Source: SAR202 cluster bacterium
Lineage (GTDB): Bacteria; Chloroflexota; Dehalococcoidia; Lucifugimonadales; GCA-2712585
Assembly: GCA_016872285.1 (NCBI GenBank)
Contig: VGZZ01000028.1
Location: 1-34,504 of the forward strand
Direction: 5' to 3'
DNA length: 34,504 nt
Within the stretch, counting starts at the first letter, position 1; every line of letters starts with the position of its first letter. The position numbers and the translations under genes are program-made. This document shows positions 1-34,504 of the stretch, in pieces. Under the pieces are notes generated by a model, which was not told where the DNA came from, did no database searches, and saw only the letters and a program-made list of their open reading frames with translations.

Positions 1-16
1 GGGTGGGGAGGCGGGT

Positions 17-43
17 GGGGGGGGGGGGGGGGGGGGGGGGGGG
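17..43. repeat. 27-base G homopolymer at the window edge
   Basis: An uninterrupted run of 27 G bases directly after a G-rich stretch. Bacterial genomes rarely keep such runs, and poly-G at a contig end is a known artefact of two-colour Illumina chemistry. The bases to its left should not be trusted. Confidence 0.7.
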
Positions 44-147
44 ATATGGGGCCAGGGCGGCGACGACGCTGGCCTGGGAGATTACCGCCACGAGCAATAC
101 CGAAAGGAGAAGAAGCAAAAGCCTGAAGCGCCGACAATTTTAAACAT
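44..147 (-). CDS. possible 5' end of an exported protein, frame broken
   Basis: A minus-strand ATG at 147 has a strong Shine-Dalgarno (AGGAGGA, complement of 151-157). In its own frame it stops after about 21 codons. One base out of frame, the same stretch encodes a typical signal peptide: Arg-rich start, then LLLLLLSVLLVAVISQASVV. Adding one base in the A/T run near 138-144 would join ATG, basic residues and hydrophobic core. I infer the start of a secreted or lipoprotein gene running off the left edge, with a frameshift or sequencing error. The mature protein cannot be identified. Confidence 0.25.
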
Positions 148-202
148 GAATCCTCCTAATAATTTAAAGACCTAACGCAGATCTAGGAAGGAACAGAAAT
201 AT

Positions 203-228
203 AGGACTAGTCTTAGCAGACTAGTCCT
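203..228. other. perfect 11-bp inverted repeat (hairpin)
   Basis: AGGACTAGTCT at 203-213 and its exact complement AGACTAGTCCT at 218-228 flank a 4-base loop (TAGC). No T run follows on either strand, so it is not a classic intrinsic terminator. It lies between the broken minus-strand start at 147 and the promoter of the dehydrogenase gene. It could be an operator or an mRNA hairpin; function unknown. Confidence 0.5.
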
Positions 229-319
229 GAGACGACGAGACTTTAGCCGTAATCGCGAGGTCTTGTCAAGGGAAAAGTTGTCATTAGGTGGGACGCCGGG
301 AAGGAGCTGGCGGATAGAG

Positions 320-348
320 TTGGGAAGGGCGCGGGCATGGGCTATAAT
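320..348 (+). promoter_or_regulatory. sigma-70-type promoter for the first dehydrogenase gene
   Basis: TTGGGA (320-325) and a perfect TATAAT (343-348) are separated by 17 bases. Transcription would start near 355, about 23 bases before the ATG at 378. This is consensus matching by eye. Confidence 0.5.
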
Positions 349-377
349 GGCGGCGATATAGAAGGGCAGGTGACGAA

Positions 378-1367
378 ATGGCAAAGCCCAAGGTATTTGT
401 CGCACGCCGCATATTCCAAGAAGCGCTGGACATGATCTCTAAGGAGGCGGAGGTGGAGCTATGGGAGGATGAGATGCCGCCGCCCCGCGAGGTGCTGCTG
501 AGGAGGGTGGAGGGGAAGGACGGGGTGCTGTCGCTGCTGACGGACAAGGTGGACGGGGAGCTGATGGACCGGGCGCCGAAACTGAAGGTTATCAGCCAGA
601 TTGCGGTGGGGTACGACAATATAGATGTAGCCGAGGCGACGAAGCGGGGGATACCGGTGGGGTACACGCCGGGGGTGCTGACGGACGCGACGGCGGACAT
701 GGCGTTCCTGCTGATGATGGCGGCGTCGAGGAGGCTGGTGGAGGGGATGGACTTTGTGCGGGCGGCGAAGTGGAAGACGTGGCACCCGCTGCACTTCCTG
801 GGGCCGGACATATCGGGGGCGACGTTGGGGATTATCGGGATGGGTCGGATAGGGTTCGAGATGGCGAAGCGGGCGCGAGGGTTTTCGATGCCGGTTATAT
901 ATTCGGACATCTATCGCCGCAAGCCGGAGGAGGAGCGGGAGCACGGGCTGACGTATATGAGCATGGACGATGTGCTGAAGAAGGCGGACTTTGTCAGCGT
1001 GCACGTGAACCTGACCAAGGAGACGTATCATCTGATTAGCGACAAGCAGCTGGAGGTGATGAAGCCGACGGCGGTGCTGGTGAACGCGGCGCGGGGTCCC
1101 GTGGTGGACCCGAAGGCGCTGTATAAGGCATTGAAGGCGAAGAAGATATTCGCGGCTGGGCTGGATGTGACGGAGCCGGAGCCGATAAAGATGGACGACC
1201 CGCTGCTGACGCTGGACAACTGCGTGATAGTGCCGCACATCGCCAGCGCGACGTTTAAGACTAGGTTGAAGATGTCGACGATGGCGGCGGAGAACCTCAT
1301 CGCGGGGCTGAAGGAGGAGAAGCTGCCGACGTGCGTGAACCCGCAGGTATACGAGGGGAAGAGGTAG
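378..1367 (+). CDS. D-isomer-specific 2-hydroxyacid dehydrogenase (glyoxylate/hydroxypyruvate reductase type)
   Basis: 329 residues, normal length for the NAD(P)-dependent D-2-hydroxyacid dehydrogenase family, which reduces 2-oxoacids such as glyoxylate or hydroxypyruvate in the cytoplasm. The dinucleotide-binding loop GIIGMGRIG is at 151-159. The catalytic set is present: Arg239 in NAARGPVVD, Glu268 in TEPEP and His287 in PHIASAT. The YTPGV...ATADMAF stretch (96-110) is typical of the GyaR branch. The ATG at 378 follows GGGCAGGTGAC. A paralogue lies at 2856-3854 and the two share 3' flanking sequence, suggesting local duplication. Substrate cannot be fixed from sequence; the family is sure. 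Confidence 0.9.
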   Translation: MAKPKVFVARRIFQEALDMISKEAEVELWEDEMPPPREVLLRRVEGKDGVLSLLTDKVDGELMDRAPKLKVISQIAVGYDNIDVAEATKRGIPVGYTPGVLTDATADMAFLLMMAASRRLVEGMDFVRAAKWKTWHPLHFLGPDISGATLGIIGMGRIGFEMAKRARGFSMPVIYSDIYRRKPEEEREHGLTYMSMDDVLKKADFVSVHVNLTKETYHLISDKQLEVMKPTAVLVNAARGPVVDPKALYKALKAKKIFAAGLDVTEPEPIKMDDPLLTLDNCVIVPHIASATFKTRLKMSTMAAENLIAGLKEEKLPTCVNPQVYEGKR

Positions 1368-1838
1368 GGAGAGAGGGAACGTGCCGCAGGGGCAGGCGGC
1401 AGTGATAAAGCATTGTTGAGCCAAGGTTTCACCAGCTTTGCACGGAAATTGGGGGTTGGTCTCATTCGGGGCCACCATCCCCTTTATCCCCTTCCTCTTC
1501 GGGAAGGGGAAAGAAAAAGACACCACAACCCCCTCCTTCGACCAGGCTCAGGACGGCGTCTAGCTCCCCCTTCGCCTTTCAGGCCGAAGGGGGAGGACCA
1601 GACCAGCCTCCCGAATCCCCACCTGCTTAGACGGCTCATCGCTCCTCATAAACAAGCCCATCATAGAAGAAAATGAAAGCTCGGAACTTCCCTTAATGTG
1701 CATCACGCGTATCAAGGGGGAGAAGGTGAGACGAAGGGACGGTGGTCGGTAAAAACGGGGGAACCTGTACTAAAGGACACCTGACACTGGCTTTTCCAGG
1801 GCGTTTTACATCGTGAGACCAATGGAGAGGAGCTAGTG
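1368..1838. repeat. gap with degenerate copies of several palindromic repeats
   Basis: No gene is visible. From 1376 there is an AACGTGCCGCAG/GGCAGG stretch and a GTGATAAAG...ATTGTTGAGCC leader, the 5' part of repeat family A, ending in a diverged hairpin near 1485-1510. A family C piece (CCTTCGACCAGGCTCAGGA) follows near 1535-1556, then a hairpin of CCCCCTTCG and CGAAGGGGG near 1566-1593. Another ATCAAGGGGGAGAAGGTGAG remnant is near 1710. Confidence 0.55.
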
Positions 1839-2423
1839 ATGCTGAAGCGATTGAAGACCAAGATAGCGGTAATAATAGTGGCGGCGGTGGCGGTGATGGC
1901 CCTGACGGCGGTGGGTGTGGCCATGGCTGACAGCCACGGTCCGACACCCAACAACCCCAATTCGACGGAGACACAGACGCCGGAGGAGTTGAAGTCGGCG
2001 TTGAAGGAAGCGCACGATGAGGTCAAGGATGAGCAGATTGAGGCTCGAATCGCGCTGGCGCTGGCGAAGCTGGTGGAGAAGGGGAAGCTGACGCAGGCGC
2101 AGGCGGACGAGCTGATGGCGTGGATTAAGGCCCGGCCGGAGTGGCTGAACAACCCGGTGAACTTCTGGGGCCATCTGCATGGGGATGATGATCATAAGGA
2201 GCGGAAGCATGAGGTGAAGGTGCAGATAAAGGAGACCCGGCAGATTATCAAGCAGAAGAATGGTGAGGTTAAGGAGCGGGTGAATGAGGTGCGGGAGAAT
2301 GTGAAGGAGCGGAACGAGAAGATGCGGGAGGAGATGAAGGCCCGGGAGGAGGAGTTTAAGAAGAGGATGGAGGAGTTCAAGGAGAGGATGAAGAAGATGC
2401 ACGAAGACGCAAACCATGACTAA
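1839..2423 (+). CDS. secreted charged coiled-coil protein of unknown function
   Basis: 194 residues from the ATG at 1839, which has GGAGAGG eight bases upstream; a GTG three bases earlier is also possible. Residues 1-30 form a signal peptide: a Lys/Arg start, a hydrophobic Ile/Val/Ala core and an AMA cleavage motif before DSHG. A helical segment follows (about 46-95, with KLTQAQADELMAWIKARPEW). From about 110 to the end the protein is a long Lys/Glu-rich helix with coiled-coil spacing. There are no cysteines and no enzyme motif. An intrinsic terminator follows, so it is monocistronic. Periplasmic or cell-surface location is inferred. Function unknown. Confidence 0.75.
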   Translation: MLKRLKTKIAVIIVAAVAVMALTAVGVAMADSHGPTPNNPNSTETQTPEELKSALKEAHDEVKDEQIEARIALALAKLVEKGKLTQAQADELMAWIKARPEWLNNPVNFWGHLHGDDDHKERKHEVKVQIKETRQIIKQKNGEVKERVNEVRENVKERNEKMREEMKAREEEFKKRMEEFKERMKKMHEDANHD

Positions 2424-2451
2424 CGTATGTAAAGGTTAGTCGAGCCGATGG

Positions 2452-2486
2452 AAAGGCCCTCCGAGGAGTCGGGGGGCTTTTCTTTT
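2452..2486 (+). terminator. intrinsic terminator after the coiled-coil gene
   Basis: AAAGGCCCTCCGA pairs with TCGGGGGGCTTTT across a GGAG loop, with the T-rich tail TTTTCTTTT. It begins 28 bases after the stop codon. Confidence 0.8.
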
Positions 2487-2855
2487 GGGAGGGGGAAGGA
2501 GTGGTATTGATAAAGGGTCGTGCCTCTGGTGTTTCACCCTCTCTTCCTTCGACCTTGCTCAGGACGGCGTCTGTTCTCCCCTCCCGATTGGCATCGGGAT
2601 CTCGATTAGATACTGGCTAAGGAGCTCGACGTCAAGGGGGAGAAGGCCTGAGGGGAGAGCGGCGTCGGCTAGATTTATGAAGTGTGCTAATGTGCGGGAC
2701 GTTGAGATTCCTCCACTACGGTCGGAATGACGTGACCGCCATGCCTGGGGTATGGTTGGCTGAGGGAGGGGGGTTGGGGTATAGTCGGGGCCGAGAAAGC
2801 GAGGGCTGACACTTCGACAAGCTTAGGGTGAGCGGCCCTCCAGACGAGGTCAAAG
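2487..2855. repeat. gap with repeat remnants and a candidate promoter
   Basis: No gene is visible. It holds a family A leader (GATAAAGGGTCGTGCC, then TTTCACCCTCTCTTCC, about 2508-2545), a family C piece (2545-2570), a short family B relative (GAGATTCCTCCAC... CGGAATGACGTGA, 2704-2733) and a further C relative at 2813-2835. A candidate promoter is TTGGCT (2756-2761), 18 bases, TATAGT (2780-2785). Confidence 0.5.
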
Positions 2856-3854
2856 ATGAGTAAGAAGGCGAGGGTGTTTGTGACTCGGAGGGTGCCGGAG
2901 GAGGCCCTTCGACTACTGGCTCAGGGCGGGCTCCCCCAGTCGGTGGAGGTGGAGGTGTGGCCGGAGGAGGAGCCGCCGCCGCCGGAGGTGCTGCGGGAGA
3001 AGGTATCTTCGATAGAGGGATTGTACACGAATATTATGGACAGGGTTGACGATAGCGTGCTGGCGGCGGGGAAGAGCCTGAGGGTGGTGAGCCAGATGGC
3101 GGCGGGGCTGGACAACATCGACGTGGGGGCGGCGACTCGGCGGGGGATACCGGTGGGGTATACGCCGGGGATTGTGGCGGCGGCGACGGCGGACCAGACG
3201 TTTGCGCTGCTGCTGGCGTCGGCGAGAAGGGTGTCGGAGAGCGGGAGGTGGGTGAGGGCGGGGAACTGGAAGATAGCGTTCCACCCGATGTACTGGCTGG
3301 GGTGGGAGGTGCACGGGTCGACGATAGGGATTGTGGGGATGGGGAAGATTGGGATGGAGGTGGCGAAGCGGGCGAGGGGGTTCGATATGCGGGTGCTGTA
3401 TTGCAGCAGGCGTCGGAACGAGGAGGCGGAGAAGGTGTACGGGGCGGAGCGCCGGGAGCTGGCGTCGTTACTCAGGGAGAGCGATTTTGTGAGCTTGCAC
3501 GTGCCGCTGACGCCGGAGACTCGTGGGCTGGTGGGGGAGAGGGAGCTTCGGTCGATGAAGAAGACGTCGATACTGGTGAACGCGGCGCGGGGGCCCGTCG
3601 TCGACGCAAAGGCGCTGTACCGGGCGCTGAAGGAGGGGTGGATAGCGGGGGCGGCGCTGGATGTGACGGACCCGGAGCCGATGCCGGCGGGGGACCCGCT
3701 GCTGACGCTGGAGAATTGCGTGGTGGCACCGCACCTGGGGAGCGCGACGGTGGGGACGCGGACGCGGATGGCGGTGGCGGCTTCCAAGAATTTGTTAGCG
3801 GGGTTGAGGGGGGAGAGGCTGCCGCTGTGTGCGAACCCGGAGGTCTACGATTAG
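2856..3854 (+). CDS. D-isomer-specific 2-hydroxyacid dehydrogenase, paralogue with a repeat-encoded insert
   Basis: 332 residues, clearly homologous end to end to the protein at 378-1367. The nucleotide-binding loop GIVGMGKIG is at 158-166. Catalytic residues are Arg245 (NAARGPVVD), Glu274 (TDPEP) and His293 (PHLGSAT). Aligned to its paralogue, it carries about five to eleven extra residues near 19-29 (RLLAQGGLPQS). These are encoded by a CCCTTCGACTACTGGCTCAG-type palindrome at about 2904-2938, the same repeat found in rpe and the fakA tail. The insert sits in the N-terminal substrate domain, away from the catalytic residues, so activity is probably kept. ATG 2856 follows GAGGTCAAAG. Confidence 0.9.
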   Translation: MSKKARVFVTRRVPEEALRLLAQGGLPQSVEVEVWPEEEPPPPEVLREKVSSIEGLYTNIMDRVDDSVLAAGKSLRVVSQMAAGLDNIDVGAATRRGIPVGYTPGIVAAATADQTFALLLASARRVSESGRWVRAGNWKIAFHPMYWLGWEVHGSTIGIVGMGKIGMEVAKRARGFDMRVLYCSRRRNEEAEKVYGAERRELASLLRESDFVSLHVPLTPETRGLVGERELRSMKKTSILVNAARGPVVDAKALYRALKEGWIAGAALDVTDPEPMPAGDPLLTLENCVVAPHLGSATVGTRTRMAVAASKNLLAGLRGERLPLCANPEVYD

Positions 3855-4138
3855 GGGAACGTGCCGCAGCGGCAGGAGGCATTGTTGCACGAGTCCTCTT
3901 GTCCAGTGTTTCACCCTCACCTTATATCCTCTCCCATCAAGGGAGAGGAAGTTTTTGTGGCGGTGGCGGCTTCCAAGAATTTGTTAGCGGGGTTAAGGGG
4001 AGAGAGGGTGCCGTTGTGCCAATCCAGAAGTCTACGATTAGGGAAACGTGCCGCAATGTTAGGAGGCATTGTTGCGCCTGTCGTTGGTGGCAGGGTTTCA
4101 CCCTCACCTTAGTCCTCTCCCATCAAGGGAGAGGAAAG
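3771..4138 (+). repeat. tandem duplication of the dehydrogenase gene 3' end plus repeat A
   Basis: The segment from 3771 (last 28 codons of the dehydrogenase, its stop, the AACGTGCCGCAG stretch and a family A hairpin) recurs from 3960. The offset is 189 bases. The second unit still translates as AVAASKNLLAGLRGER but loses the stop region, so it is a diverged gene fragment. Each unit ends in the CTCTCCCATCAAGGGAGAG hairpin (about 3929-3950 and 4115-4137). Confidence 0.8.
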
Positions 4139-4200
4139 GAAAAGGGCGGACAAGGGACAGAACCCCCGCAAAGGGAAGGTAATTAAGAAAAGGAAGGTAT

Positions 4201-5601
4201 ATGGCTGAGAAGAAGACGAAGCAGCAGTATTTCACGATTGCGGAGGCGGGGAGGCTGATTAAGGGGAGGAAGCTGTCGCCGGTGGAGCTGACCCGGATGT
4301 GCCTGTCGAGGATTGAGGAGGCGGACGATAGGGTGCACGCGTATATCACGGTGACGGGGGACATGGCGCTGAAGGAGGCGCGTCGTGCGGAGAGGGAGGT
4401 GATGGCGGGGGAGTATCGAGGGGGGATGCACGGGATACCGGTGGGGTACAAGGACCTGTTTATGACCAAGGGGGTGCTGACGACGTGCCACTCCAAGGTG
4501 CTGGAGGAGTGGGTGCCGTCGGAGGACGCGACGGCGGTGGTGCGGCTGCGGGAGGCTGGCGCGGTGATGGTGGGGAAGCAGTCGCTGAGCGAGTTTGCGT
4601 TTGGGGGGACGAATTTCAAGCTGCCATGGCCGCAGCCGGCGAACCCGTGGGACACGGCGTACAGCCCTGGGGGGAGCAGCAGCGGCAGCGCCATAGGGAT
4701 AGCCACGGGGATGTGTTTAGGGGCGATGGGGAGCGACACGGGCGGGTCGATACGGGTGCCGTCGTCGCACGTGGGGGTAGTCGGGCTGAAGCCGACGTTC
4801 GGGAGGGTGAGCGTGAAGGGGATGGTGCCGCTGAGCTGGTCGCTGGACAACGCGGGGCCCATGGCGTGGACGGCGGAGGACGTGGCGATAATGCTGCAGT
4901 CGGTGGCGGGGTACGACGCGTCGGACCCGAACTCGGCCAAGGCGCCGGTGTCGGACTATTTGCAGTGGATCGACGAGGGGGTGGAGGGCATGACGCTGGG
5001 AGTGTGCGACGCGTTTATGGACCCGAAGGTGATAAACGGCGAGACGCTGAAGGCGGTGGAGTCGGCGATAGGGGTGCTGAAGAAGCTGGGGGCGAAGGTG
5101 AAGAAGGTGTCGTTTCCATCGATGCGATATATGGACTCGGCGTGGACGTGTATTGTGCGGGCGGAGGGGTACACGTACCACGAGTACAATTTGAGGCATC
5201 GTCCGGAGGATTTTGGGGAGAACGTGCGGTACAAGCTGAGCGCGGGGTCGCTGTATTCGGCGGCGGACTACATACAGTCGCAGAGGGCACGGCAGGTAAT
5301 CAAGGCGGAGTTTTTGTCGGTGATGGAGGGGGTGGACGCACTGGTGATGCCGACGACGGTGAAGACGGCGGAGCGGCTGGACGAGTACAACCTGTACAAC
5401 CCGTCGTGGACGGGGAACTTGACGAGGACCTTCGATATGACGGGGCAGCCGGCGGTGAGCGTGCCGTGCGGGTTTAACGGGAAGGGATTACCTATTGGAT
5501 TTATGATAGCTGGACGCCCATTTGACGAAGCAACTGTATTAAGAGTTGCACATACATATCAACAAAATACCAAATGGACGCAAAAGAGGCCGGCGGTGTA
5601 G
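4201..5601 (+). CDS. amidase-signature family enzyme (GatA-like amidase)
   Basis: 466 residues. The family hydrolyses amide bonds with a Ser-cisSer-Lys triad, seen here as Lys84 (PVGYKDLF), Ser159 (SPGGSSSGSA) and Ser183 (GSDTGGSIRVPSSH). Their spacing of 75 and 24 residues equals that of GatA. No gatB or gatC is adjacent, so a stand-alone amidase is more likely than the tRNA amidotransferase subunit, though gatA elsewhere cannot be excluded. AAGGAAGG precedes the ATG. The last 36 codons or so (5485-5590) are much richer in A and T than the rest of the gene (TTA, ATA, CAA, AAT codons), an abrupt change within one frame. Substrate unknown. Confidence 0.88.
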   Translation: MAEKKTKQQYFTIAEAGRLIKGRKLSPVELTRMCLSRIEEADDRVHAYITVTGDMALKEARRAEREVMAGEYRGGMHGIPVGYKDLFMTKGVLTTCHSKVLEEWVPSEDATAVVRLREAGAVMVGKQSLSEFAFGGTNFKLPWPQPANPWDTAYSPGGSSSGSAIGIATGMCLGAMGSDTGGSIRVPSSHVGVVGLKPTFGRVSVKGMVPLSWSLDNAGPMAWTAEDVAIMLQSVAGYDASDPNSAKAPVSDYLQWIDEGVEGMTLGVCDAFMDPKVINGETLKAVESAIGVLKKLGAKVKKVSFPSMRYMDSAWTCIVRAEGYTYHEYNLRHRPEDFGENVRYKLSAGSLYSAADYIQSQRARQVIKAEFLSVMEGVDALVMPTTVKTAERLDEYNLYNPSWTGNLTRTFDMTGQPAVSVPCGFNGKGLPIGFMIAGRPFDEATVLRVAHTYQQNTKWTQKRPAV

Positions 5602-5640
5602 GGAGGGAGGCCACCCCACGCCCACGCTGGTGGGAGGTGG

Positions 5641-5710
5641 CAGTGATAAAGAAACGTTGGTGCCAGGGTTTCACCCTCTCTTCTATTCTCCCCCATCAAG
5701 GGGGAGAAAG
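5641..5710 (+). repeat. family A palindromic repeat
   Basis: GTGATAAAGAAACG leader, GCCAGGGTTTCACCCTC core, then a hairpin of TTCTCCCCC and GGGGGAGAA around ATCAA. It lies between the amidase stop and the thiD 3' end. Confidence 0.75.
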
Positions 5711-5731
5711 GGGGAAAGCAGGGCGTTGCAC

Positions 5732-6682
5732 CTACGAAGTGCAATGTGGCACCAGGGTAGTCAGATTCTTCGACTGCGTCCCAATGAGCACATCGGGACT
5801 TCGCCCAGAATGACAGTACGCTGCGTGGGTTGCGGGAAGAAGCGTGGCAGCGGACGTTTCGATTAGATCCTGAGTCCTTCCGCGGAAGGGATCAGGATGA
5901 CATCTTAAAGAAGTGGTTGAGGGGCCGTGGCCGCGGCCTACGGGGCAGGCGGCTTTTAGGGCGGACGTGACGTAGTCTTTGGCCTGGGCGAAGGCGTCGA
6001 CGAGGGGGAGGTTGTGGGCGAGGCCGGCGGCGATGGCGGAGGCGAAGGTGCAGCCGGTGCCGTGGGTGTTTTTGGTGTCGATGCGCGCTGAGGTGAACTC
6101 GTGGAAGGCGTGGCCGTCGTAGAGGCGGTCGGTGGCGGGGCCGGGGAGGTGGCCGCCTTTGACGACGACGGCGCGGGCGCCCATGGCGACGATTCGCTTG
6201 GCAGCTTCTTTAGCCTGGGCGGCGTTTGTTATGTTAAGGCCGGTGAGGGCCTCGGCCTCGGGGATGTTGGGGGTAACGACGGCGGCGAGGGGTAGAAGGC
6301 GGGTACGGAGGGCGTCGATGGCGTCGGAGCGGAGGAGGCGGTCGCCGGACTTGGCGACCATGACGGGGTCGACGACGAGGTTGGTGACGCGGTGGTGGCG
6401 CAGTCGCTGGGCGACGGTGTCGATGATGGAAGCGGAGGAGAGCATGCCGGTCTTGACGGCGTGAGCGCCGATGTCGTCAAGGACGGCGTCGATCTGGGCG
6501 GCGATGATATCGGTGGGGATTTCGTGGACGGCGGCGACTCGGAGGGTGTTCTGGGCGGTGACGGCGGTGATGACCGAAGCGCCGTAGCAGCGGAGGGCGG
6601 CGAAGGTCTTGATGTCGGCCTGGATGCCTGCGCCGCCGCCGGAGTCGGAGCCGGCGATGGTGAGGCAGATGGGAGGGGTCAT
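5732..6682 (-). CDS. thiD: hydroxymethylpyrimidine/phosphomethylpyrimidine kinase with repeat-encoded tail
   Basis: 316 residues. ThiD phosphorylates HMP to HMP-P and then HMP-PP in the cytoplasm, the pyrimidine branch of thiamine synthesis. The N-terminal [17 protein letters not shown] motif (11-27), the [12 protein letters not shown] stretch (103-114) and the catalytic [12 protein letters not shown] (205-216, Cys211) are intact. Family members normally end near the GHGP at 251-254. Here about 58 more residues follow, encoded by a TCCTGAG...TCAGGATGACA palindrome (about 5863-5906) and the family B copy at 5764-5815, giving [18 protein letters not shown]. The gene therefore stops inside repeats. 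ATG 6682 has a G-rich Shine-Dalgarno. It is the last gene of the TPP-controlled operon. Confidence 0.92.
5764..5815. repeat. family B palindromic repeat, inside the thiD 3' extension
   Basis: GATTCTTCGACTGCGTCC, a short middle, then GGGACTTCGCCCAGAATGACA. Related copies are at 6779-6822, 7874-7925, 9167-9210, 23358-23409, 26280-26323 and 34239-34282. On the minus strand it is translated in frame at the end of thiD. Confidence 0.8.
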
Positions 6683-6916
6683 ATACCCCCCTCTCTAACT
6701 CTCCGCCACAAAGAGGAAAGAGTAAGAAGCAATAAGAACTGGCTTTTGTCTAGTGATGACCAGATAGCACACAAACCAGATTCTTCGACTACGTCCGAGT
6801 ACAGACTTCGCTCAGAATGACAAGTTGTTTCCATTTTAGTAATTAACGCGGCGTCGCTAGTTAATGTCACGTTGAGATTTCTCGGCCGCGCTCGAAATGA
6901 CGCGACATCCGCCCCT
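6683..6916. repeat. gap between tenA and thiD with family B repeats
   Basis: A diverged CCCCTCTCTAACTCTCC stretch lies at 6686-6720, a full family B copy at 6779-6822, and a short B relative (TTGAGATTTCTCGGCCGCG... GAAATGACG) at 6871-6903. No gene is visible. Confidence 0.7.
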
Positions 6917-7660
6917 TCACTCGGGCCATGATTCACCGTGGTAGGCCATTTGGAAGAAGAGGTATTCATAGCGGAGCGTGTCGCGGAAGATGCGGCGGAG
7001 GCGGGGGATGTTGGGGTTGGGGGTGGAGTCCAGGGTGCGGCGCATCCAAGCGACGAAGGTGGAGAGTTCGTCGCCGGCGTGGATTTCGATCCACTGGCGG
7101 TAGAAGGGATCGGAGGGAAGGCCCCTCCCCAGGCCCCGACCCCCCATCCTAACCTTCCCCCTCAAGGGGGGAAGGGACTTGTCGGATGCCGGCGAGCCTT
7201 TCACGAGACGCTGGGACCAGTCGACGTAGACCCATTCGGCGCAGAGGAGGGCGGTGAGGATGTCGGGGAAGCTGCCCTGGAGGGCGATGTTTTTGAGGAG
7301 GTCGCCGAAGGCGCGGGTGGTGGGGAGGGGTTCGAGGGCGCGGACCTGGGCTTGGGTGAGGCCCATCTTGTCGAAGGCGTCTTGGAAGAGTTTTTCCTCG
7401 CCGCCGAGGACGGAGTGGAGGAAGGCGACGAGGGGCCGGGCGTGGTGGAAGTCGGGGGCTTTGGCGGCGCCGAGGGTGAGGAGGTAGACCCAGTCGCGGA
7501 GGAAGAGGTGGTCTTGCTGGAAGTAGCGCTGGAATTTGTCCCAGGGGAGGGAGCCGTCGCCGAGTTCCAGGACGAAGGGGTGGGTGACGGTCCTTTCCCA
7601 GAGTGGGGCGGCCTCTTTTTTGAGGGTGGAGGTGAGGGAGGGTTGTCTGCGGGTGGGCAT
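6917..7660 (-). CDS. tenA: TenA family aminopyrimidine aminohydrolase with a repeat-encoded insertion
   Basis: 247 residues from the ATG at 7660; a TTG at 7678 would add six. TenA (thiaminase II) hydrolyses 4-amino-5-aminomethyl-2-methylpyrimidine to HMP, salvaging thiamine breakdown products. Numbered from the TTG start: an Asp in YFQQDHLFLRDW (56), the likely nucleophile Cys146 (ALLCAEWVY) and Glu238 (RYEYLFFQMAY). Residues about 164-188 (ASDKSLPPLRGKVRMGGRGL...) have no counterpart in the family, which runs straight on to DPFYRQWIEIHA. They are encoded by a palindromic repeat at about 7119-7194. Its edges share TCGGA, a possible 5-base target duplication. The frame survives, so the protein may be active with a loop. 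Confidence 0.9.
   Translation of the reverse strand: MPTRRQPSLTSTLKKEAAPLWERTVTHPFVLELGDGSLPWDKFQRYFQQDHLFLRDWVYLLTLGAAKAPDFHHARPLVAFLHSVLGGEEKLFQDAFDKMGLTQAQVRALEPLPTTRAFGDLLKNIALQGSFPDILTALLCAEWVYVDWSQRLVKGSPASDKSLPPLRGKVRMGGRGLGRGLPSDPFYRQWIEIHAGDELSTFVAWMRRTLDSTPNPNIPRLRRIFRDTLRYEYLFFQMAYHGESWPE
7119..7194. repeat. palindromic repeat inserted in frame within tenA
   Basis: CCCCCATCCTAACC followed by the hairpin CTTCCCCC/TCAA/GGGGGGAAG; the same hairpin type recurs at about 32167-32202. It replaces nothing: tenA homology continues on both sides. TCGGA occurs at both edges. Confidence 0.7.
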
Positions 7661-7741
7661 GAGGTTAGGGACAACCAATCATCTTGATCTTCCCTAACAG
7701 GGAAAGAGACCAGAAGGGAGGCCATGGGAGGTATAGTTCAG

Positions 7742-7820
7742 CCTGGCGGACGGAGCGTAGTGCTAGTGTTTCACCCTCACCTTCATCCTCTCCCATCAAG
7801 GGAGAGGAAAGAAGAAGGGG
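7742..7820 (+). repeat. family A repeat, near-identical to 34105-34183
   Basis: 79 bases starting CCTGGCGGACGGAGCGTAG, then GTTTCACCCTCACC and the CTCTCCCATCAAGGGAGAG hairpin, ending AAAGAAGAAGGGG. It differs from the copy at 34105-34183 by one base. It lies between thiY and tenA. Confidence 0.9.
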
Positions 7821-7873
7821 ACTCCAGGCGGGGCATCCTAGTGTAGCGCCTATGCGAGGCAGCAGTCCAAATA

Positions 7874-7925
7874 GACCCTTCGACTGCGTCCCGACGAGTA
7901 CATCGGGACTTCGCTCAGGATGACA
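7874..7925. repeat. family B repeat
   Basis: GACCCTTCGACTGCGTCC ... GGGACTTCGCTCAGGATGACA, eight bases from the thiY stop codon. Confidence 0.8.
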
Positions 7926-7932
7926 ATTGGGG

Positions 7933-8904
7933 TTAGTTAACGAAGTCATTGGTGTAGGCCTGGGTGGCGTCTAGGGATTTGTTCAGGAGATTGTTGTCTT
8001 GCATCCATTTGGCGAAGTCTACCCATCTGCTGCGGGTCTGGTGGCCGACTTTGGGGGCGTCGGCGACCCAGAGAGGAGCCAGGAGGGCGGCGCCGGGGCG
8101 GTCGATGGCCTCGTCGATTTCGGGGCGGAGGCGCTTGAGGGTGTCGACGGCGGCCTGGGGGTCGCGGGCGGCGTCGGTGTAGCCCTTAAGGAAGGCGCGA
8201 GTGAACTTTCGGATGGTATCGCGATTGTTTTTGAGATAGTCCTCGTTGGTGACGAGGATAAGCTCGTAGTAGATGGGGACGCCCCAGTCCTCGGCGCGGA
8301 TAACGTTGACATCGTGGCCCTGATTTTTCATAGCGATGGATTCGTAGGTCCAGTAGCAGCCGACACAGGCATCGACCTGCTTTGCCATCAGAGCTGCGCC
8401 GAGGTTAAAGCCAACGTCCACAAGCTCGACGTCCTGGAGGCCCTGGAGGCCGTCGGCTTTGAGCATGGTGTCGAGGAGGGGTTCGTTGGTGGGGATGCCG
8501 GGATAGCCGACCTTCTTGCCTTTGAGCTGGCGGGGTTGGGTGATGCCGGAGGTCTTGAGGGTCATGACGGAGTTCAGAGGCCGCTGGACAATGGCGGCGA
8601 TGGAGACGACGGGTACACCAGCGTTTCGGGCAAGGAGGAGGTCGGGCTGGTAGGAGATGCCGAAGTGGTCAGCGCCGGCGCCGACGGTGACGAGGATGGA
8701 TGTAGGGTCGGCGGGGGTATAGGCCTCGACGTCCAGGCCTTCGTTGTGGAAGTAGCCTTTGTCGAGGGCGACGAAGAGGCCGGCGTGGTTGGCGTTGGGG
8801 AACCAGTCAAGGGCGAGGCGGACTTTTTGGGGGGAGTCGGCGCCGGAGTCGCCGCAGGCGGCGAGGGTGAGGAGTGAGAGGATGAGGAAGATAAGGCACC
8901 GCAC
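7933..8904 (-). CDS. thiY: ThiY-like pyrimidine-precursor-binding lipoprotein
   Basis: 323 residues from a GTG at 8904. The N-terminus is a lipoprotein signal (CLIFLILSLLTLAAC, lipobox LAAC, Cys17). The mature domain starts KVRLALDWFPNANHAGLFVA, hallmark of the ThiY/NMT1/THI5 substrate-binding family that delivers N-formyl-4-amino-5-aminomethyl-2-methylpyrimidine or a related pyrimidine to an ABC permease. The open frame runs upstream to 9480 but there translates repeat sequence. No Shine-Dalgarno precedes the GTG, and a palindrome (8899-8921) overlaps the start, so the exact start is uncertain. It has two cysteines at ACVGCYW (180, 183). These recall, but do not match, the CCCFC motif of yeast THI5, so a binding role is preferred. 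Confidence 0.87.
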   Translation of the reverse strand: MRCLIFLILSLLTLAACGDSGADSPQKVRLALDWFPNANHAGLFVALDKGYFHNEGLDVEAYTPADPTSILVTVGAGADHFGISYQPDLLLARNAGVPVVSIAAIVQRPLNSVMTLKTSGITQPRQLKGKKVGYPGIPTNEPLLDTMLKADGLQGLQDVELVDVGFNLGAALMAKQVDACVGCYWTYESIAMKNQGHDVNVIRAEDWGVPIYYELILVTNEDYLKNNRDTIRKFTRAFLKGYTDAARDPQAAVDTLKRLRPEIDEAIDRPGAALLAPLWVADAPKVGHQTRSRWVDFAKWMQDNNLLNKSLDATQAYTNDFVN

Positions 8905-8921
8905 ACTGAAGTGCGCGGCAT
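8899..8921. repeat. palindrome at the thiY start, second copy at 24943-24965
   Basis: CCGCACACTGAAGTGCGCGG followed by CAT; the copy at 24943-24965 reads CCGCACACTTCAGTGTGCGG plus CAT. It lies over the translation start of thiY. Confidence 0.65.
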
Positions 8922-8990
8922 GGTTTGTGCTCCGCGTCCTGGTTTTACCTCTCGGGGAAGGAGAAGGGATAAGCGCAGCGCGATATGTGG

Positions 8991-9061
8991 CAGTGATGAA
9001 GGATTGTGCCTCTAGGGTTTCACCCCTCACCTTAATCCTCTCCCACAAGGGGAGAGGAAAG
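8991..9061 (+). repeat. family A repeat in the thiX-thiY gap
   Basis: CAGTGATGAAGGATTGTGCC leader, GGGTTTCACCCCTCACC, then the CCTCTCCCACAAGGGGAGAGG hairpin arms. The 457-base thiX-thiY gap also holds a family B copy at 9167-9210 and the AGGGCGAGGTAACC palindrome at 9262-9288. No gene lies in it. Confidence 0.8.
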
Positions 9062-9166
9062 AAAACGGGAAGACTCCATCCCAACCTCCCCCGGCTTGGC
9101 AGGGAAAGGGATTTTTTACGAAACCCCGTGGTTGGTGATGGCGACAGCGGGGCAGCAGACCAAACA

Positions 9167-9210
9167 GATTCTTCGACTGCGTCCGAGTACGGACTTCGCT
9201 CAGAATGACA
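9167..9210. repeat. family B repeat
   Basis: GATTCTTCGACTGCGTCC, GAGTAC, then GGACTTCGCTCAGAATGACA; the cleanest copy in the window. GTCCGAGTACGGAC forms its hairpin tip. Confidence 0.85.
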
Positions 9211-9261
9211 AAATTCCCTTCCCAGGCTTCTCCCGCTCGGGGGGGGGAGGGTTGACGGGAG

Positions 9262-9288
9262 AGGGCGAGGTAACCTCGCCCCTACATT
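9262..9288. repeat. family E palindrome (AGGGCGAGGT/ACCTCGCCCCT)
   Basis: AGGGCGAGGT and ACCTCGCCC pair around the centre; CCTACATT follows. The same 27 bases occur at 23282-23308, and a GGGCGGGTCT/AGGCCCGCCCCTACA relative is at 26331-26357. Confidence 0.8.
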
Positions 9289-9361
9289 GGGAAGAAGGGG
9301 TCTGCTTAGACGCCGGGCTGCTGATGTGAAGGCGTGGACCAGGAATGAGGGTTTGGGCACG

Positions 9362-10207
9362 TCAGGACTCCATGTTGGAAGTTGGGCGACGCCAGGGGAG
9401 GGCGATGCGTTCGGCGAGGACGGCGATGAGGAAGAGGGCCACGCCCATGAAGGCGAGGATAAAGATGGCGGCGAAAACACGGTCAGTCTGGAACTGGGGG
9501 ATGTCGCGGGTCATGAGGTAGCCGAGGCCCTGGCTTGCGCCGACCCATTCGCCGATGACGGCGCCGATGACGCTGACAGAGGCGGCGATTTTGACGCCGG
9601 AGAAAAGGGACGGCATAGATGACGGGACCTGGAGCTTGGCGAAGATTTGCCATCGTGTCGCGCCAAAGGAGCGGAGCATGTTGACGGTGTCGCTGTCCAC
9701 GGACTTGATGCCGTCGATCATGTTGACGACGATGGGGAAGAAGGAGATCAGGGCGACGACGATGACCTTGGCGGTGAGGCCGTAGCCGACCCATATCAAC
9801 AGCAGAGGGGCGATGGCGATGATGGGAACGGTCTGGGAGGCGATGACGAAGGGGTAGAGACCACGGTGGAGGAGACGGGAGAGGGCCATGGAGGCGGCGA
9901 GGAGCACGCCTGCGCCCAGGGCGACGGCGAGGCCGAGGAGGACCTCCTGGAGGGTTACCAGGGTGTGTTCCCAGAGGAGGGTGCGACTCTGATAAAGCTC
10001 GTCGAAGAGGGAGGAGGGAGGAGGGAGGAGCCAGGGGGCAACGTCGGCGAGGCGGACGGAGAGCTCCCAGAGGCCGAAGGCGGCGGCGATAAAGAGGAGG
10101 ACGGGGGCCCAGGAGAGGATGAGGGCGAGGTTGGGGACCCAAGGCCTTGCAAGCCTGGCGCTAATTTTTTTACGTTCTGCAACAGAAGAATAGAGATGGT
10201 TGACCAT
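9362..10207 (-). CDS. thiX: ABC transporter permease for a thiamine pyrimidine precursor (ThiX-like)
   Basis: 281 residues from the ATG at 10207; the longer open frame to 10330 translates repeat sequence and is rejected. It is a binding-protein-dependent inner-membrane permease of the SsuC/TauC/ThiX family with about six membrane segments, beginning LALILSWAPVLLFIAAAFGL. The cytoplasmic EAA-type loop is LRSFGATRWQIFAKLQVPSS, which docks with the ATPase. The neighbouring thiY, thiZ and riboswitch assign it to pyrimidine uptake. A family A repeat (10211-10273) sits just upstream, so this gene has no clear Shine-Dalgarno. Confidence 0.87.
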   Translation of the reverse strand: MVNHLYSSVAERKKISARLARPWVPNLALILSWAPVLLFIAAAFGLWELSVRLADVAPWLLPPPSSLFDELYQSRTLLWEHTLVTLQEVLLGLAVALGAGVLLAASMALSRLLHRGLYPFVIASQTVPIIAIAPLLLIWVGYGLTAKVIVVALISFFPIVVNMIDGIKSVDSDTVNMLRSFGATRWQIFAKLQVPSSMPSLFSGVKIAASVSVIGAVIGEWVGASQGLGYLMTRDIPQFQTDRVFAAIFILAFMGVALFLIAVLAERIALPWRRPTSNMES

Positions 10208-10210
10208 AAT

Positions 10211-10273
10211 GCCCGTTTTGTGGAGCCAGGGTATCACCCTCATCCTTCGCCTTCTCCCATCAAGGGAGAAGGA
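10211..10273 (+). repeat. family A repeat between thiZ and thiX
   Basis: CCCGTTTTGTGGAGCCAGGG, TATCACCCTCATCC, then the CCTTCTCCC/ATCAA/GGGAGAAGG hairpin. Confidence 0.8.
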
Positions 10274-10385
10274 ATTTTCTTGGTGGCATGCACTCCCTTT
10301 ACCCTCCATATAAAGCTCAATGGGCACCAAGCGTATGGAACAGGGCTGGCGGTAGAAGTAGTGAGTATAACTTTAGCGTCGCCCA

Positions 10386-11174
10386 TTAGACGGCGGCCTG
10401 GCCCGCCACAGGCGGGTGGAGGGCGTTAAGGAGCCTAGCTTTGAGGGAGACGAAGTCGGGGGTTGTGACGATATCGTAGCGGCGGGGTCGTGGGAGGGGC
10501 ACGTCCAAGGACAGGGTCACGCGAGCGGGCCGGGGGGAGAGGACGTAGACGCGGTCGGAGAGGAGGAGGGCTTCTTCGACATCGTGGGTGACGAGGACGA
10601 TGGTCTTGCCAAGGGTGTCCCATAGATCCAGGATCCACTGCTGCATCTGGCTGCGAGTGATGGCGTCGAGGGCGCCGAAGGGTTCGTCGAGCAACACGAG
10701 TTCCTGGTCGACCAGCAGGGTGCGCATGAGGGCGGCGCGCTGCCGCATGCCGCCGGAGAGGGCCGAGGGGTAGTGGCGCTCGAAGCCCTTGAGGCCGAAG
10801 GTAGGCATGAGGTCCAGGGCGCGACGCCGGGCGTCGGCGCGAGGGACACCCATGACCTCGAGGCCGAGGATGGCGTTGTCGAGGACGGAGCGCCAGGGGA
10901 GGAGGAGGTCTTTCTGGGGCATGAAGCCGATATGGCCGAGGCGAGGGGTGTCGGAAGAGCCGTCGATTTCGATGACGCCGGCGTCGGGGCTGGCGAGGCC
11001 GGCGACGCAGGCGAGGAGGGTGGTCTTGCCGGAGCCGGAGGGGCCGATAACGGAGACGAACTGGCCTCGCCGTGCCTCCAGGTCGACGCCGTCGAGGACG
11101 GGGACGGGGCGGGCGACCAGGGTGTAGCTGGCGCGGAGGCCGGAGACTTTGAGCTTTATGTTAGGTTGTGGCAT
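10386..11174 (-). CDS. thiZ: ABC transporter ATP-binding protein (ThiZ-like)
   Basis: 262 residues from the ATG at 11174. It is the energising ATPase of the pyrimidine transporter on the inner membrane face. Seen: Walker A GPSGSGKT (44-51), Q-loop Gln87 (FMPQKD), signature LSGGMRQR (139-146), Walker B LVLLDEP with Glu164, and switch His197 (VTHD). It is of the NitT/TauT/SsuB type. It is the first gene after the TPP riboswitch; its ATG immediately follows the attenuator T run and no Shine-Dalgarno is visible at the usual distance. The last residues (PPVAGQAAV) come from a CCGCCTGTGGCGGG-like palindrome at about 10395-10412. Confidence 0.9.
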   Translation of the reverse strand: MPQPNIKLKVSGLRASYTLVARPVPVLDGVDLEARRGQFVSVIGPSGSGKTTLLACVAGLASPDAGVIEIDGSSDTPRLGHIGFMPQKDLLLPWRSVLDNAILGLEVMGVPRADARRRALDLMPTFGLKGFERHYPSALSGGMRQRAALMRTLLVDQELVLLDEPFGALDAITRSQMQQWILDLWDTLGKTIVLVTHDVEEALLLSDRVYVLSPRPARVTLSLDVPLPRPRRYDIVTTPDFVSLKARLLNALHPPVAGQAAV

Positions 11175-11210
11175 ATAAAAAAGAAGCCGTCCTTCAGCTG
11201 AAGGACGGCT
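11175..11210 (-). terminator. riboswitch expression platform: intrinsic terminator
   Basis: Minus strand: a perfect 26-base palindrome at 11185-11210 (AGCCGTCCTTCAG and its complement) followed by TCTTTTTTAT, ending at the thiZ start codon. It lies 3' of the TPP aptamer, so TPP binding most likely ends transcription here. Confidence 0.85.
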
Positions 11211-11234
11211 ACAAAATGAGGCCGATGGCGTGTG

Positions 11235-11320
11235 TCCCTTCGCTGGCATTACCCAGAGCAGGTTCGTAGGGTCGTCCGCCTGCGGCGGACCTCTCAGCCC
11301 GGCTAACCGAGCTCCCCTGG
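11235..11320 (-). ncRNA. TPP riboswitch (THI element)
   Basis: Read on the minus strand, the conserved blocks appear in order: CCAGGGGAGC (P1 side), GGGCTGAGAGG, a variable P3 stem closed by TCCGCC/GGCGGA, GACCCTACGAACCTG, and CTGGGTAATGCCAGCGAAGG. This matches the thiamine pyrophosphate aptamer consensus. It controls the thiZ-thiX-thiY-tenA-thiD operon downstream. Confidence 0.96.
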
Positions 11321-11393
11321 AAGTAGGTTGTTAAGGACAAAGGGAGTATAGAAGAGGGAGGGAAGGGGTGTCAAACGGGGGGATGGGTTGGGA

Positions 11394-11399
11394 TATAAT
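11394..11399 (+). promoter_or_regulatory. candidate -10 box for the antitoxin/Doc module
   Basis: A perfect TATAAT 47 bases before the antitoxin ATG. The -35 region is poor (TGTCAA or similar near 11369). A second candidate, TATACT at 11427-11432, lies closer to the ATG. Confidence 0.3.
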
Positions 11400-11445
11400 G
11401 ACCTCAGCAGATTTTTTGTTCTTTGCTATACTAGCGAGCACACAA

Positions 11446-11673
11446 ATGGCTAAGATTCAACACAACTCGAATACCGAGAAGAAGCGCGCTGGTAAAGTGC
11501 GAGAGGTGCGGACTGCCTACAAGACCGCCGTCCCCTCTAAAGCCTCAAAGAATGGTAAGGGTCATGGTAGGCGTGTCCTATCGGACGAAGAGATAGACAG
11601 GCTAGTGGAGCTTGCAACAGAAGCAACCATTCTGCTCCATAGAGATGCACTGAAGGATCTAGAAGACCATTAG
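11446..11673 (+). CDS. small basic protein, putative antitoxin of a Doc module
   Basis: 75 residues from the ATG at 11446; the frame runs upstream to 11368 but MAKIQHNSN is a natural start. The N-terminal half is Lys/Arg-rich and likely binds DNA. The C-terminal half (VLSDEEIDRLVELATEATIL) is a helix. I do not recognise a named family. Position directly before a Doc-like gene, with no promoter between, is the reason to propose an antitoxin. The A/T-richer codon use of this and the next gene differs from the flanking metabolic genes, suggesting transfer. Confidence 0.5.
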   Translation: MAKIQHNSNTEKKRAGKVREVRTAYKTAVPSKASKNGKGHGRRVLSDEEIDRLVELATEATILLHRDALKDLEDH

Positions 11674-11704
11674 CAGACGCTACCTGTTCCCAGAGATCCG
11701 CCAC

Positions 11705-12235
11705 GTGGAAAAGGTGGCTTTCAAACTGGCATCGGAGTTTTATCCGGATTATCCGGACCCGATGCCAGATTTCATTTACCTGGATGGAGACCGGGGCAAG
11801 GGTATGTTGGAATCAGCCCTGGCTCGGCCTCGTCAAACTTTTGGCGGCAAATTTCTCTATAAAACGGTGTTCGACAAGGCTGCTGTTTTATAAGAGTCCG
11901 CGGTAAAGAACCATGCCCTTGTAGATGGCAACAAGAGGATGGGATTATCCCTACTTACCATGTTTCTTTTTATGAATGGCTATGTTTTCTGCGCTCCCAG
12001 GAAAGAGGCGGTGGAGTTCACTGTAAAAGTGGCGTCTAGCAAAAGTTGCACCAACTGGACAGAGATATCTGTTTGGATACGTAAATTTGCGCTTACTTTT
12101 AGCGACTACTTGTCCCTAGAAGAAAAACCAGAGCTAATAGGGAAACTAAAGAGGATCGGGGTATTAGAAGAAGACCTCCGCAAGATTGACTCGTTGGTTA
12201 AGTCCATGTTTCAAATTTTGCGAGAGAATCCCTGA
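11705..12235 (+). pseudogene. Doc/Fic-type toxin broken by one in-frame TAA
   Basis: Doc toxins phosphorylate EF-Tu with a Fic-fold enzyme. The frame reads MLESALARPRQTFGGKFLYK...VFDKAAVL, then TAA (11891-11893), then ESAVKNHALVDGNKRMGLSLLTMFLFMNGY in the same frame. Doc relatives normally have Leu at the stop position, so TTA changed to TAA is the simplest explanation. The stop comes just before the catalytic H-x-x-x-D-G-N-K-R motif, so the short product lacks the active site. The tail (about 12120-12235) is less typical. The start is unclear: GTG 11705 or further up, overlapping the antitoxin end (the frame is open from 11663). Confidence 0.75.
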
Positions 12236-12256
12236 GGGCTTCGCAGCCACCCTGGC

Positions 12257-12904
12257 TTACACGCCCAGAATCTTTATGGTGGCGTTGGTTTTGTAGCGGC
12301 GGTTGATGTTGAGGATTAGGGCGGTGAGGTCTTCCACGTAGCGGGCGTTATCAAGCGAGCCGCCGTCTATGGGGCGGAGGTTTTGGATTAGTGAGACCAG
12401 GGACATGACCTTTTCTTTGGCTTCTTTGTGGTCGGAGCAGACGATGACGTCGCCGTCCATGGGTTTGTCGGAGGCGAGGAGTTTTTGGGCGCTGAGGTTC
12501 TGGAAGGCGGCCACGACCTGGGATTGGGGGAGAAGGAGCTGGGACTGCCGGGCGGCGGAGCCTTCAGGGACAGCGATGGCGCGGGCGCCTTTGCCTTTCT
12601 CGAAGATGAGGGGAGCGATGACGTTGACGACGACTTTGCCAGCCAGATGGTGGCCGATCTGTTCCAAGAGGGGTTTCTGGGCGTCGTAGGGGATGGTGAG
12701 GAAGACGATGTCGCCTCGGCGGGCGGCGTCGGAGTTTTCGGCGGCGGAGATGGAGGCGTGGGGGGCGAGGGCGCAGAGCTCCTGGGCGGAGGCGTGGGCT
12801 TTGGCGGCGTCGCGGGAGCCGAGGGTGACGGGGTGGCCGGCGAGGGCGAATCGGAGGGCGAGGCCGCGGCCTTCGGGGCCGGTGCCGCCGAGGAAGGAGA
12901 GCAT
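12257..12904 (-). CDS. npdG: NADPH:coenzyme F420 oxidoreductase-like protein
   Basis: 215 residues, the normal length. The N-terminus FLGGTGPEGRGLALRFA is the Rossmann motif of F420:NADP oxidoreductases, followed by VTLGSRD, which binds the NADP phosphate. The enzyme moves hydride between F420 and NADP in the cytoplasm. ATG 12904 has a clean AGGAGGT five bases upstream. It implies the host uses F420, found in Actinobacteria, archaea and several Chloroflexota. It probably has its own transcript, as a repeat-bearing gap separates it from heliorhodopsin. Confidence 0.88.
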   Translation of the reverse strand: MLSFLGGTGPEGRGLALRFALAGHPVTLGSRDAAKAHASAQELCALAPHASISAAENSDAARRGDIVFLTIPYDAQKPLLEQIGHHLAGKVVVNVIAPLIFEKGKGARAIAVPEGSAARQSQLLLPQSQVVAAFQNLSAQKLLASDKPMDGDVIVCSDHKEAKEKVMSLVSLIQNLRPIDGGSLDNARYVEDLTALILNINRRYKTNATIKILGV

Positions 12905-12947
12905 GGGGACCTCCTGGATAGAATATTTCAGAGAACAAGATGAACAG

Positions 12948-13020
12948 TGACTGTGATGGCCGTGTTGTTGTGTTTAGGGTTTCACCCATCCTACACCTTC
13001 TCCCACGAGGGGAGAAAGGA
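12948..13020 (+). repeat. family A repeat upstream of npdG
   Basis: GTGATGGCCGTGTTGTTG leader, AGGGTTTCACCCATCC, then CCTTCTCCCACGAGGGGAGAAAGG. The rest of the gap (13021-13192) holds a weak family B relative (ACGTTGAGGTTCTTATACG) and nothing else I recognise. Confidence 0.75.
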
Positions 13021-13192
13021 TGACAAGGGAAGCGCTGGCAATTAGATGAGAAGTGACGGCGGTGAACGGCACGTTGAGGTTCTTATACGTCAATGGGGAT
13101 AACGGTACTATTCGTTTTAATGTGCAACTGGCGCCAGCACAAGGGTGCTACTTGTCTATACCACCCGTTGAAAAATGGAATCGTTCATCGCG

Positions 13193-13948
13193 TTAGACTG
13201 GCCTCAAAGTGCCAGCAAAGGCTTGCCATGCAAGGGCGGACTTGGCAGTAAAACTCAGCAAGATGTAAACTCGCTCGCCGTAAATGTATTCACGCCAGGG
13301 ACCGACCTTCTTATATTGCAAGACCATGTTCACGGCGAATACATTAAAGAAAAGAAATAGTGAGACAAAAATCCCGTACACGAATCCCGGTGGCCCTCCT
13401 TCACCCATGCCTGCTCCTATCAAATACAGGAAAATAGCTACCCACGGGACAATACCAGCTAAAGTACCAAACCAGAATGGGAGCCAATTGGTCTGGTCGG
13501 TACGTTGGTTGTGAAATTCCATTACCATTCCGAAGAGGATCATACACACGTTGAGAGTGAAGATTAGGATCAGGCTTGCGACATCATAGATCCCCACTAA
13601 CATGGCAATTACGACTATCATAAGAGATGCGCTGATCGAATATTCTATCCAACGAGCGTAGTTAATCCCTCTATGCAGGTCTTTGACGTACTTTGGGAAC
13701 ATGATGGGGGATGAAATGACGAAGTGGGCGATGGAAGACAGGAGCAAGAAACCAGCCACTAAGGGACCTAATTCCAACTGGAATAGAGAGTCTTGCCTTG
13801 CCTCAAGTTTCCCGGCGGTCTGATTGAACTCCAGGAAGGCAGCTGTCACCGGAAGGCTGAAATCAGTGCTTAGCAGGAGGATGCCTATCCCTTGCCCCAG
13901 GTGCAGCAGCCCAGCTAACAGATTGAGTCTTCTTAAGTTCTGAGCCAT
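13193..13948 (-). CDS. heliorhodopsin
   Basis: 251 residues from ATG 13948, or 256 from a TTG at 13963 that has GAGGG upstream. A seven-helix membrane protein with the heliorhodopsin signature, not type-1 rhodopsin: GINYARWIEYSISASLMIVV in helix 3, GTLAGIVPWVAIFLYL, GFVYGIFVSLFLFFNVFA, and RVYILLSFTAKSALAWQAFAG in helix 7. The retinal Schiff-base lysine is in FTAKSALAWQ and the counterion Glu in RWIEYS; with the TTG start they are Lys241 and Glu107, the same numbers as in heliorhodopsin 48C12. A His at 80 is also present. Heliorhodopsins sit inverted in the membrane and are thought to sense light or regulate. No retinal-synthesis gene is in the window. The stop of the upstream SDR gene is 26 bases away, so they are co-transcribed. 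Confidence 0.96.
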   Translation of the reverse strand: MAQNLRRLNLLAGLLHLGQGIGILLLSTDFSLPVTAAFLEFNQTAGKLEARQDSLFQLELGPLVAGFLLLSSIAHFVISSPIMFPKYVKDLHRGINYARWIEYSISASLMIVVIAMLVGIYDVASLILIFTLNVCMILFGMVMEFHNQRTDQTNWLPFWFGTLAGIVPWVAIFLYLIGAGMGEGGPPGFVYGIFVSLFLFFNVFAVNMVLQYKKVGPWREYIYGERVYILLSFTAKSALAWQAFAGTLRPV

Positions 13949-13974
13949 TGGTTTGAGTTCCAAAGGGCCCTCAT

Positions 13975-15456
13975 TTATTTTACATTGGTTGGTGAGCTAT
14001 ATCGATCCTCAGCTAATGCAGTAATGGCCGTGAATAGTCCACGGAAGATTACGGCATGTGCTGGATACAAGGCATACCAATAAACCAGCCCTGATATCCC
14101 TTTGGGGGCGAAAGCCACCGTCTGGTACACAATTGCGCTGTGGTCAGAAATAGGTCTCACTAAGAACTGCAGCCACGCCGAACCCGGAATTTTCATCTCA
14201 GCTTTTAATCTGAGCAGGCGCCCTGGCTCAATAACGTCAACACACCAAAATCCCAATGGGTCTCCCTGTTCCAAGACCGTCTTTTGTGGGCTTCGCAGGC
14301 GATTGCCCACGCCTCCCAAAAGTCGATCGGCGAGTCCTCGCAACCTCCAAGCCCAATTTGCATAATAGTATCCATGTTCACCACCAAACTCCGATATAAC
14401 TTGGAAAGTCGCATCCGCAGAGGCAGGGACCTTTCGACTCCACCGTTGGGAAATTACTCCTTCCTTAATACTTGACTTAATAACAGAGCCTCTGCTGTCA
14501 TCGTTCGCGGAAAAACCCACCCAGAGGTCTTTAACACGACCTGCTTCCAAATCTTGGACGATTGACTTTATTGCAGCCACATAGCCAGTTGGCTTAATGG
14601 TTGGGAACAGTTTTTTCGCGCTGGGGTTTTTAACAATAACTTCATTGCGCAGACCTTCTATTAGGGGCTTTGCAATTGAGGCCTGTATGGGCGTAACCCG
14701 GTGCACCCAATATGACGACAGGTGCGGAGTGAGAACAGGCACAGGAATAATCCAGCGTCTAAGTCCCCTCAGACGAGCATATACCAGCATCATCTCTCCG
14801 TAGCTCAAGATGTCTGCGCCCCCAACTTCAACCACCTGGCTTCCCTCTAGGCGAATTTCTAAAGCGCCCACTAGGTAATTCATTATGTCTTTAATGGAAA
14901 TAGGCTGCGCACGTGTGTATACCCATCTGGGACATATCATTACCGGAAGTCTCTCGGTGAGATATCTGACTATTTCAAATGAAGCGCTGCCTGAGCCGAC
15001 AATTACTCCAGCGCGGAATTCAATGACTGGTACCCCACTGTCCCGTAGAGCCTGGCCTGTAGTGTGACGGGACCGCAGATGAGGCGACAGCTCAGAATCC
15101 GGGTCCCCAAGGCCGCCGAGGTACACAATTCGCTTAACACCTTCCGCCTTTGCGGTCGTGGAAAAGGTCCTAGGCGCCAGGATGTCTTGCTCTTCAAAAT
15201 CTCGTCCGCTGCCCAGTGAATGAACAAGGTAATAGGCTGTGTTAACAGATTTCAACGCTGGCGCTAGCGTGTCCGCTTTTAGAACGTCACCCTCATATAC
15301 CTCCACCTGGGGGAGCCAGGGCGCTCCCCGGAGGCGCTTGGTATCCCTCACAAGGATTCGTACGCGATGCCCAGCCTCGATGAGCTTAGGTACAAGTTGC
15401 CCGCCAATATACCCAGTGGCTCCGGTTACAAGTATCAGTGATTGACTGGATTCCAT
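13975..15456 (-). CDS. SDR-family NAD(P)-binding protein with C-terminal DUF2867-like domain
   Basis: 493 residues. The N-terminal half is an atypical short-chain dehydrogenase/NmrA-like fold: LILVTGATGYIGGQ (8-20), VRILVRD, then YLVHSLGSGRDFEEQD and RIVYLGGLGD. The catalytic YxxxK pattern is not obvious, as usual for this YbjT-like group. The C-terminal part (about 330-480, WSRKVPASADATFQVISEFGG onward) resembles the SRPBCC-like DUF2867 domain. It is the first gene of the unit with heliorhodopsin. Codon use is mixed and less GC-rich than the arg and dehydrogenase genes, as in heliorhodopsin, so the pair was probably acquired together. A role with the rhodopsin is inferred from position only. 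Confidence 0.85.
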   Translation of the reverse strand: MESSQSLILVTGATGYIGGQLVPKLIEAGHRVRILVRDTKRLRGAPWLPQVEVYEGDVLKADTLAPALKSVNTAYYLVHSLGSGRDFEEQDILAPRTFSTTAKAEGVKRIVYLGGLGDPDSELSPHLRSRHTTGQALRDSGVPVIEFRAGVIVGSGSASFEIVRYLTERLPVMICPRWVYTRAQPISIKDIMNYLVGALEIRLEGSQVVEVGGADILSYGEMMLVYARLRGLRRWIIPVPVLTPHLSSYWVHRVTPIQASIAKPLIEGLRNEVIVKNPSAKKLFPTIKPTGYVAAIKSIVQDLEAGRVKDLWVGFSANDDSRGSVIKSSIKEGVISQRWSRKVPASADATFQVISEFGGEHGYYYANWAWRLRGLADRLLGGVGNRLRSPQKTVLEQGDPLGFWCVDVIEPGRLLRLKAEMKIPGSAWLQFLVRPISDHSAIVYQTVAFAPKGISGLVYWYALYPAHAVIFRGLFTAITALAEDRYSSPTNVK

Positions 15457-15623
15457 TTATCTAAGATTACTCTCTGAGCGTTACAAATACAATTGTGGGC
15501 CAGTCCAGTGGGTTACTCCGCAGGGAATCCCTGAGAACATTCCTTTGAGGGTGCTATTGGGGACACCACAAGAATAGTTTTTATTCACACACCTAAGCAA
15601 TTATAGCTGGCATAGAGTTTTAG

Positions 15624-15652
15624 TTGACTACAACAACATGTTGTAGTAGTAT
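15624..15652 (+). promoter_or_regulatory. promoter with a 12-bp palindromic operator before zinc-ribbon/argJ
   Basis: TTGACT (15624-15629), 17 bases, TAGTAT (15647-15652). The spacer contains the perfect palindrome ACAACATGTTGT (15633-15644), set in CTACAAC/GTTGTAG arms. Transcription would begin close to the ATG at 15661, giving a nearly leaderless mRNA. The palindrome would let a repressor block the promoter; it does not resemble the E. coli ARG box. Confidence 0.5.
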
Positions 15653-15660
15653 TGGCCGCT

Positions 15661-17034
15661 ATGACACAACAGCGACATCTATGCGTGCATTGCGGGTACG
15701 AGTTTTACCCTCGAGTTGCGGACCCGAAGAAGTGCCCCAAGTGCCAGAAGGCGTGGCCCTTGAGGGCTCCCGCATCGCAGACACAACCACAATCGAGACA
15801 GAAGAAGGAGACGTTAATGGCCGGTGAGATTAAGACAATGGAAGGCGGGACGGTCACATCGCCCAAGGGGTTTGCGGCCGGGGCGGTATATGCGGGACTG
15901 AAGACCTACGCCCAGGACAAAGTGGACCTGGGGATACTTATGTCAAAGAGCCCGGCATCGGCGGCGGGAACGTACACGACCAACAAGCTGCGGTCGCCGT
16001 CGGTGACGGTGTCGCAGGAGAGAACGGACAAGGGGAAGGCCAGGGCGGTGGTAGTGAACAGCGGCATCGCCAACGCGTGCGTGGGGGAGCAGGGGTATAA
16101 GGACGCGGTAGCCATGGCAAAGAAGGCGGCGTCGCACATCGGTGTAAAGGAAGAAGAGGTGCTGACATGCAGCACGGGGCTCATAGGTGTGGAGCTGCCC
16201 ATGGCGTTGATTAACTCGGGCATCGACAAGATAAAGCTGACCGAGGACGGCGGGCACATGATGGCGCGGGCCATTATCACCACGGACACCCGCACCAAGG
16301 AGACGGCGGTGGCCTTCAAGCTGAACGGGAAGACGGTGACGGTGGGGGGCATGGCCAAGGGATCGGGCATGATACACCCCAACATGGCGACGATGCTGGG
16401 ATTTGTAACCACCGACGCTGAAGTGTCGCCAAGCCTGCTCCGGACGATGCTCAAGGAGGCGGTGGAGGTATCCTTCAACATGATCACGGTGGACGGGGAC
16501 ACCAGCACCAACGACACGGTGCTGTGCCTGGCCAACGGGGCGTCGGGGGCGGGACCTATCGCCAAAGGCAGCGAGGGAGCGAAGCTGTTGCAGAAGGCGC
16601 TGACGGAGGTGTGCACCTACCTGGCCAAGGAGATAGCGCGGGACGGCGAGGGCGCGACCAAACTCATCGAGGTCATCGTAGAGGGGGCGAAGTCGGAGGC
16701 GGAGGCCCGCAGCGCAGCCCGGACTATTGCCAGCTCAAGCCTGGTGAAAACGGCGGTACACGGCAACGACCCCAACTGGGGCCGGGTGGTGGCGGCGCTG
16801 GGCCGGAGCGAGTGCGACGTGGATGAGGGGAAGATTGCGCTGTATATCAATGAGGTCTGCATTATGGAAAGCGGGACGCCCATTGCGTTCCACAAGGACT
16901 CGATAGTTGCGTCGATGTCGGGGCCGAACGTGAGCTTCCGGGTGAAGCTGAACCTGGGGAAGGCGTCGGCGACGGCGTGGGGCTGCAACATGAGCGAAGA
17001 GTACGTGACATTCAATAGCGCGTACCACACTTAG
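15661..17034 (+). CDS. argJ: ArgJ glutamate N-acetyltransferase with in-frame N-terminal zinc ribbon
   Basis: The frame encodes a 52-residue zinc-ribbon module (CVHCGYEFYPRVADPKKCPKC, described as two CxxC pairs) and then, without a stop, complete ArgJ. ArgJ moves acetyl from N-acetylornithine to glutamate, and in some forms uses acetyl-CoA. It cleaves itself before a Thr, here in GSGMIHPNMATMLGF (Thr192 counted from the internal start). A second ATG at 15817 has AAGGAG six bases upstream and would give normal 405-residue ArgJ. So either a 457-residue fusion is made, or the zinc ribbon is translated into argJ while most ArgJ starts internally. ATG 15661 has no Shine-Dalgarno but fits a leaderless mRNA. 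Confidence 0.9.
   Translation: MTQQRHLCVHCGYEFYPRVADPKKCPKCQKAWPLRAPASQTQPQSRQKKETLMAGEIKTMEGGTVTSPKGFAAGAVYAGLKTYAQDKVDLGILMSKSPASAAGTYTTNKLRSPSVTVSQERTDKGKARAVVVNSGIANACVGEQGYKDAVAMAKKAASHIGVKEEEVLTCSTGLIGVELPMALINSGIDKIKLTEDGGHMMARAIITTDTRTKETAVAFKLNGKTVTVGGMAKGSGMIHPNMATMLGFVTTDAEVSPSLLRTMLKEAVEVSFNMITVDGDTSTNDTVLCLANGASGAGPIAKGSEGAKLLQKALTEVCTYLAKEIARDGEGATKLIEVIVEGAKSEAEARSAARTIASSSLVKTAVHGNDPNWGRVVAALGRSECDVDEGKIALYINEVCIMESGTPIAFHKDSIVASMSGPNVSFRVKLNLGKASATAWGCNMSEEYVTFNSAYHT
15803..15819 (+). promoter_or_regulatory. internal ribosome-binding site and start of canonical ArgJ
   Basis: GAAGGAGACGTTAATG: a strong Shine-Dalgarno at ideal distance from ATG 15817, inside the longer frame. 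It marks where family homology of ArgJ begins. Confidence 0.75.
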
Positions 17035-17410
17035 GCTATGGCAACGGTATCTTGTCTACTTAGGGGTGGCGATGAAAGAAGCCCCGCCCTATCATCCCGA
17101 CCCCCCTCTCTAACTCTCCCTCCTTCGGCAAGCTCAGGACAGGCTCTCAAGGGGGGAGAGGACCAGATAGGGAGTGCCAGAGGACTGAGGCTAGCCAGAT
17201 GGAATGTATCCATAGGGATTCACCCCTCATCCTGCGCCTTCTCCCACAAGGGGAGAAGGGATTTCCTTGATGCCAGTCAGTGCTTTCATGCACATCAAAC
17301 CTTCATTAACGCTAGTCCTCTTAAATGGGTAGAGTATCTGAGAGAGAGTAGCGCTCAACCCTATAGGGAATACTCTCAAGAAGATAGAACTGACATCAGG
17401 CTTTGCGGGA
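17035..17410. repeat. argJ-argB gap with repeats
   Basis: Holds CCCCCCTCTCTAACTCTCCC with a family C piece (CCTTCGGCAAGCTCAGGACA) and closing arm GGGGGGAGAGG (17100-17163). A family A copy follows at 17190-17261 (CCCCTCATCCTGCGCCTTC, hairpin CTTCTCCC/GGGGAGAAG). From 17270 to 17410 nothing is recognised. No gene is seen. Confidence 0.65.
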
Positions 17411-18217
17411 ATGGATGGAATCCCATTGAATAACCGGAGTGGCCCCATTGTCATTAAGATTGGGGGGAGCACCCTGGGGAGCCACGACACGACTATGGAG
17501 GACCTGGCGTGGATGCAGAGGGAGGGGCGTCAGGTGGTGGTGGTGCACGGCGGCGGGAAGGTCATATCGCAGTGGATGGAGAAGCAGGGGACGATACCGA
17601 AGTTCATCCGGGGCAACCGAGTGACGGACGGGCCGAGTCTGGAGATAGCGACGGCGGTACTGACGGGGCTGGTGAACAAGCAGCTGGTGGCGTCGCTGAC
17701 GAAGCTGGGGGTCAGGGCCATAGGGCTGAGCGGCGTCGATGGCGGGCTGCTGGAGTGCAAAATCGCGGACGCGGAACTGGGGTTTGTGGGGGAGGTGGTG
17801 AAGGTGGACCCGTGCGTAGTCGATAAGTCGCTGGAGGCGGGGTTTTTGCCGATGATCGCGCCCATTGGCCTTCATGTCAACGACGGGTCTAAGAACGCGG
17901 GGTGTTTGCTGAATATCAACGGGGACACAGTGACGGGGGATATCGCGAAGGCGCTGCGGGCGTCGAAACTGATATTTTTGACGGACGTGCCTGGAGTGAT
18001 GGACTCGGAGGGAAGGGTGGTGCCCCGGATGGGGGGTCGACAGGCGCAGATTTTCATAGGGTCAGGGATAGCGAGGGGAGGGATGATACCTAAGCTGGAG
18101 GCGTGCCTGAAGGCGATGCCGTTGGTGTCGGAGGCGGATATCATCGACGGGCGGCAGCCGGGAGCGCTGCGGCGGTGCGTGGAGGGGGAGGCGCTGGGGA
18201 CGCGGGTGAGGGGGTAA
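17411..18217 (+). CDS. argB: acetylglutamate kinase
   Basis: 268 residues, a normal length for the short form without an N-terminal arginine-sensing extension. ArgB phosphorylates N-acetylglutamate, the second step of arginine synthesis. Seen: VIKIGGS (14-20, Lys16), VVVHGGGK (43-50), the GLVNKQLVA stretch, and the C-terminal LTDVPGV and GGMIPKLEA motifs. ATG 17411 has only a weak GCGGGA upstream. It follows argJ in the same direction but a 376-base repeat-filled gap separates them. Confidence 0.94.
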   Translation: MDGIPLNNRSGPIVIKIGGSTLGSHDTTMEDLAWMQREGRQVVVVHGGGKVISQWMEKQGTIPKFIRGNRVTDGPSLEIATAVLTGLVNKQLVASLTKLGVRAIGLSGVDGGLLECKIADAELGFVGEVVKVDPCVVDKSLEAGFLPMIAPIGLHVNDGSKNAGCLLNINGDTVTGDIAKALRASKLIFLTDVPGVMDSEGRVVPRMGGRQAQIFIGSGIARGGMIPKLEACLKAMPLVSEADIIDGRQPGALRRCVEGEALGTRVRG

Positions 18218-18246
18218 GTGGAGGGGGGAGGATAGGTTAGCTTAAA

Positions 18247-18450
18247 TTAATCATCAATAAGATCAAGACCTAAGAGAACCGACCCAGAGAGACCGATTGA
18301 CACAGGTATTCCTTTTAGCCGCAACAGGCGCTCTCTAGCAATACCTGATCGAGCGAAGTTAATGCGTCTCTCTTCCCCGTCTATTTTGGCAACTAGCTCT
18401 TTGATCATTACCTTCATAATTATTCCAGTAAGCCAAAGCTCAGCGCTCAT
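18247..18450 (-). CDS. small protein of unknown function, divergent from the P63C gene
   Basis: 67 residues. ATG 18450 has a good GGAGG eight bases upstream. The sequence is a plausible small protein (VMIKELVAKIDGEERRINFA, then RLLRLKGIPVSIGLSGSVLL). Family unknown. It is A/T-rich like the P63C gene and is divided from it by a 192-base intergenic region with an operator-like repeat. Mobile accessory origin is inferred. Confidence 0.5.
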   Translation of the reverse strand: MSAELWLTGIIMKVMIKELVAKIDGEERRINFARSGIARERLLRLKGIPVSIGLSGSVLLGLDLIDD

Positions 18451-18571
18451 TTCTTTGCCTCCACTTCTTTTTGTGTCTCCAACGATCAGTGATTACCTGC
18501 CTATTCCCGCTAAACGCGAGCATGAAAAACGCCTTAAGATTATAGCAATAACGCTAAGGTATATGCGTACA

Positions 18572-18612
18572 CGAGCACGTATATTGACAATACGTGCTCG
18601 GGCTGGCATAAG
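18572..18612 (+). promoter_or_regulatory. promoter with inverted-repeat operator around the -35 box
   Basis: CGAGCACGTAT (18572-18582) and its exact complement ATACGTGCTCG (18590-18600) flank ATTGACA. TTGACA (18584-18589) is a perfect -35, and 17 bases on is CATAAG (18607-18612). The start codon of the P63C gene is 30 bases further. A dimeric repressor on these arms would cover the -35 box. Confidence 0.65.
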
Positions 18613-18642
18613 CTTTAGCAATTTTAGTCTGGTAAAGGAACC

Positions 18643-19773
18643 ATGGCAAACAAAGAGCTGAGGAAACACGCACAAGAACTTTCTCGAGTGGGAGCCTCAA
18701 AGGGTGGCTATGCGCGGGCACAAAAAATGACCAATGAGGAAAGACGCGAAAGTGCTAGGTTAGCCGCTCTCACAAGATGGGAAAAGATTAGCCCCGAACG
18801 CAGCCTATTAGTAGCAACTGAGAAAATCCCGTGGGCAGTTGCTGAAGGTGAACTTGGATTTCTGGATCGTTTGATACCGTGTGCTGTTCTAGATAACGGC
18901 CTTCGAGTACTCACACAGGAAGGTGTGCTAACAGCCCTAGGGAGAGCTGGTAAAGCAAAGGGTGGGGAAGGGGCCTCTACGGGAAACCTTCCCGCTGTAT
19001 TAAGAGCGCGAAACCTCGCTCCATTCATTACAGACGAGATAAGAGAGGCTACTCGTCCAATAATCTACAAGCCGTTGCTAGGTGGATATTCCTGGGCCGG
19101 TGGTCTAAGGGGAATAGCTTATGGATGCCGCTCAGATGCTCTTCCGATGATCTGCAAAGTTTACGTTGATGCTGAAAATTCTGGAGCACTTATAGCTACC
19201 CAGAAACACATCGCCGAAGCAGCTCGGAGGCTATCAGAGGCGCTCGCCAATGTAGCGATGGTCGCACTTATCGACGAAGCCACCGGTTACCAATCTATTA
19301 GAGCACACAACGAACTTCAGCGTATTTTAGAGGCCTACGTCTTACCTGAACATCGCCCTTGGGTTAGGGCTGTGCCAATTGAATTTACGAAGGAAATCTA
19401 CCGACTTTGGGGGTGGGATTTAAATGCCGACTCAACGCAAGGCCCTCGTTACGCAGGAAAGCTAATTCGAAAATATATCTACGAGATGCTCCCGAAAGGT
19501 GTGCTCGGTGAATTGGATAGACGCAACCCTCCCAATGAAAAGTGGCAGCGACCCAGAAAGCACCATCAATTTTTGACTGTTGAGATGGGATTGGAGCACT
19601 TTAAAGCTCAATTATCTGGGGTTATGGCACTCATGCGCGCCTCGGTAGATAAGCACGAGTTTGAGCGATTATTTAGGAGAGCGTATGACAAGGCTTTCCA
19701 GACTGAACTCCCATTAGAACTAGACGAGCCTACGAGGGTTGTCGCATTACCTAATCCAGTATCGGCCGTGTAA
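18643..19773 (+). CDS. P63C domain-containing protein
   Basis: 376 residues. The N-terminus is Lys/Arg-rich (ELSRVGASKGGYARAQKM). The C-terminal half matches the P63C domain of phage and accessory-island proteins: IDEATGYQSIRAHNELQRIL, then FTKEIYRLWGW, RYAGKLIRKYIYEMLP and LTVEMGLEHFKAQLSGVMAL. Biochemical role unknown; family members are linked to phages and plasmids. Codon use is clearly A/T-richer than argB upstream. ATG 18643 is preceded by TAAAGGAACC. The operator-type promoter just upstream suggests control by repression. Confidence 0.75.
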   Translation: MANKELRKHAQELSRVGASKGGYARAQKMTNEERRESARLAALTRWEKISPERSLLVATEKIPWAVAEGELGFLDRLIPCAVLDNGLRVLTQEGVLTALGRAGKAKGGEGASTGNLPAVLRARNLAPFITDEIREATRPIIYKPLLGGYSWAGGLRGIAYGCRSDALPMICKVYVDAENSGALIATQKHIAEAARRLSEALANVAMVALIDEATGYQSIRAHNELQRILEAYVLPEHRPWVRAVPIEFTKEIYRLWGWDLNADSTQGPRYAGKLIRKYIYEMLPKGVLGELDRRNPPNEKWQRPRKHHQFLTVEMGLEHFKAQLSGVMALMRASVDKHEFERLFRRAYDKAFQTELPLELDEPTRVVALPNPVSAV

Positions 19774-19800
19774 CATTATGAAGGTTCAAAGATCTATTAC

Positions 19801-20091
19801 GTGAACTCCTCTAAAAAGACCAAGACTAGCAAGTACACAGTCGTTCTTCTGGCGGACTCCTCCGGGGGCTATACGGCAGTCGTGCCCGCGTTGCCGGGGT
19901 GCGTGACGGAGGGCGAGACGGTGGAAGAGGCGCTAGAGATGGCGAAGGACGCCATAGAGCTTTCCTTAGAGTCGGCGCGGGAACACGATGAGGAAGTTGT
20001 GATAGAAGGGGACGGAACGGTTATAGCAACGGTTGAGGCTACCCTGCCTTCTGAGAGCGAGAGGAGAGTTAAGGCTACCAGCGGGAGTTAA
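19801..20091 (+). CDS. HicB-family antitoxin-like protein, no HicA partner seen
   Basis: 96 residues from a GTG. YTVVLLADSSGGYTAVVPALPGCVTEGETVEEALEMAKDAI is the standard HicB partial RNase-H-like fold (described here in two parts: the Tyr-Thr-Ala-Val-Val-Pro strand and the Leu-Pro-Gly-Cys turn). HicB normally neutralises the HicA mRNase. No HicA frame is adjacent. Instead, a DUF2971 gene begins 7 bases after the stop. It could be an orphan or form a new pair. Confidence 0.75.
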   Translation: MNSSKKTKTSKYTVVLLADSSGGYTAVVPALPGCVTEGETVEEALEMAKDAIELSLESAREHDEEVVIEGDGTVIATVEATLPSESERRVKATSGS

Positions 20092-20098
20092 AAGAAGC

Positions 20099-20824
20099 AT
20101 GCGACCGATCTGGGACGATCAGGACGTTGAGGACGAACCCCTGTGGAGGTACTTCCAGTCGGACCGGCTTCTGGCGGCCCTGCACTCCCGAACCCTCTAT
20201 TTCGCATCGGCCCGGCAATTCTCTGATCCCTTCGAGGGCGCCGTCGCCGTGCTGCCTCATGACACTCCAAGCGACCCACGCTACTCAGAACTCGAGGGCG
20301 CCGACCAAGCATTCGAGGAATTGCGCCGGCTCACGAAGATCAGTTGCTGGCATCGGGCCGACTACGAGTCCGATGCGATGTGGAAGCTCTACGCCGCTAC
20401 CGGCAAGGGGGTGGCGGTTCGCACGACGACTGAGCGTCTGCGTCGTGGGCTGTTGCCGTTTCGCTTGGCCCCACACTACGGCGAAGAGAAGCCGTACTGG
20501 GGTCCAGTCCGCTACGCGGATCTTCATCGTGAACGACTGCGCGTGAGTATGGAACGTAGGTTTTTCTACAAACATCGCGCGTTCGAGTGGGAGCGCGAAT
20601 ACCGAATAGCCATTTCGGTTCGAATGGCCGAGGAGTTCGGGGTTGCTGTGCCAGAGGACGGGATCGAGGTGGGTTTCGACCCCACCGTGCTGATCGAGTC
20701 TGTCTATCTGGGACCGGCCCTGACCGAAGCGGAGCGGGCGCGCTTCCGAGAGACGTGTGTTCAGGCCGGCCTGAAATGTCAGTTCGTTACGTCAACGCTT
20801 CTCGGAAAACCGCGATACGTGTAG
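20099..20824 (+). CDS. DUF2971-like protein
   Basis: 241 residues from ATG 20099, seven bases after hicB. The pattern LWRYFQSDRLLAALHSRTLY, FASARQFSDPFEGA, then ISCWHRADYESDAMWKLYA and GKGVAVRTT is that of DUF2971 proteins, whose role is unknown and which occur in variable genomic regions. An upstream in-frame start at 20033 overlaps hicB and is not needed. Coupling to hicB suggests one transcript. Confidence 0.7.
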   Translation: MRPIWDDQDVEDEPLWRYFQSDRLLAALHSRTLYFASARQFSDPFEGAVAVLPHDTPSDPRYSELEGADQAFEELRRLTKISCWHRADYESDAMWKLYAATGKGVAVRTTTERLRRGLLPFRLAPHYGEEKPYWGPVRYADLHRERLRVSMERRFFYKHRAFEWEREYRIAISVRMAEEFGVAVPEDGIEVGFDPTVLIESVYLGPALTEAERARFRETCVQAGLKCQFVTSTLLGKPRYV

Positions 20825-20886
20825 ATGGATTCCGTCTAACAACAGGATCTAGGTGACGGCCTTCGCGCCACGCATTATCCTGCGCG

Positions 20887-22188
20887 TCAGAGGCGCTGGT
20901 CCCCCTCAAACATATCCACAACCAGGGCGCCCCAGGTGAAGTTTTTGGCGCCCATGCCTTTGCCGGTGAGGGGGTTGTAGTATTCGCGGAAGCCTTGATG
21001 GAGGACCAGGTCCGTGGAGGCTTTGGCGATGACGTCGGCGACGCTTCCGTAGCCGTGGAGCCGCAGGCCTTTAGTGAGATACCAGTTGGTGCTCATCCAG
21101 GTGGGGCCTCGCCATAGGTAATGGTCGGAGGAGGGATGGAAGGAGGGCTCGCGGGCGGAGACGGAGGGGACGGGGTATCGGAGCCAGTATTCGTTGGGGT
21201 TGAGGATATGCTCTTTGACCAGACGCCCGGCGGACTCTTTAGGGAGGTGGGGGAGGATGAGGGGGAAGAGGGAGGTGACGGTGCTGGCGCGGAGGGGCGT
21301 CTCATGGCGGCCTGAGAGGTCGAAGTAGAGGCCGGTCTTGGGGTCGAGGCACCTGGTGAGGATAGCCTGCTCGGTGCGCTGGGCCAGCTTGTCCCAGGCG
21401 TCGGACTTACTGGTGTCGCCGACGACCCGGTATAGATGGGACAGGCTGTACGTGGCCTGGGCGTAGATACAGTTGACCAGGACATCTTCCACGCTGAAGG
21501 GCTGGGCGCGCTTCATGTGGTGGCCGTTGAAGCCGTGGCGCATATTCCAGAAGTCCAGGCGTCGGAGGGCGAACTCCAGGGAGGCGCGGTGCATGGGCGT
21601 CTTGTTGGAGATGCCGAGGACGGGGTCGTAGGATGGCTTATGGTCTACGCCGGACTCGTAGGGGGAGATGATGGAGATGAGGCCGTCGCCGTCAGGGTCG
21701 CGATGGGCGTCGAGCCATCGATGGTATAGGTCTACGCGGGGGAGCATTTCGTTGAGGAAGGCGGTGTCCTCGGTGGCCTGGAAGACGCGCTGGAGGGCGT
21801 AGGCGAGGACTGGCGGCTGGATAATGCCGCTGTGTCGAGGGCGGAGGCTGGGCCTGCTCTCCAGGTAGGCCCAGATTTCCAGGAAGGGCTTGCCGCCCCA
21901 GAAGATGATGTGGCCCATGAAGCCGTCAGGCTCCTGGGCAGAGACCAGGGAGAGGAGTTCTTCTTTGGCCTGTCTGGGGTCAAGGTGGGAGAGGGCGATG
22001 GCGTGGAAACAGGAGTCCCAGAACCACTGCCACTTGTACTTTGTCGGCGAAGGACAGGTGAAGTTATAGGTGCGATGGTATCGCGGGTCAATGCCCTGGC
22101 GCCGATTATGGAGGAGGGTGTCCAGGGCGGCGCGCCGGACCTCAATGTTGACGGAGTTGGGGGAAATGGAGGGAACGGGGCTGTCCAT
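20887..22188 (-). CDS. GH63-type glycoside hydrolase (mannosyl/glucosylglycerate hydrolase-like)
   Basis: 433 residues forming an (alpha/alpha)6-barrel. YKWQWFWDSCFHAIAL (51-66), GISNKTPMH (192-200), RGPTWMSTNWYL and the late FREYYNPLTGKGMGAKNFTW are typical of the GH63 group that hydrolyses mannosylglycerate or glucosylglycerate. These are compatible solutes. Candidate acid Asp182 (SGVDHKP) and base Glu402 (FREYYNP) are present. There is no signal peptide, so it acts on intracellular solutes. Trehalase-like GH37/GH63 specificity is the main alternative. Confidence 0.8.
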   Translation of the reverse strand: MDSPVPSISPNSVNIEVRRAALDTLLHNRRQGIDPRYHRTYNFTCPSPTKYKWQWFWDSCFHAIALSHLDPRQAKEELLSLVSAQEPDGFMGHIIFWGGKPFLEIWAYLESRPSLRPRHSGIIQPPVLAYALQRVFQATEDTAFLNEMLPRVDLYHRWLDAHRDPDGDGLISIISPYESGVDHKPSYDPVLGISNKTPMHRASLEFALRRLDFWNMRHGFNGHHMKRAQPFSVEDVLVNCIYAQATYSLSHLYRVVGDTSKSDAWDKLAQRTEQAILTRCLDPKTGLYFDLSGRHETPLRASTVTSLFPLILPHLPKESAGRLVKEHILNPNEYWLRYPVPSVSAREPSFHPSSDHYLWRGPTWMSTNWYLTKGLRLHGYGSVADVIAKASTDLVLHQGFREYYNPLTGKGMGAKNFTWGALVVDMFEGDQRL

Positions 22189-22361
22189 GTTTAGGCAGCG
22201 CTCTTGCGGATTCTAGCGCCGGCCATAGCGGGGCCGGACAAAGATTTTTGCAACACTATAGAAGCTTATCATGTAAAAAGGACCAGGCGCAGAGATAATA
22301 GGTTAGTGATTAGAGATAGAATAGCTCAGATATTAATTCTACGAGATGGACAAGGCTTCAG

Positions 22362-22865
22362 ATGCGATTTGAAGATTTACAGCCAGCGTTTGAGGCTGGG
22401 AGAGCGCCGATATTGCCACTGGAGGGCCGGTACAAGGGCAGGCTTCTGGCTTTAAGGGTCTTGCCGGGCTTTACGCAACTTATAGGGCTGGCGACCCGGC
22501 TGTACATGCCCTGGCGGGGAAAGGCGTTCGAGGCCGAGCAGGGCACTGGCTACAACATATTCTCTCGCAGCGCGCTATTGCCTTCCTATTTTCTCTGGCC
22601 GACGTATCGCGGGTATCGGAATGACGGCCCTACAACCTTTCGCTCCTTTTATTTTAAGACGTGGACGGGGACTGGGCTGATGGACCCGAGGACGCAGGTG
22701 CTGAAGATTGAGTACGCAGGGATGAAAAACCCGAAACTGAGCATTAGCCGGGTGCTGGATGAGGTGGTGGAGACGGAGGAGGGCCGGCTGCTGGGGAAGG
22801 CGCATTTGAAGTGGTGGTTTGGCGGGTGGCAGACGGTGGCGTTCTTTGAGATGGAGAAGTGGTGA
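22362..22865 (+). CDS. conserved-looking protein of unknown function
   Basis: 167 residues, soluble. It has an N-terminal RFEDLQPAFEAGRAPILPLE and a Trp-rich C-terminus (GKAHLKWWFGGWQTVAFFEM). I recognise no family. The next gene overlaps its stop in TGATG, so they are translated together and may act together. ACAAGG precedes the ATG at 22362. Confidence 0.6.
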   Translation: MRFEDLQPAFEAGRAPILPLEGRYKGRLLALRVLPGFTQLIGLATRLYMPWRGKAFEAEQGTGYNIFSRSALLPSYFLWPTYRGYRNDGPTTFRSFYFKTWTGTGLMDPRTQVLKIEYAGMKNPKLSISRVLDEVVETEEGRLLGKAHLKWWFGGWQTVAFFEMEKW

Positions 22866-23293
22866 TGGTGGGACTCTTAGACGCTGCGTCCCAGCGGGTC
22901 AGGGCGCTATCGAACAGGATGGGCACGGATGTGTGGTGGCGCCGGTGCATATCGGCGGCGCTGATTAACGGGGTGGTGTGGCTTACGCCGCCGCCTATTC
23001 ACCTGATATCCCTGTTCATGCCGTTCTTTAGCGGGTATTCGATAGCTTTGTCGCGCACGACGAAAGGGCTGGTGGAATCGCTGCAGATTGGGGTGGTGAT
23101 GGGGATGACGCTGGGGGGCGCGGCGATGGCGGCGGGGCTGGCTACGATTGGGGTCATATCCTGGCTCCTGTCTGGGATACCGACGATTTATTTAATCGTA
23201 GCCGTGTCTATAGGAGGAGGCATTGGGATTTACACGGGGACTGCGGCGTGCGCGGGGGCGCTGGTGGCGGCGGGACGAGAAAGGGCGAGGTAA
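22865..23293 (+). CDS. small membrane protein of unknown function
   Basis: 142 residues from the ATG that overlaps the previous stop codon (TGATG). About three to four hydrophobic helices, with many Gly and Ala (MTLGGAAMAAGLATIGVISW and IYLIVAVSIGGGIGIYTG). The stop TAA is supplied by the family E palindrome at 23282-23308, so the last four residues (RERA) are repeat-encoded. Function unknown. Confidence 0.6.
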   Translation: MVGLLDAASQRVRALSNRMGTDVWWRRCISAALINGVVWLTPPPIHLISLFMPFFSGYSIALSRTTKGLVESLQIGVVMGMTLGGAAMAAGLATIGVISWLLSGIPTIYLIVAVSIGGGIGIYTGTAACAGALVAAGRERAR

Positions 23294-23409
23294 CCTCGCC
23301 CCTACATTGCGGGGAAGCGTGGTTACGGAAGATTGAGCGAGGGTTGTAATGGGACCAGATCCCTCGACTACGTGCCGACGAGTACACCGTTACTACGCTC
23401 GGAGTGACA
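23282..23409. repeat. family E and family B repeats after the membrane-protein gene
   Basis: The 27-base E copy (23282-23308) is identical to 9262-9288. A B copy follows at 23358-23409 (GATCCCTCGACTACGTGCCG ... CTCGGAGTGACA). Confidence 0.8.
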
Positions 23410-23466
23410 ATCACACTTGTTTGTTATCCGCCACCGGCCTCAACCAACGCTAGGTATTAGATAACG

Positions 23467-24816
23467 TTAGAGGTTTTCTTCGGCGAAAGCGAGGGTGCGG
23501 TCCAGGATATCGAGCACCTGGTCTAGCTCGCTTTCGCTGATGGTGAGAGGTGGGTGGATGGAGAAGTTGGCACCTCGCGTGACCATGAAGAGGCCGTTGT
23601 CCAACATGAACCGGCTCATCTTCTTGCCTAGCTCCAGGCCTAGAGGTTGGTGAACGTCACCGTCTTTGCCCAAATCGACGGCGGCCAGCATGCCGATGGA
23701 GCGTACATCGGCGACGACGGAGTAGCGGCGGAGAGCGTGGAGGCCGTCGCGGAGGCGGTAGCCCATCTTTTCGGCGCGCTCCACCAGGCCTTCACGCTCG
23801 ACGATTTCCAGGTTGGTGAGGGCGGCTATGGTGGAGGCAGGATGGGCGGCCAGGGTAGGGCTGTGGCGGAGATTTTTGGAGCGGTCGCCGCGGAAGCCAT
23901 CCTGGACCTTGGGAGAGGTGAGGACTGCGCCGATGGGGAGGTAGCCGCCGCCTAGAGTCTTGCCGAAGACCATAATGTCCGTCTCAAGGCTAGCGTGGAG
24001 GGAGCCGAACCATTTGCCGGTGCGGCCAAAGGCGGTGACAACCTCGTCGGCGATGATGAGGATGTTGTGCTTGCGACAGAGGTCCTGGACGATGCGCCAG
24101 TACTCGGGCGGCTGGGCGACGGCGCCCTTTTCCACGGGTTCGACGATAAAGGCGGCGATGGAGTCGGGGCCGTGGTATCGGACGGTATCCTCGATGGCGC
24201 GGGCGCAACCGAGATTGCACTGGTCGGCGCAGAACTGGCATCGCGAAGGGTTGGCCTCGGGCACCATGACGCCCATGGGGTGCATCGGCTCAAACATAGG
24301 GGAGCGGATGACGGGGTCGCCGCTGACGGCCATGGCGCCCCAGGTGAAGCCGTGGAAAGAGAAGTCGCGATAGAGAACTTTGTACTTCTGGGGGTTGCCG
24401 GTCTGGGCGTGGTACTGTCGCGCCATCTTAAGAGCGGCCTCGACGGACTCGGTGCCGGAGGTGGTGAAGAGGGTGCGGTCGAGGTCGCCAGGGGACAGCT
24501 CCGCCAGCTTGGCGGCGAGCTTGACGGTGGGAGGAGTGGAGAAGGGGATCATGCCGGAGCCGGCGAACTCGACAGCCGACATCTGCTTATAGACGGCGGC
24601 GGCGATCTCCTGTCGAGCATGGCCGACGAGGGTACAGTGGGACATGGAGGTGGCGTCCAGGTAGGCCTTGCCGTTGGAGTCGTAGACGTAGGAGCCCTGG
24701 CCTCCGACGATGATGCCGAGGTAGTCGGGGTCGTCCAGGTCGTTGAGCTGGGTGTGGGGCGTCCAGATGTGTTTTCGGCCAAGGCGCTGGAGTTCGGCGA
24801 AGGAGGGTTCGGGCAT
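23467..24816 (-). CDS. class III PLP aminotransferase with a four-cysteine insertion
   Basis: 449 residues from ATG 24816, with AGGAGG upstream. The open frame beyond 24816 is not coding. PLP-binding features: FTTSGTESVEAALKMAR (118-134), ADEVVTAFGRTG (256-267) and the Schiff-base Lys286 (MVFGKTLGGG). It resembles the omega-amino-acid/adenosylmethionine-8-amino-7-oxononanoate branch and is not ArgD, which is the divergent neighbour. Residues 193-204 hold Cys193, 196, 200 and 204 (CQFCADQCNLGC), as if to bind a metal or iron-sulfur cluster. Substrate unknown. Confidence 0.87.
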   Translation of the reverse strand: MPEPSFAELQRLGRKHIWTPHTQLNDLDDPDYLGIIVGGQGSYVYDSNGKAYLDATSMSHCTLVGHARQEIAAAVYKQMSAVEFAGSGMIPFSTPPTVKLAAKLAELSPGDLDRTLFTTSGTESVEAALKMARQYHAQTGNPQKYKVLYRDFSFHGFTWGAMAVSGDPVIRSPMFEPMHPMGVMVPEANPSRCQFCADQCNLGCARAIEDTVRYHGPDSIAAFIVEPVEKGAVAQPPEYWRIVQDLCRKHNILIIADEVVTAFGRTGKWFGSLHASLETDIMVFGKTLGGGYLPIGAVLTSPKVQDGFRGDRSKNLRHSPTLAAHPASTIAALTNLEIVEREGLVERAEKMGYRLRDGLHALRRYSVVADVRSIGMLAAVDLGKDGDVHQPLGLELGKKMSRFMLDNGLFMVTRGANFSIHPPLTISESELDQVLDILDRTLAFAEENL

Positions 24817-24942
24817 GGGGGCCTCCTGGGAGGGGGTGAGGGGGATTATGGGGCAAGGAGGGTAAAGTGGACAACAGCAAGGCGAAATAATATAGTCAAA
24901 GCCTGCTTTTACATGTGCTGATATAGGGTGATGTTTTACCCT

Positions 24943-24965
24943 ACCGCACACTTCAGTGTGCGGCA
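24943..24965. repeat. perfect palindrome, second copy of the thiY-start element
   Basis: CCGCACACTTCAGTGTGCGG: arms CCGCACACT and AGTGTGCGG. It lies between the divergent aminotransferase genes, with a GGATTCCGGCTTTCGCCGGA hairpin at about 25007-25030. Confidence 0.7.
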
Positions 24966-25053
24966 TAGGTTTTGTCGGCAGGTTCGGGCTAACAAAGGGA
25001 AGGACTGGATTCCGGCTTTCGCCGGAATGATGCGAAAAGGAAGGAGGCCAGAG

Positions 25054-26238
25054 GTGGCAACGGACTGGATAGGGATTGAGAAGAAGTATTACGCGCAGAC
25101 GGTGCGCCGCCAACCCATTGTGATTATTAGGGGGCAGGGGACGAAGGTGTGGGACGCCAACGATAAAGAGTACCTGGACTTCACAGCCGGCTGGGCGGTG
25201 AACCAGCTGGGGCACTGCCACCCGGCGCTGCAGGAGGCGATGCGAGAGCAGGGCGCGCTGCTGATGCAGACGTCCAACCAGTTCTACACGGTGCCGCAGC
25301 TGCAACTGGCGCAGATACTAATCGACAATTCGTGCATGGACAGGGTGTTCTTCGGGAACAGCGGGGCGGAGGCCAACGAGGGGGCGCTGAAGCTGGCGCG
25401 TCGATGGGGGAAGAAGAACCGGAACGGGGCCTTCGAGGTCATCACAGCCTACAACTCGTTCCACGGTCGGACGATGTCGACGGTGGCGGCCACGGGGCAA
25501 CCCCACTACCAGGAGGCGTTTCAGCCGCTGCAGCCGGGGTTCAAGCACGTCGAGTTTAACAACGTCGAGGCCATTATGGAGGCGACGACGGAGAAGACGG
25601 CGGCGGTGCTCCTGGAGCCGATACAGGGCGAGGGCGGGGTTAACATGCCGTCGGAGGACTATTTGAAGCGGGTGAGGGAGTGGTGCGACAAGCAGAACCT
25701 GCTGCTGATACTGGATGAAATACAGACGGGGATGGGCCGGCTGGGGAGCCTGTACGGCTACCAGGAGTATGGCATTGAGCCGGACGTTATTACCCTGGCG
25801 AAGGGACTGGGCGGCGGGCTGCCCATCGGGGCGTTTATGTCGACGGAGAAGGCGTTCGCACTGGAGTATGGGGACCACGGGTCGACGTTCGGGGGGAACG
25901 CTTTCACGACGGCGGTGGCTTACGCCAACGTGAAGTACATCATCGACCACAAGGTGCCGTCGAACGCCAAGGCCATGGGGTCGCACCTGATGAAGCGGCT
26001 GAACGAGCTGAAGAAGCGGCACTCGTTTATAAGCGAGGTTCGTGGAAGGGGGCTGCTGGTGGCGGTGCAGTTCGACAAGGACATGGCAGCGTCGGCGCTG
26101 GCGAAGTGCAACGAGGCGGGGGTGCTGTTCAACATGGTGCGGCCAAATACGCTGCGGTTGATGCCGCCGCTGAATATAACGGCGTCGGAGATTGATGAGG
26201 GGGTGTCGAGGTTTGAGAAGGCGTTGAAGGGGCTGTAG
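25054..26238 (+). CDS. argD: acetylornithine aminotransferase
   Basis: 394 residues from a GTG at 25054 with AAGGAGG seven bases upstream. Earlier in-frame starts would translate repeat sequence (DWIPAFAGM). ArgD makes N-acetylornithine from the semialdehyde using PLP and glutamate. Seen: FFGNSGAEANEGALKLARRW, SFHGRTMSTVAATGQ, LLEPIQGEGGVN, ILDEIQTGMGR and the PLP Lys250 (TLAKGLGGGLPIGA). The Arg context (argJ, argB, argG, argH) supports ArgD rather than another class III enzyme. Confidence 0.92.
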   Translation: MATDWIGIEKKYYAQTVRRQPIVIIRGQGTKVWDANDKEYLDFTAGWAVNQLGHCHPALQEAMREQGALLMQTSNQFYTVPQLQLAQILIDNSCMDRVFFGNSGAEANEGALKLARRWGKKNRNGAFEVITAYNSFHGRTMSTVAATGQPHYQEAFQPLQPGFKHVEFNNVEAIMEATTEKTAAVLLEPIQGEGGVNMPSEDYLKRVREWCDKQNLLLILDEIQTGMGRLGSLYGYQEYGIEPDVITLAKGLGGGLPIGAFMSTEKAFALEYGDHGSTFGGNAFTTAVAYANVKYIIDHKVPSNAKAMGSHLMKRLNELKKRHSFISEVRGRGLLVAVQFDKDMAASALAKCNEAGVLFNMVRPNTLRLMPPLNITASEIDEGVSRFEKALKGL

Positions 26239-26279
26239 GGGGGAAGTAAAGCGAGTCGTGGCAGCAGACACGGCGATTA

Positions 26280-26323
26280 GATCCTTCGACTGCGTCGGAA
26301 TACCGACTCCGCTCAGGATGACA
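26280..26323. repeat. family B repeat
   Basis: GATCCTTCGACTGCGTCGGA ... CCGACTCCGCTCAGGATGACA. An E relative follows at 26331-26357. Upstream words (GAGTCGTGGCAGCAG, CACGGCGATTAG) recur before the copy at 34239-34282. Confidence 0.8.
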
Positions 26324-26380
26324 AGCGGGAAGGGCGGGTCTCAGGCCCGCCCCTACAAAGGGAAAACAGTGGCAGGTGGT

Positions 26381-26562
26381 CTTTGATAAAGGGTCGTTGA
26401 GCTAGGGCTTCACCCTCACCTTAGTCCTCTCCCATCAAGGGAGAGGAAAGGGAAAGGAAGGCGTCGGGTGGCTTTAATACCAGTATTGTGGTGCTAGAGT
26501 ATCACCCTCATCCTTCGGAAGAAGGGCAGGCCTTAACCCTCTCCAATGAAGGGAGAGGAAAG
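26381..26562 (+). repeat. two adjacent family A repeats before argG
   Basis: The first (26381-26450) has CTTTGATAAAGGGTCGTTGA, CACCCTCACC and the CTCTCCCATCAAGGGAGAG hairpin. The second (26478-26562) has TATTGTGGTGCTAGAG, ATCACCCTCATCC, an extra CGGAAGAAGGGCAGG and then CCCTCTCCAATGAAGGGAGAG. No gene lies here. Confidence 0.8.
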
Positions 26563-26602
26563 AATTTGGGTTGTAAAAACGAGTTCTTGGAGCAAAAGGA
26601 AA

Positions 26603-27793
26603 ATGGCGGAAGAGAAGATAGTGCTGGCGTTCAGCGGCGGGTTGGATACGTCGGTGTGCATAAAGTGGCTGCAGGAGAAGCACAAGGCCCAGGTGGTGAC
26701 TATGACGGTGGACCTGGGGATGGTGGACATGGAGCCTATCCGCCAGAAGGCGCTGAAGATAGGGGCGGCGGAGGCCTTCACAGTGGACGGGAAGGAGACA
26801 TTTATTAAGGACTATGTCTTCCCGGCGCTGAAGGCGGGGGCGATATATGAAGAGCAGTACCCGCTGGCGACGGCTCTGGGTCGCCCGCTCATCGCGAAGC
26901 TGCTGGTGGAGACGGCGAGGAAGGTGGGGGCCAAGGCCATCGCGCACGGCTGCACAGGGAAGGGGAACGACCAGGTGCGGTTCGACGTGAGCGCGGGGGC
27001 GCTGGCGCCGGAGCTTAAGGTCATCGCGCCGGTGCGGGAGTGGGGGTGGACGCGGGAGGAGGAGATTGAATACGCCAAGAAGCACAATATACCGATACCG
27101 ATTAAGAAGAGCAGGTTTTCGACGGACGAGAACCTGTGGGGCCGGAGCATCGAGGCGGGGGAGCTGGAGGACCCGTGGCAGGAGCCGCCGGAGGACGCTT
27201 ACGAGTGGACGTCGGCGATATCTAAAACACCGGCGCAGGCGACGTACCTGGAGGTGGGGTTCCAGCGGGGCGTGCCGGTGTCGCTGGACGGCGAGGAGAT
27301 GGAGCCTGTGGCGCTGGTACGACACCTGAACGAAGTGGCGGGGAAGTATGGGGTGGGTCGAATCGACCATATCGAGAACCGGCTGGTGGGGATAAAGTCT
27401 CGTGAGGTGTACGAGTCGCCGGCGGCGGTGGTGCTGCACGGGGCGCACAAGTCGCTGGAGGCGATGACGCTGAGCAAGGAGCAGGCCAGGCTGAAGCAGA
27501 AGCTGGCGCTGGAGTACGCGGACCTGGTGTACAACGGGCTGTGGTACACGGCGCATAGGCGGGACCTGGACGCGTATTTCGATAGCACGCAGCGGCACGT
27601 GTCTGGGATAATTCGGGTGCGGCTGCACAAGGGGACGGCGGCGGTGGTGGGGCGGAAGGCGGAGAGGCCGCTGTATCGCCACGACCTGGCGACCTACGGG
27701 AAGGGCGACACCTACGACCAGCGGGCGGCGGAGGGGTTCATAAGCATATACGGGCTGCCGGTGCGGACGCAGACGCGGGCGCAGGGGGAGTGA
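26603..27793 (+). CDS. argG: argininosuccinate synthase
   Basis: 396 residues from ATG 26603, preceded by AAAAGGA. The longer frame begins in a repeat. ArgG joins citrulline and aspartate using ATP. Seen: the ATP pyrophosphatase loop LAFSGGLDTSVCI (8-20), TVDLGMVD, AHGCTGKGNDQVRF, and the FSTDENLWGRSIEAGELEDP region that binds citrulline and aspartate. Length is normal and no insert is seen. Confidence 0.96.
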   Translation: MAEEKIVLAFSGGLDTSVCIKWLQEKHKAQVVTMTVDLGMVDMEPIRQKALKIGAAEAFTVDGKETFIKDYVFPALKAGAIYEEQYPLATALGRPLIAKLLVETARKVGAKAIAHGCTGKGNDQVRFDVSAGALAPELKVIAPVREWGWTREEEIEYAKKHNIPIPIKKSRFSTDENLWGRSIEAGELEDPWQEPPEDAYEWTSAISKTPAQATYLEVGFQRGVPVSLDGEEMEPVALVRHLNEVAGKYGVGRIDHIENRLVGIKSREVYESPAAVVLHGAHKSLEAMTLSKEQARLKQKLALEYADLVYNGLWYTAHRRDLDAYFDSTQRHVSGIIRVRLHKGTAAVVGRKAERPLYRHDLATYGKGDTYDQRAAEGFISIYGLPVRTQTRAQGE

Positions 27794-27819
27794 GGGATGG
27801 GGGAATTTAGTCAGGAGTA

Positions 27820-27896
27820 GCCAGCCAGATGGGGCCTGGTCAGCGGGGTTTTACCCCTCATCCTGCACCTTCTCCCACAAGGGGAGAAGGAGGGAA
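27820..27896 (+). repeat. family A repeat after argG
   Basis: AGCCAGCCAGATGGGGCC, CGGGGTTTTACCCCTCATCC, then CACCTTCTCCC/ACAA/GGGGAGAAGG. Close to the copy at 17190-17261 and, in reverse, to the DUF559 leader at 30664-30702. Confidence 0.8.
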
Positions 27897-27915
27897 GGGA
27901 CACGGCTAACGGCGA

Positions 27916-28713
27916 ATGGGTATTGTTGTCACCCCTACGCTGGACTGGCTGAGGCGACAGGCCGCAGTCTGTGAGAAGCGGCTGCTAATATCAAGCCCTT
28001 ATGTTAATGGCGGGATAAAAGAGGTTACGAGCTCAACTCGCAATGTCGTCAAGAAAACGCTGGTTACTCAGACAGACTTAAGGGATTTTGCGCTAAACGC
28101 CTCCAGCCTAGATTGTCTTTGTGAGCTTGCCAGGAATGGAATCGAGGTCAAAGTCCTAGGCGGCCTACATGCCAAGGTCTATGTCTTTGATGACCGCTCG
28201 GCGCTAGTAACGTCGGCTAATGCCACAGTGTCGGGATTGAGGCGCAACTGGGAGTGTGGACTTGAGACGACGGAAAAGGGGTTGGTTTCAGGGCTGGCTA
28301 AAGCCGTTCTGGGTGGGTTTGGGGCGCCTGAACCACCCTCAAAAATTTCTCTTAAAGACCTAGAAGCATTATTTGAGCCATTGGCGGCCATCAAGGCCAT
28401 TATTCCTAAACCGCCTAGGACTCAAAAGCTATCTAAGGAAATACTTGAACCCGAGTTTCACATCGAGAATGAGTCAAAGTTCGTGGGAGCATTCTCAGGC
28501 TGGACTAGACTAACCCTAGAAGGCGTGTTGAGTATAAACAAGACAATATTTTCTTTAAATGATGTCGAAAGAGCGTGCTCGCCAAAAGCGACAAAAAGAT
28601 ATCCGACAAATCGACATGTTAGGGCTAAACTACGACAGCAGCTACAGGTACTAAGGACGAGAGGAATTATAGAATTTCTAGGCGGGGGAACTTATCAACT
28701 CACTATGAGGTAG
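27916..28713 (+). CDS. PLD-type nuclease with C-terminal winged helix
   Basis: 265 residues. N-terminal phospholipase D-like domain with one HKD motif: His85-Ala-Lys87 ... Asp92/93 ... SAN at 100-102 (HAKVYVFDDRSALVTSAN), preceded by RLLISSPYVNGG. Nucleases such as Nuc and BfiI use one HKD per chain and work as dimers. The C-terminus (RHVRAKLRQQLQVLRTRGII, EFLGGGTYQL) resembles the winged helix after Dam-replacing/DpnI-type endonuclease domains. A restriction or DNA-damage nuclease is inferred. No methyltransferase is beside it. A/T-rich codons contrast with argG and argH. The next gene starts two bases after the stop. Confidence 0.72.
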   Translation: MGIVVTPTLDWLRRQAAVCEKRLLISSPYVNGGIKEVTSSTRNVVKKTLVTQTDLRDFALNASSLDCLCELARNGIEVKVLGGLHAKVYVFDDRSALVTSANATVSGLRRNWECGLETTEKGLVSGLAKAVLGGFGAPEPPSKISLKDLEALFEPLAAIKAIIPKPPRTQKLSKEILEPEFHIENESKFVGAFSGWTRLTLEGVLSINKTIFSLNDVERACSPKATKRYPTNRHVRAKLRQQLQVLRTRGIIEFLGGGTYQLTMR

Positions 28714-28715
28714 AT

Positions 28716-28928
28716 ATGGCTCAGCCAAGTTTGGGGACTGTAGGCTATTTAGTTATTGACCTAACCGCTGGGGAACCTGTCGTCGTTGGTGTAGATAAAC
28801 AAATCTTGCCTAGTTATGAAGAGGCGAGGGCTGAGGCTCAGCGAATTTTTGGAAATTTTGAAGGCACGAGCCGCTACTTCATAGCTGAATTAATCGTAGA
28901 ACCCGAACATGAGTATACTATTGCTTGA
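28716..28928 (+). CDS. small partner protein of the PLD nuclease, function unknown
   Basis: 70 residues, start ATG two bases after the nuclease stop, so translated together. The protein is acidic (IDLTAGEPVVVGVDKQIL, then ELIVEPEHEYTIA). It could be an inhibitor or specificity partner of the nuclease; this is inferred from position only. Its TGA stop overlaps the TTG proposed as argH start. Confidence 0.55.
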   Translation: MAQPSLGTVGYLVIDLTAGEPVVVGVDKQILPSYEEARAEAQRIFGNFEGTSRYFIAELIVEPEHEYTIA

Positions 28929-30322
28929 CCTTTGCGCGGTTCAAAACCTCTATTAAGGGTAAACAGTTGCCGTCGCTACAGAATGATCCATCCCCCTACG
29001 GCGTATCGTTGCATTATGACCGGCGGTTGTATAAGCAGGACATCGCCGGGTCAGCGGCGCATGCGCGGATGCTGGCGAAGCAGGGGATCATCGAGGCGGG
29101 GGAGGCGGAAGCTATCTGCCGGGGGCTGGAGGAGATTCGGGGGGAGATAGAGGCGGGGAAGTTCCCGTGGCGGCCGGAGCTTGAGGATATCCACATGAAC
29201 ATTGAGACGCGGCTGCGGGAGAAGATTGGGGCCACGGCGGGGAAGCTGCACACAGCGCGCTCTCGCAACGACCAGGTGGCTACCGACGTGCGGCTGTATG
29301 CCAGGGAGAAGGCGTCGGAGGCCGTCAGGGCGATTCGGGGCTTGCAGTTTTCGCTGGTGTGGCAGGCGGAGAAGCATACCGAGACCATCATGCCCGGGTA
29401 CACCCACGTGCAGCGGGCGCAGCCGGTGCTGCTGGCGCACCACCTGCTGGCGTATTTCGAGATGCTGGAGCGGGATGTGGAGAGATTCCGGCGGGCATAC
29501 GAAGCAGCGGACGTGCTGCCGCTGGGGAGCGGGGCGCTGGCGGGAGTGCCGTACCCGCTGGACAGAGGGTTCGTGGCCAAGGAGCTGGGATTCAGCCGTG
29601 TAAGCTCGAACAGCATGGACGCGGTGTCGGATAGGGATTTTGTCATCGAGTGGCAGGCGGCGGCGTCGGTGTGCATGATGCATCTATCGAGGCTGGCGGA
29701 GGAGATGGTGCTGTGGTCGTCGCAAGAATTTGGATTTGTCCACCTGGGGGAGAAGCACACCACGGGCAGCAGCATCATGCCGCAGAAGCGGAACCCGGAC
29801 TTTGCCGAGCTGGCGAGGGGGAAAACGGGGCGGGTGTACGGGCACCTGATGGGACTACTGACGGTGATGAAGGGGCTGCCGCTGACGTACAATCGCGACA
29901 TGCAGGAGGACAAGGAGGGGTTCTTTGATAGCGTCGATACGGTGCTGTCGACGCTGGAGGTGTTCACGGGGATGATGTCGTCGCTAGAGTTCAACGCGGA
30001 GATGATGGCCGAGGCGGCGGAGAAGGGGAACATGCTGGCGACGGACCTGGCGGACTATCTGGTGAGCAAGGGCGTGCCGTTCCGGGAGGCGCACGGGATA
30101 CTGAGGAAGGTGTCGGAGTACGCGAGGGGGAAGGGGAAGGAGGCGCACCGGTTGTCACTGGCGGAATATAAGAAGTTTAGCGACAGGTTTGAGGAGGATG
30201 TGAAGGGGATTACGCTACGGCGGTCGGTGCAGGGGAGGAGGGTAGTAGGGGGGACGGCGTCGGGGAGGGTGAAGGCGGCGGTGAGGAGGGCCCGGAGGGT
30301 GCTGGAGAGGGAGGAGGGATGA
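28925..30322 (+). CDS. argH: argininosuccinate lyase with a replaced N-terminus
   Basis: 465 residues. ArgH splits argininosuccinate into arginine and fumarate as a tetramer. From SLHYDRRLYKQDIAGS (28-43) on, all family features are present: TARSRNDQVATD (110-121), GYTHVQRAQP with catalytic His161, and the mobile loop GSSIMPQKRNP (281-291) with Ser283. The first 27 residues (MTFARFKTSIKGKQ...) do not resemble the usual LWGGRF N-terminus, and their codons are A/T-rich like the genes just upstream. The only start near is TTG 28925 overlapping the previous stop, with no Shine-Dalgarno. I infer that the nuclease pair entered between argG and argH and replaced the 5' end. Whether the enzyme works is open. 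Confidence 0.88.
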   Translation: MTFARFKTSIKGKQLPSLQNDPSPYGVSLHYDRRLYKQDIAGSAAHARMLAKQGIIEAGEAEAICRGLEEIRGEIEAGKFPWRPELEDIHMNIETRLREKIGATAGKLHTARSRNDQVATDVRLYAREKASEAVRAIRGLQFSLVWQAEKHTETIMPGYTHVQRAQPVLLAHHLLAYFEMLERDVERFRRAYEAADVLPLGSGALAGVPYPLDRGFVAKELGFSRVSSNSMDAVSDRDFVIEWQAAASVCMMHLSRLAEEMVLWSSQEFGFVHLGEKHTTGSSIMPQKRNPDFAELARGKTGRVYGHLMGLLTVMKGLPLTYNRDMQEDKEGFFDSVDTVLSTLEVFTGMMSSLEFNAEMMAEAAEKGNMLATDLADYLVSKGVPFREAHGILRKVSEYARGKGKEAHRLSLAEYKKFSDRFEEDVKGITLRRSVQGRRVVGGTASGRVKAAVRRARRVLEREEG

Positions 30323-30364
30323 GAGGAATGGGGAAAGCAGTGTATTGTGGTTGGCAAAATGGCT

Positions 30365-30537
30365 CCTTGGTGGTAGTGGTTCACCCTCACATTAGTCCTC
30401 TCCCATCAAGATGGGTGTTGCTAATTCTCCCGACAGGAAGAGGAAAAGAAAACGGAGACGACTGGCAGTGATAAAGTATTGTGGAGCCAGGGTTTCACCC
30501 TCTCTTCTGTTCTCCCCCATCAAGGGGGAGAAAGGGT
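30365..30537 (+). repeat. two family A repeats, the first with an interrupted hairpin
   Basis: Copy one (30365-30415) has GGTTCACCCTCAC and CTCTCCCATCAAG, but the closing arm is displaced by ATGGGTGTTGCTAATTCTCC; GAAGAGGAAAAG follows. Copy two (30466-30537) has GTGATAAAGTATTGTGGAGCC, GGTTTCACCC and the TTCTCCCCCATCAAGGGGGA hairpin. A third piece (ATCAAGGGAGAGGAAAGAAG) is at 30590-30610. Confidence 0.8.
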
Positions 30538-30663
30538 AGAAGGGAGGCCTGGCTATGATAAGTGGCATCTTAACTAGCAACAGCCGTCATCAAGGGAGAG
30601 GAAAGAAGAAGGGAGTCTATGGGCAAGCGTTTCCAACAGAATGGGACGTGTGGACTATAAGTT

Positions 30664-30702
30664 CTCATCCTTCTCCCTTTGTGGGAGAAGGTGCAGGATG
30701 AG
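30664..30702. repeat. palindrome forming the leader of the DUF559 gene
   Basis: CTCATCC (30664-30670) pairs with GGATGAG (30696-30702), and TTCTCCC (30671-30677) with GGGAGAA (30683-30689), around TTTGT. It is the family A hairpin in reverse orientation. GAGGGGGA at its edge provides the likely Shine-Dalgarno of the ATG at 30708. Confidence 0.85.
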
Positions 30703-30707
30703 GGGGA

Positions 30708-31043
30708 ATGACTAGCGCTACGGCCCGAGCAATAAGAAAACGTCCCACTGAAGCTGAAGCCAAGCTGTGGGCGGGGTTGCGTGAATTTCGGCTGGCTGGC
30801 TACAAGTTCCGACGGCAGGAGCCTATAGGTCGCTTCATTTGCGATTTTGTATGTTTCTCGCAAAAGTTGATAGTTGAAGTTGATGGCGGCCAGCACACAA
30901 CAAATATCATCGCTGACGGTAAGAGGACTGCTTGGCTGGAAAGCCAGGGCTTCAAGGTGCTAAGGTTCTGGAACGCCGAAATCTTGAGGGATACACAGGC
31001 TGTGCTGGAAGCTATATCCAATGCCCTTAGTGGAAATGATTAA
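30708..31043 (+). CDS. DUF559 (Vsr/MTES_1575-like) endonuclease-fold protein
   Basis: 111 residues. ARAIRKRPTEAEAKLWAGLR, FRLAGYKFRRQEPIGRFICD, FVCFSQKLIVEVDGGQH and FKVLRFWNAEIL are hallmarks of DUF559, a restriction-endonuclease-like fold related to the Vsr mismatch nuclease. The acidic/Gln core D-F ... E-V-D-G-G-Q-H would bind metal. Cellular role is not established. Codon use is less GC-biased than rpe. It follows directly after a palindrome of family A and a cluster of three more copies, which is why I link it to the repeats. Confidence 0.85.
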   Translation: MTSATARAIRKRPTEAEAKLWAGLREFRLAGYKFRRQEPIGRFICDFVCFSQKLIVEVDGGQHTTNIIADGKRTAWLESQGFKVLRFWNAEILRDTQAVLEAISNALSGND

Positions 31044-31079
31044 TTCCAGACTTAGCCAAACAAAATGGAGGCAGTCCTA

Positions 31080-31793
31080 ATGGCTGAGCGGAAGGTGAAA
31101 ATAGCGCCATCGATACTGTCGGCGGACTTCAGCCGGCTTGGGGAGCAGGTGGCGGAGGTGACGAAGGCCGGCGCCGATTATATACACCTGGACGTGATGG
31201 ACGGTCGATTCGTGCCGAACCTGACTTTTGGGCCGGTGGTGGTGGAGAACCTGAGGCAGTATACGCATCTGCCGCTGGACGCACACCTGATGATTGTGGA
31301 GCCGGAGCGTCGAATTGAGGACTTTGTGAAGGCTGGGGTGCACCATATCACGGTCCATGCCGAGGCTTGCACGCATTTGCACAGCACGCTGCATCAGATC
31401 AGGTCGTCGGGGCTGAGGGCCGGCGTGGCGCTGAACCCGACGACGTCGCTGGCGTCGATAGAGGACGCGCTGCCGTTTTTAGACATCGTGCTGATACTGA
31501 CGGTGAACCCGGGATTCGGCGGGCAGAAGATGATACCGCAGGCGCTGGAGAAGGTGCGTCGGCTGCGCCGGATGGCGTCGGAGCGGGGGTGCGAGGTGGA
31601 GATAGAGGTGGACGGGGGGGTGAACGCGGAGACGGTGGGGGAGGTGGTGAGGGCGGGGGCGGACACGATGGTGGCCGGGAGCGCGGTGTTCAATAAGAAG
31701 GAGCCGGTAAGGGAGGCGATGGGGAGGCTGAGGGAGGCCCTTCGACAGGCTCAGGGCAAGCCCCCCCCCGAAACGGGTAGAGGGAGCTGCTAA
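31080..31793 (+). CDS. rpe: ribulose-phosphate 3-epimerase with a repeat-encoded tail
   Basis: 237 residues from ATG 31080 (GGAGG eight bases upstream); an ATG at 31065 is less likely. Rpe interconverts ribulose 5-phosphate and xylulose 5-phosphate. Seen: APSILSADF (9-17), HLDVMDGRFVPNLTFG (36-51, His36 and Asp38), His69, VNPGFGGQKMI and Asp178 in VDGGVNAE. The last 18 residues or so (EALRQAQGKPPPETGRGSC) come from a CCCTTCGACAGGCTCAGGGC palindrome (31738-31758). Because of it, the stop codon overlaps the convergent rpmB stop. Confidence 0.94.
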   Translation: MAERKVKIAPSILSADFSRLGEQVAEVTKAGADYIHLDVMDGRFVPNLTFGPVVVENLRQYTHLPLDAHLMIVEPERRIEDFVKAGVHHITVHAEACTHLHSTLHQIRSSGLRAGVALNPTTSLASIEDALPFLDIVLILTVNPGFGGQKMIPQALEKVRRLRRMASERGCEVEIEVDGGVNAETVGEVVRAGADTMVAGSAVFNKKEPVREAMGRLREALRQAQGKPPPETGRGSC

Positions 31794-31987
31794 GCGGCGG
31801 CCTTGGTTTTGGACGGCTTATGCAGGCTGCGGAGGCAGCGGGTGCAGATTTTGACCTTTTTGTAGTCGCCGTTGACTTCTATGGTGTGCTTGTGGATGTT
31901 GGGCATGAAGCGGGTGTTGGTGCGGCGCTTGGAGTGGGAGACGTTATGGCCGGCGACGCCGATTTTCCCGCAAAGCTGGCACTTCAT
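31790..31987 (-). CDS. rpmB: 50S ribosomal protein L28 (zinc-binding form)
   Basis: 65 residues. CQLCGK (3-8) and CTRCLRS form two CxxC pairs of the zinc-containing L28, with SHSKRRTNTRFMPNIHK between. ATG 31987 has AAGG eight bases upstream. In Firmicutes rpmB lies divergent to or near yloU/yloV and rpe; the same neighbours here (rpe, fakA/yloV) support it. Confidence 0.97.
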   Translation of the reverse strand: MKCQLCGKIGVAGHNVSHSKRRTNTRFMPNIHKHTIEVNGDYKKVKICTRCLRSLHKPSKTKAAA

Positions 31988-32013
31988 GTCGATACCTTAA
32001 ATTGACCCTTCTG

Positions 32014-32043
32014 AGTTTAGTTGCGTAGAATTCGTCATGTCAG
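32014..32043 (-). promoter_or_regulatory. candidate rpmB promoter
   Basis: On the minus strand CTGACA (32043-32038), 18 bases, TAAACT (32019-32014). Start would be about 20 bases before the rpmB ATG. Confidence 0.4.
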
Positions 32044-32060
32044 GATAACATGAGGGGTGG

Positions 32061-32099
32061 TTTTGTGACAAGATTTATCAGGCAAGCCTGGTCACAAAA
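32061..32099. other. nested inverted repeat between rpmB and fakA
   Basis: TTTTGTGAC (32061-32069) and GTCACAAAA (32091-32099) enclose CAGGC/GCCTG (32079-32083, 32086-32090). It could be a regulatory hairpin or operator for the divergent pair. The flank 32100-32292 holds a CCTTCCCCCTCAAGGGGGGA palindrome (about 32180-32202), like the one in tenA. Confidence 0.55.
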
Positions 32100-32307
32100 A
32101 TGAATAGAGCTAAATACTCGGCAACACCATCTCCCTCTTCCCACTTTCCAAGTCAGGGGGAATTACCCCCCATCCTTTGTCCTTCCCCCTCAAGGGGGGA
32201 AGGTAAGACACACCGCAGACCCCCCTACAAGGAGAGCTTTGCCCACTCTGAACTCTCCTTCGGAAAGGGCTTGTTATCAGCGGTTACTCACTATGTTAGG
32301 GCGGCTA

Positions 32308-33813
32308 ATGCCTAAGAAAAAGACAGTGAGGATTTCTGGTCGGGAGTTGAGGGATGGGCTAGCGGCGGGGGCGCGATGTATGGAGCGGTATGCGGCGCAG
32401 GTGAATGCGCTAAACGTGTTTCCGGTGCCGGACGGCGATACAGGGACAAATATGCTGCTGACGATGAAGTCGGTGGTGGAGGGACTAGATCCTTCGACTA
32501 CGTCCGCCGATGGCGGACTCCGCTCAGGACTCGCTCAGGCTCACAAAGGCGAGCCTTCGCTCGGCTCCCACCCCGATGGAGTAGGAAGGGTGGCTCAACT
32601 CGCCGCGCGGGGGGCGCTGATGGGGGCGAGGGGGAACAGCGGGGTGATATTGTCGCAGTTTTTGTCGGGCTTTGCGCAATCGCTTAAAGACAAGGAGACG
32701 TGCGACGCCCGGGGGCTGGCGGCGGCGCTGACGGCGGGGTCGAGGGCGGCGTATTCGGCGGTGTCGAAGCCTGTGGAGGGGACCATACTTACCGTTATGC
32801 GGGAGGCGGCATCGGCGGCGGAGTCGGAGGCGTTGAAGAGTGGGGCGGACGTTATTGGGGTGTGGGAGGCGTCGCTGAAGGCGGCCAAGTCGGCGCTGGC
32901 GAGGACGCCGGAGCAACTGTCGACGCTGCGGGACGCGGGGGTGGTGGACTCGGGAGGGCAGGGGCTGGTGGTGGTGATGGAGGGGTTCCTGTGCGGGCTG
33001 AAGGGGCAGGACGTGGAGGCGGTGGAGGTGGAGATCAGCGCGCCGGCGGGAGGGCTTGCAACGATGCCGTCAGTACGAGGGGAGTACCTGGAGGCGATAG
33101 AGGGGGAGAAGTTCGGGTTTTGCACACAGTTTATGATCGAGGGGACGGGGATAGACCTGGAGGCGCTGCGGGCGTCGCTGGCGGGTATGGGGAACTCGGC
33201 GGTGGTGGTGGGCGACGCGACATTGGCGAAGGTGCATATTCACACCTTTGAACCAGACAAGGTGGTGGCGTTCGGCGGGATGATGGGCGTCACCAGCCAG
33301 GTCAAGATTGATGATATTGATAAACAGCACGTGGGCTTCCAGGCGCTGCACAAGCAGAGGAAGGAGACGCCTGCGCTGGCGGTGGTGGCGGTGGCCTGGG
33401 GAGAGGGATTCGCGAGGCTATTTCGAGACCTAGGATGCCACGAGGTTGTTGTGTGCGGGCGGACGATGAATCCCAGCGCGCAGGAGATTTTGGAGGCGTC
33501 GAAGATGACGGGGTCAAAGCGGGTGGCGGTGCTGCCGAACAACTCGAATGTGGTGCTGGCGGCGAGGCAGGCGGCGTCGATGAGCGAGGGCGTGATCCAT
33601 GTCATCGAGACGAGGACGCTACCGCAGGGGGTGGCGTCGGCGCTGGCGTACAGCCCGGACGTGTCGCCGGAGCAGGCGCTGCGGTCTATGGAGTCGGCCA
33701 AGGGCGGGGTGAAGACGCTGGAGGTTACGACGGCGGTGCGGGACTCGGTGGTGTCGGGGAGGCCGGTGAAGGCGGGGCAGGTGATGGCGCTGCTGGACGA
33801 TGTGTTGATATGA
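32308..33813 (+). CDS. fakA: FakA/YloV-type DAK2-DegV family protein, interrupted
   Basis: 501 residues from ATG 32308 (TTAGGGCGG upstream); ATG 32293 and TTG 32239 are in frame. FakA/YloV is the fatty-acid kinase subunit that works with DegV-fold FakB. Seen: NVFPVPDGDTGTNML (36-50, metal Asp42 and Asp44), then ARGALMGARGNSGVILSQFL (100-119), TILTVMREAA and DSGGQGLVVVMEG. Residues 61-90 (PSTTSADGGLRSGLAQAHK...) interrupt the DAK2 domain and are repeat-encoded. The frame stops at TGA 33811-33813, but its conserved C-terminus continues in the same frame to 34062. The product thus lacks about 80 family residues. Confidence 0.87.
   Translation: MPKKKTVRISGRELRDGLAAGARCMERYAAQVNALNVFPVPDGDTGTNMLLTMKSVVEGLDPSTTSADGGLRSGLAQAHKGEPSLGSHPDGVGRVAQLAARGALMGARGNSGVILSQFLSGFAQSLKDKETCDARGLAAALTAGSRAAYSAVSKPVEGTILTVMREAASAAESEALKSGADVIGVWEASLKAAKSALARTPEQLSTLRDAGVVDSGGQGLVVVMEGFLCGLKGQDVEAVEVEISAPAGGLATMPSVRGEYLEAIEGEKFGFCTQFMIEGTGIDLEALRASLAGMGNSAVVVGDATLAKVHIHTFEPDKVVAFGGMMGVTSQVKIDDIDKQHVGFQALHKQRKETPALAVVAVAWGEGFARLFRDLGCHEVVVCGRTMNPSAQEILEASKMTGSKRVAVLPNNSNVVLAARQAASMSEGVIHVIETRTLPQGVASALAYSPDVSPEQALRSMESAKGGVKTLEVTTAVRDSVVSGRPVKAGQVMALLDDVLI
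32487..32592. repeat. repeat insertion in frame within the DAK2 domain
   Basis: GATCCTTCGACTACGTCCGC ... GGACTCCGCTCAGGACTCGC (family B-like) followed by a second hairpin GGCGAGCCTTCGCTCGGC. The family alignment continues on both sides (MKSVVEG and AQLAARGALMG). Confidence 0.75.
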
Positions 33814-34062
33814 GCGGGAGGAGCAGGTCCTTCGGCTGCGTCCTTCTCCGAAGGACTTCGCTCAGGACTCGCTTCGCTCGGCCCCCTCCCGGGCGGGGTG
33901 GTGACGGTGTACTGGGGGGCCGGGGTGTCTGAGGGGGAGGCGAGGGAGGCCCTTCGATCCTTCGACAAGCTCAGGACTCAGGGCAGGCTCCCCCAGGGGG
34001 TTGAGGTGGAGGTGGTATATGGTGGGCAGCCGCTGTACGCGTATATCGTGTCGATAGAGTGA
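33814..34062 (+). pseudogene. severed C-terminus of the fakA frame
   Basis: After the TGA the same frame runs on without stops. A repeat-encoded part (33826-33897, GPSAASFSEGLRSGLAS) is followed by VVTVYWGAGVSEGEAREALR, another repeat (33951-33996), and VEVEVVYGGQPLYAYIVSIE to TGA 34060-34062. The last block is the typical FakA/YloV C-terminus. One TGA therefore separates it. A GTG at 33898 or 33901 could start it separately, but no Shine-Dalgarno is obvious. Confidence 0.75.
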
Positions 34063-34104
34063 GGGAGGAGAGGAAGAGAGAGGGCCATGGGATGTGTAAT
34101 GGTA

Positions 34105-34183
34105 CCTGGCGGACGGAGCGTAGTGCTAGTGTTTCACCCTCACCTTAATCCTCTCCCATCAAGGGAGAGGAAAGAAGAAGGGG
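34105..34183 (+). repeat. family A repeat, near-identical to 7742-7820
   Basis: 79 bases with a single difference from the copy 26 kb away (CCTTAATCC versus CCTTCATCC). Confidence 0.9.
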
Positions 34184-34238
34184 AGGTTAAGTGAGTCGTG
34201 ATAAGCCGTATTGGGCGTGGCGACGGTCACGGCGATTA

Positions 34239-34364
34239 GATCCTTCGACTGCACCGGAGTACCGATTTCGTTCAGGATGACAAGAATAGGCGTGAATGGT
34301 GAAGACGGGGCGTGATGGTGGCAGTCGTATCGTTGAGATTCCTCGACTTCGCTCGGAATGACGT
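34239..34364. repeat. family B repeats
   Basis: A B copy at 34239-34282 (GATCCTTCGACTGCACCGGA ... TTCAGGATGACA) and a short relative at 34331-34364 (TTGAGATTCCTCGACTTCGC, TCGGAATGACG). The rest to 34440 shows nothing else. Confidence 0.75.
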
Positions 34365-34450
34365 TTTACCTTCCATTGCACCTGAGATGGGGTACACCTA
34401 AACGCATTCTTGATAGTAAACTGAAAGGAGAGGCAGTACGACCGCCTAGG

Positions 34451-34504
34451 ATGAGGGAGGTGAGGAGGTGGACGTTCAGAGAAGCAACAGGTTGGGGATA
34501 TTGG
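34451..34504 (+). CDS. possible start of a gene running off the right edge
   Basis: AAAGGAGAGG lies near 34423-34432 and GGGAGGTGAGG at 34454-34464. Candidate starts are ATG 34451 (MREVRRWTFREATGWGYW) and GTG 34468 (VDVQRSNRLGIL). Too short to identify. In Firmicutes recG often follows this region, but nothing here shows it. Confidence 0.25.
   Translation, partial: MREVRRWTFREATGWGYW

Follow-up and report, generated by a model that had tools for sequence, protein, structure and literature searches.

The window, the whole 34,504-nucleotide stretch of a SAR202 cluster bacterium contig analysed here, carries on its forward strand a DUF559 gene of 111 aa (30708–31043; PF04480, E 1.6e-40) whose product has an EDxHD/Vsr-like nuclease fold. 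DUF559 proteins are very widespread and functionally uncharacterised. The Vsr-like fold named in the first-pass annotation was borne out by an AlphaFold2 model (pLDDT 83), for which the top PDB matches were 3hrl, a solved DUF559 structure from Neisseria gonorrhoeae, 3r3p (I-Bth0305I; E 2.6e-5) and 1vsr (Vsr; E 1e-3); HMM comparison of DUF559 with I-Bth0305I/Vsr gave 2e-5. In an alignment of 31 sequences of ~50% identity, residues E17, D46, E57, D59 and D70 are invariant and H63 is nearly so, which indicates that the nuclease site is under selection. By fold and conservation, E17, D46, D70 and H63 are candidate motif residues of an EDxHD endonuclease. Earlier work assigns YcjD to the PD-(D/E)XK superfamily (PMC1189080), classes DUF559 genes as an EDxHD family (PMC9403480) and reports that Caulobacter VsrA, which has a DUF559 domain, induces SOS once a cytosine methyltransferase is missing (PMC12907096); the excerpts consulted make no mention of the repeats. 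A role in anti-phage defence was rejected, the PADLOC match being just marginal (DpdF, E 0.005), as was identity as a phage gene, DUF559 being found in 2 of 50,697 phage records.

The gene is preceded by a palindrome at 30664–30702, ending 5 bases ahead of the ATG, in which a perfect 9-bp inner stem (30669–30691) is enclosed by a 7-bp outer stem (CTCATCC/GGATGAG) with TGCA unpaired between them, as had been read initially. Its inner part belongs to a unit on the reverse strand (30669–30704) composed of the hairpin 30669–30691, the spacer TGCA and the tag GGATGAGGG, which lies towards the gene. The tag also makes the purine-rich GGATGAGGGGGA (30696–30710) directly before the ATG; this may be the ribosome-binding site of the gene, in which case the element end could also control it. 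Three further copies had been claimed just upstream. One is intact (30498–30532, forward strand; tag CCCTCTCTT, hairpin 30510–30532), whereas the others are a degenerate unit at 30384–30415, with tag and left arm retained and the right arm decayed, and a half unit at ~30589–30602 with loop and right arm only, both read from the sequence as direct repeats on the forward strand. The window DUF559 gene is without a downstream unit of its own.

The remaining units are dispersed along the window, all on the forward strand. The arm type TCCTCTCCC is found at 3914–3949 (tag CCCTCACCT), 4101–4135, 7774–7808, 9024–9058, 26413–26447 and 34137–34171; TTCTCCCCC at 5674–5708; CCTTCCCCC at 7141–7175 (tag CCCCCATCC) and at 32167–32203, the first unit 3' of DUF559, past the rpe gene; and CCTTCTCCC at 10237–10272, 17224–17259 and 27855–27890. 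A unit with a mismatched stem lies at 12984–13018 (hairpin ~12996–13018). The early estimate of about fifteen hairpins held (15–16 by the strict pattern), but their supposed occurrence in both orientations did not, as the intact PIT-type units all point the same way except that at 30669, the sole one in the reverse orientation. The window is a hot spot: its 34.5 kb contain ~16 strict PIT hairpins where the average density of the genome would give 2.2 (~7x denser).

The hairpins as PIT/intrastrand-triplex units

The window hairpin unit is a PIT/intrastrand-triplex unit, made up of a C-rich tag, a short spacer and a hairpin with a pyrimidine left arm and a purine right arm, for example TCCTCTCCC-ATCAA-GGGAGAGGA after the tag CCCTCACCT-TAA. 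The strict hairpin class was defined as YYYYYYCCC-N5-GGGRRRRRR, and the orientation of a unit was read from its asymmetric C-rich tag. By this definition the 2.61-Mb source genome (G000) contains 167 hairpins, compared with 2 for a reversed control pattern; six arm types occur there, each with its own matching tag. The tag is a mirror image of the pyrimidine arm, mostly with one A replacing a pyrimidine. Across loci, the match of the tag to the mirror of its own arm was 0.817, against 0.750 (sd 0.005) for shuffled arms, and among asymmetric arms the mirror match beat the direct match 64:23. The outer block could thus act as third strand of the hairpin. The units are dispersed and mostly intergenic: 93 of 142 mapped units lie outside ORFs of at least 120 aa, and the ORFs that the others overlap were found mechanically and may not be true genes.

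The same arrangement of tag, spacer and hairpin, with the tag mirroring the arm, is known from the PIT elements/ITxF/TM_ECO (Hoyne 2000, Holder 2015). According to the excerpts of Holder 2015 (PMC4666352) on which we draw, PIT/triplex repeats number 23 copies in E. coli K-12 and the motif occurs in >260 genomes; triplex formation in vitro was demonstrated for E. coli TM_ECO as a single strand, though not for duplex or in vivo; mobility functions were never found near E. coli TM sites; the TM units were reported to be unbiased in orientation; and earlier work cited there found E. coli PIT units to be without promoter or terminator activity. TM_ECO no. 9 of the Holder list adjoins ycjD, the E. 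coli DUF559 gene. The features by which our results differ, namely the link to DUF559, the pairing of each of many arm variants with a separate DUF559 and the orientation by GC skew, do not appear in those excerpts of PMC4666352. A search of open-licence PubMed Central full texts likewise found no description of a link between DUF559 and repeats, though one may exist elsewhere.

Bracketing and pairing of DUF559 genes with hairpins

We examined DUF559 genes in loci of 294 genomes belonging to the same class as the window and in 80 named loci from many phyla, the latter chosen by protein pattern only. The named loci are the best matches to the window DUF559, which leaves remote DUF559 subfamilies outside the sample. 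Of 104 DUF559 genes, 70% have a pyrimidine/purine hairpin within 150 bp upstream, 74% downstream and 56% on both sides, compared with 1.3%, 2.6% and none among 690 control ORFs from these loci (Fisher p ~1e-60), the hairpin definitions and the unit caller having been set while looking at these data. A lack of hairpin enrichment at DUF559 genes elsewhere had been named beforehand as one of two results that would refute the association, and enrichment is present; 12 of the 104 genes have no such hairpin within this distance. In the source genome, all three DUF559 genes have a hairpin at most ~100 bp upstream.

The two units at a gene stand in inverted orientation, and in most loci the tag lies towards the gene. 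In 68 informative loci, the inner (tag-side) 14 nt agreed in inverted register better than the outer 14 nt in 60 and worse in 8; Deinococcus is an exception, with the tags on the outer side of the hairpins. Inspected by eye, hairpins stand on one or both sides of DUF559 in Neisseria gonorrhoeae, Azospirillum and Deinococcus, and Picosynechococcus has a cyanobacterial variant with G-rich repeat blocks of different sequence. An ORF with cytosine-5 methyltransferase motif IV was found within 3 kb of DUF559 in 0 of the 80 loci, and a Vsr-methyltransferase partnership is therefore unsupported.

Each nuclease gene is paired with a hairpin of its own. In four genomes with several DUF559 paralogues (38–57% identical), each paralogue has hairpins unlike those of the others, whereas the pair at any one gene is usually alike: arm similarity was 0.90 within a locus (47% exact), 0.75 between genomes (5%) and 0.63 between paralogues of one genome (2%). 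A generic host hairpin was rejected on this ground. Three hairpin types were counted in 12 genomes, a few of the copies being the DUF559 flanks themselves, and each proved to occur almost only in the genome, or the genus, that has its DUF559. The TTTCCCCC type occurs 19 times in G293 and once in G279, of the same genus; CCCCCTCCT 25 times in G293 and 5 times in G279, which carries a DUF559 with a CCCCCTCCT hairpin; and CCCTCTCCG 52 times in G056 and once in G148, with no copy of each type in the other ten genomes. Seven CCCCCTCCT copies crowd within ~5 kb of the cognate DUF559 (G293:C1 226.7–232.0 kb, partly in locus L245), which looks like local hopping. In the solo units of the TTTCCCCC family (L225–L239 of G293), the TAA spacer is replaced by a second small hairpin, TGTCC-TTCG-GGACA.

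Copy number, orientation and insertion sites

Dependence of copy number on DUF559 presence was the other test named in advance, and it too came out in favour of the association. Across the 294 genomes, the median number of generic hairpins was 14 with DUF559 (n=86), 1 without (n=182) and 1 where the only DUF559 matches were divergent or fused (n=26); the difference between presence and absence was significant overall (Mann-Whitney p 1e-15) and in permutations within families (p 2e-4). As the generic pattern misses arm types with other loops, these counts are low estimates. Ten or more copies occur in 24 of the 182 DUF559-free genomes, and G004, a single-contig genome of the same family, has 55 strand-biased units with no detectable DUF559; these may be a relic or have been moved by something else.

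Unit orientation was compared with local GC skew in four genomes of a single bacterial class, using pieces no longer than 20 kb. It agrees with the sign of the skew in 64 of 71 units in G000, 17 of 18 in G004, 26 of 35 in G201 and 29 of 30 in G293, giving 125 of 142 pooled and 108 of 116 where the skew is at least 0.05. Agreement also holds in 45 of 48 cases in which both neighbouring genes point against the G-rich strand. The skew is positive throughout the window. In Proteobacterial loci, where skew is weak, agreement was 19 of 33 for distal units; neighbouring units form outward pairs in 25 cases, inward pairs in 3 and pairs of the same direction in 20. The G-rich strand is usually the leading strand; gene-strand bias showed no correlation with GC skew in these data, so this equation rests on general knowledge. 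If it applies, the strand with the C-tag would be the lagging-strand template, the strand that IS200/IS605 elements target according to the abstract of PMC6006769. The GC-skew orientation suggests insertion into single-stranded DNA at replication forks, and selection after insertion could also produce such a pattern.

One insertion can be read directly. The nuoM and nuoN genes abut or overlap in five relatives, and in G000 they are separated by a gap of ~735 bp that holds three hairpins and a DUF559 gene, so that a DUF559 cassette has been inserted between them. The TTTCCCCC solo units, set in flanks unrelated to one another, also have sharp ends and share the unit CCCCCTTTGTCC-TTCG-GGACA-TTTCCCCC-N6-GGGGGAAA-CCC. 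Neither the E. coli TM loci nor one G293 site followed in four genomes yielded a clean empty site for a solo unit. The E. coli adk-hemH and yjdP-phnP loci are polymorphic, the other alleles being replacements or partial deletions; at the G293 site, the unit is absent from G251, but the flank beyond the unit does not align. The E. coli fabI-sapF interval holds ycjD and a TM unit in ~3300 of 5375 genomes and otherwise the eef efflux operon (L113, L114, L118), so the boundary cannot be read; the eef operon at this site is described in PMC12817139, whose consulted passages do not mention the repeat.

A candidate mobile-element system and its alternatives

The first-pass annotation had likened the association to RAYT transposases and REP palindromes, and in architecture the comparison is apt: every DUF559 is flanked by inverted hairpins particular to it, and these have a dispersed family whose copies are strand-biased. 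Like REP/REPIN and RAYT (TnpA-REP, REPtrons), the system combines a short palindrome bearing an asymmetric tag with copies dispersed elsewhere and, as in a REPtron, with inverted copies on the two sides of the gene. A further likeness is that gene copies within a genome adjoin separate repeat families; in P. fluorescens SBW25 a different family stands beside each RAYT, and it was this that tied RAYTs to REPINs (PMC3116915). The parts differ. The REP enzyme is an HUH (Y1) tyrosine transposase, whereas here the protein is PF04480 DUF559 with the Vsr/EDxHD fold of PD-(D/E)XK nucleases, and the tag, instead of GTAG or CGTC, is a C-rich stretch of 9 nt that mirrors the arm (CCCTCACCC-TAA, or variants that match the arm). 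Because enzyme and tag both differ, the DUF559 system is not a member of REP/RAYT, though by analogy it may work like a REPtron. With IS200/IS605 it shares subterminal hairpins and a bias relative to the replication strand, but neither an HUH transposase nor TnpB is present. The EDxHD homing endonuclease I-Bth0305I and Vsr resemble DUF559 in catalytic-domain fold and sequence; unlike them, DUF559 is here a stand-alone domain of 111 aa without extra DNA-binding regions or a methyltransferase partner, and its gene does not lie in an intron.

We judge it likely, at roughly three chances in four, that DUF559 and the hairpins form a mobile-element system that works in the manner of REP/RAYT with unrelated parts and acts on single-stranded DNA. 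A more specific version, which we favour with some reserve, is that DUF559 is the missing mobility enzyme of the PIT/triplex repeats, representing a transposon class with a lone Vsr/EDxHD nuclease, ends that are made of a hairpin and a third strand and differ with the nuclease they belong to, and a route of movement via single-stranded DNA at the fork. The autonomous form would be hairpin-tag-DUF559-tag-hairpin, with inverted PIT units as its ends, and the non-autonomous form a solo unit of ~35–45 nt. The nuclease is envisaged to recognise and bind its cognate folded unit while that strand is single-stranded at the replication fork and to nick at or beside it; the unit or the whole cassette would then be pasted or copied into another exposed strand and joined there with the help of host replication and repair. 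We know of no strand-joining activity that a PD-(D/E)XK/EDxHD nuclease has of its own.

Other accounts of the association give DUF559 a smaller part. It might be a free-standing EDxHD homing endonuclease that cuts a solo hairpin, into which its gene is then copied, so that the flanks are the target and the hairpins spread by other means. The closest functional relative by fold, I-Bth0305I, is a homing endonuclease, and the excerpt of PMC9403480 noted above places DUF559 genes in the EDxHD family. We nevertheless regard homing as unlikely, since the flanks are inverted with tags mostly towards the gene (60:8) and are not one hairpin split in two, and since homing alone does not explain why a hairpin family almost never occurs in a genome lacking the cognate DUF559. 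That DUF559 is cargo caught between two units, which another enzyme or replication slippage moves, would accord with the strong folding of the units by themselves and with G004, where they persist without a detectable DUF559. The cargo is repeatedly DUF559, however, with 56% of these genes bracketed against 0 of 690 control ORFs, and divergent DUF559 genes carry hairpins of their own, which makes passive carriage distinctly improbable.

It is harder still to see in DUF559 a house-keeping repair enzyme of the Vsr type, as proposed for Caulobacter VsrA, removing or taming hairpins or T:G mismatches and regulating or tolerating the hairpins that adjoin it. The Vsr-like fold and the SOS observation on VsrA, in the excerpt of PMC12907096, fit such a role, but genomes with a guard enzyme would be expected to have fewer hairpins and more were observed; the 80 loci are devoid of a nearby C5-methyltransferase motif ORF, and the distribution of DUF559 is patchy, with several divergent copies per genome and broken copies among them, so we hold this account to be very improbable. 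The position of hairpins directly before and after the coding sequence, together with the purine-rich GGATGAGGGGGA that the tag supplies ahead of the window ATG, might indicate terminators, attenuators or other RNA control elements of the DUF559 gene. This we find scarcely credible: many units lie away from any DUF559, orientation tracks GC skew and not the direction of neighbouring genes, and E. coli PIT units lack promoter and terminator activity in the work cited in the consulted part of PMC4666352. A regulatory hairpin was rejected on the first two of these grounds.

PIT/triplex repeats are found in hundreds of bacterial genomes, including E. coli K-12, and their origin and spread are open. 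The DUF559 nuclease is probably the missing mover of this common class of repeats, and linking the two gives each a testable function, in E. coli K-12 (ycjD) as well. Repeat and protein family are singly known; on condition that the activity exists, their combination would be a categorically new kind of mobile element. To our knowledge, nucleases of the DUF559 type are not known to drive transposition, and if DUF559 does move DNA, a nuclease family would be added to those that do. Independently of the mechanism, divergent nucleases matched one to one with divergent hairpins offer a ready set for studying the reading of folded DNA ends by a small nuclease.

The window contains further palindromes. 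A second dispersed palindrome unrelated to the PIT units, GGGCGAGGTNACCTCGCCC followed by cctacattg, lies at 9263–9281 and 23283–23301, and again in locus L002 at 3114–3132. A third palindromic repeat, of several lengths with common ends (ccttcgactrcGTCC ... GGACttcgctcagga), occurs at 7888–7909, 32502–32518 and 33827–33856, and the perfect palindromes AGGACTAGTCTTAGCAGACTAGTCCT and ACTACAACAACATGTTGTAGT are positioned at 203–228 and 15627–15647.
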